A stretch of 64,000 bases of DNA, taken from positions 53,740 to 117,739 of the forward strand of contig NZ_QAJM01000005.1 of the NCBI RefSeq assembly GCF_003852405.1. Reading direction: 5' to 3'. Made by a program: the position numbers and the translations under genes. Shown in pieces: positions 1 through 64,000 of the stretch. Position 1 is the stretch's first letter; each line of letters starts with the position of its first letter. This DNA comes from Pseudomonas sp. KBW05. Lineage in GTDB: Bacteria; Pseudomonadota; Gammaproteobacteria; Pseudomonadales; Pseudomonadaceae. A model generated the notes under the pieces. The model made no database searches. It was not told the origin of the DNA and saw nothing but the letters and a program-made list of their open reading frames with translations.

Positions 1-1038
1 GGCACGCCTATACCGTCCCCCTACTTTGACGCCTCAGAGACAAAAGACTCAAGAGGGCTTGTTTTCAACAAACCAAACTACATTGGCCTTGGAGCCTTAG
101 CCGAATCCCTGTTATTCATAAAACCAACTGAAACCCAACAATCACTCTATGAACATTTTATCGACAGCGAATCTGAACTTCTAACTCATAGCTCAGCGAC
201 AAAATTAACAAAGTTAAACAATGGAAAAATTCGAGTTCACTATGACTGGAACCACACACAGCCAGACAACATGCAGCGCCTTTTTTCCGATTTTGATTCA
301 GTCGTAATGACGCTTCCATCCTGGTTAATCGAGACTCAGATTCTTCTCGAAAATTTCAATCAAGACATGCTGTCATTCGAAACAATCTCAGCCTATAAAA
401 CAGCTCACTGGGAAACCAGTTGCAAAGTATATGCACCTCTTAAAAAGTCATTTTTATCACACAACACCAAAATCCCTCAAACCATCGTCACGGACAGCTT
501 CATACATGACGTCTACGCCTACCGCTACAACGACAGCAGCACTTACGACTGCATTCTTCTCAGCTACACCTGGGAAGACGACGCGACAAAGCTATCATCC
601 TTCAGCGATGAAGAGCTAGTTAAACGTTGCATAAAAGAGCTTGACAGAATCCTATTAAAATCCACAAACATAAAACAAAAAATCTCCCCTTACATCGGAC
701 ACAAACAAGCCGTCGTCCAGCGCTGGATGAATGACAAACACTCGCTCGGCTGTGCCAAGCTTTATCGCGCAGGCACTTACTATGACGCGGTAAAACTAAT
801 GAAATACAACAGGGACTTCTCTTACATATCGGGACTTTATCTATGTGGAGAGTCTTTTTCTGTTGATGCTGGTTGGACCGAGCCCTGCTTCAGAGGAGCC
901 ATTGACACCGTAATAAACATATGCAACAACACTCACGCAACATTCAATGGCGGCTTCACCATGCGCGACTACCCCGAATATCAAATCGAAAAACAAGACA
1001 CATCGGAAATGCACTACAATACGACAAGAACCGTCTGA
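1..1038 (+). CDS. Amino-acid 2-monooxygenase (Trp/Phe/Lys monooxygenase family), 5' truncated by the window edge
   Basis: The frame is open from base 1 to the TGA at 1036-1038, giving the last 345 residues of a flavin amine oxidase. The stretch LLSYTWEDDATKL and the C-terminal FAD-binding segment GLYLCGESFSVDAGW are characteristic of the bacterial tryptophan/phenylalanine/lysine 2-monooxygenases, which oxidatively decarboxylate an amino acid to its amide. The N-terminal dinucleotide-binding motif lies outside the window. Base composition is clearly more AT-rich than the genes beyond 3.2 kb, which suggests transfer. The next gene is a nitrilase-superfamily amidase, the usual partner that hydrolyses the amide to an acid. 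Substrate (Trp, Phe, Lys or another) cannot be read from this fragment. Confidence 0.75.
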   Translation, partial: GTPIPSPYFDASETKDSRGLVFNKPNYIGLGALAESLLFIKPTETQQSLYEHFIDSESELLTHSSATKLTKLNNGKIRVHYDWNHTQPDNMQRLFSDFDSVVMTLPSWLIETQILLENFNQDMLSFETISAYKTAHWETSCKVYAPLKKSFLSHNTKIPQTIVTDSFIHDVYAYRYNDSSTYDCILLSYTWEDDATKLSSFSDEELVKRCIKELDRILLKSTNIKQKISPYIGHKQAVVQRWMNDKHSLGCAKLYRAGTYYDAVKLMKYNRDFSYISGLYLCGESFSVDAGWTEPCFRGAIDTVINICNNTHATFNGGFTMRDYPEYQIEKQDTSEMHYNTTRTV

Positions 1039-1115
1039 CTTCCTTTTAAACACCTTGTCGCCTCTTATAAACATTCAACCACTTTTGGTTGCATAACAAT
1101 AAGAGGTCACCTTCC

Positions 1116-2003
1116 ATGAGCGAACGTACAAGCCCTGCCCGCGTAGCTGTCATTCAGTTTGACCCTCAAGTCGGCATGGCCAATCGAGCAGATAATTTAC
1201 GCCAGAGCCTCGTCTTGGCAACCGAAGCTGCCAATGGCGGCGCCAATCTGATCGTACTGCCAGAACTCTCCAACTGCGGCTACTTCTTCAGTAGCCGCAA
1301 GCACGCTTACGATCATGCCGAGCCGGTTCCGAATGGCGCAAGCGTGAGCGCTTGGATTGAGTTCACGCGTAAGCATCAGGTGTATCTGGTGGCTGGCCTG
1401 AACGAAGTCGATGGCGTGCAGTTGTTCAACACTGCCGTGCTATTAGGACCCGATGGGTTCATCGGCAAGTATCGCAAAGCGCATTTGTGGAACTTGGAAA
1501 AACTCTGGTTCACTCCCGGCGATACCGGGTTTCCAGTATTTGAAACGCCCATCGGCCGCATAGGCTTATTGATCTGCTGGGACATCTGGTTCCCGGAGGT
1601 GCCGCGAATTCTCAGTCAGCAAGGCGCCGATATCATCTGCAGCCTGAACAACTGGGTGTGGACACCGCCGCCACTGTTCGACGAGGCCGGCAAATGCATG
1701 GCGTCCTACCTCACGATGACCGCAGCCCATGTGAACAATGTGTTTATCGCAGCCGCCAGCCGTATTGGCGAAGAGAGGGACGCTCGTTATCTCGGATGTT
1801 CGTTGATTGCCGGGACAAATGGCTGGCCGATCGGCGCCGTGGCCTCCGCCAATCGACAGGAAATCCTGTTTGCGGATATCGACATCACCAGTGCTCGGAG
1901 CGCGCCTATATGGAACAGCTTGAATGACCTGCAACGTGATCGACGCATTGATCTCTACGATCAAATGCTCGGGTATTCCCAGCATCGCGCCCTGCCGCGC
2001 TAA
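1116..2003 (+). CDS. Nitrilase-superfamily carbon-nitrogen hydrolase (probable amidase)
   Basis: 295-residue cytoplasmic carbon-nitrogen hydrolase. The catalytic triad is visible: Glu50 in VLPELSNCGYFF, Lys121 in KYRKAHLW and Cys154 in GLLICWDIWFP. The ATG at 1116 is preceded by AAGAGG at 1101-1106; an upstream TTG at 1089 lacks a better site. The gene follows the monooxygenase by 77 bases and precedes a membrane protein by 14 bases, so the three probably form one operon. By analogy with lysine monooxygenase/aminovaleramidase and tryptophan monooxygenase/indoleacetamide hydrolase pairs, it is inferred to hydrolyse the amide made by its neighbour. It is longer than the roughly 265-residue aminovaleramidase DavA, and the true substrate is unknown. 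Confidence 0.8.
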   Translation: MSERTSPARVAVIQFDPQVGMANRADNLRQSLVLATEAANGGANLIVLPELSNCGYFFSSRKHAYDHAEPVPNGASVSAWIEFTRKHQVYLVAGLNEVDGVQLFNTAVLLGPDGFIGKYRKAHLWNLEKLWFTPGDTGFPVFETPIGRIGLLICWDIWFPEVPRILSQQGADIICSLNNWVWTPPPLFDEAGKCMASYLTMTAAHVNNVFIAAASRIGEERDARYLGCSLIAGTNGWPIGAVASANRQEILFADIDITSARSAPIWNSLNDLQRDRRIDLYDQMLGYSQHRALPR

Positions 2004-2017
2004 GTTGAGGAGTGATC

Positions 2018-3190
2018 ATGGAAACGCTCCTTCCACCCAGCAAAAACAGCCGTTCAATGACGGACCTCATAGTTCTGGCCACGGGATTTATCAGCGCGTT
2101 ACTCGTGATCTTGGTTGCATTCAATCACCGGGATTCCTGGCCAGGTTACGGTGAGATGGTCGAAAGCCTGCCTCATCCAGTTGCCTGGTTAAGATGGATA
2201 CTCGGGGATATCAGTGAAGTTGCCTTCTACAAACATGAACTCGCGTCACTCGGCCTACTCAGCGGCGCATACCTGGCTTGGTGGGCAAATAAGCGCGGGA
2301 AAGCCTGGCAAGGTTTTGCCATTTCCTACGGGACCGGGTTATGGCCCTGGCTCATCACCAGTTCACTCATGGGCCTGCTGCTAAGCAATTTGCTTTGGGG
2401 CTGGAGCGTCACCGCCGAGACGTGGCAACCGACATTCGCAGCATTTGTTTCCTTGCCTGCGGCAATGGTGCTGATGTTTGGTGGCGGCTGGAAAGTCACG
2501 CTCAATGGTGCCGTGTTGGGGGCTTTGCTCGTAACGCCGATGTGTTTGTTGATCGTGAACTTCGTGTGTACGCCATTGGGTTTGCCAGCAGTGATTGGCA
2601 ATGTGTTGGGTATGGCTGTGGGCAGCGTCATAGCGTTTGCGCTGTGTCGTCGTGTTCCCTCAATAGTGCGCTCGGACTACATCACACTAGTCAAATCCTC
2701 GCCTGCGAAACCGTCCAACTACGGTGTCGTCTGGAGCCTGCGCCGGGTTCTCGCAGACTTTTCTGAAGCGCCATTTTTCGGAAACGAGTTAGCCAGTATC
2801 GGGCTGCTGGCAGGCGTGCTGCTCGCCTATGCTTTAAACCCCACGAGCCCGGCTTATGGATCGGGGCTGGTATTGCATCTGATCAGTGCGCAAGCCCTGA
2901 CTTCAGCGCTGGGCGTCGTCATTTGGCGGCATCAGTGGATCAAGCGGGGCTGGTATCCGACTTATGTGCCATTGGTGTCGGTAGTGCCTGCAACGGTGTT
3001 GACCCATGGCGGCAGTTGGATGGTGATCGGATCAAGTGCGCTGCTGGGTGCACTCATCGCACCGCCGTTGGCCTGCGCCATTTCAGCGAAATTGCCGGCA
3101 CACTTTCACCCCTATATCGGAAATGTGCTGTCCATGGCGCTAAGCACGTTACTGGTAGTGCCGACGGTAGGCTGGCTGATCTTAGCCTGA
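2018..3190 (+). CDS. Polytopic membrane protein with internal duplication, unknown function
   Basis: 390-residue, very hydrophobic protein. The ATG at 2018 has GAGGAG at 2007-2012. Two halves resemble each other: the segment around residues 70-95 (SEVAFYKHELASLGLLSGAYLA) has a counterpart around residues 245-270 (SEAPFFGNELASIGLLAGVLLA), and each half continues with similar stretches of small and hydrophobic residues, including a GGSW/GGGW element. This is the usual sign of an inverted or tandem-repeat transporter. I do not recognise the family. Its position directly behind the monooxygenase and amidase suggests uptake of the amino acid or export of the acid product; that is inference from context only. 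Confidence 0.7.
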   Translation: METLLPPSKNSRSMTDLIVLATGFISALLVILVAFNHRDSWPGYGEMVESLPHPVAWLRWILGDISEVAFYKHELASLGLLSGAYLAWWANKRGKAWQGFAISYGTGLWPWLITSSLMGLLLSNLLWGWSVTAETWQPTFAAFVSLPAAMVLMFGGGWKVTLNGAVLGALLVTPMCLLIVNFVCTPLGLPAVIGNVLGMAVGSVIAFALCRRVPSIVRSDYITLVKSSPAKPSNYGVVWSLRRVLADFSEAPFFGNELASIGLLAGVLLAYALNPTSPAYGSGLVLHLISAQALTSALGVVIWRHQWIKRGWYPTYVPLVSVVPATVLTHGGSWMVIGSSALLGALIAPPLACAISAKLPAHFHPYIGNVLSMALSTLLVVPTVGWLILA

Positions 3191-3210
3191 GACCATCACG
3201 ATGCCTGATC

Positions 3211-3239
3211 CGAATGCACCCATTGCGTTGGTGCATTCG
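3211..3239 (+). terminator. Perfect 10-bp hairpin after the membrane protein gene
   Basis: CGAATGCACC at 3211-3220 is the exact reverse complement of GGTGCATTCG at 3230-3239, with a 9-base loop. It begins 20 bases after the stop of the membrane protein gene and 80 bases before the LuxR start. There is no T-tract, so it may be a weak terminator or an operator for the regulator downstream. Confidence 0.5.
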
Positions 3240-3319
3240 CCCCCCATGCGCAGCAATTGCGCTGCACTATCCTGAACCCCAAGTGTCGTACTCCCATGCG
3301 CCCAACCGCCGGAGCCCCC

Positions 3320-4810
3320 ATGACCCAAGATGTCCTCGCCAAAGAAACCAACCGCCGCCAATTGCAGCAGATCATCTCCGGCCTGTCCGACGGGATCATC
3401 CTCGCCGAAGTCGACCAGAGCATCCTCTGGGCCAATGAAGCCGCACTGAGCATGCACGGTGTTGATAACGTCGAGGCGCTGGGCACCAACACTCAGGAAT
3501 ACGCCGAACGCTTCGCCCTGCGTTATCGCAACAACCACCCCGTGCTGTTGGAAAACTATCCCCTGGCCCGTGCAGCCGCGGGCGATGAGTTCAGTGATGT
3601 GGTGGTAGAAGTCACGCCCACCGACGATGCGGACAAGACCTGGGTTCACCGCTTGCGCAGCCTGGTGATCAGCGACTCTCGCGGCGATCCGGAGTTGCTG
3701 GTGCTGATCCTCAGCGACGCCACCGAATGGGCCAGCGCCGAGCAGCGCTTCGAGAAAACCTTTAATGCCAACCCGGCACCCGCCGTGATCTGTCGCCTCA
3801 GCGACCTGCGCTACATCAAGGTCAACCAGGGTTTTCTGGAGATGACCGGCTACAACCGCGACCAGGTCATCGGCAAATCCGTCTATGAGCTGGACGTGCT
3901 GGAACAGGCCGAGCGCAAGGACCTGGCCATCCAGCGCCTGGGCGAAGGTGCCACCATCCCGCAGATGCAGGCCGAGCTGAGGCTGCCCGAGGGCGGCAGC
4001 AAGCTGGTGATCGTCGCCGGCCAGCCGCTGGATATGAACGAGGAGGACTGCATGCTGTTTTCGTTCACCGACCTGGAGCCGCGCCGCAAAGCGGAAATCG
4101 CCCTGCGCCAGAGTGAAGAACGCTTCGCCAAGTCGTTCCGCCTCACGCCCGTCCCTACCCTGGTGTGCAGCGCCGACAATCGCCAGGTGGTGGACGTCAA
4201 CGAAGCCTTTATGAGCATCACCGGCTATATCAGTGAAGAGCTGATCGGCAAAGCCATCGAAGACATCGACTTTATCGACAGCCCCCAAGCGGGGGCGCAG
4301 TTGTTTGCCACCCTGGAAAAGTCCGGCAACCTCGACGGCCAGGACCTCAAGGTGCGCAAGAAAGGTAACGAGGTGATCGACTGCGTGGTGTCTGCCGACA
4401 CTGTGATCATCGAGGACGTGCCCTGCTACCTGCTGGTGCTGATGAACATCACCGAACGCAAACGCTCGGAGCTGGAACTGGTGGCGGCCATTGAGGAAGT
4501 GATGCAGGACGCCTCCTGGTTCAGCCAGACACTGATCGAAAAACTGGCCAACGCCAAAAGCGTCAACAGCCCCAACCTGCCGAACGTCGCCTTCACCGAC
4601 CTGACCGCCCGCGAGCGCGATGTACTGGGCTTGATCTGCGAAGGCCTGGCCGACAAGGAGATCGCCTCGCGCCTGAAACTGGCGCCCAACACCGTGCGCA
4701 ACCACGTGGCCACGGTGTACTCCAAGCTCGGCGTGCACAGCCGCAGCGCGGCCATCGTCTGGGCCCGTGAACGCGGGTTGTTTGCCGGTGAACTGCGGCT
4801 TAAAAAGTAA
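3320..4810 (+). CDS. PAS-domain LuxR-family transcriptional regulator
   Basis: 496-residue cytoplasmic regulator. The ATG at 3320 is chosen because GGAG at 3311-3314 is well placed; an in-frame start at 3257 would add 21 unconvincing residues. Three PAS modules follow one another (about 12-130, 145-265 and 275-390; each of the last two begins RFEKTF or RFAKSF-like and contains VNQGFLEMTGY or VNEAFMSITGY). The C-terminus (about 425-490) is a GerE/LuxR helix-turn-helix with LTARERDVLGLICEGLADKE and NTVRNHVATVYSKL. No histidine kinase or receiver domain is present, so it probably senses a small ligand or redox state directly. Symmetric sequences lie on both sides of the gene. Confidence 0.88.
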   Translation: MTQDVLAKETNRRQLQQIISGLSDGIILAEVDQSILWANEAALSMHGVDNVEALGTNTQEYAERFALRYRNNHPVLLENYPLARAAAGDEFSDVVVEVTPTDDADKTWVHRLRSLVISDSRGDPELLVLILSDATEWASAEQRFEKTFNANPAPAVICRLSDLRYIKVNQGFLEMTGYNRDQVIGKSVYELDVLEQAERKDLAIQRLGEGATIPQMQAELRLPEGGSKLVIVAGQPLDMNEEDCMLFSFTDLEPRRKAEIALRQSEERFAKSFRLTPVPTLVCSADNRQVVDVNEAFMSITGYISEELIGKAIEDIDFIDSPQAGAQLFATLEKSGNLDGQDLKVRKKGNEVIDCVVSADTVIIEDVPCYLLVLMNITERKRSELELVAAIEEVMQDASWFSQTLIEKLANAKSVNSPNLPNVAFTDLTARERDVLGLICEGLADKEIASRLKLAPNTVRNHVATVYSKLGVHSRSAAIVWARERGLFAGELRLKK

Positions 4811-4827
4811 GCCCTGAAAGTGCAAAT

Positions 4828-4846
4828 GCACTAGTACGCCTAGTGC
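4828..4846. promoter_or_regulatory. 19-bp dyad, candidate operator
   Basis: GCACTAG at 4828-4834 and CTAGTGC at 4840-4846 form a perfect 7-bp inverted repeat around TACGC. It lies between the LuxR-type regulator stop and the start of the DUF1652 gene, about 75 bases before the latter. Size and symmetry fit a LuxR-family binding site; assignment to the adjacent regulator is inference. Confidence 0.4.
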
Positions 4847-4919
4847 GAATTCGCCTTATGGCGCACACGGGCAATCAATAACCTTCAGGTGTCGAAGTTC
4901 ATGCCCTGAAGGAACCCGC

Positions 4920-5192
4920 ATGTTTACCCTCTCTCAACTGCGCAATTGCATCGAAGAAGGCCTGTCGCCACTGACGTGTGAATTCACCTTGTGCCGGGAC
5001 GCGTCGCTGACCCTCAAGGTCTACGACCTGGATACCGGCCGGGTAGACCTGGTGGTGACCGGGATCAGCACCAACCGGCTGCAGACCCCGCAAGAAGTGG
5101 AAAAAATGGTGGAGGAGCTGCGCTACGAACTGCACAGCAACACCGTCGGCAAGCTCACGCTGGAGGACTGGCCTTCAGCGACGCCCCAATGA
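4920..5192 (+). CDS. DUF1652 domain-containing protein
   Basis: 90-residue soluble protein matching the DUF1652 pattern found in Pseudomonas: an N-terminal LSQLRNCIEEGLSPLTCEFT, then a short beta-rich stretch (ASLTLKVYDLDTGRVDLVVTGIS) and a C-terminal helix EVEKMVEELRYELHS. Function is unknown. AAGGAA at 4909-4914, six bases before the ATG, serves as ribosome site. The 3' end overlaps the convergent MFS gene by 38 bases. It follows the PAS-LuxR gene in the same direction and could be its target because a dyad lies in between. Confidence 0.8.
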   Translation: MFTLSQLRNCIEEGLSPLTCEFTLCRDASLTLKVYDLDTGRVDLVVTGISTNRLQTPQEVEKMVEELRYELHSNTVGKLTLEDWPSATPQ

Positions 5193-6348
5193 AATAGAAC
5201 ACCCCGCCGCCCACGATAAACGCCCCCAGCATGTAAAACATGTAGTGGGCAGGCTGGCTGGCCAGTACCAGGCCACACAACACCGGCCCCAGGGCGGCAC
5301 CGAGGTTGGACAGGTTCTGCGCGCCGTAGTACATGCCGCGCAGGTGGTCCGGGGCGATACGGTCGATAAACATATACTCGGCCGGAAACACGATAATCTC
5401 CCCTACGGTAAACACCGCCATCGCCAGCACCCACCACAGCACGCTGGTGGACAGCGCAAAGCCGATCAACCCCAACATGAACATGCTCAAGCCGAAAATC
5501 AGCCACTGGCTCAGGTGGCGGTGGGAAATGCGTCGGCCAATCACATACTGCAACGCGATCACCAGCACGGCGTTGGTAGTAAGGACGGCGCTGATGACGG
5601 TGTAGGTGTATTCCGCAGTGGTGGTAGTCACCAAATATTGCGACAGGTAGGCCGTGAACTGGCCGAACACCACTGCACTGAGCAGCCCGCCCAGGGTGAA
5701 GCACACCAGTCGGTGATCCTTCAACAGCACGCGGCCAACGGCCACAAACGACACCGGCTTCTGCGTCGCATCAACCGTGGTCAGCGTGCGGTCGCCCCAG
5801 CGCCAGTACAGCAGGAAAAAAACCACCCCCAGCAGCGCCGACAGGATAAACGGCAGGCTGATATCCAACTTGGCCACCACTGCCCCGAACGCCGGCCCCA
5901 CTGCATAGCCAATGTTGGTCAGGGTGTACTTGATGGAAAACACTTCACTGCGCGCCTCTTCCGGCAACAGGCTGGCGAAGCCGGCCTTCACGGCAATATC
6001 GATGACCGCGTAAGCCAGGTTGATCAGGATCAGGCAGCTATAGAACGCCCAGATGTTCTGCGCGAGCAGCGTACCGATAAACCCCAGCACAAACAGCGCA
6101 CTCAGGCCAAGCAGCAGCCGGTAGCTATTGATGCGGTCGACAAGAAAGCCGCCGTATACGCTGAGCAATGAACCGACGATCAATGAACTGCCGATCACCA
6201 GGCCGACCTGGGTGATGTCCAGGGCGAAGTGGCTGGTCAGGTAAATCACAAGATAGGGAAAGGTGATTGCCTTGGCCAATGTCAGCATCAACGTGGCGGA
6301 CAGCAACAGGTTCACGGTGCGGGGGTAGTTTCTTATTGTGGCAAGCAT
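5155..6348 (-). CDS. MFS efflux transporter (MdtH-like)
   Basis: 397-residue inner-membrane protein with about twelve hydrophobic segments and the typical MFS A-motif between helices 2 and 3 (GGFLVDRINSYRLLL, residues about 66-80). Overall resemblance is to the multidrug-efflux MdtH/YceL group. No regulator is adjacent on this strand. Its 3' end overlaps the DUF1652 gene convergently. Substrate cannot be predicted. Confidence 0.8.
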   Translation of the reverse strand: MLATIRNYPRTVNLLLSATLMLTLAKAITFPYLVIYLTSHFALDITQVGLVIGSSLIVGSLLSVYGGFLVDRINSYRLLLGLSALFVLGFIGTLLAQNIWAFYSCLILINLAYAVIDIAVKAGFASLLPEEARSEVFSIKYTLTNIGYAVGPAFGAVVAKLDISLPFILSALLGVVFFLLYWRWGDRTLTTVDATQKPVSFVAVGRVLLKDHRLVCFTLGGLLSAVVFGQFTAYLSQYLVTTTTAEYTYTVISAVLTTNAVLVIALQYVIGRRISHRHLSQWLIFGLSMFMLGLIGFALSTSVLWWVLAMAVFTVGEIIVFPAEYMFIDRIAPDHLRGMYYGAQNLSNLGAALGPVLCGLVLASQPAHYMFYMLGAFIVGGGVFYFIGASLKASPPA

Positions 6349-6493
6349 CCTGCTCTCGTTCTTTCAAGGTGAAGCGTTCAGTAAGGTCGATCACCTTAAC
6401 GCAGTAGCGCGCGAGCACGTAAGTGCTACCTCAACCCGATGTCGCTCAATGAACTACCTGTGTATGGCATTTTAGGGCCAGCGATACGACAGG

Positions 6494-9400
6494 ATGACGA
6501 CCCAATCCTCTCTACTGGTCCTGCCCATGCAATCCCGATCAGCCCCATCGTCCCCACTGCTGGAATCCTTGAACGCCAGGGATGCGCTTTTGAAATCCCG
6601 ACTTACCGAAAAAATCCTCGCACTGAATGACGAGGTACTCGACAAATTAACGCAACAGCCGACCTTTTCCCTGTTTGTGCAACGTGCCTTCAACCGAACC
6701 TTTGCAACACTGCCAACCCCTCTGGATGTAAATAGCACGTTCATCAACGTCGGCGCCGATACATCGCTCCCGAGCCAACTCTCCAACAGGGGAACACTGG
6801 CACCGATGCTGCCTACGCTGATGGAGGCTGTGGCGCAAAGGATCGTGAATAACACCCCCACCGCCTATACCCATCGTGCGGTGAGCTTTCACCTCTCCCT
6901 TGATACCGAGGACAAAGCTGAACCCGTCACAGGCATCACCGCTGACGCATTCGCGGACTTTCTCAACACCCTGGCGAGTGGGCTGGACACACAGTTCAAC
7001 GCGTACTTGGACGAATTCTGGAACGGCCCGGTCAACCCGACCGACGTCCGTACCTGCAAGGAATGGGTGGCCGAAAAACACCTCGAAATAATGAAAGCCG
7101 AGGTAGCGCTGCTCAAGGCCGACGGTGTGCTGGAGCCCTCGGATGAATTGTTGTTCGCCCAGCTCACACAACATCCGGAGGCGCTATCGCGCGCGGCTCT
7201 ACCCGGCTACCGGCCTTGCGCTTACGGGCTGGCCATCAACGATAAACTGTCCACTGACATTCCTCTGTACGGCGCGTTCGTCATCACGTCGCGAGACCAG
7301 GATGACGCCACGGTTCAGCCCGAAGCTGATCGCCCCGCTCCACAGGTGCGCGACATCGTTGCGGGAACCAACGTTGGCAGCGTCATGCTGTTTCTTCCTG
7401 GCAGCGGCTTCGAGAGATTCGACTCCCTGGCCAGCCTTGACCAGGAACTGCATCGGCGGTTGAACAGCCCACTGGAATTCCCGGGCATCGTGGAACTGAT
7501 GGAAGAAAAGGATCGCGCGACGGGCCTCGCGTTTCATCAACAACCGAGCACCAGTGATCGATTTCGCTACATCGAAAAGCTGGAGTCGATTTTCACCTAC
7601 AGCCTCGATTCGCTTTACGTGCAGTTGCAGGCGCAATTCACCTGGATGGTGGCCCACTATCAAAGACAAAAAGATGACATCGACAGTGCTCACCTGCCTG
7701 CAAGCCTCGACCGGGTGGCCGACTTTGCTCGCGCCTTCGACGCCAGTGGTGTTCTAACCGCCAGAGTGCGAAAACAGATCCAGCGGGATCTGCGCCAGTT
7801 TCTCAAAGACGCCACCCTCACGGAGAAGCAGGAGTGGGAGACCGCGGTGCGCGACTACAGCGACTATTTGCGAACGCTCGACACAGCGGGCGGGCTTCCC
7901 TCACTGTCGCAGTACAGTGATCGGCAAACCTTGCTGGCCTACAGCAATGACCAACTGCACCAGGAACTGGAGGCTGAATACGGCCTTACCGTAAACCCGG
8001 ACGACATAATCGTCCACACCAAAAGCTACGTGACTCGGCAAACGGGTGCCTACGTGGTCGGCGCAAAACCGCTCCCGCCAGAGCCGGGTTCCAAGGTATT
8101 CAAATCGCGTAAGCGGACATTGACTCAACTGGCCCTGGAAAACGTGGAATGGATCGACCTCAACTTCATCAACTTCTCAAAGCTGACCAATAGAGACCAA
8201 ACACCCTTTACTGCGTTGTCCATCACCCAGGTCAAAGACCTGGTTCGCAAAGTCAACATCGGCGACAGCTACGAGCGGTTTTTGAAAGAACGCCTGATGA
8301 CCTCCGAAGCGGCAAAGATTGAGCAGCAACGCTTCATGCAGGTGATGGCTTTGCAAATGCGGGTGGATGCGCTGGAGGCAAAAATTGCCCGCGACTTCCT
8401 CCCGGAAAGGCTCGACCGAGGCTTCAACTGGGTAATGAGTGTGCTCGCAGGGCCCACCGATGACGACAAGCGGCGCAAGGTCGATGAACATCGAATTACA
8501 GTCAGCAGCTTGAGATTGCGCGGCGAGAGAGTCCGCGGCGTACTGGTCTTTTCAACCGCCTCGCAGAGTGTCGCCTCAAAGGTGGTGTACACCCCGCAAG
8601 CCAGCGGCGGTCGGTTGTTCCACGAATACGCCGACGCTTCTAGCATGCACCGCGACTTCATTAACCACAGTGCCTGGCGTGAGTACCTGATTGAACGCAC
8701 AGCGCTGAGCGCCCGAACCAGGATTCGCAGCGTATTGAACGGCGGTGCCGGAGAGTCCGTCATTGCACTCACGCGAATCGCCGATAATTTCCTGGAAGAA
8801 GCCTATGCAATAGAAGCTTCGACCATCATCAACGATGCCGGCGCCCAATCCACCAGCACACAGGAGGCCAATGTCGCGTCCGCCACAACCCTGGTCACTG
8901 CGGCATTGGACGTCGCAACCGTGTTTTTCCCGGTCAAGATCATGCTGCCAATCGGGTTGGCCAGAAGCATGCTGTCGGTGATCAACGCCGTAGAAGCAGC
9001 GCAACTGGGTGATCGTGAGACGGCAGCTCACTACGTCGTGCGCGCATTGGGCGAGCTGCTGGGCGCCGTGATCGACGGCGCCGTGGGTGCTGGCACTTTA
9101 CGCTCGACCCCAGCCCTGCGCCCATCCCCCTCCGGGCTAGACCCCAAACTGTCACTGGCAAAGACGCCAGAAGGCATAACCCCCCTCACGGGATGGGAGT
9201 CACATCAAATCTACGTGCGCGATGTGGTCGAGCCAAACACCTTTCAAGCCCCACAGCATTTCCTGCTGGAGAAAAGCCGCTGGTACTCCATACGTCGCGA
9301 CAGCGACGCCGAAATATGGCGGCTCAGGGACCCACGTCGCGCCCAAGGTACCTACAAAGGCGAGCCGCTGTATCGCAACAGCGGGGGCACGTGGGAAATC

Positions 9401-10756
9401 CGTTCGCCCGGGGTAAGTGGCGAAGGCTTGGGACTACTGGGGGGCGCGCCAACACCGACGGCTGCGCAAAGGGCATTGATGGACCTGTTCCCGTACCTGG
9501 ACCAAGAGCAGGCTCGGCACGTGTTTTCTTCGTTTGTGTTCCCTGCCGCCCGTGTACAGGAACTTGAAATGTCATTGGTCCATCATTTGAGGACATCGCT
9601 GTCCGTGCCGAGCGGCTATCAACACTATCTTTTTCTCGTTACACCCGAGCAGTTTATTGCACGGGTCAGAGGGCGGCGGCCGTCGAGCACGGTAACGCCA
9701 AGCCCAGTGGAGCCGACGCCTGGGCCAAGCCGCTTGGCTACCGAACAGCCGAGACATCCACGGCCTGACGAACAGCGCTTCGTGGATTGGGGGCAAACCC
9801 TGGATACCGCGGCGCTGGCTGCGGTACCGCAACGCTCGCAGATTTGGCGCGGCACGGCGCCCCAAGCAGGCGCGACCGCGCCAGAGTACATTCTGATAGA
9901 TGGCCGCCACTACGCAATCCTGCCGGGAGGCAGTACGCAAACCGGCGCAGTGTTGGTGCCCAACAACCTCCGATACTCCAGTTTCATTGATTTTGAGGAC
10001 ATCCTTCACTACAACCTTTTCGATCAGCCCCGGCCTGTGGAGTACAGCGCTTCGCTGTCCACCTGGACGATCGGATTCGTACCCTTTCGCCGTCCGCTGA
10101 CCGCATACATCCGAGAGGCTTTCCCTCTCTTTTCCGATCGAAGCGCGCGGCAAATCGCCGAGGCTCTATTCACCAACACCAACCCGGCAGGGCTGTCCTC
10201 CGACGGCTATTCACGCCTGTTGAATACCATAAGGGACTGGAGAACCTGGTCGACCAGGCCGTCGTTGACACTGAGCGATCCGCTCTTGTTGCTCTACAGA
10301 CATCAAGTTGCACACAACCAAAACTTTTGGACGTTAACTCCCAGCCCAAATCGGTTCACCCTGTTGGAGTTGAACACTTCTCGCGTCCCGGGAAACCTGG
10401 CGGCCCAAGCGTTCCTACAACAAAACGATGCGACAACCCGGGCACTCATGAGCACCATTTTGAGGAACAGCGGGTATGAAGTATTTGAGCTCACAGCACC
10501 GGACCACGTCCTCTTCAGACGCCTCGGGCACACCACCGTCTATTGGCTTTCGCTGCGTAGAACACCGGCGAACACACTCGCTTACCGGAACTACATCGAA
10601 CCAAGTCCGCAACGCAACAGCTTTCAGAATTTGCCGACAGGGCTTCGGGCGATGGCGTCACTGGCGCATGCCAACGGTGACTTTGTGCCCTTGATCGGGG
10701 TCTTGAGGGTCAATCGAAGAGCTCACGTGGTGACACCCTTTATTTTTATGCCTTAA
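6494..10756 (+). CDS. Very large DUF6543 / dermonecrotic-toxin-like protein
   Basis: 1420 residues, the largest gene in the window. The overall layout fits the Pseudomonas DUF6543 (dermonecrotic toxin N-terminal-like) proteins: a long mostly helical N-terminal part (about 1-650), a charged region, a hydrophobic pair of segments at about 795-830 and 845-868 that could insert into membranes, a Pro/Ser/Thr-rich linker at about 1062-1085 and a distinct C-terminal domain (about 1100-1420). There is no classical signal peptide, and no secretion, chaperone or immunity gene next to it. The start at 6494 has no strong ribosome site; the ATG at 6527 is an alternative. It is likely a host- or competitor-directed toxin, but no enzymatic motif was identified. 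It stands alone between an MFS gene and an RcnB-like gene. Confidence 0.65.
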   Translation: MTTQSSLLVLPMQSRSAPSSPLLESLNARDALLKSRLTEKILALNDEVLDKLTQQPTFSLFVQRAFNRTFATLPTPLDVNSTFINVGADTSLPSQLSNRGTLAPMLPTLMEAVAQRIVNNTPTAYTHRAVSFHLSLDTEDKAEPVTGITADAFADFLNTLASGLDTQFNAYLDEFWNGPVNPTDVRTCKEWVAEKHLEIMKAEVALLKADGVLEPSDELLFAQLTQHPEALSRAALPGYRPCAYGLAINDKLSTDIPLYGAFVITSRDQDDATVQPEADRPAPQVRDIVAGTNVGSVMLFLPGSGFERFDSLASLDQELHRRLNSPLEFPGIVELMEEKDRATGLAFHQQPSTSDRFRYIEKLESIFTYSLDSLYVQLQAQFTWMVAHYQRQKDDIDSAHLPASLDRVADFARAFDASGVLTARVRKQIQRDLRQFLKDATLTEKQEWETAVRDYSDYLRTLDTAGGLPSLSQYSDRQTLLAYSNDQLHQELEAEYGLTVNPDDIIVHTKSYVTRQTGAYVVGAKPLPPEPGSKVFKSRKRTLTQLALENVEWIDLNFINFSKLTNRDQTPFTALSITQVKDLVRKVNIGDSYERFLKERLMTSEAAKIEQQRFMQVMALQMRVDALEAKIARDFLPERLDRGFNWVMSVLAGPTDDDKRRKVDEHRITVSSLRLRGERVRGVLVFSTASQSVASKVVYTPQASGGRLFHEYADASSMHRDFINHSAWREYLIERTALSARTRIRSVLNGGAGESVIALTRIADNFLEEAYAIEASTIINDAGAQSTSTQEANVASATTLVTAALDVATVFFPVKIMLPIGLARSMLSVINAVEAAQLGDRETAAHYVVRALGELLGAVIDGAVGAGTLRSTPALRPSPSGLDPKLSLAKTPEGITPLTGWESHQIYVRDVVEPNTFQAPQHFLLEKSRWYSIRRDSDAEIWRLRDPRRAQGTYKGEPLYRNSGGTWEIRSPGVSGEGLGLLGGAPTPTAAQRALMDLFPYLDQEQARHVFSSFVFPAARVQELEMSLVHHLRTSLSVPSGYQHYLFLVTPEQFIARVRGRRPSSTVTPSPVEPTPGPSRLATEQPRHPRPDEQRFVDWGQTLDTAALAAVPQRSQIWRGTAPQAGATAPEYILIDGRHYAILPGGSTQTGAVLVPNNLRYSSFIDFEDILHYNLFDQPRPVEYSASLSTWTIGFVPFRRPLTAYIREAFPLFSDRSARQIAEALFTNTNPAGLSSDGYSRLLNTIRDWRTWSTRPSLTLSDPLLLLYRHQVAHNQNFWTLTPSPNRFTLLELNTSRVPGNLAAQAFLQQNDATTRALMSTILRNSGYEVFELTAPDHVLFRRLGHTTVYWLSLRRTPANTLAYRNYIEPSPQRNSFQNLPTGLRAMASLAHANGDFVPLIGVLRVNRRAHVVTPFIFMP

Positions 10757-10771
10757 GGTCAACTGAGCAGA

Positions 10772-10808
10772 ACCGATCAGGGCTCACCGGCTCCGCTCCC
10801 TGATCGGT
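10772..10808 (+). terminator. Hairpin after the toxin-like gene
   Basis: ACCGATCAGGG at 10772-10782 pairs perfectly with CCCTGATCGGT at 10798-10808, loop 15 bases. It sits 16 bases after the stop of the large gene and also close to the 3' end of the convergent RcnB-like gene, so it may serve both. No U-tract follows. Confidence 0.6.
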
Positions 10809-10835
10809 GACCCGACATCATGTCACTGTAATACC

Positions 10836-11144
10836 TCACTTTTTGACTGGGGTGATCTCAAGGATCGTACCGTTGGTGGTCTTGAGCAGCACGAATTTAT
10901 CGCCCACCCGCGACCACTGGCTGTCGGCTTCAGGCTGCTTGAGACCACGTTTTTTCCAGTCACTGACGGCCGACTCCTTGCGCATCAGGATATCCGGGGC
11001 GCGATCGCCTTCTTTCAAGTCACGGGTGTTGATGTTGGAAGGCTGCACGGTTTCCTGCGGGGTATCACCGGCCTGCGCGACAAAACTGGCGGTGGATAGG
11101 CTGGTGGCGAGCAGCAGGCAGGCAACGAGGGATTTGGCTTTCAT
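10836..11144 (-). CDS. RcnB-family periplasmic protein
   Basis: 102-residue protein with a clear signal peptide (MKAKSLVACLLLATSLSTASFVAQA). The start at 11144 has GGAG seven bases upstream. The mature C-terminal part (SQWSRVGDKFVLLKTTNGTILEI) resembles the RcnB family, which in E. coli contributes to Ni/Co homeostasis in the periplasm. No metal transporter is adjacent, so a role in metal handling is inference. No His/Cys-rich metal site is visible. Confidence 0.7.
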   Translation of the reverse strand: MKAKSLVACLLLATSLSTASFVAQAGDTPQETVQPSNINTRDLKEGDRAPDILMRKESAVSDWKKRGLKQPEADSQWSRVGDKFVLLKTTNGTILEITPVKK

Positions 11145-11214
11145 GGGGGCTCCTTCAATGAATGGTGCGTACCCAGGTTCCGACCGCTGCCGCGCGGGAT
11201 CATTCAATCAAGCC

Positions 11215-11350
11215 TCTGTGGCGAGGGAGCTTGCTCCCGCTGGGCTGCGCAGCAGCCCCAAAAGCCCCCACCGAGAACTGCCTGAAAAACCTCGGCGTAT
11301 GAGTTGGGGCCGCTTCGCGGCCCAGCGGGAGCAAGCTCCCTCGCCACAGG
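11215..11350. repeat. REPIN-like inverted pair (GAGGGAGCTTGCTCCC type)
   Basis: GTGGCGAGGGAGCTTGCTCC near 11217 is repeated in inverse orientation ending near 11349 (GGAGCAAGCTCCCTCGCCAC), enclosing about 60 bases. This is the second of the REP classes in the window and recurs at 30.8 and 43.6 kb. Confidence 0.85.
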
Positions 11351-11370
11351 GGATTGAACAAACGCACATA

Positions 11371-11434
11371 TTTCATTGCCCGCATGAAATAATTCATGTA
11401 ATTTTTCATGAAATTTCCCGACATAAATTTCATG
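11371..11434. promoter_or_regulatory. Cluster of CATGAAAT/ATTTCATG half-sites before the XRE-cupin gene
   Basis: Half-sites occur at 11383-11390 (CATGAAAT), 11392-11398 (ATTCATG), 11404-11413 (palindrome TTTCATGAAA) and 11425-11434 (AAATTTCATG). The last overlaps the proposed ATG at 11432. The spacing and symmetry suggest an autoregulatory operator for the XRE protein encoded immediately downstream. Confidence 0.45.
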
Positions 11435-11989
11435 ACACCCCAAGAAGAACTCGCCACCCTCGCCGCGCTGATCCACGATCTGCGCAAGCACAAGAAGCTC
11501 ACCCTCGCCCAGCTCGCGCAAAAGATCGAGCGCTCGGTGGGTTTCCTGTCCCAGGTCGAACGCGGCCTGTCACGCCCGACCGTGGCAGACCTCACTGCCA
11601 TCAGCCACGCCCTCGACGTGCCCACTACGTATTTCTACAGCCAGCCCAAACCCAAGGCCGTGGACTGGATCACCCGCCCCAATGAGCGGCGTACGGTGTA
11701 TTACGCCAACGGCATCACCGACATCCTCGTGTCGCCGAGCATGAACGGCGCCTTCTCGATGCTCGACAGCCTGCTCGCCCCAGGCGCCAACAGCGGTGAA
11801 CAGACCATGAGCGACCGCGCCGAGCAGGCCGGTTTTGTGCTGGAAGGCGAATTGACGCTGTGGGTGGAGGGTGAAACCGATTCCGTCACCCTGGGCCCCG
11901 GCGACAGCTTTCACCTGGCCAGTTTCGCCCACTGTCGCTACGCCAACCTGACCGACCTGCCCGCCCGCGTGCTGTGGGTTTACAACTAG
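11432..11989 (+). CDS. XRE-family regulator with C-terminal cupin domain
   Basis: 185 residues from the ATG at 11432 (an in-frame ATG at 11408 would add eight; neither has a clear ribosome site). Residues about 8-65 form a helix-turn-helix (LTLAQLAQKIERSVGFLSQVERGLSRPTV shows the recognition region). Residues about 110-180 are a cupin barrel with VLEGELTLWVEG and LGPGDSFHLASFAHCRYAN. This PuuR-like architecture commonly represses polyamine or amino-acid catabolic operons, and it is followed after 11 bases by a glutamine-synthetase-like gene, which supports that role. Confidence 0.85.
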   Translation: MTPQEELATLAALIHDLRKHKKLTLAQLAQKIERSVGFLSQVERGLSRPTVADLTAISHALDVPTTYFYSQPKPKAVDWITRPNERRTVYYANGITDILVSPSMNGAFSMLDSLLAPGANSGEQTMSDRAEQAGFVLEGELTLWVEGETDSVTLGPGDSFHLASFAHCRYANLTDLPARVLWVYN

Positions 11990-12000
11990 GAGCTGCACCC

Positions 12001-13347
12001 GTGAAAAGCCATTCCTCCACCCTGCTGGCCGAAGTACGGACCTTTCGCCAGAACCACCCCGACGTGCGTTACGTCGACCTGATCGCGCTGGATATTCCCG
12101 GGCATTTCTACGGCAAGCGCTACCCCATCGAGATGCTGGAAAAAGTCGCCGCCGGCAGCCCGCTGAAGCTACCGCAAAACGCAGTGCTGCTAGGGGTCCA
12201 GGGCGGTTTGTTCAAGATTGGCGATTATTGCTTCAACGACGGCGACCCGGACGCCAACCGCCGCCTGGTACCGGGCACACTCAAGCCGGTGAGCTGGGAA
12301 TCGCAACCGCTGGGGCAGATGCTGATCACCTCGGACGGCACCGAAGCGCCCATCGAGTTCGAACCCCGCGAAGTGCTGGCCAAGGTACTGGAACGCCTGC
12401 ACCACAAAGGCATTCACCCGGTGGTGGCGTTTGAACTGGAGTTCTACCTGTTCGACAAGAAACTCGCCGACGGCCTGCCGCAATTCGCCCGCGACCCGCT
12501 GAGCGACGACGCCGATGACCAGCCCAACCTGCATATCGAACGCCTGTCGCGCTTCAGCGACGTGCTCGATGACATGGCGCAGACCGCCAAGGACCAAGGC
12601 ATCGACATCACGGTGATCACCGCCGAAATCGGCCCCGGCCAGTTCGAGATCAACTTCGGCCACCTCGACGACGGCCTGCGCGCCGCCGACTGGGCCGCCC
12701 TGTTCTGCCGCAGCACCCGTGGCGTGGCGCTGAAACACGGCTACCGCGCCAGCTTCATGGCCAAGCCCTACCTGCAATACCCCGGCAGCGGCATGCATGT
12801 GCATGTCAGCCTGTATGACGCTGCGGGCAACAACCTGCTGGCGGCGCACCAGCAGCAACCCCTGCGCCATGCCGTGGCCGGTTGCCTGGAACTGCTGCCG
12901 CACTGCATGCCGATCTTCTCGCCGAACCACAACGCCTTCCGCCGCCTGGGTGGCACGGTCAACGCTGCGACGCGCGCCAGCTGGGGCTTTGAAGACCGTG
13001 ATGCGTGCGTGCGCATCCCCGACTCCGACCCACGCAACCTGCGTATCGAACATCGCCTGGCCAGTGCCGACGCCAACCCGTACCTGGTGCTGGCGGCGAT
13101 CCTCGTCGGCCTGGAGCACGGCCTTGAAGCCAAGCGCGAACCCATCGCCCCGTTGAACGACGACCGCAGCAGCGGCACCGATTTCCCCGTGGAAATGCTC
13201 GATGCGGTGCGCGCCATGCAGCATCAAGCGGTATTGCGCGATAAGCTGGGCGCCGAATTTGTCGACGTGTACTGCGAAAACAAACGCCAGGACCACTTGG
13301 CGTTCCAGCAAGAGATTCACGCCAGGGAATACCGCTGGTTTCTCTAA
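12001..13347 (+). CDS. Glutamine synthetase family protein (gamma-glutamylpolyamine synthetase-like)
   Basis: 448 residues starting at GTG 12001, preceded by AGGAG at 11988-11992. Family signatures include ITAEIGPGQFEINFGH for the metal-binding region, GSGMHVHVSLYD and the late RIEHRLASADANPYLVLAAIL. Length and sequence style match the PuuA/PauA/SpuI group that glutamylates polyamines or other amines rather than ammonia assimilation GlnA. The PuuR-like regulator upstream is consistent. Which amine is used is not determinable from sequence. Confidence 0.82.
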   Translation: MKSHSSTLLAEVRTFRQNHPDVRYVDLIALDIPGHFYGKRYPIEMLEKVAAGSPLKLPQNAVLLGVQGGLFKIGDYCFNDGDPDANRRLVPGTLKPVSWESQPLGQMLITSDGTEAPIEFEPREVLAKVLERLHHKGIHPVVAFELEFYLFDKKLADGLPQFARDPLSDDADDQPNLHIERLSRFSDVLDDMAQTAKDQGIDITVITAEIGPGQFEINFGHLDDGLRAADWAALFCRSTRGVALKHGYRASFMAKPYLQYPGSGMHVHVSLYDAAGNNLLAAHQQQPLRHAVAGCLELLPHCMPIFSPNHNAFRRLGGTVNAATRASWGFEDRDACVRIPDSDPRNLRIEHRLASADANPYLVLAAILVGLEHGLEAKREPIAPLNDDRSSGTDFPVEMLDAVRAMQHQAVLRDKLGAEFVDVYCENKRQDHLAFQQEIHAREYRWFL

Positions 13348-13355
13348 ATCACCCC

Positions 13356-14468
13356 ATGGACTCACCGATGACCGACCAAAGCGCCCCGGCCCTTAAAGAA
13401 ATCTTCAACGTCGAACGCCTGCACCACATCGCCAGCGAAATGAGCGCGGTGTACCCGGCGTTCGACGCCAAGGGCTTTCTCAAGCACTCCAAGGCCGGGC
13501 TCGCAGAGTTATCGGTGATGCAGCGCATGGCGCGGGTCAGCGAGAGCCTGCACGCGGTGATCCCCCTGGATTACCCACAAAGCCTGGAACTGCTGTATGC
13601 CCTGGCACCGCGCTTGAACAGCAGCTTTGTCAGCCTGTTCCTGCCGCACTACGTGGCGAGCTACGGGCTGGATGACTTCGAACGCTCCATGGCCGCGCTC
13701 AAATATTTCACCACCTTTGGTTCCGCCGAATTCGCTATCCGCCCCTTCCTGCTGCACGACTTCCCGCGCACCCTGGCGGTGATGCAAACGTGGTCGCTGG
13801 ACGCCAACGACCATGTGCGCCGCCTGGCCAGCGAAGGCTCGCGACCGCGCCTGCCGTGGTCCTTTCGCCTGGCCAACGTGCAAGCCAATCCCCAGCTATG
13901 CGCATCGATCCTCGACAACCTCAAGGCCGACCCCAGCCTGTACGTGCGCAAGTCGGTGGCCAACCACCTCAACGACATCACCAAGGACCACCCGGACTGG
14001 GTGCTCACGCTGATCGAAGGCTGGTCACTGGACAACCCCCACACCGCCTGGATCGCCCGCCACGCCCTGCGCAGCCTGATCAAGCAAGGCAACACCCGCG
14101 CGTTGACGATCATGGGCGCCGGGGCGAAGGCCGAGGTGAAGCTGCATCAACTGAGCGTTACGCCAGCAGTGATCAACCTTGGGGAGCGGATCAACCTGTC
14201 ATTCAGCCTGGAGTCGACGGCTGACACCGCGCAAAAACTGGTGGTGGACTACGCCATCGACTACGTGAAAAGTGCGGGGCACAGCGCAAAAAAGGTGTTC
14301 AAGCTCAAGGCGTTTACCCTCGGGGCTGGAGAGCATCATAGCCTGCGCCGGGAGCAACATATTCGCGAGTTGACCACACGCAAACACTATCCCGGCAAAC
14401 ATGCAGTGCACGTATTGGTCAATGGCGAGAAGCTCGCCAGCGCCGAGTTCGAACTGCTAAAACCCTGA
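13356..14468 (+). CDS. DNA alkylation repair-like HEAT-repeat protein
   Basis: 370 residues (ATG 13356; the ATG at 13368 is equally possible). The helical N-terminal two thirds (KYFTTFGSAEFAIRPFLLHD, DANDHVRRLASEGSRPRLPW, DPSLYVRKSVANHLNDITKDHPDWV) matches the AlkC/AlkD-like DNA alkylation repair superfamily, with the aromatic and Arg-rich segments typical of it. The C-terminal 100 residues are beta-rich and resemble an Ig-like extension. It begins eight bases after the glutamine-synthetase-like gene, so it is probably co-transcribed, an unexpected pairing. Glycosylase activity is inferred from family only. Confidence 0.75.
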   Translation: MDSPMTDQSAPALKEIFNVERLHHIASEMSAVYPAFDAKGFLKHSKAGLAELSVMQRMARVSESLHAVIPLDYPQSLELLYALAPRLNSSFVSLFLPHYVASYGLDDFERSMAALKYFTTFGSAEFAIRPFLLHDFPRTLAVMQTWSLDANDHVRRLASEGSRPRLPWSFRLANVQANPQLCASILDNLKADPSLYVRKSVANHLNDITKDHPDWVLTLIEGWSLDNPHTAWIARHALRSLIKQGNTRALTIMGAGAKAEVKLHQLSVTPAVINLGERINLSFSLESTADTAQKLVVDYAIDYVKSAGHSAKKVFKLKAFTLGAGEHHSLRREQHIRELTTRKHYPGKHAVHVLVNGEKLASAEFELLKP

Positions 14469-14615
14469 CACAAATCAAACAAAAGGCTCTATCTCGGGCC
14501 TTTCAGCCAGATAGATTGTCGAACAATCCTGGCCTTCTCCGTTGCGATCCATTATCATCCGGCGCCTTCTCGCTACCTGCCAGGTAGCTGTTTCAATGTG
14601 TCACCCGAGGCGCCC

Positions 14616-16475
14616 ATGTACCGTTTTGCGTTTTACCGTCCTTTGCTTGCCATCAGTCTGGGGCTCGCTGCTCCTAGCGTTTTCGCCGCACTGCAACCCT
14701 TGGCCGAAGCCCCACTGGCCAGCGACACCGAGTTGCATTGCCACTTCAATCGCGACGCCAGCACTGACTGCACCACCACCTATCACTACACGATCCTCCA
14801 GCCCAACGGTCGTGAGATGCTCTCGCGCATCGACTTCGATTACGCCGAAGGCGACACCTTTGAAGTGATCAGTGCCCAATCCACCCAGCCTGGCGCCAAG
14901 CCGGTTGCCCTGGCCGATACGCAAATCGATACGCGCACTGCGCCCAACCCGGACCAGGGTTTCAGCCGCGACAAGCAGACCTCCCTGGCCTTCCCCAACC
15001 TGCGCGTCGGCACGCAGATTCGCTACACAGTGCGCGAGCATCGCCCGGCCAAACCGCTAATGACGCAGTTTCACTACGCCCTCAGGTTCGGCCCCAGCGC
15101 GGCCCGGCGCGACCGCTTCAAGGCGCGGTTCACCGCCGAGCGGCCGATCCAGTGGCGCACTGAGCTGTTTGATGGCTTCAAGGTGACGCCATCGGCCAAC
15201 GGAAAGACCCTGGACGTGGTGCAAAAAGCCCCGACTTTTCTGAACTACATCAACGAATCTTCCAACGCTGCGCTGCTGCGCATCCCACGTATCGAAGTGG
15301 GCAGCGCCGTGGAGCAACAGGCGTACTTCGGCGATTTCGCCCAGCGCTACAACCAGATCCTCGGCGCCAGCCTGCCGCCACAAAGCGCGGCTGCCGTCGC
15401 CGCCGCGCGCGATTTGGCGCCCGCCGAACGGGTCGGGGCGTTGATGCAGCACCTCAACGATCACTACCGCTATCTCGGCGATTGGCGTGCCACGGAGCGT
15501 GGTTATGTGCCGTTCAACCTGGCGGAAATCGAGCAGCACGGCTATGGCGACTGCAAGGACCTGGCGATTCTGCTGACCGCCATGCTCAAGGCCAGCAGCA
15601 TCCCCGCCGAAACCGCCTGGGTCAGCCGTGGCGATGTGGTGGAGTCGTTGTTGATCCCCGGCACCAACGCGCCCAATCACGCCATCGTGCGCGCCGAAGT
15701 GGGCGGCGAGGTCTGGTGGCTGGACCCAACCAACCCGGTGTTTGCCCCGGGCCAAACCATGCCCGACATCCAGGACCGCTGGGTACTGGTCAACGACGCC
15801 CAGGGCCAGGTGCGCAAAGAACATATCCCGCTGGAACGTCCCGAAACCACTCTGCGCCTGGACAAACAGGTGCACTACGACAAGCAAGGCAACGCTGCAA
15901 TCCAGGCCACCCTCGCCTTCAGCCGCCTGCCGCTGATGCAACTGAGCGTCGCCGATCGCCAGCAAGGCAGCACCGCCACCGACCAGAACATCTGCGCCAA
16001 CTTCGGCCATGAAATCAGCGACTGCCACGTCACCCGCGCAGCCACCGGTTTTGTCGTACACGACGGGTATAGCGTCAACGCAACCATGAACGACCAGCGC
16101 GCGCTGGAGAAACTGGCGGATGGCTACGTCTACACCGATGAGTCGCTCAAAGGCCGCTGGGATGCCTTCGTCTACTACCGCCGCCAAGGGCAACAGGCCG
16201 ACCTGGACCAGGGCAACCCGGAAACCAATGACTACACCATCACCCTGAGCGGTGGGCAGATGGAAAAAGCCATCCCCGGCTGCCAGGTGCGCTCACCGTG
16301 GTACGACCTGGACCTTGAAGGCCAGCGCGAAGACGGCGCATTGCGCTATCACTATCGCCTGACCCAGAAGATGCGCTGGCTGACCCATGATGAAATGGTC
16401 AGCGCGGCGTTTGGGAAGATGGTCGACGAGGCACGGGCCTGTGCGGAGCAGGTGCATCAGGTGGTGAAGCTCTAA
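14616..16475 (+). CDS. DUF3857 / transglutaminase-like periplasmic protein
   Basis: 619 residues from ATG 14616, which has GAGG upstream; the first 24 residues form a signal peptide ending SVFA. Residues about 30-200 are the DUF3857 beta domain. The transglutaminase-like core follows with HGYGDCKDLAILLTAML (nucleophilic Cys), APNHAIVRAEVGG (His) and WWLDPTNPVFAPG (Asp), a complete Cys-His-Asp triad. The C-terminal third is beta-rich with several cysteines. Exported or periplasmic cysteine protease/transglutaminase-like function is likely; the substrate is unknown. It appears monocistronic. Confidence 0.82.
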   Translation: MYRFAFYRPLLAISLGLAAPSVFAALQPLAEAPLASDTELHCHFNRDASTDCTTTYHYTILQPNGREMLSRIDFDYAEGDTFEVISAQSTQPGAKPVALADTQIDTRTAPNPDQGFSRDKQTSLAFPNLRVGTQIRYTVREHRPAKPLMTQFHYALRFGPSAARRDRFKARFTAERPIQWRTELFDGFKVTPSANGKTLDVVQKAPTFLNYINESSNAALLRIPRIEVGSAVEQQAYFGDFAQRYNQILGASLPPQSAAAVAAARDLAPAERVGALMQHLNDHYRYLGDWRATERGYVPFNLAEIEQHGYGDCKDLAILLTAMLKASSIPAETAWVSRGDVVESLLIPGTNAPNHAIVRAEVGGEVWWLDPTNPVFAPGQTMPDIQDRWVLVNDAQGQVRKEHIPLERPETTLRLDKQVHYDKQGNAAIQATLAFSRLPLMQLSVADRQQGSTATDQNICANFGHEISDCHVTRAATGFVVHDGYSVNATMNDQRALEKLADGYVYTDESLKGRWDAFVYYRRQGQQADLDQGNPETNDYTITLSGGQMEKAIPGCQVRSPWYDLDLEGQREDGALRYHYRLTQKMRWLTHDEMVSAAFGKMVDEARACAEQVHQVVKL

Positions 16476-16502
16476 TACCTTCCTGACACACCAAGATCAA
16501 CC

Positions 16503-16625
16503 TGTGGGAGAGGGTTTGTGTGGGAGCGGGCTTGCTCGCGAATGCGGTGAATCAGTCACACATGTACTGACTGACACTCCGCTTTCGCGAGCAAGCCCGC
16601 TCCCACACAAGCCAGCTCCCACAGG
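16503..16625. repeat. REPIN-like inverted pair with duplicated outer arms (GCGGGCTTGCTCGCG type)
   Basis: TGTGGGAGCGGGCTTGCTCG and its inverse enclose about 50 bases. An extra partial copy of the arm (GTGGGAGAGGGTTTG on the left, CAAGCCAGCTCCCAC on the right) extends both sides, so the whole unit could fold into a long imperfect hairpin. It separates the convergent transglutaminase and LysR genes. Confidence 0.85.
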
Positions 16626-16641
16626 TTTAATCCGGTTTCGG

Positions 16642-17535
16642 TCAGTTGGTTTCGCCGAGCAGCAACCCCTGCTCCCGCGCGCACAGCTCCACCACGTAAT
16701 CCCACAACACCCGCAACCGCACCGATTTGTGCAACTCCCGCCGCGAGCTGATCCAGTAGCTGCGCATGATCCCCTCCCCCGGCAGCAACGCCACCAATTC
16801 CGGGTCTGCCGAGGCCATGAAGCACGGCAATACGGCAATCCCCAAGCCCGAACGCGCCGCCTGGTGCTGGGCGATCACGCTGGTGCTGTGGAACACCACC
16901 TTGGGGTTGCGGCAGAAGCTGCTGAGGAATTTCAGTTCCTGGCTGAACAATAAGTCATCGACATAATCGATCCACGCGTGCGCCGCGAGATCCTCGCGTT
17001 TTTCAATCGGCGGATTGCGCTCCAGGTAAGCGCGGCTGGCGTACAGCGCAAGGCGATAGTCGGTGAGTTTGCGTGTGACCAGTTGATCGACGCTGGGGCG
17101 CTCCAGGTGGATGCTGATCTCGGCTTCGCGGTTGAGGATGCTGACGAAGCGCGGCACCGCCACCAGTTCCACCTCCAGTCCCGGGTAGCGATCAAACAGC
17201 CCACCCATGCGGCTCGCGAGAAACATCACCCCCAGGCCTTCGGCGACGCCCAGGCGAATCTTGCCTAACGGCGCGGCGCTGTGGGTGAGTTCGTCTTCGG
17301 CCAACAGCGCGACGTTTTCCATGGCTTCGGCGTGCTTGAGCAGCGCTTCACCAGCGGGCGTCAGCTCGTAGCCCTGGGCGTGCTGCACAAACAGCGCGGT
17401 GCCGAGGCTTTTCTCGATGGCCTCGATATGCCGGGCGACGGTGGCGTGGGTGGTTTTCAGGCGTTGTGCGGCGGTGAGCAGACGGCCGCTGCGCTGTAAT
17501 TCCAGAAAGTAGCGCAGGTCATTCCAGTCGAACAT
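16642..17535 (-). CDS. LysR-family transcriptional regulator
   Basis: 297 residues. The N-terminal winged helix-turn-helix (FDWNDLRYFLELQRSGRLLT, then TTHATVARHIEAIEKSLGTALF) is typical of LysR regulators, and the C-terminal two thirds is the substrate-binding fold. It is divergent from a GMC oxidoreductase/MHS permease pair; a 130-base intergenic region carries a direct repeat suitable as its operator. It probably controls that operon. The inducer is unknown. Confidence 0.9.
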   Translation of the reverse strand: MFDWNDLRYFLELQRSGRLLTAAQRLKTTHATVARHIEAIEKSLGTALFVQHAQGYELTPAGEALLKHAEAMENVALLAEDELTHSAAPLGKIRLGVAEGLGVMFLASRMGGLFDRYPGLEVELVAVPRFVSILNREAEISIHLERPSVDQLVTRKLTDYRLALYASRAYLERNPPIEKREDLAAHAWIDYVDDLLFSQELKFLSSFCRNPKVVFHSTSVIAQHQAARSGLGIAVLPCFMASADPELVALLPGEGIMRSYWISSRRELHKSVRLRVLWDYVVELCAREQGLLLGETN

Positions 17536-17594
17536 GTCGCCTCCATCTCCATAGGCCCGGGCCGCACTGTTTAAAAACGCACAGCAGCTGGGTA

Positions 17595-17625
17595 AAAACT
17601 AACATTTTTAAGACGAAAACTAACA
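17595..17625. promoter_or_regulatory. Direct repeat AAAACTAACA, candidate LysR binding region
   Basis: AAAACTAACA occurs at 17595-17604 and again at 17616-17625, exactly 21 bases apart, which is two helical turns. It lies between the divergent LysR and GMC oxidoreductase genes, 41 bases before the latter's start. Confidence 0.45.
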
Positions 17626-17665
17626 ACTAGGATGAGGGCAATAAGAAAAACAAGCGAGACCCCAG

Positions 17666-19312
17666 ATGCCCACTGCAACTGCTGAATACGATTACATCGT
17701 CGTAGGCGCCGGCCCCGCAGGCTGCCTGCTGGCCAATCGACTGTCCGCCAACCCCGCCCACCGCGTGCTGCTGCTCGAAGCCGGTGGCCGCGACAATTAC
17801 CCCTGGATCCACATCCCCGTCGGCTACCTGTACTGCATCGGCAACCCGCGCACCGACTGGTGCTTCAAGACCGAAGCGCAGGAAGGCCTGCAAGGCCGTG
17901 CGCTGAGCTATCCACGGGGCAAGGTGCTGGGTGGCTGCTCGTCCATCAACGGCATGATCTACATGCGCGGCCAGGCCCAGGACTACGACGGCTGGGCGGC
18001 GGCAGGCAACCCAGGCTGGGCGTGGAGCGATGTGCTGCCGCTGTTCAAGCAGAGCGAAAACCATTTTGCCGGTGGCTCGCAATTCCACAGCGATGGCGGC
18101 GAGTGGCGTGTCGAGCAACAGCGCCTGCACTGGCCGATCCTCGACGCGTTCCGCGATGCAGCCGCGCAAAGCGGTATCGCCAACATCAACGATTTCAACA
18201 CCGGTGATAACGAAGGCTGCGGCTACTTCCAGGTCAACCAGAAGGCCGGCGTGCGCTGGAACGCAGCCAAGGCGTTTCTCAAGCCGATCCGCCAGCGGCC
18301 CAATCTCACCGTGCTGACTGAAGTGGAAGTCGATCGCGTAGTCCTGGAAAACGGCCGCGCCTCTCAAGTCGTCGGCCGTCAGTTGGGCCAGTCGCTGAGC
18401 TGGAAGGCGCGCAAGGAAATCGTACTGTGCGCCGGTTCAGTCGGCTCGCCAGGCATTTTGCAACGCTCGGGGATTGGCCCGTCCAGCGTGCTCAAACCGT
18501 TGGGCATCGAGGTCGTGCGTGAACTGCCCGGCGTTGGCGGCAACCTGCAGGACCACCTGCAATTGCGCCTGATCTACAAACTGGAAAACGCCCGCACTCT
18601 CAACCAGATCGCCGGTTCCCTTTGGGGCAAGCTGGGCATGGGCCTGCAATACCTGTACGACCGCAGTGGCCCGTTGTCGATGGCCCCCAGCCAACTCGGC
18701 GCGTTTGCCCGCTCGGGCCCGGAACAGACCTCGGCCAACCTCGAATACCATGTGCAACCGCTGTCCCTGGAACGCTTTGGCGAGCCACTGCACGCGTTTC
18801 CGGCATTTACCGCGTCGGTCTGCGACCTGCGCCCGCAAAGCCGTGGCCGCGTGGACATCCGCTCGGCCAACCCGGCGGATGCACCATTGATCCGGCCCAA
18901 TTACCTCAGCCACCCCGAAGATTTGCGCGTGGCCGCCGATGCGATCCGCCTGACGCGCCGCATCGTTGCCGCACCCGCCCTACGCGCATTCAAACCAGTG
19001 GAATACCTGCCCGGCGATGCCCTGCAAACCGAAGATGAACTGCACGAAGCCGCAGCGCGTATCGGTACGACCATCTTCCATCCAGTGGGCACCTGCCGCA
19101 TGGGCAGCGACGCCGATGCGGTGGTCGACGCCCAACTGCGCGTGCATGGCGTGCCCGGCCTGCGCATCGCCGACGCCTCGGTCATGCCGCGCATCACCTC
19201 CGGCAACACCTGCTCACCGACGCTGATGATCGCGGAAAAAGCCGCGCAGCTCATTCTTTCGCCGAACACAAGGAGCCTCACCCCGCAGAGAGAAACGGTT
19301 CATGCAATCTGA
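17666..19312 (+). CDS. GMC-family FAD-dependent oxidoreductase (choline/alcohol dehydrogenase-like)
   Basis: 548 residues. An N-terminal Rossmann motif (YIVVGAGPAGCLLANRLS, residues about 9-26), GMC signature 1 (PRGKVLGGCSSINGMIYMRG) and signature 2 (GSVGSPGILQRSGIGP) are all present, and the C-terminal HPVGTCRMG contains the catalytic His. It belongs to the choline dehydrogenase / aliphatic or polyethylene-glycol alcohol dehydrogenase group. It is followed 65 bases later by an MHS-family permease, so the pair probably imports and oxidises an alcohol or polyol under control of the divergent LysR. Confidence 0.9.
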   Translation: MPTATAEYDYIVVGAGPAGCLLANRLSANPAHRVLLLEAGGRDNYPWIHIPVGYLYCIGNPRTDWCFKTEAQEGLQGRALSYPRGKVLGGCSSINGMIYMRGQAQDYDGWAAAGNPGWAWSDVLPLFKQSENHFAGGSQFHSDGGEWRVEQQRLHWPILDAFRDAAAQSGIANINDFNTGDNEGCGYFQVNQKAGVRWNAAKAFLKPIRQRPNLTVLTEVEVDRVVLENGRASQVVGRQLGQSLSWKARKEIVLCAGSVGSPGILQRSGIGPSSVLKPLGIEVVRELPGVGGNLQDHLQLRLIYKLENARTLNQIAGSLWGKLGMGLQYLYDRSGPLSMAPSQLGAFARSGPEQTSANLEYHVQPLSLERFGEPLHAFPAFTASVCDLRPQSRGRVDIRSANPADAPLIRPNYLSHPEDLRVAADAIRLTRRIVAAPALRAFKPVEYLPGDALQTEDELHEAAARIGTTIFHPVGTCRMGSDADAVVDAQLRVHGVPGLRIADASVMPRITSGNTCSPTLMIAEKAAQLILSPNTRSLTPQRETVHAI

Positions 19313-19377
19313 ATAGCGGCGCCACACCTGGCGCCGACAGTGGAACAACAATAAATAATCACTGTGAGGGCTACCCG

Positions 19378-21000
19378 ATGTCAGAACATGCTCAACCCCT
19401 GGGCTCGGTCATAGACGCGAGCACCAACAACGATTCAAGGAAAGTCATCTTCGCCTCGTCCCTGGGGACGGTGTTCGAGTGGTATGACTTTTTCCTCTAC
19501 GGCGCGCTGGCGGCGGTAATCAGCAAGCAGTTCTTTGCCGGGGTCAACGACACTACGGCGTTTATCTTTGCCTTGATGGCCTTTGCGGCCGGCTTTGTGG
19601 TGCGGCCCTTCGGTGCGCTAGTGTTCGGCCGCCTGGGCGACATGATCGGGCGCAAGTACACCTTTCTGGTGACTATCATCCTCATGGGCGTGGCGACGTT
19701 TTGCGTGGGGCTGTTGCCGACCTACGCCAGTATCGGCATTGCCGCGCCGATCATCCTTATCGTGCTGCGCATGCTCCAGGGCCTGGCGCTGGGCGGCGAA
19801 TACGGCGGCGCGGCGACCTATGTGGCCGAGCATGCGCCTGCGGGCAAACGCGGCTTTCATACCAGCTGGATTCAATCCACCGCGACCATCGGCCTGCTGC
19901 TGTCATTGCTGGTGGTGCTGGCCTGCCGCTACTTCACCGGCGACCAGTTCGAAGTATGGGGCTGGCGCATTCCGTTTCTGTTTTCCATCGTGCTGCTGGG
20001 CATTTCCACCTGGATCCGCATGAGCCTGCACGAGTCGCCGGCCTTCTTGAAAATGAAAGAGGAAGGCAAGGCAAGCAAGGCGCCGATCAGTGAGTCGTTC
20101 GGCAACTGGGACAACCTCAAGGTGGTATTGATCGCGCTGTTCAGCATCAACGGCGGGCAAGCGGTGACCTTTTACGCGGCGCAGTTCTATGTGCTGTTCT
20201 TCCTCACCCAGTTCCTCAAGATGGACCCGGCCCTGGCGAACATGCTGCTGATCATCAGCGTGGTGATTGGTGCGCCGTTCTTTATCTTCTTTGGCTGGCT
20301 GTCGGACAAGGTCGGGCGCAAGCCGGTGCTGATGCTCGGCCTGCTGCTGGCCACCGTGCTGTACTTCCCGATCTTCAAAAGCCTGGCGCACTACACCAAC
20401 CCGGCGATGGACCAGGCCAGCCAACAGGCGCCGATCACCGTGCTGGCCGACCCGGCCACCTGCACCTTCCAGTTCGACCCGGTGGGCAAGGCGAAATTTG
20501 ACAGCCCGTGCGACAAGGTCAAGACCTTCCTGGTCAAGCAGGGCCTGCCCTACAGCAGCGCCGCCGCCCCAGCGGGCAGCCCGGTGCAAGTGAGCGTGGG
20601 TGAAGTGCGTATCGACGGTTTTGACGAAGCGGCCCTGCGCGGCGCAGTGACTCTGGCCGGCTACCCGAGTTCGGCGGATGTGGCCCAGGTCAACAAAACC
20701 ATGGTGGTGGTGCTGATCGTCGCGCTGATCCTGATCGCGGCCATGTGCTACGGCCCGCTGGCGGCGTTGATGGTGGAACTGTTCCCGACGCGCATCCGCT
20801 ACACCTCGATGTCCCTGCCCTACCACATCGGCAACGGCTGGTTTGGCGGGTTCCTGCCGACAGTGTCGTTTGCGTTGGTGGTGTACACCGGGGATATTTT
20901 CTATGGTCTGTGGTACCCGGTGGTGGTGACGGGGGTGAGCCTGGTGGTGGGGATGATCTGCCTGAAGGAAACCCGGCACGTGGATATCGATAACAACTGA
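19378..21000 (+). CDS. MHS-family MFS transporter with a large extracytoplasmic insertion
   Basis: 540 residues; GAGGG about 11 bases before the ATG. The metabolite:H+ symporter signature is plain: SLGTVFEWYDFFLYG near residue 27 and FGRLGDMIGRKYTF after helix 2. Twelve helices are expected. Between helices 8 and 9 there is a hydrophilic stretch of about 100 residues (about 338-440) with two cysteines (ATCTFQF, SPCDKVK), absent from the shorter ProP/KgtP/ShiA type. It is likely co-transcribed with the GMC oxidoreductase and may import its substrate. Confidence 0.85.
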   Translation: MSEHAQPLGSVIDASTNNDSRKVIFASSLGTVFEWYDFFLYGALAAVISKQFFAGVNDTTAFIFALMAFAAGFVVRPFGALVFGRLGDMIGRKYTFLVTIILMGVATFCVGLLPTYASIGIAAPIILIVLRMLQGLALGGEYGGAATYVAEHAPAGKRGFHTSWIQSTATIGLLLSLLVVLACRYFTGDQFEVWGWRIPFLFSIVLLGISTWIRMSLHESPAFLKMKEEGKASKAPISESFGNWDNLKVVLIALFSINGGQAVTFYAAQFYVLFFLTQFLKMDPALANMLLIISVVIGAPFFIFFGWLSDKVGRKPVLMLGLLLATVLYFPIFKSLAHYTNPAMDQASQQAPITVLADPATCTFQFDPVGKAKFDSPCDKVKTFLVKQGLPYSSAAAPAGSPVQVSVGEVRIDGFDEAALRGAVTLAGYPSSADVAQVNKTMVVVLIVALILIAAMCYGPLAALMVELFPTRIRYTSMSLPYHIGNGWFGGFLPTVSFALVVYTGDIFYGLWYPVVVTGVSLVVGMICLKETRHVDIDNN

Positions 21001-21024
21001 TCTTCCAACCACTGAAGCCCCCCC

Positions 21025-21131
21025 TGTGGGAGCGGGCTTGTGTGGGAGCGGGCTTGCTCGCGAAAGCGGTGGACCAGTCAAACATGTATTGGCTGACACA
21101 CCGCCTTCGCGAGCAAGCCCGCTCCCACATT
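21025..21131. repeat. REPIN-like inverted pair (GCGGGCTTGCTCGCG type) with a tandem arm copy
   Basis: On the left, TGTGGGAGCGGGCTTG occurs twice in tandem before CTCGCGAA; the inverse arm ends at about 21128. The unit separates the MHS permease from topB. The remaining bases to 21241 hold no gene. Confidence 0.85.
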
Positions 21132-21241
21132 TAGCTTTAGGCCGCCCACACAAATTGCTGTACATCCATACAGATAATAGTTGATCAATGCCGGTTTACT
21201 GAGCATCCTGCACAGCATCAACCCGATCTGATGTGATAACC

Positions 21242-23182
21242 ATGCGGCTGTACCTCTGTGAAAAACCCTCCCAGGCCAAGGACATCGCGGCCGTGCTCGG
21301 CGCCAGCCGCCGCGGCGACGGCTGCTGGCTGGGCAATGGGGTCACAGTCACCTGGTGCATCGGCCACCTGCTGGAAACCGCCCCGCCCGACGCCTACGAC
21401 GCCAAGTACAAACGCTGGGTGCTGGCCGACCTGCCGATCGTCCCGGAAAAATGGAAGATGCGGGTCAAGCCCAAGACCGCCAGCCAGTTCAAGGCGGTCA
21501 AGCGACTGCTAGGGGAAGCCCAGGAACTGGTGATTGCCACCGACGCCGACCGTGAAGGCGAGATGATCGCCCGTGAGTTGGTGGAGCACTGTCGTTATCG
21601 CGGGCCGATCCAGCGCCTGTGGCTGTCGGCGCTGGACGATGCGTCCATTCGCAAGGCCCTGGCCGCACTCAAGCCCGGCGCCGAAACCTTCAGCCTGTAC
21701 CACTCGGCCCTTGGCCGTTCCCGCGCCGACTGGCTGATCGGCATGAACATGAGCCGATTGTTTACCTTGCTCGGCCGCCAATCCGGGTATCAAGGCGTGC
21801 TGCCCGTGGGCCGCGTGCAAACCCCGACCTTGCGCCTGGTGGTGGACCGCGACCGCAGCATCGCCGATTTCGTACCGGTGGCGTACTGGGCCATCGACGT
21901 AGACCTGCAACATCAGCACATGACCTTCACCGCCCAATGGCGCGCGGCCGAGGATGCCTGTGATGACCAGGGCCGTTGCCTCAACCCGCAACTGGCACAA
22001 GTCGCCGCCGATGCGATGCGCCATGCGGCCAGCGCGCGCCTGGTCAAGCTACGTACCGAACGCATGCGCGAGGTGGCGCCCCTGCCCTTCGACCTCGGTA
22101 CCCTGCAGGAAATCTGCTCCAAGAAGCTCGGCCTCGGCGCCCAGGAAACCCTCGACATCGCCCAGTCCCTTTACGAAACCCACAAGGCCATCACCTACCC
22201 GCGCAGCGATTGTGGCTACTTGCCGCTGAGCCAGCACAGCGACGCGCCGAAGATTCTCGCCGCCCTGGGCCGGGCCGATGAGGCCGTTAATGAACTGATG
22301 CCCCATCTCGACCCGCAACGCCGTTCGCGGGCGTGGAACGACGCCAAGGTCAGCGCCCACCACGGCATCATTCCCACCGGCGCCGGCAAGGACGCGGGGC
22401 AACTCACCGGCAAGCATCGCGCCGTGTACACGCTGATTCGCGCGCGCTACCTGGCGCAGTTCCTGCCCAACCATGAATACGATCGCACCCAGGCGGATTT
22501 CGACTGCGCCGGCCAAGCATTGCGGGCGGTGGGCAAAGTGGTGATCGAGCCCGGCTGGAAACGCGCCCTGCCCGAAGCCCTGGCGCCGGCCAAGGGCCGC
22601 GAAGCCCCTGCACCGCAAGCCTTGCCCTCGCTGGTACAAGGCCAGGAATATGCGGTGACCAAGGTCAACCTCAAGGACCTGTGGACCCAACCGCCAAAGC
22701 CCTTTACCGAGGGCGACTTGATCAAGGCGATGAAAAACGTCGCCAAGCTGGTGGAAGACCCGCTGCTCAAGCAAAAGCTCAAGGACACCACCGGCATCGG
22801 CACCGAAGCCACCCGCGCCGGGATTATCCAGGGCTTGCTGGACCGTGGTTACCTGGTAAAAAACGGCAAGGCCTTGTCGGCGACTCAGGCGGCGTTCAGC
22901 CTGATCGACGCCGTGCCCCGCGCCATTGCAGACCCGGGCACCACCGCGATCTGGGAGCAAGCCCTGGATATGGTGCAAAGCGGCGAGATGAGCCTGGAAG
23001 AGTTCGTCGCCAAGCAGGCGGCCTGGATGAGCAAGCAGGTGGCGCGCTGCAATGGCCTGCGCATGACCATCACCGGCCCGCCAGGCCAAGGCGCTGCGCC
23101 GTGGAAAAAGAAGCGCAAGAGCGCCCCACGCAAGGCGGCCGCCAGCCCCCGGCGCGCAAAAAAACCGGCGAATGCCGGGTAA
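21242..23182 (+). CDS. topB: DNA topoisomerase III
   Basis: 646 residues from ATG 21242 (an ATG nine bases upstream is less conserved). The TOPRIM domain begins at MRLYLCEKPSQAKDIAAVLG and includes the acidic DADREGEMIARE metal site. The catalytic tyrosine is Tyr319 in ITYPRSDCGYLP. It relaxes negative supercoils and decatenates replication intermediates as a type IA enzyme. The C-terminal tail is very basic (KKKRKSAPRKAAASPRRAKK), likely aiding DNA binding; zinc fingers are absent. It is monocistronic or read with the CBS gene 133 bases later. Confidence 0.95.
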   Translation: MRLYLCEKPSQAKDIAAVLGASRRGDGCWLGNGVTVTWCIGHLLETAPPDAYDAKYKRWVLADLPIVPEKWKMRVKPKTASQFKAVKRLLGEAQELVIATDADREGEMIARELVEHCRYRGPIQRLWLSALDDASIRKALAALKPGAETFSLYHSALGRSRADWLIGMNMSRLFTLLGRQSGYQGVLPVGRVQTPTLRLVVDRDRSIADFVPVAYWAIDVDLQHQHMTFTAQWRAAEDACDDQGRCLNPQLAQVAADAMRHAASARLVKLRTERMREVAPLPFDLGTLQEICSKKLGLGAQETLDIAQSLYETHKAITYPRSDCGYLPLSQHSDAPKILAALGRADEAVNELMPHLDPQRRSRAWNDAKVSAHHGIIPTGAGKDAGQLTGKHRAVYTLIRARYLAQFLPNHEYDRTQADFDCAGQALRAVGKVVIEPGWKRALPEALAPAKGREAPAPQALPSLVQGQEYAVTKVNLKDLWTQPPKPFTEGDLIKAMKNVAKLVEDPLLKQKLKDTTGIGTEATRAGIIQGLLDRGYLVKNGKALSATQAAFSLIDAVPRAIADPGTTAIWEQALDMVQSGEMSLEEFVAKQAAWMSKQVARCNGLRMTITGPPGQGAAPWKKKRKSAPRKAAASPRRAKKPANAG

Positions 23183-23315
23183 AAGCGGAAAAAAGTCCGG
23201 CGAATGACGTTTTTCGACGGGTTTGACGCCGCTTTGGACCTTGCCCTCCCGTGGGCCGTCTAGGATTCTGTAGGGGAACCGCTGACTTCCTAACAACAAC
23301 ACCGGAGTGGCCGCC

Positions 23316-23756
23316 ATGAAAACCGTTGCACAAGTGCTCAAAGCCAAGGACCAGAAGAATCAGGAAGTCCATGTCATCAAACACGACCACACCGTGTTTG
23401 AAGCGCTGGTCCGCATGTCGGAGAAAAACGTCGGGGCCTTGCCGGTCGTCCAGGATGGCGTAGTGGTAGGCATCATCAGCGAACGTGACTACGCACGCAA
23501 GATCATGCTCAAGGGGCTGTCATCGGTCACCACGAAGGTCCACGAGGTGATGAGTTCTCCGGTGATCACCGTCGACACCCACAAAAAAGTCGATGAATGC
23601 ATGAACATCATGACCGACAGCCACCTGCGCCACCTGCCCGTGGTCGAAGACGGCAAACTGCTAGGGCTGCTGTCCATTGGCGACCTGGTGAAAGAGGCCA
23701 TCGCCGACCAGGCCGACCTGATCAAGCAACTGGAGCAATACATTCGCGGCGAATAG
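23316..23756 (+). CDS. CBS-pair domain protein
   Basis: 146 residues. ATG 23316 has CGGAG upstream; a GTG three codons earlier is in frame but less well spaced. Two CBS motifs make up nearly all of the protein: about 10-70 (HTVFEALVRMSEKNVGALPVVQDGVVVGIISERD) and about 78-135 (KKVDECMNIMTDSHLRHLPVVEDGKLLGLLSIGDLV). Such stand-alone pairs bind adenine nucleotides as energy sensors. The sirtuin gene begins eight bases after its stop, so the two are an operon. Confidence 0.9.
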   Translation: MKTVAQVLKAKDQKNQEVHVIKHDHTVFEALVRMSEKNVGALPVVQDGVVVGIISERDYARKIMLKGLSSVTTKVHEVMSSPVITVDTHKKVDECMNIMTDSHLRHLPVVEDGKLLGLLSIGDLVKEAIADQADLIKQLEQYIRGE

Positions 23757-23764
23757 GGGAACCC

Positions 23765-24610
23765 ATGCTCGACAGCCTGGAACATCAGGATGACCACCTC
23801 GACACCCTGCACCGGGCCATGGCCGAACGGCGCTTTCTGGTGCTGACCGGTGCGGGAATCAGCACGTCCTCGGGAATACCCGACTATCGCGACAGCGAAG
23901 GTGTGCGCCGGGGCAAGGCGCCCATGATGTACCAGGAATTCCTCGCCACCGCGCAAGCACGCCGCCGTTATTGGGCGCGGGCAATGCTGGGTTGGCCGAG
24001 AGTGCGCATCGCCCAGCCGAACCCCGCCCATCGAGCCCTGGCGGCCTTGCAACAACACCAACGCATCAGCGGGTTGATCACCCAAAACGTCGACACCCTG
24101 CATGACCAGGCCGGCAGCCATGACGTGATCGAACTGCACGGCAGCCTGCACCGGGTGCTGTGCCTGGACTGCCAGCAGCGCAGCCCGCGCGATGTGATCC
24201 AACAGCGGATGGAACACGAGAATCCCTACCTGGCCGGCGTCGATGCCGTGCAAGCGCCCGATGGCGATACGCTGCTGGATCCGGCCTTTGAAGAACGCTT
24301 CCAGATCCCCCACTGCCCCCATTGCAACGGTCAACGCTTGAAACCGGATGTGGTGTTCTTCGGCGAGAACGTCGCCCAGGCTACTGCCTTCAAGGCCATG
24401 GTGGCGGTGGAACAGGCCGAGGGGTTGCTGGTGGTCGGCTCATCCTTGATGGCTTATTCAGCGTTTCGCCTGTGCAAGGCGATGGTGGAACAAGGCAAGC
24501 CGGTGATCGCGATCAACCTGGGCAAGACGCGGGGGGATGAGTTGTTGCAAGTGAAGATCGAGGCATCGTGCGAACGGTTGTTGCCGTTGCTTGTTGATCG
24601 CCTGAGCTAG
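23765..24610 (+). CDS. SIR2-family NAD-dependent protein deacylase
   Basis: 281 residues from ATG 23765. Sirtuin hallmarks appear in order: GAGISTSSGIPDYRD (residues 29-43), TQNVDTLHDQAG, ELHGS with the catalytic His, a zinc site of two Cys pairs (CLDCQQR and CPHCNG), then VVGSSLMAYSAFRL for NAD binding. The insert between the Cys pairs is longer than in CobB. The CBS protein upstream senses adenine nucleotides, so an energy-state link between the two is plausible but unproven. Confidence 0.92.
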   Translation: MLDSLEHQDDHLDTLHRAMAERRFLVLTGAGISTSSGIPDYRDSEGVRRGKAPMMYQEFLATAQARRRYWARAMLGWPRVRIAQPNPAHRALAALQQHQRISGLITQNVDTLHDQAGSHDVIELHGSLHRVLCLDCQQRSPRDVIQQRMEHENPYLAGVDAVQAPDGDTLLDPAFEERFQIPHCPHCNGQRLKPDVVFFGENVAQATAFKAMVAVEQAEGLLVVGSSLMAYSAFRLCKAMVEQGKPVIAINLGKTRGDELLQVKIEASCERLLPLLVDRLS

Positions 24611-24643
24611 CAACACCTCCCATCTAAAATATGGGCCGGGCTT

Positions 24644-24735
24644 ATGTGGGAGCGGGCTTGCTCGCGAAGGCGGCGTGACAGTCGATGCATGTGTTAACTG
24701 ACCTACCGCATTCGCGAGCAAGCCCGCTCCCACAA
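24644..24735. repeat. REPIN-like inverted pair (GCGGGCTTGCTCGCG type)
   Basis: TGTGGGAGCGGGCTTGCTCG at 24644 and its inverse ending near 24734 flank about 50 bases. It lies just after the sirtuin gene. Confidence 0.88.
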
Positions 24736-24837
24736 GGTTTTGCAGTGAATCAGTCAGCTACGAGCCACGACCCGCAACGCCAAAAAATGACGCCCAAGTC
24801 ACAACTCCACGCATCCCCCCGCCCCCACGGCGATTTA

Positions 24838-24898
24838 TGTAGTGACCAAAAATAATCACTACATAACCGTTGACGTAACGTTTTTGTCCTTGCATTAT
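24838..24898 (+). promoter_or_regulatory. Sigma-70-like promoter with an upstream palindrome
   Basis: TTGACG at 24870-24875 and CATTAT at 24893-24898 are separated by 17 bases, a good sigma-70 promoter. Just upstream TGTAGTGA (24838-24845) and TCACTACA (24856-24863) form a perfect 8-bp inverted repeat, a candidate operator. The predicted transcript would have a leader of about 320 bases before the gene at 25230; that stretch contains only short unsupported open frames. Confidence 0.55.
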
Positions 24899-25229
24899 CG
24901 AGACGTCTCCCGGATCGGGAGCGTTGGTAACAAGCGTTTTGAAAGAGCTCGTCTGACCGCCGAGCTGTTTTTTCCGGATGTGCACTGCCCACAAGGCAGA
25001 TTGATGAAGCTGACCGGCCCGCAAGGATCGGTGCAAGGAGCTCAAACGCTGCTTGTCTTCGTTATGAAACCATTGCGTAGCAGTTCATCAGCAAGACTAC
25101 ATGCATCAGGTTCAAGACCCTGCCCGTATTCGGCAGACCGTCACTGACGCCCGGTTTTCGCAACCGGAGACAACTAAGCAGTTTTAACGAATCAATTGAT
25201 AGATCGCCAACTGGTCAAGGGGCTTACAC
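24899..25229 (+). other. Long untranslated leader, no gene recognised
   Basis: About 330 bases between the promoter and the start codon at 25230. Short hairpins such as CTGCCCGTATTCGGCAG (25121-25137) are present. A 47-codon frame from about 25003 has no supporting similarity. The stretch could hold a small RNA or a cis-regulatory leader, but no known riboswitch consensus was recognised. Confidence 0.35.
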
Positions 25230-25559
25230 ATGAATCTGAACAACCAACCAACTATCGACGAATTGGCTGAGATGTTCGCAGCGCAGAAAGACACACTCGA
25301 CGACCATATCCTGTGGATTGGTAAATCGGGCGAAGTGCAACTTGACTGCCTGGCGCCCAATACCCAAGAAGCCGAATTTGACCGCAATAACCGTGAACTG
25401 GCAGCACGCCTGAAGGTGTACCGCCGTGGCCAGGGTTATGTCGGCAAGAAGGCTGCGGCTGATCGCAACTTTATCGAACAAGTATTCGACACACTTAACA
25501 ATGCCTGGGCAGCCGTCAAGGACAGCTCGCAAGTTAAAGTGATTGATCGCTACTACTAG
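25230..25559 (+). CDS. Small conserved-looking protein of unknown function
   Basis: 109 residues, acidic and soluble, no signal peptide or membrane segment. AAGGGG lies 12 bases before the ATG. Composition and codon use are those of a normal Pseudomonas gene. Recognisable features are an N-terminal helix (TIDELAEMFAAQKDTLDDHILWI), a central basic segment (LAARLKVYRRGQGYVGKKAA) and a C-terminal FIEQVFDTLNNAW. I do not recognise the family. It is monocistronic, behind the promoter at 24870-24898, and followed by a REP half-unit hairpin. Confidence 0.7.
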   Translation: MNLNNQPTIDELAEMFAAQKDTLDDHILWIGKSGEVQLDCLAPNTQEAEFDRNNRELAARLKVYRRGQGYVGKKAAADRNFIEQVFDTLNNAWAAVKDSSQVKVIDRYY

Positions 25560-25580
25560 AAAGTCACTTGTGCACTACTT

Positions 25581-25606
25581 GTGGGAGCTGGCTTGCCAGT
25601 TCCCAC
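25581..25606. repeat. Solo REP-like hairpin
   Basis: GTGGGAGCTGG and its near inverse CCAGTTCCCAC enclose four bases. It sits 21 bases after the small gene, so it could double as its terminator. Confidence 0.6.
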
Positions 25607-25623
25607 ACTTGTTTGTGGTGTAT

Positions 25624-26526
25624 TCAAAAAGTCGGAAAACGCCCCTTCGCCGCCTCATCCCGAAAAATATCAAACAGCACTTGTGCCGCCGCCGAGAGTT
25701 CATGCCCAGGTTTGGTCAGCACGCCTATCGGCCGTTCGATCACCGGGTCGCGTAACGTAATGCAATGGGCGCCCGCCTCTTCCATCTGCCGCGCGCATAA
25801 CGCGGGCACGGCGCTGACACCCAAACCACTCGCCACCATCTTGCCCACCGTCGCCAGTTGATGGCTTTCCAGCGCCACCGGCAGCTTCATCTGCAGCGCG
25901 CCCAAATGCTCTTCCAGCATCACGCGCACGGTCGAAGGCCGTTGCAAGGTGATGAAGGGATGTTCCAGCAGGGTTTTCCAATCGACTTCGCTGCATTGCG
26001 CCAGTGGCGAATCGCCCGGCACCACGGCAATGAAACGGTCCAGATACAGCGGTGTAAACGCCAGCGAAGAACCTTCAGAGGGCTCGAACGCCACACCCAG
26101 CTCCACCTGGCGGTCGCGCACCATCTCCAGCACCTGCTCGTTGATCAAGTCATGCACGGTCACATTCACCTGAGGGTAACGCGCACGGAATATCTTCAGG
26201 ATCGGCGGCAGCAGGTTACCGGCAAACGAGGGCATCGCAGCCACCGTCACGCGCCCGCGCTGCAAGGTGAAGCGCTGGCGCAGCTCGTCTTCGGCGTTGT
26301 CCCAATCGGCAATCAACCGGCGGGCCAGAGGCAGCAGGGATTCACCTTCAGGCGTGAGCGCGACGTTGCGGGTATTACGGCTGAACAAGCGCCCGCCCAA
26401 GCCTTCTTCCAGGCCCTTGATAGTCAAGCTGAGGGCCGATTGGGAGAGGTGCAGACGCTCGCAGGCGGCGGCAAAACTCAGGCTCTGGGCCACGGCGAGA
26501 AAGGCGCGCATCTGTTTAACTGTCAT
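25624..26526 (-). CDS. LysR-family regulator of the CoA-transferase operon
   Basis: 300 residues; N-terminal helix-turn-helix [39 protein letters not shown], then a substrate-binding region with [14 protein letters not shown]. It is divergent from the scoAB-like/thiolase operon, with 133 bases between the two starts that contain a perfect dyad. It is inferred to activate that operon in response to a ketone-body or short-chain-acid metabolite. Confidence 0.9.
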
Positions 26527-26557
26527 GAGGCTACTCCGGGCGACTGCTCAACTATGC

Positions 26558-26588
26558 TGTTTTTTAAATCAATCAACCTTAAAAAACA
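26558..26588. promoter_or_regulatory. Perfect 10-bp inverted repeat between LysR and the CoA-transferase operon
   Basis: TGTTTTTTAA at 26558-26567 and TTAAAAAACA at 26579-26588 are exact inverse copies around an 11-base centre. The 31-bp size, A/T character and position 32 bases upstream of the LysR start fit a LysR recognition site. Confidence 0.55.
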
Positions 26589-26659
26589 ACTTAACAAATC
26601 AATCCAGCAGCGCAACACTCGGTTCATTGGCTGGCCCACAAACAATAAAAGAGGTGCAT

Positions 26660-27358
26660 ATGGCAGGTTTCGATAAACGCGTGGCGTCCTATGAAGAAGC
26701 GCTGGCGGGCCTGGAGGACGGCATGACTGTGCTCTCCGGTGGTTTTGGCCTGTGTGGCATTCCAGAAAACCTCATCGCCGAGATCAAGCGCAAAGGCACC
26801 CGCGACCTGACCGTGGTTTCCAACAACTGCGGCGTCGATGGTTTTGGCCTGGGTGTGCTGCTGGAACAAAAACAGATCAGCAAGGTGATCGCGTCCTACG
26901 TCGGTGAAAACGCGCTGTTCGAGAAGCAGTTGCTCAGCGGCGAGATCGAAGTGGTGCTGACCCCCCAAGGCACCCTGGCAGAGAAAATGCGCGCAGGCGG
27001 CGCCGGCATCCCGGCCTTCTTCACCGCCACCGGCGTCGGCACTCCCGTTGCCGAAGGCAAGGAAACCCGCGAATTCAAAGGCCGCCCGTACCTGATGGAA
27101 GAATCCATCACCGGCGACTTCGCCATCGTCAAAGGCTGGAAAGCCGACCACTTCGGCAACGTCATCTATCGCCACACCGCACAGAACTTCAACCCGCTGG
27201 CCGCCACTGCCGGCAACATCACCGTGGTTGAAGTCGAGGAAATCGTCGAACCGGGCGAGCTGGACCCGGCGCAGATCCACACCCCTGGTATCTACGTCGA
27301 CCGGATCATCTGCGGCACGTTCGAGAAGCGCATCGAACAGCGCACCGTACGCAAATAA
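26660..27358 (+). CDS. scoA: 3-oxoacid CoA-transferase subunit A
   Basis: 232 residues from ATG 26660 with GAGG at 26651-26654. Contains the CoA-transferase family I signature [16 protein letters not shown] near residue 22 and the glycine-rich [16 protein letters not shown]. With subunit B it moves CoA from succinyl-CoA (or acetyl-CoA) to acetoacetate or a related 3-oxoacid. It heads the scoA-scoB-thiolase operon. The AtoDA-type acetate CoA-transferase is an alternative assignment. Confidence 0.88.
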
Positions 27359-27392
27359 TCCGCCTCCAGCCCGAACAATAAGGACTCAGAAC

Positions 27393-28052
27393 ATGGCTCT
27401 TACCCGCGAACAAATGGCTCAACGCGTCGCCCGCGAAATGCAGGACGGTTTCTACGTCAACCTCGGTATCGGCATCCCGACCCTGGTGGCCAACTACATC
27501 CCCGACGGCATGGAAGTGATGCTGCAATCGGAAAACGGCCTGCTGGGCATGGGACCGTTTCCGACCGAAGACACCATCGATGCCGACATGATCAACGCCG
27601 GCAAACAGACCGTCACCGCGCGCATTGGCGCGTCGATCTTCTCCTCCGCCGAGTCCTTCGCGATGATTCGCGGCGGCCACGTCGATCTCACCGTGCTCGG
27701 CGCCTTTGAGGTGGACGTACAGGGCAACATCGCTTCGTGGATGATCCCCGGCAAGCTGGTCAAGGGCATGGGCGGCGCCATGGACCTGGTGGCCGGAGCG
27801 GAAAACATCATCGTGATCATGACCCATGCCTCCAAGGACGGTGAGTCGAAGCTGCTCAGCCAGTGCAGCCTGCCGCTGACCGGTGCGAACTGCATCAAGC
27901 GTGTGCTGACGGACCTGGCGTACCTGGAAATCGAAAATGGCGCTTTTGTCCTCAAGGAACGCGCACCTGGCGTCAGCGTTGAAGAGATTGTGAGCAAGAC
28001 CGCCGGTAAACTGATCGTCCCGGACCACGTTCCAGAAATGCACTTCCAGTGA
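27393..28052 (+). CDS. scoB: 3-oxoacid CoA-transferase subunit B
   Basis: 219 residues; AAGGA eight bases before ATG 27393. The catalytic glutamate is Glu47 in [14 protein letters not shown], which forms the glutamyl-CoA thioester. Further family sequence is [18 protein letters not shown] and [13 protein letters not shown]. It follows subunit A by 34 bases and precedes the thiolase by 11 bases. Confidence 0.9.
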
Positions 28053-28063
28053 GGACAGATTCC

Positions 28064-29245
28064 ATGCAAGACGTCGTGATTGTTGCTGCCACCCGCACCG
28101 CCGTGGGCAGCTTCCAGGGTTCGCTGGCGAATATTCCGGCACCGGAACTGGGCGCCGCCGTGATCCGTCGCCTGCTGGAGCAGACCGGCCTCGACCCGGC
28201 CCTGGTCGATGAAGTGATCCTCGGCCAGGTCCTCACCGCCGGCTCCGGCCAGAACCCGGCGCGCCAGGCCTCGATCCTCGCCGGCCTGCCCCACGCGGTG
28301 CCGAGCCTGACCCTCAACAAAGTCTGCGGCTCCGGCCTCAAGGCCCTGCACCTGGGCGCCCAGGCCATTCGCTGCGGCGATGCCGAGGTGATTATCGCCG
28401 GTGGCATGGAGAACATGAGCCTGGCCCCGTACGTATTGCCCGCCGCGCGCACCGGCCTGCGCATGGGCCATGCCAAGATGATCGACAGCATGATCACCGA
28501 CGGCCTGTGGGATGCGTTCAACGACTACCACATGGGCATCACCGCCGAGAACCTGGTGGACAAGTACGGCATCAGCCGTGAGGCCCAGGATGCGTTCGCC
28601 GCTGCTTCTCAGCAAAAAGCCGCGGCAGCGATCGAAGCCGGACGCTTTGCCGACGAAATCACACCGATCCTGATCCCCCAGCGCAAAGGCGACCCGGTGG
28701 CCTTCGCCGTGGACGAACAGCCCCGCGCCGGTACTACCGCCGAGTCCCTGGGCAAGCTCAAGCCGGCGTTCAAGAAAGACGGCAGCGTCACCGCCGGCAA
28801 CGCCTCCAGCCTCAATGACGGCGCCGCCGCAGTGCTCCTGATGAGCGCCGACAAGGCCAAGGCCCTCGGCCTGCCGGTGCTGGCGCGCATCGCCAGCTAC
28901 GCCAACGCTGGCGTCGACCCGGCGATCATGGGCATCGGCCCGGTTTCGGCCACCCGTCGCTGCCTGGACAAAGCCGGTTGGAGCCTGGGCGACCTGGACC
29001 TGATCGAAGCCAACGAAGCCTTCGCCGCGCAAGCACTGGCGGTGGGCAAAGAGCTGGAATGGGATGCGGACAAGGTCAACGTCAACGGCGGCGCCATTGC
29101 CATTGGCCACCCGATTGGCGCCTCAGGCTGCCGCGTGCTGGTGACCCTGCTGCATGAAATGATCAAGCGTGATGCCAAGAAAGGCCTGGCGACGCTGTGC
29201 ATCGGTGGCGGTCAGGGTGTGGCCCTGGCTCTCGAACGTAGCTGA
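28064..29245 (+). CDS. atoB: Acetyl-CoA C-acetyltransferase (thiolase)
   Basis: 393 residues, GAGGA before ATG 28064. Acyl-accepting Cys88 is in [11 protein letters not shown]; the late [15 protein letters not shown] and [12 protein letters not shown] supply the catalytic His and the second Cys. It cleaves acetoacetyl-CoA made by the CoA-transferase to two acetyl-CoA, so the operon converts acetoacetate (and 3-hydroxybutyrate after oxidation) to central metabolism. No 3-hydroxybutyrate dehydrogenase is in the operon. Symbol given by function; orthology within the genus is not tested. Confidence 0.9.
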
Positions 29246-29262
29246 TTGGCAAGAGCACTATT

Positions 29263-29300
29263 GAAAAGGCCTGGTTCCACGAAAACCGGGCCTTTTCTTT
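29263..29300 (+). terminator. Rho-independent terminator of the CoA-transferase/thiolase operon
   Basis: GAAAAGGCC-TGGTT pairs with AACCG-GGCCTTTTC and is followed by TTT. It lies 18 bases after the thiolase stop. Confidence 0.85.
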
Positions 29301-29331
29301 ACCCGCTCTATCTGAATGAACACAGTCCAAC

Positions 29332-29454
29332 TGTGGGAGCTGGCTTGTGTGGGAGCGGGCTTGCTCGCGAAGACGGAGTGTCAGTTAAAAATCAAGTGAC
29401 TGACACTCCGCTTTCGCGAGCAAGCCCGCTCCCACACAAGCCCGCTCCCACATT
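29332..29454. repeat. REPIN-like inverted pair with duplicated outer arms
   Basis: Left arm: TGTGGGAGCTGGCTTG followed directly by TGTGGGAGCGGGCTTGCTCG. Right arm carries the inverse of both, ending CCGCTCCCACA. The internal 50 bases contain GAGTGTCAGT and its inverse ACTGACACTC. Confidence 0.85.
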
Positions 29455-29460
29455 TGATCT

Positions 29461-29877
29461 CTATCGTTCATCAGAGCGAGGCACCGCAAACACCGCATTC
29501 GCCCGCACCACCACCTTCTCTCCCACTTGCACGCTCACCGTGGCAAACGCCATCTGCCGCCCGCGCTTGTGATGCTCCAACTTCACCACCATCCACTCCC
29601 CCACCTGCACCGCGCCCAGGTAGTCCAAGGTCATGCTCGCGGTAATCAACGGCAGCGGCGGCTGGCTGGAAAAGGCCATCGCATACCCCATGCCCACATC
29701 CGCCAAGGTCGCCAACACCCCGCCATGCACGGTACCGCGCCCGTTCGCATGACGATTGTCGGCACGCAGGCCGATCTCCAGTTGCAAGCCTTCACCCCGG
29801 CAGTACGCCGGGCCCAACAAGTCGAGCAGCGGGCTGCTGCGGGGCAGTGAAACAAAACCTTCGGGGACAGCGATCAT
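29461..29877 (-). CDS. PaaI-family hotdog thioesterase
   Basis: 138 residues from ATG 29877 (AGGAAG upstream). The hotdog helix motif GRGTVHGGVLATLADVGMGYA and the strand LITASMTLDYLGAVQVGEW mark a PaaI/YbgC-like acyl-CoA thioesterase. Substrate is unknown. It stands alone between a REPIN and a divergent lipoprotein gene. Confidence 0.85.
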   Translation of the reverse strand: MIAVPEGFVSLPRSSPLLDLLGPAYCRGEGLQLEIGLRADNRHANGRGTVHGGVLATLADVGMGYAMAFSSQPPLPLITASMTLDYLGAVQVGEWMVVKLEHHKRGRQMAFATVSVQVGEKVVVRANAVFAVPRSDER

Positions 29878-30036
29878 GGCGGGTTCTTCCTTGGAGTCAG
29901 GCCTGAGGTGTACTCCAGCCCGTTTGCGCCAGCCATCACCATCAGCCACGCAAATCCTGCACGATGCTTTGCGTTAATCCGCCAGACCCGCTTTAATCGC
30001 CGTCCAAAATTTCCCCGCACTTCCCAAGGAACCGCA

Positions 30037-30888
30037 ATGCGCCATCTGGACGGCAAAGCCACACCGCTTATTTTGATCTTGCTCGCAGGCCTGACCCTCG
30101 CCGGTTGCTCGCCAAAGGATCACTCCCGCGCACGGGCGATCAACGGCGAACAAAGCCAGGCTGGCGCGCAATTGGCCTATGAGCACGAACTGACCCTGGC
30201 CCTGCCCGGCGCCCTGCTCGCACCCCGTATGCAGGCCACGCGCGAGGCCTGTGAAACGGCACGCTTTGGCGCCTGCAACATCCTCGGCATCACCGAAGAC
30301 GGCAACGGTGGCGAGATCATCCTGCGCATCGCGCCCACCGGTGTGGAGCCGATGGTCGCCATGGCCACGGAAGGCGGCACACTGGGCCAACGCATCACCA
30401 CCGCCGAAGACCTGGCCGACGCCGTCGCCGATGTGCGTCGCCGCCAGGATCGTCTGCAAGCCCAGCAACAGCGTCTCGATGAGTTGGCCAAGCGCAAGGA
30501 CATCACCGTCAGCGACTTGATCGCCTTGAGCAAAGAGCAAGCCACCATCGAAAACGAATTGCAGGAACTGGCGCAGGTCTCTGCCAACCAGCAACGCCGT
30601 CTCGACACCAACCGCGTGACCCTGAACTTCCGCTCTTCCGACGGCGCGAACCAACCATCGCGTTTCAGCCGCATGTTCAGCAACCTCGGCGACAACCTGG
30701 TGAACGGCACCGCCGACGCCCTGGAACGCGCAAGCTACGTGCTGCCGTTTGTGATCCTGGCGTTCCCGGTGGTGTGGTTGTGGGTGTGGCTGTGGCGCCG
30801 GTTTATTGTGGCGAGGGAGCTTGCTCCCGCTGGGCTGCGAAGCGGCCCCAAAAAAGTAGAACGCGGTGATTCAGACGTTAGCCAGTGA
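30037..30888 (+). CDS. DUF4349 lipoprotein with a REP-encoded C-terminal tail
   Basis: 283 residues from ATG 30037, AAGGA nine bases upstream. A lipoprotein signal peptide ends at the lipobox LAGC (Cys about 24). The body is DUF4349-like: a beta region, a coiled-coil (about 125-180, rich in Gln, Leu and Arg) and a C-terminal transmembrane segment (VLPFVILAFPVVWLWVWLW). The last ~27 codons (from VARELAPAGLRSG) are read through the left arm of a REPIN, so the native stop has been lost or replaced. Function of the family is unknown; membrane anchoring at both ends is likely. Confidence 0.75.
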   Translation: MRHLDGKATPLILILLAGLTLAGCSPKDHSRARAINGEQSQAGAQLAYEHELTLALPGALLAPRMQATREACETARFGACNILGITEDGNGGEIILRIAPTGVEPMVAMATEGGTLGQRITTAEDLADAVADVRRRQDRLQAQQQRLDELAKRKDITVSDLIALSKEQATIENELQELAQVSANQQRRLDTNRVTLNFRSSDGANQPSRFSRMFSNLGDNLVNGTADALERASYVLPFVILAFPVVWLWVWLWRRFIVARELAPAGLRSGPKKVERGDSDVSQ

Positions 30889-30940
30889 CGAACCTTGGGG
30901 CTGCTGCGCAGCCCAGCGGGAGCAAGCTCCCTCGCCACAG
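30807..30940. repeat. REPIN-like inverted pair overlapping the end of the DUF4349 gene
   Basis: GTGGCGAGGGAGCTTGCTCC at about 30809-30828 and its inverse ending at about 30939. Its left half is inside the coding sequence of the lipoprotein gene. Confidence 0.88.
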
Positions 30941-32026
30941 TCAGCGCCTCATGCAGCGCTGATAACGCTCATCCACGCGCTTGGCAAACCACGCCGTGGT
31001 CAGGTTGCGGGTGATCTTCGGGCTCTTGAGCACGATGCCCGGCAGGATCGCCCGTGGCATCGGCTTGCCGGCCGCGGTGTCCGCCAGCGCAAACACGCGT
31101 TTGTAGAGGGTGGTGTCTTCAAAGTCCAACTGCTCGCCCTGCTCCAACTGGCTGCGGATGCTCGGGTTGCGCATGTCCAGCTTCGCGCCCAGTGAGCGCA
31201 CCGCCAGCTCGGTGGTACCGGGTAGCAACGAGCCGTAGCGAATCAAATCCCCATCCAGCGCCAGCTCGGTGCCAGAGACACGGCTGACCGCCGCCTGGAA
31301 TGCCGCGTTACGGCTGGCGTACCAGCCTGCGTTGAAGTCGGCGAAGCGATACAGCGGTTGATCGTAGCTCACCGGGTAACCGAGCAAGTGGGCGATGCCA
31401 AAGTACATGCCGCCACGGCGGGTGAAGACTTCGCGTCGGATCGTGCCGTCCACCGTGTAGGGATAACCCCGTGCCTGTTTCTGCGCGAAGTCGATGCTGA
31501 CTTGCATGGGACCGGCGGTGTGTACGGGGTTGAAACCGCCGAACAGGGTATTGCCCAGGGGCACCATGCTGATGAAATCATCGAAAATGCCGCTCAGGTC
31601 CTTCTCCGTGCGCGCGGCATTCAGGCGCTCGGCGTAAGACTTGCCGGTGGGTGAACGCAGTTGCAAGGTGGTGCGCACCACCACGGCTGGCACATACACC
31701 TTGGCGGCGCGGCGCAGCATTTCGTCCCTGGCGATCTTGCCCATATTCGGCACGGACGGATCTACCTGGTAGGTGGACTCCTGCTCAGTCACCGCCAGTA
31801 CCGCGCAGATATTCTCGGTGCTTGGGTAGATCTTCTGGGTGTCAAAGGCCGTGTAGATGTCCTGGGCCCAGCCCTTGCGATCCGCCACGGTCGCCGGCAG
31901 CAGACGCACGATCTGCGCCTTCACCTCGGCTTCGTCGCGCTCCGGCTGCTGCGGGCCGCGCGCGGTGGAGCAACCGGCCAATACCAGTAACGGAGTGATG
32001 CACAGGATCAAGCGGCGTAGGGGCAT
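30941..32026 (-). CDS. DUF1615 lipoprotein
   Basis: 361 residues from ATG 32026, preceded by AGGAAG. The lipobox is VLAGC at residues 15-19. The mature part, with AVTEQESTYQVDPSVPNMGKI, GPMQVSIDF and YFGIAHLLGYPV, matches DUF1615, which resembles a lytic-transglycosylase-like helical fold (the ExxxxY and GPMQ elements are suggestive). A role in peptidoglycan turnover at the outer membrane is inference. Confidence 0.8.
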   Translation of the reverse strand: MPLRRLILCITPLLVLAGCSTARGPQQPERDEAEVKAQIVRLLPATVADRKGWAQDIYTAFDTQKIYPSTENICAVLAVTEQESTYQVDPSVPNMGKIARDEMLRRAAKVYVPAVVVRTTLQLRSPTGKSYAERLNAARTEKDLSGIFDDFISMVPLGNTLFGGFNPVHTAGPMQVSIDFAQKQARGYPYTVDGTIRREVFTRRGGMYFGIAHLLGYPVSYDQPLYRFADFNAGWYASRNAAFQAAVSRVSGTELALDGDLIRYGSLLPGTTELAVRSLGAKLDMRNPSIRSQLEQGEQLDFEDTTLYKRVFALADTAAGKPMPRAILPGIVLKSPKITRNLTTAWFAKRVDERYQRCMRR

Positions 32027-32165
32027 GACACTTCCTTGAATAACGACGGACCGGGCATATCGACCGGCAAGTGTAACCAGGGTTCGCTGACCGGGTGCGC
32101 TCGCCAACCCGCGTCTATCGTGACAGGATCTGACATCGACCATTCCTACACGGAGTTTGAATGCC

Positions 32166-32780
32166 ATGCTCAGCCTGAACTTTCTTGTCACTTGCCTGAT
32201 TGTCGTACTGATTCCCGGCACCGGGGTGATTTTTACCGTGTCCACCGGCCTCACCGCCGGCAAGCGCGCCAGCCTGTTCGCCGCGCTGGGATGCACGGCC
32301 GGGATCATCCCGCACCTGCTGGCCTCGATTCTCGGCCTGTCCGCCCTGCTGCACACCAGTGCGTTGGCGTTCGACCTGCTCAAGTACGCTGGTGTCGCCT
32401 ATCTGCTGTATGTGGCCTACGCCACCTGGCGTGATCGCTCGGCCTTTGCCGTCAGTGACACGCCCGTGGTCGCCAGTGCCCGCAGCCTGATGCTGCGCGG
32501 TCTGCTGATGAACATTCTCAACCCCAAGCTGACGATTTTCTTCCTGGCCTTCCTGCCTCAGTTCGTCGCGCCAGGCAGCACGGCGCCTACCGTGCAGATG
32601 CTGGTATTGAGCGGCGTGTTCATGGCGATGACGTTTGCGGTGTTCGTGATGTATGGCCTGCTGGCCAATGTGTTTCGGCGTGCGGTGATCGAGTCACCAC
32701 GGGTGCAGAACTGGCTGCGGCGCAGTTTTGCGGCGGCCTTTGCGGGGCTGGGGTTGAATCTGGCGTTTGCGCAGCGCTGA
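32166..32780 (+). CDS. LysE/RhtB-family amino-acid exporter
   Basis: 204 residues, about six hydrophobic helices. The ATG at 32166 is preferred to a TTG at 32157; GGAG is at 32152-32155. Family features are LIPGTGVIFTVSTGLTAGKRAS near the N-terminus and LLMNILNPKLTIFFLAFLPQFV in the middle. It would export amino acids or homoserine-lactone-like compounds. It appears monocistronic. Confidence 0.88.
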   Translation: MLSLNFLVTCLIVVLIPGTGVIFTVSTGLTAGKRASLFAALGCTAGIIPHLLASILGLSALLHTSALAFDLLKYAGVAYLLYVAYATWRDRSAFAVSDTPVVASARSLMLRGLLMNILNPKLTIFFLAFLPQFVAPGSTAPTVQMLVLSGVFMAMTFAVFVMYGLLANVFRRAVIESPRVQNWLRRSFAAAFAGLGLNLAFAQR

Positions 32781-32785
32781 TCTTG

Positions 32786-32803
32786 GTGGGAGCCAGCTCC
32801 CAC
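32786..32803. repeat. Short REP remnant
   Basis: GTGGGAGC and GCTCCCAC separated by two bases, five bases after the LysE stop, between convergent genes. It may act as a hairpin terminator. Confidence 0.5.
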
Positions 32804-32824
32804 ACAAAACCAGCTGCTACATCT

Positions 32825-33799
32825 TTAGATCCCCGCCAGGGCCAGGTCCATCGCAAAGTAGGTGAAGATCAAATCCGCACCGGCGCGCTTGATCGAGCCG
32901 AGGGTTTCGCGCACGACGCGGTCCTCATCAATCGCTCCCGCCTGGGCGCCGAACTTGATCATCGCGTACTCACCGCTCACCTGGTACGCCGCCACCGGCA
33001 AGCGCGAGGCTTCGCGGATGTCGCGGATGATGTCGAGGTAGGCCCCGGCCGGCTTGACCATCAGCGCATCCGCGCCTTCCTGTTCATCCAGCAGCGATTC
33101 GCGCACGGCTTCGCGGCGGTTCATCGGGTTCATCTGGTAGCTTTTGCGGTCGCCCTTGAGCGCGCTGCCGCCAGCCTCACGGAACGGACCGTACAGCGCC
33201 GAGGCGAATTTGGTGGAGTAGGCCATGATCGGGATGTGGGTGAAACCGGCATCATCCAGGGCGCGGCGGATCGCCTGGACCTGGCCGTCCATCGCCGCCG
33301 ACGGTGCGATCACATCGGCGCCAGCGCGGGCAGCGGCCACGGCTTGCTTGCCGAGGTTGACCAGGGTCGCGTCGTTATCGACGTGGGCGCCGTGCATCAC
33401 GCCGCAGTGGCCGTGGTCGGTGTATTCGCAGAAGCACGTGTCGGACATCACGATCATGTCCGGCACGGCGTCCTTGATGATCGAGGACATGCGCGAAACC
33501 AGGCCACGTTCCTTCCAGGTGTCGCTGCCGCTGGCGTCCAGGTGGTGGGACACGCCAAAGGTCATCACCGACTTGATGCCGGCGCGGGCGTAACGTTCGA
33601 TCTCGGCGGCCAGTTTCTTCTCCGGGATACGCTGCACGCCCGGCATGCTGGTAATCGGCACGAAGTCGTCGATTTCTTCTTCGACAAAAATCGGCAGTAC
33701 CAGATCGTTGAGGGTGAACTCGGTTTCCTGGAACAAGCCACGCAACTCCGGGGAGCGGCGCAGGCGGCGTGGGCGGGCTTGGGGGAACTGGCTGGTCAT
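32825..33799 (-). CDS. hemB: Delta-aminolevulinic acid dehydratase, zinc-cysteine type
   Basis: 324 residues; AGGA before ATG 33799. It condenses two 5-aminolevulinates to porphobilinogen in heme synthesis. Schiff-base lysines are Lys197 (MAYSTKFAS) and Lys249 ([11 protein letters not shown]). The metal loop reads [14 protein letters not shown] with Cys122, Cys124 and Cys132, the three-cysteine zinc ligand set. The well-studied P. aeruginosa enzyme instead has acidic residues and alanine there and uses Mg, so this may be a second, zinc-dependent paralogue. The enzyme is encoded alone. Confidence 0.93.
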
Positions 33800-33914
33800 G
33801 GCGGTCCTGAAATGGGGTGAAGGCTTTGGGGCGAAAGCTTATGCCCACCGGCATAGGCAACACAAACGCCGAGGGCCCAACAGTGTATTGCGAGGCCCGC
33901 AACAATTCATTGAT

Positions 33915-34757
33915 CTAGAGCTGTAGACGCCCGTCAATGCACACCGCGACCGCACCGCCCACCCAGATGTCATCGCCCTGGCGCTCAATACGAATGCGCC
34001 CCGCACGCCCCATCGCCGTGCCCTGGCTGACCACATAGCGCTCAGGCGCCAAGCCTTCGCCCAGCAGCCATTGGGCGATACCGGCATTCAAGCTGCCGGT
34101 GGCCGGGTCTTCCGGGGCGCCATCTCCGGCGATAAAGCCGCGTACTTCAAACTGCGTATCCACCGCGTCGCGCGCGGGGTCGCAGGGGGCGATCACGCCA
34201 ACAGCCAGGCCGAGCAACTGCGCATAGTCCGGCTGTAAATTCAGAACCTGATCACGATCGGCCAACATCAGCGCCAGCCACCCAGCGCCATTGTCGACCC
34301 ATTGGCTGCGCACAACGTCTTCGGCGCGCAAGCCCAACCCTTGGCACACACGCTCCAGCACCGGCGCCTCCACTGAACCGGCGCGCAGTAAAGGCGGCGC
34401 AATAAACGCCAGTTCATCGCCCTGGCGGCGCACGCGTACCAGGCCGATTTCGCACTCCTGGATGATGTCCTCGCCCTTAGGCACACCGCCTGCTTGCAGC
34501 CATGCATGGCATGAGCCCAACGTCGGGTGCCCGGCGAACGGCAGTTCCTGCACGGTGGTGAAAATTCGCACCCGGTAGTCAGCACGGGGATCACGGGGCG
34601 TCAGCAAAAACGTGGTTTCACTGAGATTGGTCCAGTTGGCGAAATCGGCCATCTGCTGGTCCGTCAGGCTGTCAGCGCCCAACACCACCGCCAGGGGGTT
34701 GCCCTTGAGCGCGACGCTGCTGAAGACATCCAGTTGTTTGAAATCAAAGGTCGGCAT
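33915..34757 (-). CDS. PhzF-family isomerase/epimerase-like protein
   Basis: 280 residues. PhzF landmarks are N-terminal FSSVALKGNPLAVVL, the acid-base Glu in NLSETTFLL (about residue 47), FAGHPTLGS and, in the second half, GDGAPEDPATGSLNAGIAQWL. The fold is two DapF-like barrels; most genomic members are of unknown substrate and are not phenazine genes. The upstream GST gene stops three bases before this ATG, so the two are translationally linked. Confidence 0.88.
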   Translation of the reverse strand: MPTFDFKQLDVFSSVALKGNPLAVVLGADSLTDQQMADFANWTNLSETTFLLTPRDPRADYRVRIFTTVQELPFAGHPTLGSCHAWLQAGGVPKGEDIIQECEIGLVRVRRQGDELAFIAPPLLRAGSVEAPVLERVCQGLGLRAEDVVRSQWVDNGAGWLALMLADRDQVLNLQPDYAQLLGLAVGVIAPCDPARDAVDTQFEVRGFIAGDGAPEDPATGSLNAGIAQWLLGEGLAPERYVVSQGTAMGRAGRIRIERQGDDIWVGGAVAVCIDGRLQL

Positions 34758-34760
34758 GGG

Positions 34761-35459
34761 TCAGCTCGGAATATTCAGGCCACGGATCACCGCCGGCCGG
34801 GCGACAAAGCCATCCAGCGCGCGCAGCACATTAGGGAAGTCGGCGATGCCCACCAGGTCGCCCGACTCGTAGAAGCCGATCAGGTTGCGAATCCATGGAA
34901 AGGTGGCGATGTCGGCAATGCTGTAGTCGTCGCCCATGATCCAGGTGCGGCCCAGCAGGCGTTTCTCCAGCACGCCCAGCAAGCGCCGGGATTCAGCGGC
35001 GTAGCGGTCGCGCGGGCGCTTGTCCTCGTAGTCCTTGCCAGCGAACTTGTTGAAGAAGCCCAACTGGCCAAACATCGGGCCGATACCGCCCATCTGGAAC
35101 ATCAGCCATTGAAGGGTTTCGTAACGCGTGGCCGGGTCTTCGGACAGCAACTGGCTGGTTTTCTCGGCGAGGTAGATCAGGATCGCGCCGGACTCGAATA
35201 GCGCCAGCGGCACACCGCCTGGGCCATCGGGATCGATGATCGCAGGGATCTTGTTGTTGGGGTTCAGGGACAGGAACTCGGGGGACAACTGGTCCTGCGT
35301 GTCGAAACTGACCTTGTGCGCCTCGTAGGGCAGGCCCAGCTCTTCGAGCATGATCGAGACTTTTACCCCGTTGGGCGTGGGCAGCGAGTACAGTTGCAAG
35401 CGCTCGGGATGCTGCGCGGGCCATTTGCTATTAATCGGGAAGGCGGCGAGTGGGTTCAT
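34761..35459 (-). CDS. Glutathione S-transferase (YghU/YfcG-like)
   Basis: 232 residues from ATG 35459; an in-frame ATG at 35516 is rejected because of poor N-terminal sequence. The thioredoxin-like half carries LYSLPTPNGVKVSIMLEELG and FESGAILIYLAEK; the C-terminal helical half follows with GDDYSIADIATFPWI. The Thr/Asn-rich TPNG loop is the type of the nu-class disulfide-bond oxidoreductases. It forms an operon with the PhzF gene. Confidence 0.88.
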   Translation of the reverse strand: MNPLAAFPINSKWPAQHPERLQLYSLPTPNGVKVSIMLEELGLPYEAHKVSFDTQDQLSPEFLSLNPNNKIPAIIDPDGPGGVPLALFESGAILIYLAEKTSQLLSEDPATRYETLQWLMFQMGGIGPMFGQLGFFNKFAGKDYEDKRPRDRYAAESRRLLGVLEKRLLGRTWIMGDDYSIADIATFPWIRNLIGFYESGDLVGIADFPNVLRALDGFVARPAVIRGLNIPS

Positions 35460-35710
35460 CGGGAAATCCCCTGAGCAGAAAGGCCACATGATAGTCATCT
35501 GCCCGGTGTCCTGCATGGGTCATCAATGCGCAATATCCGCGGCTTATTATCCCGCGTGGGCGAACCAATATGCCCTTGGGCACTCTTAAGTGCGCTTTAA
35601 CGGTGAATGGAGGCACCTTGCTATAACGACAGGAAAACCGCAGGACGCCCTGAGCGTCACTGGGGCCGGGCGTGTCGGCCCTCACCCGATGCACTGAAGA
35701 CTCTAGACCA

Positions 35711-36412
35711 ATGACAACCAAGCCTCTGTGCCTTGCGCAACGCCTGAAACGCTATTCATACATCATGTTACCGCTGTTGCTGGTGGGCGGCGCCATCGGC
35801 CTGACCCTGGAGTCGCGCACCAGCCGTGCCGAACAGGCCGACGGCGTGCAAACCCTGGTATTCCTGCGCCACGGCGAAAAACCCGCCGGAGGCCTGGGCC
35901 AACTCAATTGCCAGGGCCTGAACCGGGCGATGAACCTTGCCACGGTACTGCCGGAAAAATTCGGAAAGGCCAACTTTGTGTTCGCCGCCAACCCGACGCG
36001 TAATGTCGAGGAAGGTGAGTTCGATAATTCCTACAGCTACATTCGCCCATTGATGACCATCAGCCCCAGCGCCATCAAGCTCGGCCTGCCGGTGAACATC
36101 AAGTTTTCGGCGAACGACACCAGCGCCCTCGCCGACGAGTTGGTGGAGGACAAGTACCACAACTCCATCATCTACACCGCGTGGTCCCACGGTTATCTGC
36201 CGGAGTTGATCAACAAGGTGGCGAGTGAAGCGGTCGGCGAAAAGCACACCATCACCGACGACTGGTCCGGCAGCGACTACGACACCCTGTATGTGTTGAC
36301 GCTGACCTGGCACAACGGCAAGGCATCGCTGCTGAGCCGCAACTACAAGCAAGGTTTGAACAACGGCGAGGAGTCCTGCCCGGAGCCGACCCAGGTCAGC
36401 GCCGAATCCTGA
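35711..36412 (+). CDS. Histidine phosphatase family protein, membrane-anchored
   Basis: 233 residues from ATG 35711. A hydrophobic N-terminal segment (YSYIMLPLLLVGGAIGLTL) is a signal anchor. The RHG motif VFLRHGEKP (about residue 60) is the phosphohistidine site; a later SHG (AWSHGYLPEL) could supply the second histidine. The protein probably faces the periplasm. Substrate unknown. It marks the left border of the accessory island. Confidence 0.75.
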   Translation: MTTKPLCLAQRLKRYSYIMLPLLLVGGAIGLTLESRTSRAEQADGVQTLVFLRHGEKPAGGLGQLNCQGLNRAMNLATVLPEKFGKANFVFAANPTRNVEEGEFDNSYSYIRPLMTISPSAIKLGLPVNIKFSANDTSALADELVEDKYHNSIIYTAWSHGYLPELINKVASEAVGEKHTITDDWSGSDYDTLYVLTLTWHNGKASLLSRNYKQGLNNGEESCPEPTQVSAES

Positions 36413-36787
36413 GAGGGTTGATCGTTCCCACGCTCTGCGTGGGAACGCATCCTGTGACGCTCTGCGTCACCCCTAAATCTACAGTAGGACGCGCAGCGTC
36501 CGGTGCGGCATTCCCACGCGGTAACGGATGGGTTTTGGTGGTGAGTGGAGATCAATGTTTATTGGGTGGAGTGGGCGTGGGTGAGCGTTGGTAGTGCGCT
36601 GAAATGCACCTGTTGGTTCCAGAATTGGTCCCATTGGGTGGGGTTTTGGCCTATGCCGAAACTGCATAATCCCTTCTGCGGCGTTCTGCCGAATGAACAC
36701 CAAATCGAACAAGCGAGTGCACGGCTGATCATCTGAGGATTCGCCTGGCGAAACTGTCTACTCTGTCTTCAGAGCGAGGGTTTAGCC
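36413..36787. repeat. Palindromic repeat cluster and non-coding stretch
   Basis: At 36420-36510 three short palindromes follow each other: CGTTCCCACGCTCTGCGTGG with its closing GAACG, TGACGCTCTGCGTCA and GGACGCGCAGCGTCC. The rest up to 36787 shows no supported gene. An inverted 20-base copy of the first element is found at 41426-41445. Confidence 0.6.
36420..36439 (+). repeat. Left copy of the 20-bp island-flanking repeat
   Basis: GATCGTTCCCACGCTCTGCG; the identical 20 bases appear on the opposite strand at 41426-41445. The two copies bracket the AT-rich island. Confidence 0.75.
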
Positions 36788-37398
36788 ATGTGCGGAAGAC
36801 TTTCACAATATCGCGGGATTCACGACTTTGTAGCAGCGTTGAGTATGCCCAATGCCTTGGTGAACTCGGTGGGTGAACAGCCATCGAGCGGTTCAACGTG
36901 GCACCTACGACACAAGTGGCACTGCTGCATGTGCAGGACAACATACTGCACGCCGACTCAGTGCGCTGGGGCTGGCGACCGCGCTGGGCGAAGAAGGTGG
37001 CTCACGGACCCTTCTTCCGGGCGATATGTCCGCACCGGGCAATCACGTCAATCGATAACTGGTTTGAGTGGGTAGATGAAGGTGGCCCGAAGAAACAGCC
37101 TTACTTAATTCGTCGGCGAGATGGCGCACCTTTTTTTTGCGCGGCTATTGGTCAGCTACCAGACTCGGATGAAGGGACCATCGAACACGATGGTTTCGTG
37201 ATAATCACCGCCGATAGCGCGGGAGGCATGGTGCACATTCATGACCGAAGACCTGTGGTCTTTACGCCTGAGCTGGCCCAATAGTGGCTGGATATGGCCA
37301 CGCCGAAAGGCCGTGCGGAGCAAATGGTGCTGCATCAGGGCGAACCGTCGGATGTCTTTGAGTGGTTCAGAGTCGGCACGGCCTTGGAAATTAAGTAA
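36788..37398 (+). pseudogene. YedK-type SRAP (SOS response-associated peptidase) gene, frameshifted and stopped
   Basis: The protein starts MCGRLSQYRGIHDF, keeping the catalytic Cys2 of the SRAP family that links covalently to abasic sites. Near 36885 the frame changes: the continuing family sequence RFNVAPTTQVALLHVQ, FFRAICPHRAI, DNWFEWVDEGGPKKQPYLIRR and HIHDRRPVVF lies in another frame. A TAG at 37282-37284 then interrupts it, and the family's C-terminal part continues in frame to the TAA at 37396-37398. Two disabling changes make a functional product unlikely. Confidence 0.85.
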
Positions 37399-37658
37399 TA
37401 CGGGAGGCTGCCTGTTAGCGCCTTGGGATTGATGGTGCGCCTCATGTCACGTGCACTCAGAATCAATGTCGTAGACAGGAATGAACAAAGAGCACAGGCA
37501 CATGAGCTCAAGGCACCGTCAAAATGGATCTTGAATAGCCCAAATGGCGGAAGATACTGAGCCTAGGGCAGCGCTACCTATCAAAACACCAACCCCCTAA
37601 CAAAAACCCAAAAAAACCTAACACGAAGCCCGACTTTCTTGACAAACCACCATGCAAA
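37399..37658. other. AT-rich intergenic region before the ATPase gene
   Basis: About 260 bases without a gene. Runs of A with CCTAACA spaced between them (about 37585-37632) suggest curved DNA. TTGACA at 37638-37643 is a good -35 hexamer, but no matching -10 is visible before the proposed GTG. Confidence 0.4.
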
Positions 37659-38819
37659 GTGGAGAGTCACGCACTGAAAACACCTCGTCGGGCCTCCGCT
37701 GTGCAATCATTAGTTGAAATCCAAGGACAAGACCTAGTGTCGCTGATAAACGCGGCACTTGAAGCCAATTACACCGACGTTCGCAAGCTTGGCAGCAAGC
37801 TTGCGTCGCAGATAGGAAAATCTGACCTCGGGACGGCTCAGCAAATCAAATCTTCACTCAAAAAGCGCGGAGTACCCTTACGCACTTCAGGCTACGTTGA
37901 GACCCTACCCACGGACCCTAAATCCAGAGTACCACTGGTAGAAGAGCAGCCTTGGCCTGTCACGCCTGTTTTTCTTGAGGATAACCTGAAATCCGTATTC
38001 GAAGCATTTATTAGCGACATAAAAAACCATGATAAATTAGCTGCGCACGGACTTACTGGAAAGTCGAATCTACTAATGTCGGGCCCTCCTGGAACGGGAA
38101 AGACACTAGTTGCTGGGCATATCGCCGCCCAACTCGGCCTTCCTTTGTATATTGTCAGATTGGACTCTCTTGTATCCTCGTTACTCGGCGATACAGCAAA
38201 AAACATTAGAAATGTTTTTGACTATGTTCCACACATGGGTGGGGTCCTGTTTTTAGATGAGTTTGATGCTGTAGCCAAAGTCCGCGACGACAAGCATGAA
38301 CTTGGAGAATTAAAGCGCGTTGTCAATACGCTAATCCAGGCAATTGACGCTCTAGACGACAAAGCAATAGTAATCGCAGCCACCAATCACTCAGAACTTC
38401 TTGACAGAGCAATATGGCGTCGATTCCCATATAAAATGCATTTCTCCCTACCCTCTTCTGACTTGAAAAAACATCTATGGGATCACTTCCTTTTTCAAGA
38501 TAGCGGTGTAGAACAGGATCTTAGCACTCTTGCCAAACTTTCAAGAACTCTCTCAGGCGCTGACATTGAGTCAATCGCTCTCGCGACTCGAAGAGAATCA
38601 ATTATTAACGACACCCCTTTAAATACGCATAACGCATATTTATCAATTCTCGAACTAGAGATGAGAAGCATATCATCTCAAAGCACGAACCATGACTTTT
38701 CCGACAAAAAAAATACTGCTAAATTCTTACACTCTAACTACGGTTTATCGCAGGCAGAAGTGGGGAAACTCCTCAATTTAAGCAGACAAACCATTGCTGG
38801 CTACCTCAAGGAAAGATGA
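37659..38819 (+). CDS. ietA: AAA+ ATPase, IetA-like component of an ATPase-subtilase defence/toxin-antitoxin system
   Basis: 386 residues from GTG 37659; there is no clear ribosome site, so the start is uncertain and a later GTG near 37702 is possible. Walker A GPPGTGKT is at residues 142-149, Walker B VLFLDEFD at 196-203, sensor 1 ATNH at 240-243 and arginine-finger region AIWRRFPYK at 251-259. The C-terminal 30 residues, SNYGLSQAEVGKLLNLSRQT followed by IAGYLKER, look like a helix-turn-helix. It is followed three bases later by a subtilisin-like protease gene. The pair matches IetA-IetS, described as a plasmid-stabilising toxin-antitoxin pair (IetA as antitoxin) and reported as anti-phage. 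The genes are far more AT-rich than their surroundings. Confidence 0.8.
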   Translation: MESHALKTPRRASAVQSLVEIQGQDLVSLINAALEANYTDVRKLGSKLASQIGKSDLGTAQQIKSSLKKRGVPLRTSGYVETLPTDPKSRVPLVEEQPWPVTPVFLEDNLKSVFEAFISDIKNHDKLAAHGLTGKSNLLMSGPPGTGKTLVAGHIAAQLGLPLYIVRLDSLVSSLLGDTAKNIRNVFDYVPHMGGVLFLDEFDAVAKVRDDKHELGELKRVVNTLIQAIDALDDKAIVIAATNHSELLDRAIWRRFPYKMHFSLPSSDLKKHLWDHFLFQDSGVEQDLSTLAKLSRTLSGADIESIALATRRESIINDTPLNTHNAYLSILELEMRSISSQSTNHDFSDKKNTAKFLHSNYGLSQAEVGKLLNLSRQTIAGYLKER

Positions 38820-38822
38820 AAA

Positions 38823-41054
38823 ATGAGCTCAGGGAAGCCTCTAATCAACCCAGTGTTGAAATTTATGCGACTCGCCTCTCCCGCCCCTGTACCTGGAGGA
38901 GGAAAAAATGCTAAAAGCATTGTTCTTGCTCGCTTACAGTCTCAACAAGAGAAGCTTTCCGCAAGCATCTATGACTTGGCCAAAAGACCAAAAATTGAGC
39001 ACGAGGGCCTTACGCATCTTATCGCAAGAATGTTTGACGACTCCCACGCCCCTTCTTGGACTCCCAGCGATGTATTCAACTCAAATTCCGGGTGCCGAGT
39101 CATTGCACCGGCATACGATGGCTATTTAATAGAAGTCAAATCATCCGAACTAGAGGCTTTAGCCAAAAATATAAAATACGCTAAAACCATTCATGAAAAA
39201 GTTGATATTTCAAGAGTTAGCGAAGTAGATCTATTCGACTCAAAAGAAGTATCAAGAAATTTCTCAACAACTCGCCTATGGAAAGAGTCCAGAGAAAATA
39301 ATGGCGATGGGTACTTCAATGTATGGCTGCTACCATTTACGAACAAAAAATCTCGTGAGTCAGTAGCCAAAACCCTTCGTTCCTTACATGAAAAACACAA
39401 ATTGGGCTTTGGCGACATTGAATTCTCCACCAGCCCTGCAATAGCGGAAGAAGACCAGCTAACGCAAGAGGACTCCGATAATTATTTCCTTGAGAACCTG
39501 ATAGAAAACTATCTTGCTGATGGAAATGCCATTGCGTCTATGCAGATACGCTCGGAGGAAGCATTACAGGACCTTATCGGATCAGGCTCTGTATATCGTG
39601 TTGACCCCGTGGCTCGCGTAGGGGCTGTATCCACACCCGGCGAGGGTGTTGAGCCAACGCCCCCGTCACACAAAGATAACCTGCCGACTGTCCTGATTAT
39701 CGACGGGGGAACTAATGCGCCTAGCTACAAACACCTACAAACATCAAAAGTTAACTTTTTAGTTAATGACTATATCGCTGACCTCAAGCACGGCAATCAA
39801 GTCACCTCACTGATTTGCCATGCTCACGCCTGGAACAATAACCGCTCGCTACCGCAACTAAACTGTAAATACATTTCAGCGCAAGCAATAGCAAAAAGAT
39901 CAGCAACAAAATCACCCTCTCTAAATCAACTCATTTCTTACCTTAAGGTAATCGCAACAGAAACAACAGGCCTTTCAAGGGTCTGGAACATGTCATTCAA
40001 TCAAGAAAAACCATCTCTTTCAAGAAGTGAAGTTAGCTACCTTGGCCATGAGCTGAGTAAAATCGCTAGGGAGCATAATATCCTACCAATAATATCTATA
40101 GGAAACGCTCTAGACCTTAATGATAGAACCTTGTGCCCTCCAGCAGACTGTGAGGCGGCGCTTACCGTCAGCGGCCGTATTTCCAACAAAGACGGGACTC
40201 CCGGCTCAGCATGCGCAGTGAGCCTCAAAGGCCCTGCTCCCGCCGGAATGATAAAACCTGATCTTTCGTGGTTCTCAACTTTGCGCATGATTGGAGGAGT
40301 TGTAGAGACAGGAACAAGCTTCAGTACGCCACTGGTTTCGTCTCTTGCAGCTCACACCTTCAATAATTTGAAAGACCCTACTCCCGACTTAGTAAGAGCG
40401 CTGCTAATTAACACCTCTGAACTTCACACTCATGACCAGTCTCTCGGCTGGGGCACGCCGTGGACCGAGAATAGCCTTCCGTGGATGTGCGAAACAGGAG
40501 CGGTTACACTCGCGTGGACGGCAAAGATCAAACCAGGATTCTCTTATTACTGGAATGACATACCAATTCCCTCTGATATGATCGACGGGCAAAAGCTATC
40601 AGGCACTATCGCCCTGACAGCCATTTTAAAACCTGTTGTCTCGAATTTGACCGGACCAAATTATTTCTCCACCAGACTTCAGGTAGCATTACAGGGCACA
40701 ACCAGGACTGGTAAAACAGAGAACCTCCTCGGCTCAATGAAAGAGCATAAGGAAAAAGAACTGACTGCACGCGAAGATCTCGCCAAGTGGAGCCCTATCA
40801 GAAGGCACATAAAGCATTTCCCTTCTAAGATCCTCGGCAAAACCACTGCAAGACTTCACGCTCGCATATTCGCTCGTGACTTATATCAATTCCAAATGGC
40901 ACATCACTCCGAGCTCGGAGAGCAAGAGGTCGCCTTCGTTCTCACCTTCAAAACGGACAAGGACAACGAAGACATTTACAACAACATGATTTCTAAACTT
41001 GGAACAGATGTAGAAAGCGCAACAATAGAACAGAATATCAACATTGAAGTTTAG
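38823..41054 (+). CDS. ietS: Subtilisin-like (S8) serine protease, IetS-like component
   Basis: 743 residues, no signal peptide, so probably cytoplasmic. The S8 triad is readable: Asp294 in VLIIDGGTN, His323 in LKHGNQVTSLICH and Ser499 in ETGTSFSTPLVSS; the oxyanion-hole Asn is likely Asn428 in ISIGNAL. About 285 residues precede the protease domain and about 200 follow it, both without recognised domains and plausible sites for target recognition or for control by the ATPase. Intracellular subtilases paired with an AAA ATPase are the IetAS arrangement, where the protease is the toxic effector. A strong terminator follows. Confidence 0.82.
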   Translation: MSSGKPLINPVLKFMRLASPAPVPGGGKNAKSIVLARLQSQQEKLSASIYDLAKRPKIEHEGLTHLIARMFDDSHAPSWTPSDVFNSNSGCRVIAPAYDGYLIEVKSSELEALAKNIKYAKTIHEKVDISRVSEVDLFDSKEVSRNFSTTRLWKESRENNGDGYFNVWLLPFTNKKSRESVAKTLRSLHEKHKLGFGDIEFSTSPAIAEEDQLTQEDSDNYFLENLIENYLADGNAIASMQIRSEEALQDLIGSGSVYRVDPVARVGAVSTPGEGVEPTPPSHKDNLPTVLIIDGGTNAPSYKHLQTSKVNFLVNDYIADLKHGNQVTSLICHAHAWNNNRSLPQLNCKYISAQAIAKRSATKSPSLNQLISYLKVIATETTGLSRVWNMSFNQEKPSLSRSEVSYLGHELSKIAREHNILPIISIGNALDLNDRTLCPPADCEAALTVSGRISNKDGTPGSACAVSLKGPAPAGMIKPDLSWFSTLRMIGGVVETGTSFSTPLVSSLAAHTFNNLKDPTPDLVRALLINTSELHTHDQSLGWGTPWTENSLPWMCETGAVTLAWTAKIKPGFSYYWNDIPIPSDMIDGQKLSGTIALTAILKPVVSNLTGPNYFSTRLQVALQGTTRTGKTENLLGSMKEHKEKELTAREDLAKWSPIRRHIKHFPSKILGKTTARLHARIFARDLYQFQMAHHSELGEQEVAFVLTFKTDKDNEDIYNNMISKLGTDVESATIEQNINIEV

Positions 41055-41083
41055 CAAATATAGTCATATTTAGCCTTGATCAA

Positions 41084-41113
41084 AATAATACCCGCAGAAT
41101 AGCGGGTATTATT
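41084..41113 (+). terminator. Terminator of the ATPase-protease pair
   Basis: A 12-bp perfect stem, AATAATACCCGC (41084-41095) with GCGGGTATTATT (41102-41113), six-base loop, followed by TATTC. Confidence 0.85.
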
Positions 41114-41132
41114 TATTCAAATAAGCCACGCG

Positions 41133-41411
41133 CTATTCGGGCTTTCCTTCAAGAAATGATACTACCCCCGTCTCTCTTACCTGCGCTCGCAGTCGTGTGC
41201 CGATACTGCTGGTTTCCAGTTGAACAAAGTTTGCCACCATCGCACAGTCATGCATGAGTAGCTCAGTAATGTCGAACAGAATGGCGTTCTCTGGGTTGTT
41301 CGCGCCATCAGCAGCAGGGTTGATCTGCTCCTGCTCATCGCCTGTTACCTTCCTGACTGGCGGATGGCGGCACTGATCTGCAGCAGTAGTCGGCACGCCC
41401 AGTCTGAACAA
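41133..41411 (-). CDS. Small hypothetical protein, possible fragment
   Basis: Up to 92 residues if a TTG at 41411 is used; no ribosome site is visible. The C-terminal half (LFDITELLMHDCAMVANFVQLETSS) has the look of small helical Pseudomonas proteins of unknown function, while the first 35 residues are unconvincing. It may be a decayed gene at the right edge of the island. Confidence 0.35.
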   Translation of the reverse strand: MFRLGVPTTAADQCRHPPVRKVTGDEQEQINPAADGANNPENAILFDITELLMHDCAMVANFVQLETSSIGTRLRAQVRETGVVSFLEGKPE

Positions 41412-41425
41412 TGGAAAGAATTACC

Positions 41426-41445
41426 CGCAGAGCGTGGGAACGATC
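41426..41445 (-). repeat. Right copy of the 20-bp island-flanking repeat
   Basis: Reverse complement of GATCGTTCCCACGCTCTGCG, identical to 36420-36439. The matching second palindrome arm present on the left is missing here. Confidence 0.75.
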
Positions 41446-41484
41446 AGGCCGGCTGCGCTCCTGGGAGCGCAGCCGGCCTTTGTG
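41446..41484. terminator. Strong hairpin at the 3' end of terC
   Basis: GGCCGGCTGCGCTCC and GAGCGCAGCCGGCC form a 14-bp GC-rich stem with a very short loop, beginning near 41447; TTTGTGTTT follows on the plus strand. It lies just beyond the stop of terC on the minus strand. Confidence 0.75.
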
Positions 41485-41493
41485 TTTCAGCGA

Positions 41494-42243
41494 TTACTGC
41501 CGGGCAGCAAGCAAACGCTTGTGACGGTTGCGTCGGGCGATGTTCAAGCACTCGATCGCCGCCGAGAACGCCATGGCCGCGTACACGTAGCCTTTCGGTA
41601 CATGGGCGCCGAAGCCTTCGGCGATCAACGTCATGCCGATCATGATCAGGAAGCCCAGGGCCAGCATCACCACGGTCGGGTTGTCGTTGATGAACTTGGC
41701 CAGCGGTTCGGCCGCCACCAGCATCACGATCACCGAGGTCACCACGGCGATGATCATGATCGGCAAGTGCTCGGTCATGCCCACGGCGGTAATGATGCTG
41801 TCGATGGAAAACACCAGGTCCAGCAACAGGATCTGCCCGATGGCCGCCGCGAAACCGATGGCCACTGTATTGCCGACGCTGGCCTTCTCCTCGGGCTCCG
41901 GGTCCATGCTGTGATGGATCTCGGTGGTGGCCTTCCATACCAGGAACAGGCCGCCGGCGATCAGGATCATGTCCTTCCACGAGAACGCCTGGCCGAACAC
42001 TTCGAACACCGGCGCCGTCAATTGCACGATGAACGCGATGGTGCTCAACAGGCCCAGGCGCAACACCAGCGCCATGCTGATACCGATGCGCCGCGCCTTG
42101 GCCCGGTGCTGCTCGGGCAGCTTGTTGGTGAGGATCGAGATAAAGATCAGGTTATCGATGCCCAGCACGATCTCCATGACGATCAAGGTCGCCAGGGCGA
42201 CCCAGGCAGTGGGGCTGGCGGCCAGTTGTAAAAGGTAATCCAT
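41494..42243 (-). CDS. TerC-family integral membrane protein
   Basis: 249 residues with about seven helices. The TerC pattern is clear: [16 protein letters not shown] in helix 1-2 and [16 protein letters not shown] in the middle, each with the conserved acidic residues, then [20 protein letters not shown]. Members are linked to tellurite resistance or manganese export and protein metalation. A small lipoprotein gene lies 28 bases upstream and may be in the same transcript. Confidence 0.9.
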
Positions 42244-42271
42244 AGGTCAGTCCTGACGTTGTGCTGGGGAA

Positions 42272-42517
42272 TTAGGTTTCTTTGGTGTCGGAAGCTTCTT
42301 CAGCTTCATCTTCTTGCTTCTCAGGCTTGATCAGCCCTTGTGTCGCTTCACTCAACGCCTGCTCGGCGGCCTTGTGGGTGTCGTCGATCGCTTGCTTGGC
42401 CGACTCGGTGGCCTTGCCCAACACCTGCTGCGCGCTTTTTTCGACCTGATCACAACCGCTGACCACAACCAATGAAAGCGCAAGCAACGCTGCCGTGCCC
42501 AGGGAATTGAGTTTCAT
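42272..42517 (-). CDS. Small helical lipoprotein
   Basis: 81 residues. The signal peptide ends at the lipobox VVSGC (Cys22). The mature protein is a charged helical stretch (QQVLGKATESAKQAIDDTHK, then KAAEQALSEATQ) with an acidic tail, like the small alanine-rich lipoproteins attached to the envelope. Reads towards terC. Confidence 0.8.
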   Translation of the reverse strand: MKLNSLGTAALLALSLVVVSGCDQVEKSAQQVLGKATESAKQAIDDTHKAAEQALSEATQGLIKPEKQEDEAEEASDTKET

Positions 42518-42602
42518 GATGTATTCCTCGTTAGAACCATTGGGTCCAAGTAGTGGCCCCGCGATAGCGAGGCATTCTATGCAGATGAACAGTTCAGGAA
42601 AA

Positions 42603-42641
42603 TTCGTATTTTTCTCGCGTATACTTCGGTTTTTACGAAGT
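42603..42641. promoter_or_regulatory. Dyad and imperfect repeat before nhaR
   Basis: ACTTCG at 42623-42628 and CGAAGT at 42636-42641 are exact inverse copies around seven bases; a related TTCGTATTTTT lies 22 bases upstream near 42603. The dyad ends 10 bases before the nhaR ATG and may be an autoregulatory site. Confidence 0.35.
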
Positions 42642-42651
42642 GAGAGCGCGC

Positions 42652-43554
42652 ATGCTCAATTACCGACAACTGCATTACTTCTGGGTCGTGGCCAAGACAG
42701 GCAGCATCGTGCGCGCCTGTGAGCAGTTGAACCTCACGCCCCAGACCATCAGCGGGCAGATCAGTCTGCTGGAGCAAACGTTCGGTATCGCGCTGTTTCA
42801 ACGGGTCGGCCGCCAGTTGGAACTGACCGAGGCCGGGCGCCAGGCCCTGCCCTACGCCGAGCAGATGTTCCAGACCGGCAATGAATTGGAAGCGATGCTG
42901 CGCGCCCAGCCCAACGAGCAGCAGATCGTGTTCCGCGTCGGGGTGGCGGATGTGGTGCCCAAATCCATCGTCTACCGGCTGATTGCACCGACCATGGAGC
43001 TGAGCGAGCCGATCCGCATCACCTGCCGTGAAGACAAACTCGAACGCCTGCTGGCCGACCTGGCGATCCAGCGCCTGGACCTGGTGATCTCCGACAGCCC
43101 CATGCCGACGCACCTGGATATCAAGGGCTACAGCCAGAAGCTGGGCGAATGTGGGATCAGTTTTTTCGCCATCCAGGCGCTGGCTGACCGCTATGGCGGC
43201 GATTTCCCACAGTGTTTGCAGGGTGCGCCGTTATTGATTCCGGGGGCAGAGACGGTGGTGCGCAGCCGCTTGCAGCGTTGGTTTGCCGAGCAGCAGATCC
43301 AACCCAAGATCATTGGCGAGTTCGACGACAGCGCGTTGATGCAGGCATTCGGCCAATCCGGCAGCGGGATCTTTATCGCCCCCAGCGTGATTGCCGATGA
43401 AGTGGTGCGCCAGTACGGCGTGGCCTTGATCGGCCAGACCACGGCGGTGACCGAGTCGTTCTACGCGATCTCGGTGGAGCGCAAGGTCAAGCACCCCGGG
43501 ATTGTGGCGATTACCGAAGGGGCACGGCGGGAGTTGTTCACCGCCCTGCCCTGA
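42652..43554 (+). CDS. nhaR: NhaR-like LysR-family transcriptional activator
   Basis: 300 residues from ATG 42652 (a GTG four codons earlier is possible). The N-terminus MLNYRQLHYFWVVAKTGSI, with TPQTISGQISLLEQ as recognition helix, is typical of NhaR, the Na+-responsive activator of sodium/proton antiport. The rest is the LysR effector domain. No nhaA is adjacent, although an Na+/H+ antiporter gene lies at 52.4-53.7 kb. Confidence 0.85.
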   Translation: MLNYRQLHYFWVVAKTGSIVRACEQLNLTPQTISGQISLLEQTFGIALFQRVGRQLELTEAGRQALPYAEQMFQTGNELEAMLRAQPNEQQIVFRVGVADVVPKSIVYRLIAPTMELSEPIRITCREDKLERLLADLAIQRLDLVISDSPMPTHLDIKGYSQKLGECGISFFAIQALADRYGGDFPQCLQGAPLLIPGAETVVRSRLQRWFAEQQIQPKIIGEFDDSALMQAFGQSGSGIFIAPSVIADEVVRQYGVALIGQTTAVTESFYAISVERKVKHPGIVAITEGARRELFTALP

Positions 43555-43559
43555 CGCCT

Positions 43560-43657
43560 ATGTGGCGAGGGAGCTTGCTCCCGCTGGAGTGCGCAGCGCT
43601 CCCAAAAATCCTGGGGCCGCTTCGCAGCCCAGCGGGAGCAAGCTCCCTCGCCACAGC
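43560..43657. repeat. REPIN-like inverted pair (GAGGGAGCTTGCTCCC type)
   Basis: GTGGCGAGGGAGCTTGCTCC at the left and GGAGCAAGCTCCCTCGCCAC at the right enclose about 50 bases. Located between convergent nhaR and MFS genes. Confidence 0.88.
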
Positions 43658-43674
43658 AAGCCCACAGCCATGGA

Positions 43675-44829
43675 TCAGGCGCAGGCAGACAGCGGTTTTA
43701 CTCTCATCAGCCACAGTGCCAGCAGAATCGACACCAAGATAAACCCGGACGCCGCAAACCCCAGGCTGCCCAGGCCAAGGGTGTCGATCACATGCCCGCC
43801 GACCAACGCGCCCAAACCAATCCCCAGGTTGGCCCCGGCGATATTCAGCGACGCCGCAAACGCCGGCGCGTGGGGCGCGGCTTTCATCAGGCGCACATGG
43901 CTGACCAGGAACATCGCCGCCTGGGTCACCCCCCACACCGCCATCGCGGCGGCCAGGCCAATGGTGGAATGAATCGCCGGCACCAGCGCGACCATCCCCG
44001 CACTCATGAAACCGCAGAACACCATGGACGCGATCAACGGATGGCGATCCACCGCGCGCCCGCCCAATGAATTGCCGATCAGGCCGACTGCACCGAAGCC
44101 CATCAGGCACCAGCCCACGAGCGTGCCGTCAAAGCCGGCCAGGCGCTCGAGGATGTCCGCCAGGTAGGTGTAGGCCGTGAACATGCCGCTGAACACCAGG
44201 ATCGACAACAGGATATGGCCCTGCATCAGCGGGTTGCGCAGGATCTTGAACTGCGAGCGCAACGACACCTGGTCGTTCTTCGGCTGGGTCACCGGCAGGT
44301 AGATATACAGCAGCAACGCCTTGGCCAGCGCCACGACCGCGAGGATGGCAAACGCGCTGCGCCAGCCGAACATATCGGAGATCAGCGTGCCCACCGGGAT
44401 ACCGAACACCGTGGCGCAGACAATGCCGAAGCCGATCTTCTCGATGGCGCGACCGGCGAATTCCGGGCCGACGATATCCACCGCCGTTTCACTGGCCAGG
44501 GCCCAGAACACTGGCAAGCCCAGCGCCGGAATCAACCGCGCCAGGGCCATCACCCAGATATTCGGCGCCAGCGCAGCCACGGTATTGGCCACCCCAAACA
44601 GGATCAGGATGCTGATGAACAGGCGCTTGCGTGGGAAGCGCGCGCAGTAGGCCGTGAGAAACGGCCCGAATGCCGCGACGGTAAAGGCGAACAAGGTCAC
44701 CAGCAGCCCGGCCTGGGACACGCTGACATTCAGGTCCCGGGCGATGGACGGCAGCAGGCCGACGATGACGAATTCTGTGGTCAGCACGGTAAAACCGGCG
44801 GCCGACAGCAGCAGGATGGGGAACAGCAT
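43675..44829 (-). CDS. MFS transporter (AraJ/NepI-like exporter group)
   Basis: 384 residues with about twelve helices. N-terminal TTEFVIVGLLPSIARDLNVS is the DHA1 drug-efflux group signature; the loop YCARFPRKRLF corresponds to motif A. Substrate is unknown; relatives export sugars, purine nucleosides or drugs. The 5' leader contains a short TGCTGTCGT tandem repeat. Confidence 0.82.
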   Translation of the reverse strand: MLFPILLLSAAGFTVLTTEFVIVGLLPSIARDLNVSVSQAGLLVTLFAFTVAAFGPFLTAYCARFPRKRLFISILILFGVANTVAALAPNIWVMALARLIPALGLPVFWALASETAVDIVGPEFAGRAIEKIGFGIVCATVFGIPVGTLISDMFGWRSAFAILAVVALAKALLLYIYLPVTQPKNDQVSLRSQFKILRNPLMQGHILLSILVFSGMFTAYTYLADILERLAGFDGTLVGWCLMGFGAVGLIGNSLGGRAVDRHPLIASMVFCGFMSAGMVALVPAIHSTIGLAAAMAVWGVTQAAMFLVSHVRLMKAAPHAPAFAASLNIAGANLGIGLGALVGGHVIDTLGLGSLGFAASGFILVSILLALWLMRVKPLSACA

Positions 44830-44845
44830 GAAAACTCCAGAAACG

Positions 44846-44871
44846 ACGACAGCAACGACAGCAACGACAGC
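44846..44871. repeat. 9-bp tandem repeat, about three copies
   Basis: ACGACAGCA is repeated almost three times (44846-44871) just upstream of the MFS start on the minus strand, a possible slippage site. Confidence 0.6.
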
Positions 44872-45079
44872 CCAATGGGCCCGCTGACAGATAGGAAAGG
44901 TGAGAGGCGAGAATCTTAACAGAGTATGTCTGGCTTTGCCGAAGCCCTACGGATGCGGGTGACGGAATGCCGCAGCGTCAGGGAGCTTTCCTACAGCATG
45001 CTAGACTCCGCGCCTGTTTCCTACAGCCCTTTCTGCCTGCAATGCTGCGCCCTACTAAAAAAATCAGAGACAAGTGTTT

Positions 45080-46300
45080 ATGACTGCTGCCCCTTCCCTG
45101 CTCCAGCGCCTGACACGCGTCAGCCTGGTTACACAAATTGTCATCGGTTTGATCGCTGGCATTCTGCTCGCGCTGTTGGCACCCCAAGCGGCCCAAGCCA
45201 CCGGGTTTGTCGGCAAAGTGTTTGTTGCCGCGCTCAAGGCCGTGGCGCCGATCCTGGTGTTTGTGCTGGTAATGGCGTCGATCGCCAACCATAAACACGG
45301 CCAGGAAACCCACATCAAGCCGATTCTGTTCCTCTACATCCTGGGCACCTTTGCCGCCGCAGTGGTGGCGGTGATTGCCAGCATGTGGTTCCCGTCCTCG
45401 CTGGTACTGATCACCCATGACGCCGCGGTCAGCGCCCCCGGCGGTATCGGCGAAGTGTTGCAAGGCCTGCTGTTGAGCGTGGTGGACAACCCGGTCAGCG
45501 CGCTGATGAACGCCAACTTTATCGGCATCCTGGCCTGGGCCATCGGCATGGGCATCGCTATTCGCCATGCCGGCGAAACCACGCGCACCGTGCTGGACGA
45601 CCTGTCCAACGGCGTGACGTTGATCGTACGGGTGGTGATCCGCTTCGCGCCCCTGGGCATCTTCGGCCTGGTCGCCTCGACCCTGGCCACCTCCGGTTTC
45701 GGCGCCCTGCTCGGTTATGCGCACCTGTTGGTGGTGCTGATCGGTTGCATGCTGTTCGTGGCGCTGGTGATCAACCCGGCCATCGTGTTCTGGAAACTGC
45801 GCCGCAACCCTTACCCGTTGGTGCTGATGTGCCTGCGCGAAAGCGGCATCACCGCTTTCTTCACCCGCAGTTCGGCAGCGAACATCCCGGTCAACCTGGC
45901 GTTGAGCAAGCGCCTGGGCCTGCATGAAGACACCTACTCAGTGTCGATCCCCCTCGGTGCCACCATCAACATGGCCGGCGCCGCCATCACCATCACCGTG
46001 CTGACGCTGGCCGCCGTACATACCCTGGGCATCGCCGTCGACCTGCCCACCGCCGTGCTGCTCAGCGTGGTCGCCGCGATCTGCGCCTGCGGTGCTTCGG
46101 GCGTGGCCGGTGGCTCGCTGCTGCTGATCCCGCTGGCGTGCAGCCTGTTTGGCATCCCCAGCGAGATCGCGATGCAGGTGGTTGCGGTCGGTTTCATCAT
46201 CGGCGTGTTGCAGGACTCGGCGGAAACTGCACTGAATTCGTCCACCGATGTGCTGTTTACCGCTGCGGCCTGCCTGGGCAAGGAAGAACAGCCGGCCTGA
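45080..46300 (+). CDS. sstT: Serine/threonine:Na+ symporter
   Basis: 406 residues from ATG 45080. The dicarboxylate/amino-acid:cation symporter family is shown by [23 protein letters not shown], by [17 protein letters not shown] and by the C-terminal [27 protein letters not shown], all typical of SstT. It imports serine and threonine with Na+. A strong bidirectional terminator follows. Confidence 0.92.
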
Positions 46301-46311
46301 CCTGCGCGCAC

Positions 46312-46357
46312 AAAAAAGCCGGGGCGGTTCTTGAGTGAACCGCCCCGGCTTTTTTTT
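46312..46357. terminator. Strong bidirectional terminator
   Basis: AAAAAAGCCGGGGCGGTTC pairs with GAACCGCCCCGGCTTTTTT around a six-base loop, with A-run before and T-run after. It serves sstT on the plus strand and the DUF1993 gene on the minus strand. Confidence 0.95.
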
Positions 46358-46363
46358 GGCTGC

Positions 46364-46873
46364 TTAGAACGCGCCCATGTAGTCGCGCTTGCCCACTTCC
46401 ACACCGTTGTGACGCAGCAAGGCGTAGGCGGTGGTGACGTGGAAGAAGAACTGCGGCAGGCCGTAGGTCAGCAAGTAGGACTGGCCGCTGAAGCGCTTCT
46501 CTTTCGGCGTGCCTGGACGGGTGATGATCTCGATGCCTTCCTTGCCGTCGATCTGCTCAGGCTTGATGGTGTCGACAAAGGCCAGCACCTTGGCAATCAG
46601 AGCTTGCAGGTCAGCGAAGGTCACTTCGCCATCTTCGTATTTCGGCACTTCGATCTCGGCCAGGCGCGCGGAAACGCCCTTGGCGAAGTCCACGGCGATC
46701 TGCACCTGGCGCACCAGTTGGAACATGTCCGGGAACAAGCGCGCTTGCAGCAAGGCATTCGGCTCGATGTTCTTGGCGGTGGCGTGGGCTTCGGCCTTGG
46801 TCAACACACCGCTCAGGGCGGTAAGCATTTGCTTGAAGACTGGGATGGAAGCGGCGTACAGGGAAATGGTCAT
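46364..46873 (-). CDS. DUF1993 family protein
   Basis: 169 residues, soluble. Family features are LYAASIPVFKQMLTALSGVL at the N-terminus, LFPDMFQLVRQVQIAVDFAKG in the middle and a C-terminal YGLPQFFFHVTTAYALLRHNG with the His-rich region resembling the DinB-like four-helix bundle. Function unknown. Confidence 0.85.
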   Translation of the reverse strand: MTISLYAASIPVFKQMLTALSGVLTKAEAHATAKNIEPNALLQARLFPDMFQLVRQVQIAVDFAKGVSARLAEIEVPKYEDGEVTFADLQALIAKVLAFVDTIKPEQIDGKEGIEIITRPGTPKEKRFSGQSYLLTYGLPQFFFHVTTAYALLRHNGVEVGKRDYMGAF

Positions 46874-46988
46874 GGCAGTCTCATGGTTATGGCACGGTTT
46901 TAACAGGCGACGATTATAGACCGCCCGCTCGCTTGTCTTTTATTTTTTCCGGCTTACGCTAGGCACTTCACTGCATAGGGAAAGCGCG

Positions 46989-47639
46989 ATGACCGCCGAG
47001 CACGACACCGACACCCCTGAGCCGCGCCTGAACAGCACGGAAATCCGCATCCTGGGCTGCCTGATCGAGAAACAGGCGACCAACCCGGAAACCTACCCCC
47101 TGACCCTCAACGCCCTGGTGCTGGCCTGTAACCAGAAGACCAGCCGCGAGCCGGTGATGAACCTCAGCCAGGGCCAGGTCGGCCAGAGCCTGCGTGTGCT
47201 GGAGGGCCAAGGCTTTACCCGCCTGGTGATGGGCAGCCGCGCCGACCGCTGGGAGCATCGCGTGGACAAGGCGCTGGAACTGGTGCCGGCCCAGGTGATC
47301 CTGATCGGGCTGCTGTTCCTGCGCGGCCCGCAAACCGTCAACGAACTGCTGACCCGCAGCGGGCGCATGCATGATTTTGAAGATGCCGAGCAGGTGGTGC
47401 ATCAGCTGGAACGCCTGATAGCCCGTGGGTTGGCGCTGCTGGTGCCGCGCCAGGCGGGGCAGCGGGAAGATCGCTATACCCATGCGCTGGGGGATCCGGC
47501 GGATATTGAGGTGATTATGGCGGCGCGGGGGAATCCGGTGGAGCGTGGGGCCGGTGGGGTTTCAGCCGAGCGCATTGAAGAACTGGAAGCAAGGATTGCT
47601 GTACTGGAAGAACGCCTGACTCAGCTGGAGCAGGCATAA
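46989..47639 (+). CDS. YceH / DUF480 winged-helix protein
   Basis: 216 residues. The opening [20 protein letters not shown] and [20 protein letters not shown] are characteristic of the UPF0502 (YceH) family, built of tandem winged-helix domains. The C-terminal coiled-coil ([20 protein letters not shown]) is visible. Function unknown. Confidence 0.92.
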
Positions 47640-47652
47640 CACCACCCTAAAT

Positions 47653-47775
47653 GTGGGAGCGGGCTTTTTGTGGGAGCGGGCTTGCTCGCGAATGCAGTGT
47701 GTCAGTCACCGGAGATGGTGACTGAACCACCGCCTTCGCGAGCAAGCCCGCTCCCACACAAGCCCACTCCCCCAT
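47653..47775. repeat. REPIN-like inverted pair with duplicated outer arms
   Basis: TGTGGGAGCGGGCTTTT then TGTGGGAGCGGGCTTGCTCG on the left; inverse arms on the right. It separates the convergent yceH and aroE-like genes. Confidence 0.88.
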
Positions 47776-47792
47776 TGGATCCTCGGTGGGCC

Positions 47793-48611
47793 TCAGGTGC
47801 GGGCGAAGGCCACTGCCGCCTGGAACTGCTCATCGGTCGGCCGCACCCCGGTGTACAGCACAAATTGCTCCAACGCCTGGATCGCGATCACTTCCAACCC
47901 GGTAATCACCCGCTTGCCCTGCGCCCGTCCACGCACGATCAACGGCGTTTCGGCGGGGATCGCTACCACATCGAATACCGTGTCCGCCGCATCCACAGCC
48001 GCCGCATCAAACGCCAACGCATCCGCTTCTGCCCCACCGGTCATGCCGATCGGCGTCACGTTGATCAGCATCTGCGGGCGTGCATCGCCCAGGTCTGCCT
48101 GCCATTCATACCCCAGGTTCTGCGCCAACGCGCGGCCCGCCGCCTCGTTGCGCGCGACGATCAGGCCATTGGCGTAGCCGCCGTCACGCAAGGCGCTGGC
48201 CACGGCCTTGGCCATGCCGCCGCTGCCGCGCAGGGCAAAGGTCGAGTCTTTGGGCACCGCGTGCTTGACCAGCAGTTGTTCTATGGCGATGTAGTCAGTG
48301 TTGTAGGCCTTGAGACGGCCGTCGGTGTTGACGATGGTGTTCAGCGAGTCGATGGCTTGAACCGAATCGTCCAGTTCATCCACCAAGGCAATGGCGGCCT
48401 CCTTGAACGGCATGGAAACCCCGCAACCACGGATGCCCAAGGCACGGATACCACCGATCGCGCCAGGCAAATCCTGGCTGCTGAAGGCTTTATAGTAGAA
48501 GTTCAGCCCCAGCTGTTCGTACAGGTGGTTGTGAAAACGCAGGCCAAAATTCCCCGGGCGCGCCGACAGAGACATGCACAGTTGGGTGTCTTTGTTGGGG
48601 TGCATCTGCAT
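47793..48611 (-). CDS. Shikimate dehydrogenase-like protein (HI0607/SdhL type)
   Basis: 272 residues. Substrate-half features include GIRGCGVSMPFKEAAIALVDEL and DSLNTIVNTDGRLKAYNTDY, and the NADP-binding GSGGMAKAVASALRDGG follows. The first residues differ from canonical AroE, which reads GxPxxxSxSP; here LSARPGNFGLRFHN replaces it. This places it with the shikimate dehydrogenase-like paralogues of poorly defined role. Not the essential aroE. Confidence 0.82.
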   Translation of the reverse strand: MQMHPNKDTQLCMSLSARPGNFGLRFHNHLYEQLGLNFYYKAFSSQDLPGAIGGIRALGIRGCGVSMPFKEAAIALVDELDDSVQAIDSLNTIVNTDGRLKAYNTDYIAIEQLLVKHAVPKDSTFALRGSGGMAKAVASALRDGGYANGLIVARNEAAGRALAQNLGYEWQADLGDARPQMLINVTPIGMTGGAEADALAFDAAAVDAADTVFDVVAIPAETPLIVRGRAQGKRVITGLEVIAIQALEQFVLYTGVRPTDEQFQAAVAFART

Positions 48612-48773
48612 GGGTAACTCCTTGAAGTAAGCAAATCGGTACAGACCTTACACAACCTTTACCAATCGGCCGTGCTGTTTTCCAGAAATACGTTGTCTTA
48701 AAAGTATCCCCGCGACAATCCTTGAGTCTATTGATTGCAGACCACAAGCGCAGGGGCTAACCGAGGAATGACC

Positions 48774-49124
48774 ATGATTCGTACAATCCCCAAAATCGCC
48801 CTGCTGGTTGGCGCACTCGCGATGGCAGGCCAAGCCTCCGCCCACGGTGGCGGTTGGGGTGGCCCGGCCGTACTGGGTGCTTTAGTCGGCGCCGCCGTCG
48901 TGGGCTCCGTGGTCGCCAGCCAGCCGCGTGAGGTCTACGTGCAGCAACAGCCGGTGTATGTGCAACCGCAGCCGGTGTATGCCGCCCCGCCGCCGGTCTA
49001 CTACGCACCGCCACCACCGGTGTATGTACAACAACAGGTTTACTACCGCCCCGCGCCGGTCTATTACGGCCCACCGCGTGGCTACTACGGCCCTCCCCAC
49101 GGCTATTACGGTCGCGGCTGGTAA
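48774..49124 (+). CDS. Tyr/Pro-rich repeat-containing exported protein
   Basis: 116 residues from ATG 48774, preferred because GAGGA at 48763-48767 is six bases away; the ATG at 48768 is too close. Signal peptide MIRTIPKIALLVGALAMAGQASA. A short Gly/Ala hydrophobic stretch is followed by repeats of VYVQQQPVYVQPQPVYAAPP type and a PRGYYGPPHGYYGRGW tail. Such low-complexity Tyr/Pro tails occur in small envelope proteins of Pseudomonas; function unknown. A terminator follows. Confidence 0.75.
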   Translation: MIRTIPKIALLVGALAMAGQASAHGGGWGGPAVLGALVGAAVVGSVVASQPREVYVQQQPVYVQPQPVYAAPPPVYYAPPPPVYVQQQVYYRPAPVYYGPPRGYYGPPHGYYGRGW

Positions 49125-49143
49125 GTGTCAATCGTCTGAAACA

Positions 49144-49174
49144 GGCCTCGCCCACCCAGCGGGGCCTTTTTTTT
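49144..49174 (+). terminator. Terminator after the Tyr/Pro-rich gene
   Basis: AGGCCTCG and CGGGGCCT pair imperfectly and are followed by eight Ts. The next 180 bases to 49353 show no supported gene. Confidence 0.7.
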
Positions 49175-49353
49175 GCATGAAAAGTCTGGATTTATCGCAT
49201 CAAGGTCGCAGTGAGGACAATGGCCGACGCGAAATCGCACATGATCGGCACCATTGTCTACTTGCTCGACCGGGCTTCGCGCTGTCATGTTTGTGTCACG
49301 CCACACTCTCACTATCGAGCCTGTCCACCCAATAACAACAAGGACGACTGACC

Positions 49354-49548
49354 ATGCCCACACAAAACCCACACCGCACCGCTGGCCTGTGTACGTCCAG
49401 CAAGGTCTACAGCGCCCTCACCGAACTCAAGCACCTGGAAGGTCACCGCAGCGCCAAATTCCTCGCGCTGCTCACCGAAAACCTGGTGCGCAAGGGTTTG
49501 CTCAATGAGCAGGAAGTGGTGGTGATGCTCGACCAAGTAGTGGACTGA
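49354..49548 (+). CDS. Small hypothetical protein
   Basis: 64 residues. AAGGA lies 11 bases before the ATG. The sequence (SSKVYSALTELKHLEGHRSA, FLALLTENLVRKGLLNEQEV) is helical and soluble, with a hydrophobic heptad pattern. Composition is that of a real gene. Function not recognised. Another small gene follows. Confidence 0.65.
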   Translation: MPTQNPHRTAGLCTSSKVYSALTELKHLEGHRSAKFLALLTENLVRKGLLNEQEVVVMLDQVVD

Positions 49549-49639
49549 CGCGTCACGTCAATGTCCACTATCGAGACAGGTGATTTTTCCTACACCTCGC
49601 TGCCGCGTAAGGTGACTTCCATAGCGATTGGAGGTTCTT

Positions 49640-49822
49640 ATGCCCACTGTTCAAATCATGTCCGTCATCGGCAGCGCCGTCCCCGCCCCTCTGCGTGAGC
49701 TGGGGTTGTTGGCCTGCTGGTATGTGATGCGCGATGGCGAGGCCATCAGCGGCCCGCTCACCTCGCTGTCCGCCGCCGAAAAACACCTGCAATGCGCCTC
49801 GAACTTCAAACTGCACGCCTAA
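49640..49822 (+). CDS. Small hypothetical protein
   Basis: 60 residues from ATG 49640 with GGAG at 49631-49634. The sequence has a Pro-rich N-terminal turn (GSAVPAPLREL) and then LACWYVMRDGEAISGPLTSL. No known family was recognised. It ends three bases before the convergent AI-2E family gene. Confidence 0.6.
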   Translation: MPTVQIMSVIGSAVPAPLRELGLLACWYVMRDGEAISGPLTSLSAAEKHLQCASNFKLHA

Positions 49823-49825
49823 GTG

Positions 49826-50893
49826 TCACGGCAATGGCAACTTGACCCGCGGCTTGCTCTCCACAAACAGCGCCCAACTGGACATGAACAACGCTGCCAC
49901 CAGCGGCCCGATCACAAAGCCGTTCAGGCCGAACACCGACAGCCCGCCCAGGGTCGAGATCAGGATCAGGTAATCCGGCATCTTGGTGTCCTTGCCCACC
50001 AGGATCGGCCGCAGCACGTTGTCCACCAGCCCGATCACAAACACCCCGAACAAGGCCAGCACCACCCCCTGCCAGATCGCACCGCTCAACAGGAAGTAAG
50101 CAGCCACCGGCCCCCACACAATGCCCGCGCCCACTGCCGGCAACAGCGACAGAAACGCCATCAGCACCGCCCAGAGCAACGCACTGGGAATGTCCAGGAA
50201 CCAGAAGATCAGCCCGCCCAACGCGCCTTGTGTCACCGCCACCAGGACATTGCCCTTGACCGTGGCACGCACCACCCGGTTGAACTTGAGTTGCAAGCGA
50301 CGCTTCTGCGGCTCGGCCAACGGCACCGCCGTACGCACTTTACGCACCAATTCGGGGCCGTCGCGCAGCAGGAAGAACAGCAGATACAGCATGATGAAAA
50401 AGCTCACCAGGAAATCAAACGTGCCCTGGCCAAAGCTGAACGCCTGGGACGCAAAGAACTGGCTGCCTTGCATCGCGCTCTTGACGATCTTTTCGCGCAG
50501 CCCCTCCAGGTTGCCCATGCCAAAGCGGTCCAGCAGGTGCTGGAAGTACGGCGGCAGGAAATTCTTGAACTGCTCGATGTAACCGGCCACGTCCAGCTTG
50601 CCGCTTTCGACGTTTTTATAGAGCGTCGCCCCCTCTTGCACCAGCAAGGCGCTGGTGATGATCACCGGCAGGATCGCGATCACCAGGCACACCGCCAAGG
50701 TGGCCAGGGAGGTCAGGTTGCGGTTCCAGGCAAAGCGCTGCTGCAAGCGGCGCTGCATCGGCGCAAAAATGATGCCGAGGATCACCGCCCAGAACACCGC
50801 GCCGTAGAACGGCAGCAAGATCCAGATAAAGGCGACAGTCACCAGCGCCAGCAGTAACAACAGGGTTTTGAATTGCAGGTTGGTTTGATTCAT
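49826..50893 (-). CDS. AI-2E family transporter (PerM-like)
   Basis: 355 residues with about seven helices. The family pattern is evident: FKTLLLLLALVTVAFIWILL then the long region with AVFWAVILGIIFAPMQRRL, and the C-terminal GLVDNVLRPILVGKDTKMPD and FGLNGFVIGPLVAALFM. Relatives include TqsA and YhhT; natural substrate unknown, and quorum-signal transport is shown for few. Confidence 0.9.
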   Translation of the reverse strand: MNQTNLQFKTLLLLLALVTVAFIWILLPFYGAVFWAVILGIIFAPMQRRLQQRFAWNRNLTSLATLAVCLVIAILPVIITSALLVQEGATLYKNVESGKLDVAGYIEQFKNFLPPYFQHLLDRFGMGNLEGLREKIVKSAMQGSQFFASQAFSFGQGTFDFLVSFFIMLYLLFFLLRDGPELVRKVRTAVPLAEPQKRRLQLKFNRVVRATVKGNVLVAVTQGALGGLIFWFLDIPSALLWAVLMAFLSLLPAVGAGIVWGPVAAYFLLSGAIWQGVVLALFGVFVIGLVDNVLRPILVGKDTKMPDYLILISTLGGLSVFGLNGFVIGPLVAALFMSSWALFVESKPRVKLPLP

Positions 50894-51056
50894 GTCCGGT
50901 CCATGTCAGAAAAGCAGAAGGCCTGCGTAGGCCCCTGCTGCTTAGTCCACACCCGGCGCTACGAGTGCCCTCTTTGTTGCAAGGCTAGACCCAGATCAAT
51001 AAACCCCGCGCCGGCTTGCTCTACCCTGCCGCACTTTTTTGACTCAAGTACCGACC

Positions 51057-52370
51057 ATGCCCCCTGTTATCGCCCCCGAACTGCTCGCCCCCGCCGGCAC
51101 CCTGAAAAACATGCGCTACGCCTTCGCCTACGGTGCCGATGCGGTCTACGCCGGCCAGCCGCGCTACAGCCTGCGGGTGCGCAACAACGAATTCGACCAC
51201 GCCAACCTGGCCCTCGGCATTGACGAGGCCCATGCCCAGGGCAAGCGTTTCTACGTGGTGGTCAACATTGCGCCGCACAATGCCAAGCTGAAAACCTTCC
51301 TCAAGGACCTGGCCCCGGTGATCGCCATGGGCCCGGATGCGTTGATCATGTCCGACCCCGGCTTGATCATGCTGGTGCGCCGGCACTTTCCACAGATGCC
51401 GATCCACCTGTCGGTGCAAGCCAACACGGTGAACTGGGCCAGCGTGGAGTTCTGGCAGCAGCAAGGCATCTGCCGGGTGATCCTGTCGCGGGAATTGTCC
51501 CTGGAGGAAATAGGCGAAATCCGCGAGCAAGTACCGGCCATGGAATTGGAAATCTTCGTCCACGGCGCCTTGTGCATGGCCTACTCCGGGCGCTGCCTGC
51601 TCTCTGGCTACATGAACAAGCGCGACGCCAACCAAGGCACCTGCACCAACGCCTGCCGCTGGAAGTACCAGGCCACGCCGGCGGTGGAGAACGCCACGGG
51701 CGAGATCGTCCAGGAGTTCCAGCCGACCCTGGGGATTGGCACACCCACCGAGCAGGTGTTCCTGCTGCAGGAAGCCAACCGCCCCGACGAACAGATGCCC
51801 GCCTTCGAAGACGAGCACGGCACCTACATCATGAACGCCAAGGACCTGCGCGCCGTACAGCACGTGGAGCGCCTGACCCATATGGGCGTGCACTCGCTGA
51901 AAATCGAAGGCCGGACCAAATCGCACTTTTACTGCGCACGCACCACCCAAGTGTATCGCCAGGCCATTGATGACGCCGTGGCCGGCCGCGCCTTTGACCG
52001 CAGCCTGATGACAAACCTCGAATCCCTGGCCCAGCGCGGCTACACCGAAGGTTTCCTGCGCCGGCATGTGCACGACGAATACCAGAACTACCAGAACGGC
52101 AGCTCGGTCTCTGAACGCCAGCAGTTTGTCGGAGAATTGACCGGCGTGCGTCGGGGGGAGCTAGCCGAGGTGAAGGTAAAGAACCGCTTTGCCGTGGGCA
52201 ATCACCTGGAATTGATGACGCCTGCGGGTAATTTCCACTTTGACCTGGGGATGATGCACAACACCAAGGGCGAAGCCATCGATGTGGCACCAGGGGATGG
52301 GCACACGGTGTATGTGCCCGCCCCTGTGGAGATGGATCTGCGCTTTGGCCTGTTGATGCGCGACGTTTAA
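51057..52370 (+). CDS. trhP: tRNA 5-hydroxyuridine modification protein (YegQ, peptidase U32 family)
   Basis: 437 residues from ATG 51057. U32 features are ELLAPAGTLKNMRYAFAYGA at the start and, centrally, the cysteine cluster CMAYSGRCLLSGYMNKRDAN and GTCTNACRW, likely a metal or Fe-S site. TrhP forms 5-hydroxyuridine at position 34 of tRNAs, using prephenate as oxygen-related donor in E. coli. Encoded alone, divergent from the AI-2E permease. Confidence 0.92.
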   Translation: MPPVIAPELLAPAGTLKNMRYAFAYGADAVYAGQPRYSLRVRNNEFDHANLALGIDEAHAQGKRFYVVVNIAPHNAKLKTFLKDLAPVIAMGPDALIMSDPGLIMLVRRHFPQMPIHLSVQANTVNWASVEFWQQQGICRVILSRELSLEEIGEIREQVPAMELEIFVHGALCMAYSGRCLLSGYMNKRDANQGTCTNACRWKYQATPAVENATGEIVQEFQPTLGIGTPTEQVFLLQEANRPDEQMPAFEDEHGTYIMNAKDLRAVQHVERLTHMGVHSLKIEGRTKSHFYCARTTQVYRQAIDDAVAGRAFDRSLMTNLESLAQRGYTEGFLRRHVHDEYQNYQNGSSVSERQQFVGELTGVRRGELAEVKVKNRFAVGNHLELMTPAGNFHFDLGMMHNTKGEAIDVAPGDGHTVYVPAPVEMDLRFGLLMRDV

Positions 52371-52379
52371 ACGCGCTGA

Positions 52380-53702
52380 CTACAAGGTCATGGCCGCCAG
52401 CCAGCCGAACGCCAGCAACGGGATGTTGTAGTGCAGGAAGGTCGGCACCACGGTGTCCCAGATATGGTGGTGCTGGCCGTCGATGTTCAGGCCAGAGGTC
52501 GGGCCGAGGGTGGAGTCCGACGCCGGCGAACCGGCATCGCCCAAGGCGCCCGCCGTGCCGACGATGCACACAATGGCCATCGGACTGAAACCCAGCTGCA
52601 CACACAGCGGCACAAAAATCGCCGCCAGGATCGGCACCGTGGAGAACGACGAGCCGATGCCCATGGTCACCAGCAAGCCCACCAGCAACATCAACAACGC
52701 GCCGACGCCACGGCTATGGCCGATAAACGCCGCCGAGGTTTCCACCAGCGAACGCACGTCGCCGGTGGCCTTGAGCACTTCGGCAAAGCCCGATGAGGCG
52801 ATCATGATGAAGCCAATCATCGCCATCATCTTCATGCCTTCGGTGAACAAGTCGTCGGTGTCGCTCCAACGCACGATGCCCGACACCGAAAAGATCAGGA
52901 AGCCCGCCAGGGCGCCGATGATCATCGAGTCCAGCCACAATTGAATGATGAACGCCGAGGCAATCGCCAGGCCGGCCACCAGCAAGGTCAGCGGGTTGTA
53001 TTGCACCGCCACTTGCTCGACGCGCTCGATTTTCTCCAGGTCGTACACGCGCTTTTTGCGGTAGCTGACAAACACCGCCACCAACAGCCCCACCACCATG
53101 CCCAGCGCCGGCAGGCCCATGGCGTGGGTGACGTTGACCTGGCTGATGTCGACGCCGCTCTTGGCCACGTTGGCCAGCAGGATCTGGTTGAGGAAGATAT
53201 TGCCGAAGCCCACCGGCAGGAACATATACGGCGTGATCAGGCCAAAGGTCATCACGCAGGCGATCAGGCGGCGGTCCAGTTGCAGCTTAGTCAGCACGTA
53301 CAACAAGGGCGGCACCAGCAACGGAATAAACGCGATATGAATCGGCAGGATGTTCTGCGAAGCAATCGCCACCACCCATAACAGGCCGATCAGCAGCCAT
53401 TTGACGTGGCTGCCGCCGCTGGCTTCCTGGCGGTCCACCAGCATCAGCGCCTTGTCGGCCAGGGCGTGGGCCAGGCCGGACTTGGCAATCGCCACGGCGA
53501 AAGCGCCGAGCAAGGCGTAGGACAAGGCCACCGTGGCGCCGCCGCCCAAGCCGCCGTTGAAGGCTTTAAGCGTGGCGTCGATGCCCAAGCCACCGGTGAG
53601 GCCACCCACCAGGGCGCCGACGATGATGGCGATAACCACATGCACGCGGGACAAACTGAGCACCAGCATGGTGCCGACCGCGGCAATGACTGCGTTAATC
53701 AT
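52380..53702 (-). CDS. Na+/H+ antiporter family protein
   Basis: 440 residues from ATG 53702, preceded by GAGG; longer upstream frames lack start support. About twelve helices. Sequence features include VVIAIIVGALVGGLTGGLGI, the mid-region ASQNILPIHIAFIPLLVPPLL and the C-terminal GTAGALGDAGSPASDSTLGP, conserved in the Na_H_antiporter family. Convergent with trhP; transcriptionally divergent from the chemoreceptor gene. May be a target of NhaR, but that is only by function. Confidence 0.82.
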   Translation of the reverse strand: MINAVIAAVGTMLVLSLSRVHVVIAIIVGALVGGLTGGLGIDATLKAFNGGLGGGATVALSYALLGAFAVAIAKSGLAHALADKALMLVDRQEASGGSHVKWLLIGLLWVVAIASQNILPIHIAFIPLLVPPLLYVLTKLQLDRRLIACVMTFGLITPYMFLPVGFGNIFLNQILLANVAKSGVDISQVNVTHAMGLPALGMVVGLLVAVFVSYRKKRVYDLEKIERVEQVAVQYNPLTLLVAGLAIASAFIIQLWLDSMIIGALAGFLIFSVSGIVRWSDTDDLFTEGMKMMAMIGFIMIASSGFAEVLKATGDVRSLVETSAAFIGHSRGVGALLMLLVGLLVTMGIGSSFSTVPILAAIFVPLCVQLGFSPMAIVCIVGTAGALGDAGSPASDSTLGPTSGLNIDGQHHHIWDTVVPTFLHYNIPLLAFGWLAAMTL

Positions 53703-53943
53703 GGATACCTCAAGCAGAAACATAAAAAACAGGCATGCCCGCGCCAAGGCAGGCCAAAGGCGGCTGCCAGCGTGCAGGCTTGGAGGAGGTCTTATTAGAG
53801 GGCGCGCACTTTGCCGCAGGTGGGGCTGCATGTCAAAAAACGGCGTCGCTTTGAGCTTTCAATTGAACGTTTAAATAATAAAGATCGGGAAACATCGGCC
53901 GATAACCTGATTCACTGTGTTTTCAGGTTAAGGATGCTCCTCG

Positions 53944-56091
53944 ATGTCCCTCAGACAGCTGTCCATTCAATGGAAAATCACCCTGCTCGCCGGCCTTTGC
54001 CTGCTGGGAATCGTGACCCTGCTGGTGGGTCTGTCGCTGTATCGCATGGAGCAGAGTTCCGCGCAGGTCAAGGCGTCCAGCATGCAGATGCTCGACGAAG
54101 CCGCCCAGGCGCGCATCGAGGCCCAGGGTGAAGGCCAGGCGCTGGGCATTCGTCGCCAGTTCATGGACGCCTACCAGTACGGCCACGGCTTTTCGCGCCA
54201 GGTGCTGTTTTTGCGTGAGCAGGCGGAAAAGCGCTTCCTTGACGCCTTCGACACCCGCGAAGACCTGACCCGCCAGGTCAAGGCCGCCTTGCAGGCCAAC
54301 CCGGACCTGCTCGGCTTGTCCCTGGTCTTCGAAGCCAACGCGCTGGACGGCAAGGACGAACTCTTCGCCAACCAGGCCGAGCTGGGCAGCAACGACAAGG
54401 GCCGCTTCGCCCTGTACTGGTCACAGCCGACCCCAGGCAAACTGGAGTCGATGGCGCTGCCGGAAAGCGACATGGCCGACACCAGCGTCGGCCCCAGCGG
54501 TGAAAAGGCCAACGCCTGGTTCACCTGCCCACGCACCACGCTCAAGCCGTGTGTGATCGAACCCTACTTCTATGTGATCAACGGGCAAAACGTGCTGATG
54601 ACCAGCATCGTGTTCCCGCTGATGGTCAACGGCAAAGTCATCGCTTCGCTGTCGGTGGACATCAACCTCAACAGCCTGCAGGCCGTGAGCCAGCAGGCCA
54701 GCCGCAAGCTGTACGACGGCCAGACCCAAGTCAGCATCATCAGCCCCACTGGCGTGCTCGCCGGCTACAGCCCGGATGCGAGCAAGCTCAGCCAGCGCCT
54801 GGACCAGGTCGACACCACCAGCGGCGCGCAACTGATCGGCTTCCTGGCCAGCGGCACGCAGATCCGCAGCCTGCGCACCGAGCATCAACTCAAGGTGCTG
54901 GCGCCCTTCGCGCCGATCCCCGATGGCAAATTGTGGGGCGTGTTGCTGGATGTGCCGGAAAAAGTCCTGGTCGCGCCCGCCGAGGCGCTGAAAACCCAGC
55001 TGGATGCCGACAATGCCAAGGGCACCCTGCTGGAACTGGGCCTGGGCTTGTTAGCCGCCGTCGTCGGCCTGATCCTGGTGTGGCTGATGGCCCGCAGCGT
55101 GACCCGGCCGATCCTCGGCGTGGCGCACATGCTCGAAGACATCGCCAGCGGCGAAGGCGACCTGACCCGCCGCCTGGCCTACGACAAACAGGACGAACTA
55201 GGCCAACTGGCTGGCTGGTTCAACCGTTTCCTCGACAAACTGCAACCGATCATCGCCGAGGTGAAGCGCTCGGTGCAGGACGCCCGTGGCACCGCCGACC
55301 AATCCGCCGCGATTGCCACTGAAACCAGCGCCGGCATGGAGCAGCAGTATCGCCAGGTCGATCAGGTGGCCACCGCCTCCCACGAAATGAGCGCCACCGC
55401 CCAGGACGTCGCCCGCAGCGCGGCCCAAGCAGCGCAGGCCGCGCGCGATGCCGACCAGGCCACCCGCGAAGGCCTGACCGTGATCGACCGCACCACCACC
55501 AACATTGGCAACCTGGCAGCCGACATGAGCACCGCCATGGCCCAGGTCGAAGGCTTGGCCGCCAACAGCGAGAAAATCGGCTCGGTGCTCGAAGTCATTC
55601 GCGGCATTGCCGAGCAGACCAATCTGCTGGCCCTCAACGCCGCCATCGAAGCCGCCCGCGCCGGTGAAGCCGGTCGTGGTTTCGCGGTCGTCGCCGACGA
55701 AGTGCGCAACCTGGCACGCCGCACCCAGGAATCGGTGGAAGAAACCCGCCTGGTGATCGAACACCTGCAAAGCGGCACCGAGGAAGTGGTGGGTTCCATG
55801 GGCAACAGCTATCGCCAGGCCCAGGGCAGCGTCGAACAAGTCGGTCAGGCCGTCACCGCCCTGCGCCAGATCGGCGAAGCGGTCACGGTGATCAGCGACA
55901 TGAACCTTCAAATCGCCAGCGCCGCCGAAGAGCAAAGCGCCGTGGCCGAAGAGATCAACAGTAATGTGGCGACCATTCGCGATGTGACCGAGTCGCTGTC
56001 GGAACAGGCCAATGAATCGGCGCGGGTGAGCCAGGCGTTGAACAGCCTGGCGAATCAGCAGCAGGGGTTGATGGACCAGTTCCGGGTCTGA
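53944..56091 (+). CDS. Methyl-accepting chemotaxis protein with a Cache-type sensor domain
   Basis: 715 residues. TM1 about 15-37, a large periplasmic region of about 320 residues fitting a double Cache fold ([55 protein letters not shown]), TM2 about 360-383, then HAMP and the signalling hairpin [20 protein letters not shown] from about residue 557. There is no C-terminal CheR-binding pentapeptide. The ligand is unknown; related receptors in Pseudomonas bind amino acids, organic acids or polyamines. Confidence 0.92.
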
Positions 56092-56127
56092 ATGAGCGAC
56101 ACCGGTCCTGATCCTTAAGCAGATCTA

Positions 56128-56232
56128 TTGTGGGAGATGGCTTGTGTGGGAGCTGGCTTGCCTGCGATGCAGACAACTCGGTACATCAGACAAACCGAGT
56201 TGATGCCATCGCAGGCAAGCCAGCTCCCACAG
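56128..56232. repeat. REPIN-like inverted pair (GCTGGCTTGCCTGCGAT type)
   Basis: TGTGGGAGCTGGCTTGCCTG and its inverse enclose about 55 bases that contain ACTCGGTAC and a near-inverse. This is a third REP class, and it again has an extra outer arm on the left. Confidence 0.85.
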
Positions 56233-56245
56233 TTTGATCAGGGTT

Positions 56246-57568
56246 CTATCCGTTCTGGCGCTTGGGCAGTTCGATCAGCACTTTGAGTCCGCCCAACTCG
56301 CTTTCCTGCAACTGCAACACCCCGCCCCACACCTCGACGATGTCCCGCACGATCCCCAACCCAAGGCCATGGCCATCGATCTGTTCGTCCAGGCGGGTGC
56401 CACGGCTGAAGACCTGGTCGCGCTGGGTTTCGGGGATGCCGGGGCCGTCGTCTTCCACCGCCAGCCAAAAACTGTGCTGTGTTTCACTGACCGTCAGGCG
56501 CACGTCGGCGTCCGCCCATTTGCAGGCGTTGTCCAACAGGTTCCCCAGCAATTCCAGCAGGTCGGAACGGTCCCATGGCAATTTCAGGCCGGGCGCTGCG
56601 TGGCAGCTCAAGTCCAGGTGTTCGCCATGGATCATGTTCAACGTGGCCAACAGGCCAGGTAACTCCGTCTCACAGTCGAACAAGGCGCCGGGCAAGCTGT
56701 CACCGGCCAGGCGGGCGCGGTTGAGTTCGCGGTTGAGGCGCTGCTGCACTTGTTCAAGCTGGTCGCGCAGCAGTTTGGCCAACTCGGGATGGTCCTTGAG
56801 TTGTTCGCTGGAGGCCACGCTCAACAGCACCGCCAATGGGGTTTTCAGCGCATGGCCAAGGTTGCCCAGGGCATTGCGCGAGCGTTTGAGGCTGTCTTCA
56901 GTGTGCGCCAGCAAGTGGTTGATCTGCGCCACCAGCGGCTCCAGCTCCAGCGGCACCTGGGTGTCGAGTTGCGAGCGCTGGCCCTGTTGCAGTTGCGCGA
57001 TCTGGTTACGTGCGGTTTCCAACGGACGCAAGGCCCGGCGCACGGTCACACGTTGCAACACCAGCACCAGCAGCAGTGCCGCCAGGCCCAGCACCAGGCC
57101 GATCTGGCGCATCAGGCGAAAGCTTTCGCGCACCGGTGTGTAGTCCTGGGCCACGCTGATGGAAATCGCCTGGCCGAAGCGCTTGTAGTCCTCACGCAGC
57201 ACCAGCAATTGCTGGCCTTCCGGGCCCAGTTGCAGATTGCCCTTGAGCCCCGCTTCAGGAAGATGGGGCAGATCCTGGTCCCACAGCGAGCGGGAACGCC
57301 AGTGTTTATCGGCAAAATCGATACGAAAATAGTGCCCGGAAAACGGTCGCTGATACGCCGGCGACAGGCGATTCTCATGCAGTTGCAAACCCTCGGGGCC
57401 GCGCACCAGCGCCACCAGCAGGCTCTCGCTGTCGTTACGCAGGCCCGCTTCCAGATAACGCTGCAGGCCGGTTTCGAACAACCACAAACTGGTTTGCGCC
57501 AGCGCGATGCCGACGATCACCATCACACTGATCAGGCCCAGGCTCAGGCGCCGTTGAATCGATCTCAT
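56246..57568 (-). CDS. Sensor histidine kinase (PhoQ/QseC-like)
   Basis: 440 residues. TM1 about 10-30, a periplasmic domain of about 110 residues, TM2 ([21 protein letters not shown]), HAMP, H-box [19 protein letters not shown] with the phosphorylated His, N-box [14 protein letters not shown], and G-boxes [20 protein letters not shown] and [14 protein letters not shown]. No RExxE iron-binding motif is seen in the periplasmic part. Its ATG overlaps the response regulator stop by four bases, the last gene of a four-gene operon. Confidence 0.92.
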
Positions 57569-58233
57569 GCGGGGCTGGCGCCAAACCGGTAACCCTGGCC
57601 ACGGCGGGTTTCAATCACGCTGCGGCCCAACTTGCGGCGCAAGTGGTTGACGTGGACCTCCAGCACGTTGGAGTCGCGCTCGGTTTCACCGTCATACAGG
57701 TGTTCGGCCAGGTGGCTTTTCGACAGGATCTGCTCGGGGTGCAGCATGAAATAGCGCAGCAGGCGAAATTCGGCGGCGGTCAGCTGGATTTCCGCGCCAT
57801 CGCGCAGCACACACTGGCGCCCTTCATCCAAATGCAGGCCAGCCGCTTGCAGGGTGGGCTGGTTGGCCTGGCCGTGGGAGCGGCGCAACAGCGCCTGGAT
57901 GCGCAAGTACAGTTCTTCCGGGTGAAAGGGTTTGCTCAGGTAATCGTCAGCGCCCGCCTTGAGCCCTTCGATGCGCTCGGCCCAGGAATCACGGGCGGTA
58001 AGGACCAATACCGGGATGGCCAGCGCAGCGGCGCGCCACTGCGCCAACACGTCAAGCCCCGGCAGGCCCGGCAGGCCGAGGTCGAGGATGATCAGGTCAT
58101 AGGGTTCGCTACGGCCCTGGTACACGGCGTCGCGCCCGTCGGCCAGCCAATCGACGGCGTAGCCTTGACGTTGCAGGCCGGCCAGCAGTTCATCGGCCAA
58201 CGGTACGTTGTCTTCCACCAGCAGCAGGCGCAT
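57565..58233 (-). CDS. OmpR-family response regulator
   Basis: 222 residues. Receiver domain [20 protein letters not shown], phospho-acceptor Asp in [17 protein letters not shown], Lys in [12 protein letters not shown]-terminal winged helix with [20 protein letters not shown] and VNHLRRKLG. It starts in the same TGATG that ends the PepSY gene upstream and overlaps the kinase start, so the operon is translationally coupled. Confidence 0.95.
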
Positions 58234-58544
58234 CAGTCTTCCTCGTCTTTGATCAACACACCCGTGGAGGCGTCCAGCTTGATTTCACGCACAACACCCT
58301 CGGTGGTGACCAGCTCCACCTCATAGGCGTACTTGCCATGCTTCTTTTCAAGTTCGGCTTCCAACAAGCGGGAACCGGGGTGGCGCGCCATGGCTTGTTG
58401 CAACAGCTCTTCCAGCGGCAGGATCACGCCCTGTTGCCGCAGCGCCAATGCCTCATCCTGATCGAGGTCACGGGCCGCTAGGCTTGAGCAAAAAGCCAGG
58501 AGCACCAATGCTATTCGACTGCCGGCACGTAAATTTACCTTCAT
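58233..58544 (-). CDS. Exported PepSY-domain protein
   Basis: 103 residues with a signal peptide ([24 protein letters not shown]). The PepSY pattern is [24 protein letters not shown] followed by [13 protein letters not shown]. Its stop overlaps the response-regulator ATG by one base (TGATG). Likely a periplasmic partner of the kinase, perhaps modulating signal or protease activity. Confidence 0.88.
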
Positions 58545-58846
58545 TAGGTTTCCTGATGATTCTTGAGAACCTGCCCGGTGAGCGCGTCCAATTCAATTTC
58601 CCACTCGATGCCGTTGGCATCTTCCAGTTCGACTTGGTAGAGGTACTTGCCGTACTCCTCGTCGAGGTCGGTGTCCAGCAGCGTCGAGCCAGGATGCAGG
58701 GCCAGGGCCGTGGCTTCCAGCTGATCAAAGGCGACAATAGTAACAGTGCCGGGTAACTTCAGCGGCTTGTCGGGGTCCACTGCCCAGGCCTGCAGCGCCG
58801 CGGAGGCAATGATACCGGCGGCGACCAGCGCTGTGAGGCGCTTCAT
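58544..58846 (-). CDS. Exported PepSY-domain protein, first gene of the operon
   Basis: 100 residues from ATG 58846 (GGAGAC upstream). Signal peptide ends AWA at about 22. PepSY core: LLDTDLDEEYGKYLYQVELEDA and EWEIELDALTGQVL. Its TAA overlaps the next ATG (TAATG). The two PepSY proteins are clearly related and probably arose by duplication. Confidence 0.88.
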   Translation of the reverse strand: MKRLTALVAAGIIASAALQAWAVDPDKPLKLPGTVTIVAFDQLEATALALHPGSTLLDTDLDEEYGKYLYQVELEDANGIEWEIELDALTGQVLKNHQET

Positions 58847-58901
58847 AATAAGTCTCCGTTTCAGGATATTGTTCCTACGCCGGCCACCGTAACCGCTGCA
58901 A

Positions 58902-58917
58902 CTTAACTGAAACTGAA
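58902..58917 (-). promoter_or_regulatory. Candidate OmpR-type binding repeat before the PepSY operon
   Basis: On the minus strand TTCAGTTTCAGTTAAG has two copies of TTCAG spaced by one base and a related TTAAG. A likely -10, CAATAT, lies closer to the gene near 58870. The location fits autoregulation by the encoded response regulator. Confidence 0.35.
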
Positions 58918-58966
58918 TTGCCACCATGGCATTCTCGCCCCAACCCCTGCTGCCACAGAGATCGGA

Positions 58967-60046
58967 ATGACAGCCATCCACATCAAGTTTCCCGCACTGA
59001 CGCTCAAGGCCGGCAAACGGGCCTTTGCGCGCATTCGTGAGCAGGGCCTCAAGCCTGCCGATGTCGGCATCCTCCCCGGCGCGGCTGGCGGGCCCAAGGC
59101 GTTGGGCATCCAGGGCCTGGACCTGGCCCTGTTCGGCGACTGGCTGCCCCGCGCGCCACGGGAACGGGCGTTGATCGGCGCGTCCATCGGCTCCTGGCGG
59201 TTTGCCAGTGCCTGCTTGCCCGACCCCGCGCAAGGCCTGCTTGACCTTGGCCGCCTGTACAACGAACAGCGTTTTGCCAAAGGCGTGACCATGGCCGAGG
59301 TCAGCCAGAGCTGCCAACGCATGCTCGACGACCTGCTGGCCGGCCGTGATGCACGGGTGCTGGACAATCCGGACTATCGCCTGAACATCATGGTGGTCAA
59401 AAGCCATGGCCTGCTCGCCGACGACCACCGGGGCCGGTTGGGCCTGGGCCTGTCATCGGTGATTGCCGACAACCTGCGGGGCCGCGCGCGGCTGGCGCGG
59501 CATTTCGAGCGGCTGATCATCCACGACCCGCGCCAGGCGCCGCCGGTGCATCCGTTGACGGACTTCCCCTCGCGCTTTCTCGCCCTGGAACCCGGCAACC
59601 TGCGCCAGGCCCTGCTGGCCTCCGGTTCGATCCCCATGGTGATGCAAGGCGTGCGCGACCTGCCCGGCGCAGGCGCTGGCACCTACCGCGACGGCGGCCT
59701 GCTGGACTATCACCTCGACCTGCCCTACCACGGCGACGACATCGTGCTGTACCCGCACTTCACCGACCGGGTGATCCCCGGTTGGTTCGACAAGGGCCTG
59801 CCGTGGCGCCGCAGCAATCAACAAGGCTTGCAAGATGTGTTGCTGCTCGCGCCGTCCAGGGACTACCTGGCCCGCCTGCCCCACGGCAAGCTGCCGGACC
59901 GCAGTGACTTCAAGCGTTTTCTCGGCGATGACGCAAGCCGCAACAAGTATTGGCAAACCGCAATGAGCGAGAGCCAACGGCTAGGGGATGAGTTCCTGGC
60001 GTTGGCCGACAACGGCCAGTTGGGCGAACACCTGCAAGCCCTTTGA
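58967..60046 (+). CDS. Patatin-like phospholipase
   Basis: 359 residues. The nucleophile Ser is in the G-x-S-x-G element GASIGSW (about residue 71) and the catalytic Asp in the D-G-G of TYRDGGLLD. The oxyanion region is [14 protein letters not shown]. No signal peptide. It may hydrolyse lipids in the cytoplasm or as a secreted effector; no secretion genes are near. The queD start lies 76 bases further. Confidence 0.82.
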
Positions 60047-60122
60047 CCCAGCGGTATGCGCGGCGGCGGAGCAAGCTGTTAAACTCGCCGCCTGCCAGAT
60101 ACCTGAACGAGCTGAAAACACT

Positions 60123-60479
60123 GTGGAAATCTTCAAGGAATTTACTTTCGAGTCCGCCCACCGCCTGCCGCACGTACCGGACGGCCATAAATGCGGGCGC
60201 CTGCATGGGCATTCGTTCAAGGTGGCCATCCACCTGAGCGGCGACCTCGACCCCCATACCGGCTGGATTCGCGACTTCTCGGAGATCAAGGCGATTTTCA
60301 AGCCGCTCTATGAGCGCCTCGACCACAACTACCTCAACGACATCCCCGGCCTGGAAAACCCCACCAGCGAAGTGCTGGCCAAGTGGATCTGGACCGAGTT
60401 GAAACCCCTGCTGCCGGAACTCAGTGCGATTCGTATCCATGAGACCTGCACCAGCGGTTGCATCTATCGCGGTGAGTGA
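60123..60479 (+). CDS. queD: 6-carboxy-5,6,7,8-tetrahydropterin synthase
   Basis: 118 residues from GTG 60123. The zinc and catalytic residues are in [20 protein letters not shown] (Cys is the catalytic one, His residues ligate zinc), and the family's end [10 protein letters not shown] is intact. It makes the carboxy-tetrahydropterin intermediate of queuosine. A terminator follows. Confidence 0.95.
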
Positions 60480-60491
60480 AGCGCCGCTATG

Positions 60492-60519
60492 AAAAAGCCA
60501 CCCTTGCGGTGGTTTTTTT
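60492..60519 (+). terminator. Rho-independent terminator of queD
   Basis: AAAAAGCCACCC pairs with GGTGGTTTTT around TTGC; T-run at the end. Confidence 0.92.
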
Positions 60520-60571
60520 ATGCCCGGCTCCCGTACAGTCGTGGCTTCCAGCCGCCAAGGAGCACGCTGCA

Positions 60572-61012
60572 ATGATGCGTCCCGCCACTGCCGAGGATGT
60601 CGCAGCCATCGAGGCTATCGTCCAGGCTGCCTACTCGCCTTATATCGAACGGATCGGGCGCCAACCCGGCCCGATGCTGGAGGACTATCGCCAGTTGGTC
60701 GAAGCCGGCGGGGTCCACGTGCTGGACAACGCCGGGCGCGTGCAGGGTTTTGTCATCCTGATAGAGGGAGACAACGCCCTGCTGCTGGATAACCTGGCTG
60801 TCGCCCCGGATGCCCAAGGTCTTGGTTTCGGCCGCCAGTTGATGGATTTTGCCGAACGCCAGGCAATCGATGCGGGCCACGCGGCCATCTTCCTGTACAC
60901 CAACGAAGCCATGACTGAGAACCTCACGCTGTACCAACGTCGCGGCTATGTCGAAACCCATCGGGCCGAAGAACACGGCCTGCGCCGCGTGTACATGAGT
61001 AAATCCCTTTAG
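60572..61012 (+). CDS. GNAT-family N-acetyltransferase
   Basis: 146 residues from ATG 60572 (a second ATG follows immediately); AAGGAG lies nine bases upstream. The acetyl-CoA loop is LAVAPDAQGLGFGRQLMDFA, and LYQRRGYVETHRAEEHGL is the usual C-terminal strand. Substrate unknown. The Nudix gene starts eight bases after its stop, suggesting co-transcription with it and cytosine deaminase. Confidence 0.9.
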   Translation: MMRPATAEDVAAIEAIVQAAYSPYIERIGRQPGPMLEDYRQLVEAGGVHVLDNAGRVQGFVILIEGDNALLLDNLAVAPDAQGLGFGRQLMDFAERQAIDAGHAAIFLYTNEAMTENLTLYQRRGYVETHRAEEHGLRRVYMSKSL

Positions 61013-61020
61013 GAGACCCC

Positions 61021-61644
61021 ATGGAAAACACTTGGCTGGCCCAAGCCAAGCGCCTGCAAGCGCTGGCGTCTACAGGCCTGCACTTTTGCACCGACGACTT
61101 CGAACGCGAGCGCCTGGAAGAAATCGCCGAGATTGCCCACAGTATGCTCGCGCAGTTGGGCAACGTGCCGCTGGAACGTATAACCGGACTGGTGCCGGAC
61201 TTTGCCCAGCGCTATTCAACGCCGATGCTCGACGTGCGCGGTGCGGTGATCGAAGGCAACCGGATCCTGCTGGTGCGTGAATCAACCGATGGCTGCTGGG
61301 CGTTACCGGGCGGTTATGCCGACATCGGTCTGTCGGCCGCAGAAAACATCATCAAGGAAATTCGCGAGGAAGCCGGGCTGACCGTCACCGCGCGGGCGCT
61401 GTATAGCGTCACCCACAAGGCCAAGGGTCTGTATCGACCGGATGTGCGGGACTTCTACAAACTGTATTTCCTGTGTGACCGTGTGGACCAGTTGGCGCCG
61501 ATGGCGGGGTTCGAGACCACCGAGGTGGGATTTTTCCGCCTGGATGAACTGCCGCCGCTGTCCCGTGGACGCACCATCGAAAGTGATCTGGAAGCCGCCT
61601 TTGCGTTCCATCGCGGCGAGACTACGCAGACGCTGTTCGACTGA
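61021..61644 (+). CDS. Nudix hydrolase with N-terminal helical domain (YjhB-like)
   Basis: 207 residues. Residues 1-60 are the helical Nudix N-terminal domain (WLAQAKRLQALASTGLHFCT, ERLEEIAEIAHSML). The Nudix box GGYADIGLSAAENIIKEIRE plus EAGL keeps the catalytic Glu pair, but two usual positions differ (Leu for Glu, Lys for Arg), which is normal for this subgroup. Likely substrate ADP-ribose or a related nucleoside diphosphate. Confidence 0.9.
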   Translation: MENTWLAQAKRLQALASTGLHFCTDDFERERLEEIAEIAHSMLAQLGNVPLERITGLVPDFAQRYSTPMLDVRGAVIEGNRILLVRESTDGCWALPGGYADIGLSAAENIIKEIREEAGLTVTARALYSVTHKAKGLYRPDVRDFYKLYFLCDRVDQLAPMAGFETTEVGFFRLDELPPLSRGRTIESDLEAAFAFHRGETTQTLFD

Positions 61645-61680
61645 TCTCATTCACTGGTTTTGCCCAAGAGGAACTTGCCT

Positions 61681-62922
61681 ATGCACATCATCAATGCCCG
61701 CCTGCGCAACCGTGAAGGCCTGCATGATCTGCACCTGGAACACGGCAGGATTGCCAGCATCACCCCACAAACCACCGTGCCGACGCCAAGCGCCGACGAC
61801 CTGGACGCCGCCGGCAACCTGGTGATCCCGCCCTTCGTCGAGCCGCATATCCACCTCGACGCCACCCTCACGGCCGGCGAGCCACGCTGGAACATGAGCG
61901 GGACCTTGTTCGAGGGCATCGAGTGCTGGGGCGAGCGCAAAGCCACCATCACCTTTGCAGACACCAAGACCCGCGCCAAGCAAACCATCCAGGCCCTCGC
62001 CGCCCACGGCATCCAGCATGTGCGCACCCACGTCGATGTCACCGACCCCAACCTCACGGCGCTGAAGGCCATGCTGGAAGTGCGCGCGGAAAGCACGCAC
62101 CTGATCGACCTGCAAATCGTCGCCTTCCCCCAGGAAGGCATCGAGTCCTACCGCAACGGCCGTGAGCTGATGGAAGAAGCCATCCGCCTGGGCGCCGATG
62201 TGGTCGGTGGCATTCCGCATTTTGAATACACCCGCGACCAGGGCGTGAGTTCGGTGAAGTTCCTGATGGACCTGGCCGAGCGCACCGGTTGCCTGGTGGA
62301 TGTGCATTGCGACGAAACCGACGACCCGCACTCGCGTTTTCTTGAAGTGCTCGCCGAAGAAGCCCGCAGCCGTGGCATGGGCGCGCGCGTCACCGCCAGC
62401 CACACCACGGCCATGGGTTCGTATGACAATGCCTACTGCGCCAAGCTGTTCCGCTTGCTGGGGCATTCCGGCATCAGCTTTGTCTCCTGCCCGACCGAGA
62501 GCATTCACCTGCAAGGGCGCTTTGACAGTTTCCCGAAACGCCGCGGCGTGACCCGCGTCAACGAGCTGCTCGAAGCCGGCATGAACGTGTGCTTTGGCCA
62601 GGACTCCATCGTCGATCCCTGGTACCCGCTGGGCAACGGCAACATCCTGCGGGTGCTCGAAGCCGGCTTGCATATCTGCCATATGCTCGGCTACCGCACC
62701 CTGCAAAGCGCCCTCGACCTGGTCACCGATAACAGCGCCAAGGCCATGGCCCTCGGCGACCGCTACGGCTTGGAGCCGGGGCGGCCGGCCAACCTGTTGA
62801 TCCTCTCGGCCAACAGCGACTATGAAGTGATTCGCAGCCAAGGCCTGCCGCTGTATTCGATCCGCAACGGCAAGGTGTTGATGAAACGCCAGCCGGCACA
62901 GGTGGAGTTTTTGATCAGCTAG
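61681..62922 (+). CDS. codA: Cytosine deaminase
   Basis: 413 residues from ATG 61681 (a TTG at 61660 is in frame but less fitting). Metal ligands: HIH in EPHIHLDATL, then HCDETDDPHSR, HTTAMGSYDNAY, and the Asp in GQDSIVDPWYPLGNG. Converts cytosine to uracil for salvage. No codB permease is adjacent. It overlaps the convergent DapF-like gene by eight bases. Confidence 0.93.
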   Translation: MHIINARLRNREGLHDLHLEHGRIASITPQTTVPTPSADDLDAAGNLVIPPFVEPHIHLDATLTAGEPRWNMSGTLFEGIECWGERKATITFADTKTRAKQTIQALAAHGIQHVRTHVDVTDPNLTALKAMLEVRAESTHLIDLQIVAFPQEGIESYRNGRELMEEAIRLGADVVGGIPHFEYTRDQGVSSVKFLMDLAERTGCLVDVHCDETDDPHSRFLEVLAEEARSRGMGARVTASHTTAMGSYDNAYCAKLFRLLGHSGISFVSCPTESIHLQGRFDSFPKRRGVTRVNELLEAGMNVCFGQDSIVDPWYPLGNGNILRVLEAGLHICHMLGYRTLQSALDLVTDNSAKAMALGDRYGLEPGRPANLLILSANSDYEVIRSQGLPLYSIRNGKVLMKRQPAQVEFLIS

Positions 62923-63889
62923 TGTGCCGACGGGCTGTGCCGAACAGGCTGACACTGAGCAACGTGTCGGCGTTGGCCTGTAAGCGCACCGGCGCCGTGC
63001 CGCCCGGCATCACCACCGCAACTTCGCCCGCTGCCACCCAACCGGCGCGCCAGGCCGCACAGGCCACCGCGCTGGCACTGGTGCCGGACGACGCCGTGGG
63101 CCCTTCGCCGCGTTCAAAGACGCGGGCGATCACGCGGTTGTCGGATTCCCGGGTGGCCCATTGCAGGTTGACGCCCGCGGCACAGGGCTGGCCACGACCA
63201 ACCGGCGGCGCAAAGGCAATCGCCTGCAAGGGTTCGAAGAGCGCGGGTTGCTGCATCTCTGCGTTGTCCGGCAACGCCGACGCGTGCTCCACCAATGTTA
63301 CGCAATGGGGGTTGCCCACCCGCACAAATTGACTCTGCGCCCAGTGCGGGTTGATCGCTGCCAGTGCGCTGATGTGGCTGAGTCCGGCGTTGCCAACGTC
63401 CGATGCGCCAACCGCCAGCGGCCCAAACGTAGGCTGGCCCAATGCAAGCCAAAATCCTGCTACCCGTTCATAGACCGCAGGTTCCACCCAGGTGGTCACC
63501 GGTGAGGCACCGCCGGGTTGGTCGTGATGCACGCGCAACTCACTGGCCGCCGTCATCAAGCCCTGGTCCGTGAGGGCCTGGGCAAAGATCGTCAGGCCAT
63601 TGCCACTGCGCTCGGCGAGGGTGCCGTCTGTGTTGACGATCAACAGGTCAAACGGCGGCTCGACCTGAAATGGCCCGACCAGCAAGCCATCGCAACGGTG
63701 GGCCTTGGCCGCTGGCGGGCGCGGTGTCGAACCCCAGCCGCATTCGGACGCGATCGCCGCTGCTGCCCATGCCTGGCGATCACGCGCGGCCTGGGCGGCA
63801 GTGTCGGCGAGGTCGATGCCTTGTTCGCGTAAAAAGGCCGGGCTGACCACCCCGTAGACATTGCCCCGGGCATCATAGAAGTGGGTCAT
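62915..63889 (-). CDS. DapF-like protein with both catalytic cysteines replaced
   Basis: 324 residues from ATG 63889. The diaminopimelate-epimerase fold is suggested by two matching motifs: NTDGTLAERSGNGLTIFA (DapF: NADGSxxxxCGNG) and FERGEGPTASSGTSASAVA (DapF: xGAGETxACGTGA). In both motifs Ser stands where the acid-base Cys is expected. RVGNPHCV also matches. Longer than typical DapF (about 276). It is therefore unlikely to be the cellular DapF; activity unknown. Confidence 0.72.
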   Translation of the reverse strand: MTHFYDARGNVYGVVSPAFLREQGIDLADTAAQAARDRQAWAAAAIASECGWGSTPRPPAAKAHRCDGLLVGPFQVEPPFDLLIVNTDGTLAERSGNGLTIFAQALTDQGLMTAASELRVHHDQPGGASPVTTWVEPAVYERVAGFWLALGQPTFGPLAVGASDVGNAGLSHISALAAINPHWAQSQFVRVGNPHCVTLVEHASALPDNAEMQQPALFEPLQAIAFAPPVGRGQPCAAGVNLQWATRESDNRVIARVFERGEGPTASSGTSASAVACAAWRAGWVAAGEVAVVMPGGTAPVRLQANADTLLSVSLFGTARRHTS

Positions 63890-63943
63890 GGCAGCGCCTG
63901 CCAGAAATTTTTCATCGGTTCTTCCGCTCGCTTGCCTACACAC

Positions 63944-64000
63944 TGGGAGAGCAGCGTATTACAGAATGCCGTGTCGGTGGGAGGCGGTCTGGAAGGTGCG
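63944..64000. other. Right window edge
   Basis: Too short to assign; no gene recognised. Confidence 0.3.

Follow-up and report, generated by a model that had tools for sequence, protein, structure and literature searches.

A pair of adjacent genes on the chromosome of Pseudomonas sp. KBW05, one encoding an AAA ATPase and the other an intracellular subtilase, raises the question of whether the pair is an IetAS system and, if so, what such a system does at a chromosomal site. The genes lie in the window, which is the whole stretch of 64,000 nucleotides that was analysed.

Layout and family of the gene pair

The features of the pair are as follows.

37659..38819, + strand: ietA, AAA ATPase, 386 aa as called (PADLOC IetA 352 bits, phrog_3757 360 bits)
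37941..38603, + strand: AAA module of IetA, residues ~95-315, with a non-aromatic pore loop 1 (SSLLG)
38706..38810, + strand: probable helix-turn-helix at the C-terminus of IetA, residues ~350-384 (HTH_3 and HTH_11 matches)
38808..38815, + strand: Shine-Dalgarno-like AAGGAAAG of ietS within the 3' end of ietA, read from the sequence
38823..41054, + strand: ietS, intracellular subtilase, 743 aa (PADLOC IetS 224 bits, Pfam Peptidase_S8 E 1.6e-16, phrog_3964 445 bits)
38910..39617, + strand: alpha/beta region at the N-terminus of IetS, residues ~30-265, without a recognised Pfam family
39678..40487, + strand: subtilase catalytic domain, residues ~286-555 (Asp294 39702-39704, His323 39789-39791, Ser499 40317-40319)
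40488..41027, + strand: beta-rich domain at the C-terminus of IetS, residues ~556-735, matched in alignment to the second KP-43/SubHal domain
41083..41114, + strand: hairpin 3' of ietS, probable terminator (folding, z -6.2)

The earlier note had described two AT-rich neighbours on one strand with a 3-base gap, and its coordinates are exact. Both reading frames are open, the AAA ATPase gene stands immediately upstream of the S8 subtilase gene as in IetAS systems, and the two genes probably form one operon. The GC content of the pair is 0.46 versus 0.61 in the remaining window, and the GC3 of the two genes is 0.42 and 0.45 while that of 41 of the 51 other open reading frames, picked greedily by length, is at least 0.60. 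A small open reading frame at 25700 also has a low GC3 (0.43). The 76 nt following ietS fold at -20.7 kcal/mol (shuffles: mean -7.0, z -6.2, 0/200 folding as well as the native sequence) and contain a 13-bp stem at 41083-41114. This strong hairpin is a probable terminator; its tail has no clean T-run and a terminator pattern scan does not list it. A promoter scan found nothing promoter-like from 37300 to ietA, the number of sites being no higher than in shuffled sequences. The start of ietA is ambiguous (GTG 37659 as called, GTG 37701 or 37737); comparison with relatives suggests that the true start is nearer 37701 or 37737, and 37737 alone among these candidates is preceded by a well-spaced AAGGA resembling a Shine-Dalgarno sequence.

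The proposed relationship to IetA/IetS is borne out by profile searches, in which the top defence-model matches are PADLOC IetA (E 9.9e-106) and PADLOC IetS (E 8.1e-67), models PDLC02196 / PDLC02197 being judged by E-value with no curated cut-off applied. Membership in the NCBIfam IteA/IteS equivalogs was rejected, both scores being far under the curated cut-offs (NF042959, 323.8 bits for IetA vs 510; NF042956, 179.5 bits for IetS vs 900); an NCBIfam-type pair, L020, scores 570.4 and 1058.4 bits on the same models. The window pair shares with IetAS of PADLOC and NCBIfam the gene order, the combination of AAA ATPase and S8 subtilase, the protein lengths, the catalytic residues and near whole-length model matches. 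It differs from the NCBIfam type in sequence, with 36% identity for IetA (L020) and 20-22% for IetS (L007 and L020, 22% to the latter), and in the IetS tree it sits in a separate clade (100/100). The best whole-length models are phrog_3757 for IetA (residues 22-385 of 386, 360 bits) and phrog_3964 for IetS (18-742 of 743, 445 bits), both annotated in PHROG as 'unknown function'. Taken together, the PADLOC and PHROG matches allow phrog_3757 / phrog_3964 to be read as an IetAS clade, and the window pair appears to be an intact IetAS module from a divergent clade, many members of which are carried by phages. The two genes are also co-inherited: IetA and IetS distances correlate across 19 gene pairs (r=0.967, 0/5000 permutations as high), a value raised by some near-duplicate rows and by two very divergent ones, and the gap between the genes, overlaps included, is at most 5 bases in 17/19 pairs. 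The exceptions are L003, where the IetS frame is broken, and L018, where the annotated IetS start is late.

The ATPase and the protease

The earlier note read the Walker A and B motifs, sensor 1 and Arg finger of IetA as intact, and all were located (GPPGTGKT, FLDEFD, ATNH and RRF), with positions 148, 149, 200, 201, 243, 254 and 255 invariant in 16/16 aligned rows, window included. The C-terminus is a probable helix-turn-helix; HTH_3 matches the window protein under the family cut-off (E 0.0033), and HTH_11 matches 12 of the 16 rows at E<=0.05. IetA differs from Vps4 / spastin / katanin, PAN and p97 in this additional domain and in a pore loop 1 without an aromatic residue; where IetA has SLLG in the alignment, p97 reads MWFG in D2 and KLAG in D1. 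The absence of the aromatic residue counts against a classic unfoldase, and IetA is therefore predicted to act as a switch and not as a threader. No solved fold stood out for the N-terminal helices, a part that the fold search barely covers.

The subtilase triad of IetS is likewise where it had been placed, with D294 in IIDGG, H323 in KHGNQ and S499 in GTSFSTP; these residues and the oxyanion Asn, N428, are invariant in 17/17 aligned rows, window included. The earlier note saw no signal peptide in IetS, and inspection by eye found no long hydrophobic stretch at the N-terminus. The note recognised no motif in either flank of the catalytic domain, which holds for the N-terminal region (no Pfam family) but not for the C-terminal ~200 residues, which resemble the second domain of KP-43/SubHal. 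In the predicted model, which has low confidence near the active site (residues 295-344, 427-441 and 464-500), residues 286-709 align with the KP-43 / SubHal / Tk-SP subtilases over the catalytic and C-terminal domains. Those subtilases are secreted enzymes, and IetS differs from them in its ATPase partner and in the ~285 residues that precede its catalytic domain. Residues ~160-262 are possibly prodomain-like, and for residues 1-140, again barely covered by the fold search, no solved fold stood out. A sequence search for solved relatives of IetS gave one chance-level match (E 0.075) and none beyond it. The BFVD fold search gave seven matches at E<=0.001, the top one a subtilase and several nameless; its lower rows hold subtilases plus many capsid/coat proteins.

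The chromosomal site and the carriers of relatives

Three further features belong to the site.

36419..36439, + strand: left arm of a REP-type palindrome, a perfect 21-bp inverted repeat whose arms enclose the segment in which the window and L052/L053 differ
36788..37284, + strand: SRAP (SOS-response-associated peptidase) gene, degenerate and spread over two frames, in the differing segment and separate from the pair
41426..41446, - strand: right arm of the same 21-bp palindrome; the L052/L053 alignment resumes at 41446-41448

The alignment of the window to the same-genus loci L052 and L053 stops at 36422 and restarts at 41446-41448, and both carry selD-selU-permease in place of the pair; neither selD nor selU has a match in the pair-bearing genome. 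The 21-bp inverted repeat may be a bystander because the palindrome recurs genome-wide (14 copies at <=2 mismatches vs 0 for the reversed control), and it is absent from the L052/L053 junction stretches inspected. An excision element with direct border repeats was rejected, since a repeat search of 36300-41600 found no repeat at the borders other than the inverted one. The SRAP match (Pfam E 3.8e-23, profile 35-174 of 214) falls on the 36898-37284 piece, the 36788 piece having none. Among 10 nearby open reading frames scanned with Pfam no plasmid or phage family was matched, so that a prophage or plasmid neighbourhood is rejected for the present site, though not for its history. The window has no tRNA genes, and the flanks are syntenic with L052, a 6.7-Mb single contig. 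A match at E<1e-100 was found in 4/399 genomes of the genus, source genome included. The low GC, this patchy occurrence and the different content of the site in L052/L053 suggest that the pair arrived on the Pseudomonas chromosome by horizontal transfer.

Relatives of the pair, at 41-53% identity, occur on 15 viral contigs, four of which contain none of the phage genes sought. In seven of the 15 the pair has replication genes on one side and NinB/RusA/HNH genes on the other. These seven represent only three kinds of phage, all lambda-like; in an eighth, L086, the pair is flanked by an activator on one side and by an HNH gene on the other. Its neighbours vary from phage type to phage type, and at the P. 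serbica locus L002 an S24 repressor is found upstream. The phages that carry the clade are temperate, and outside recognisable phages it is present on a few chromosomes, the window chromosome among them, in P. frederiksbergensis (L003) and on rhizobial plasmids, half of the plasmid records with clade members being rhizobial. L003 is 100% identical across 5,049 bases to L004, from a same-genus genome, which identifies the genus as Pseudomonas, in line with the earlier note. The pTiC58 IetS was not recognised among the matches listed in the plasmid searches, whose rows name the organism and not the plasmid.

Possible roles of the pair

Two studied pairs, SgiAT and a mycoplasma AAA/subtilisin pair, are likened to the window pair by protein type, having the same two proteins on different carriers. 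According to the available text of PMC5006074, SgiT protease is toxic in E. coli and SgiA ATPase rescues; that of PMC8562856 describes the mycoplasma pair as a working toxin-antitoxin. The accessible part of PMC10732053 names ietAS as one of the systems that core replication proteins of phages activate, citing Stokar-Avihail 2023. In the part available of PMC11878078, ietAS is associated with phage resistance, a link that is statistical only because the Pf phage carrying IetAS failed to form lysogens in the strains that were tried. The mechanism of ietAS is described as not known in the available text of papers from 2023-2025.

The reading favoured here, with moderate confidence, takes the pair for an abortive-infection/toxin-antitoxin module whose protease, IetS, would be restrained by IetA until a phage trigger arrives. 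IetS would be the toxic effector and IetA, probably ring-shaped, would keep it in check, as neutralisation in relatives suggests. A signal from the infecting phage would lift the restraint, the most plausible one, if papers on relatives are a guide, being the phage's replication machinery; freed IetS would then cleave proteins of the cell, of the phage or of both, and the cell would halt before phage release. Control of IetS may act through its N-terminal domain, and the IetA helix-turn-helix may also have a role.

It is less probable that the pair is an addiction (toxin-antitoxin) cassette stabilising its mobile element, the chromosomal copy being a leftover without a defence role. The pTiC58 ietAS pair was reportedly published, by Yamamoto in 2009 and judging by the title, as a plasmid-stability system, and relatives are found in 26 plasmid records, 12 of which cover at least 80% of the query. 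SgiAT also promotes maintenance of Salmonella Genomic Island 1, but expressed from its own promoter it caused no post-segregational killing (both from the available text of PMC5006074). The window pair, moreover, is chromosomal, with L052-syntenic flanks and no plasmid or phage family among the 10 nearby frames; its relatives are linked to phages, and ietAS is tied to resistance and replication triggers in the two partly available papers cited above. Service to the phage itself is still less likely. The helix-turn-helix at the end of IetA, the position beside lambda-like replication genes and the S24 repressor in P. serbica would suit a pair that regulates lysogeny, the timing of replication or the takeover of the host, for instance through cleavage of a repressor or of a host protein; the changing neighbours and the clade members outside recognisable phages argue against this. 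Least credible is a copy that is no longer expressed or active. The missing promoter-like site, the ambiguous ietA start, the degenerate SRAP gene alongside and broken clade copies elsewhere (L083, L003/L004) point that way, against which stand open frames, every catalytic residue retained, a strong terminator-like hairpin and a good Shine-Dalgarno for ietS.

The IetAS type itself is already known, and the interesting part of the locus is the link of its clade to phage replication modules. The locus supplies domain limits for the IetS protease and connects a divergent IetAS clade to two function-less PHROG families, and its relatives connect the clade to a replication-gene neighbourhood in three kinds of phage. 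Since ietAS is triggered by phage replication proteins according to the accessible part of PMC10732053, this position makes both the trigger and self-tolerance directly testable. A speculative and rather doubtful extension is that the clade is a defence carried by prophages and built into the replication operon of the phage itself, in which IetA would monitor replication proteins, spare those of the resident phage, through licensing by neighbour genes or through timing, and free IetS at those of a rival. If this were true, phrog_3757/phrog_3964 would conceal a module against superinfection under the label 'unknown', and the copy in Pseudomonas would be a version of a phage defence module that has settled on the chromosome.

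The ietAS pair and its family

The earlier note described two adjacent, AT-rich genes on one strand, three bases apart, and this arrangement is confirmed. The features of the region are as follows:

36419-36439 and 41426-41446: 21-bp perfect inverted repeat, REP-type, bracketing a segment that differs between genomes
36788-37284: degenerate SRAP gene in two reading frames, upstream of ietA, inside the differing segment
37659-38819, + strand: ietA, 386 aa, GTG start as called
38823-41054, + strand: ietS, 743 aa, ATG start

GC3 is 0.42 in ietA and 0.45 in ietS, compared with at least 0.60 in 41 of the 51 other open reading frames of the window (picked greedily by length). The start of ietA is uncertain from sequence comparison; relatives start nearer GTG 37701 or 37737, and among the candidate starts only GTG 37737 is preceded by AAGGA at good spacing. 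The ATPase motifs said to be intact are all located in IetA (Walker A, GPPGTGKT; Walker B, FLDEFD; sensor 1, ATNH; Arg finger, RRF), as are the subtilase residues D294, H323 and S499, plus N428, in IetS. A terminator had also been placed after the pair. A hairpin with a 13-bp stem does lie downstream of ietS (z -6.2 against 200 shuffles), but its tail is T-poor and it is absent from the terminator pattern-scan listing.

IetAS itself is a known system. The likeness to it proposed in the earlier note holds in an HMM search, where the PADLOC models for IetA (E 9.9e-106) and IetS (E 8.1e-67) rank first; Pfam assigns AAA (E 2e-29) and Peptidase_S8 (E 1.6e-16), respectively. On the NCBIfam equivalogs, named IteA and IteS, the window proteins score 323.8 bits (cut-off 510) and 179.5 bits (cut-off 900), both below the cut-offs; an Acidovorax pair that carries the iteA/iteS annotation reaches 570.4 and 1058.4 bits. 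Over their whole length the two proteins are matched best by PHROG phrog_3757 (IetA, 360.1 bits) and phrog_3964 (IetS, 444.8 bits), both labelled "unknown function". In a maximum-likelihood IetS tree of 32 rows, the window protein and 18 others form one clade (support 100/100), whose composition in part mirrors the choice of places searched. A branch of 2.26 divides this clade from the rows among which the NCBIfam-type IteS falls; long branches meet in the tree (tool warning), so only the clade itself is relied on. Within it, window IetS groups (96/90) with L005, L002 (Pseudomonas serbica) and two viral contigs, L072 and L076.

The two genes appear to travel together. IetA and IetS distance matrices for 19 gene pairs correlate at r=0.967, a value raised by near-duplicate and very divergent rows, and 0 of 5000 permutations were as high. 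In 17 of the 19 pairs the genes overlap or lie no more than 5 bases apart, the exceptions being L003 (gap of 221) and L018 (181).

A variable chromosomal site

Eighteen same-genus loci were fetched around the TerC neighbour and matches of at least 60 bases were counted. Both window flanks (to 36422; from 41446-41448) are common to two loci, L052 and L053, and the other 16 match at TerC only. Where window 36422-41446 has the SRAP fragment and ietAS, L052 (799-4204) and L053 (798-4228) have selD, selU (mnmH) and a permease-like gene; all three were named from their translations and not from a database match. The window segment thus stands in place of other content at a chromosomal site. Allowing up to 2 mismatches, the REP-type palindrome occurs 14 times across the genome, and the reversed control gives 0. 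A selU query that matched 13 of 15 other genomes of the genus had no match in the source genome of the window, nor did selD in a search without a positive control. Because both are unmatched, tRNA 2-selenouridine synthesis may have been lost from this genome.

Relatives on chromosomes, plasmids and phages

Relatives have a patchy distribution. Among GTDB species genomes, a scan with one protein found two loci, L002 in P. serbica and L003 in P. frederiksbergensis. With the source genome counted, 12 of 399 genomes of the genus match at E<=0.001 (4 at E below 1e-100), as do 13 of 293 in the order at E<=0.001 and 5 of 398 in the phylum at E<=1e-30. Among plasmids, 26 records match, half of them (13) from Rhizobium, Agrobacterium or Bradyrhizobium, and query coverage is at least 80% in 12. 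On Acidovorax plasmid p1-T1 (L020:6161-7270), the NCBIfam-type iteAS has a site-specific integrase on one side and a Shedu nuclease gene on the other, with IS21 copies flanking, a small defence island. On Paraburkholderia phymatum pBPHY02 (L018:4938-9980), the pair is followed by another gene annotated as an AAA family ATPase and has tyrosine recombinase genes to either side. In P. frederiksbergensis (L003:5994-8261, and L004), IetS has an in-frame stop and the adjacent ietA frame is open.

A phage-record collection gave six matches at only 23-25% identity; close relatives are therefore absent from that collection. Relatives at 41-53% identity were found on 15 viral contigs. The IetA frame is directly upstream of IetS in 14 of these; the DNA examined for L080 shows no more than the C-terminal end of an IetA-like frame. 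In L083 (4977-7243), IetS is broken into two frames beside an open ietA frame. PHROG scans of 18 neighbour genes from six of the 15 contigs placed all 18 in named families (replication initiation, DnaC-/P-like loaders, transcriptional activator, NinB, HNH endonucleases, RusA, Q-like antiterminator, methyltransferase, endolysin, integrase, exonuclease and terminase), and 17 of them served as queries in a survey of the 15 contigs.

Seven contigs have a replication gene upstream of the pair and NinB, RusA or HNH genes downstream. The upstream gene is O-/P-like in L075 and L077, a DnaC-like loader in L078, L079 and L083, and another initiator in L082 and L085; these are three kinds of phage and not seven independent cases. 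L086 is like L082, yet showed an activator alone upstream and an HNH gene downstream. Other phage genes lie near the pair in L073, L074 and L081, and none of the 17 queries matched in L072, L076, L080 or L084. A DNA methyltransferase gene is directly downstream of the pair in L074 (7502-8599). In P. serbica, S24 repressor, DnaT and phage antirepressor domains are close to the pair.

Proposed control of the protease and a possible phage trigger

In the related SgiAT, the protease is reported to be toxic in E. coli and the ATPase to neutralise it; expressed from its native promoter, the pair caused no post-segregational killing (PMC5006074). A mycoplasma pair is likewise described as a toxic protease neutralised by its ATPase (PMC8562856). 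In the window pair, IetA would probably restrain IetS, and a phage trigger would release the protease. The lack of an aromatic pore-loop residue favours IetA as a switch or sensor over a part in substrate threading. Phage replication proteins are reported to activate a set of systems that includes ietAS (PMC10732053; table in PMC10286901). A table in PMC10855318 classes ietAS under abortive infection or dormancy; according to PMC9958689 and PMC11267873, its mechanism had not been described.

IetAS on phages is already in print, for a Pf phage (PMC11878078) and a predicted prophage of one ETEC strain (PMC11267873). The Pf-borne ietAS had a statistical tie to phage resistance, and no lysogen could be obtained for testing (PMC11878078). 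In the part of the IetAS literature covered, neither an equation of phrog_3757 or phrog_3964 with IetAS nor a description of its place beside phage replication genes was found. That position provides a testable link to the trigger.
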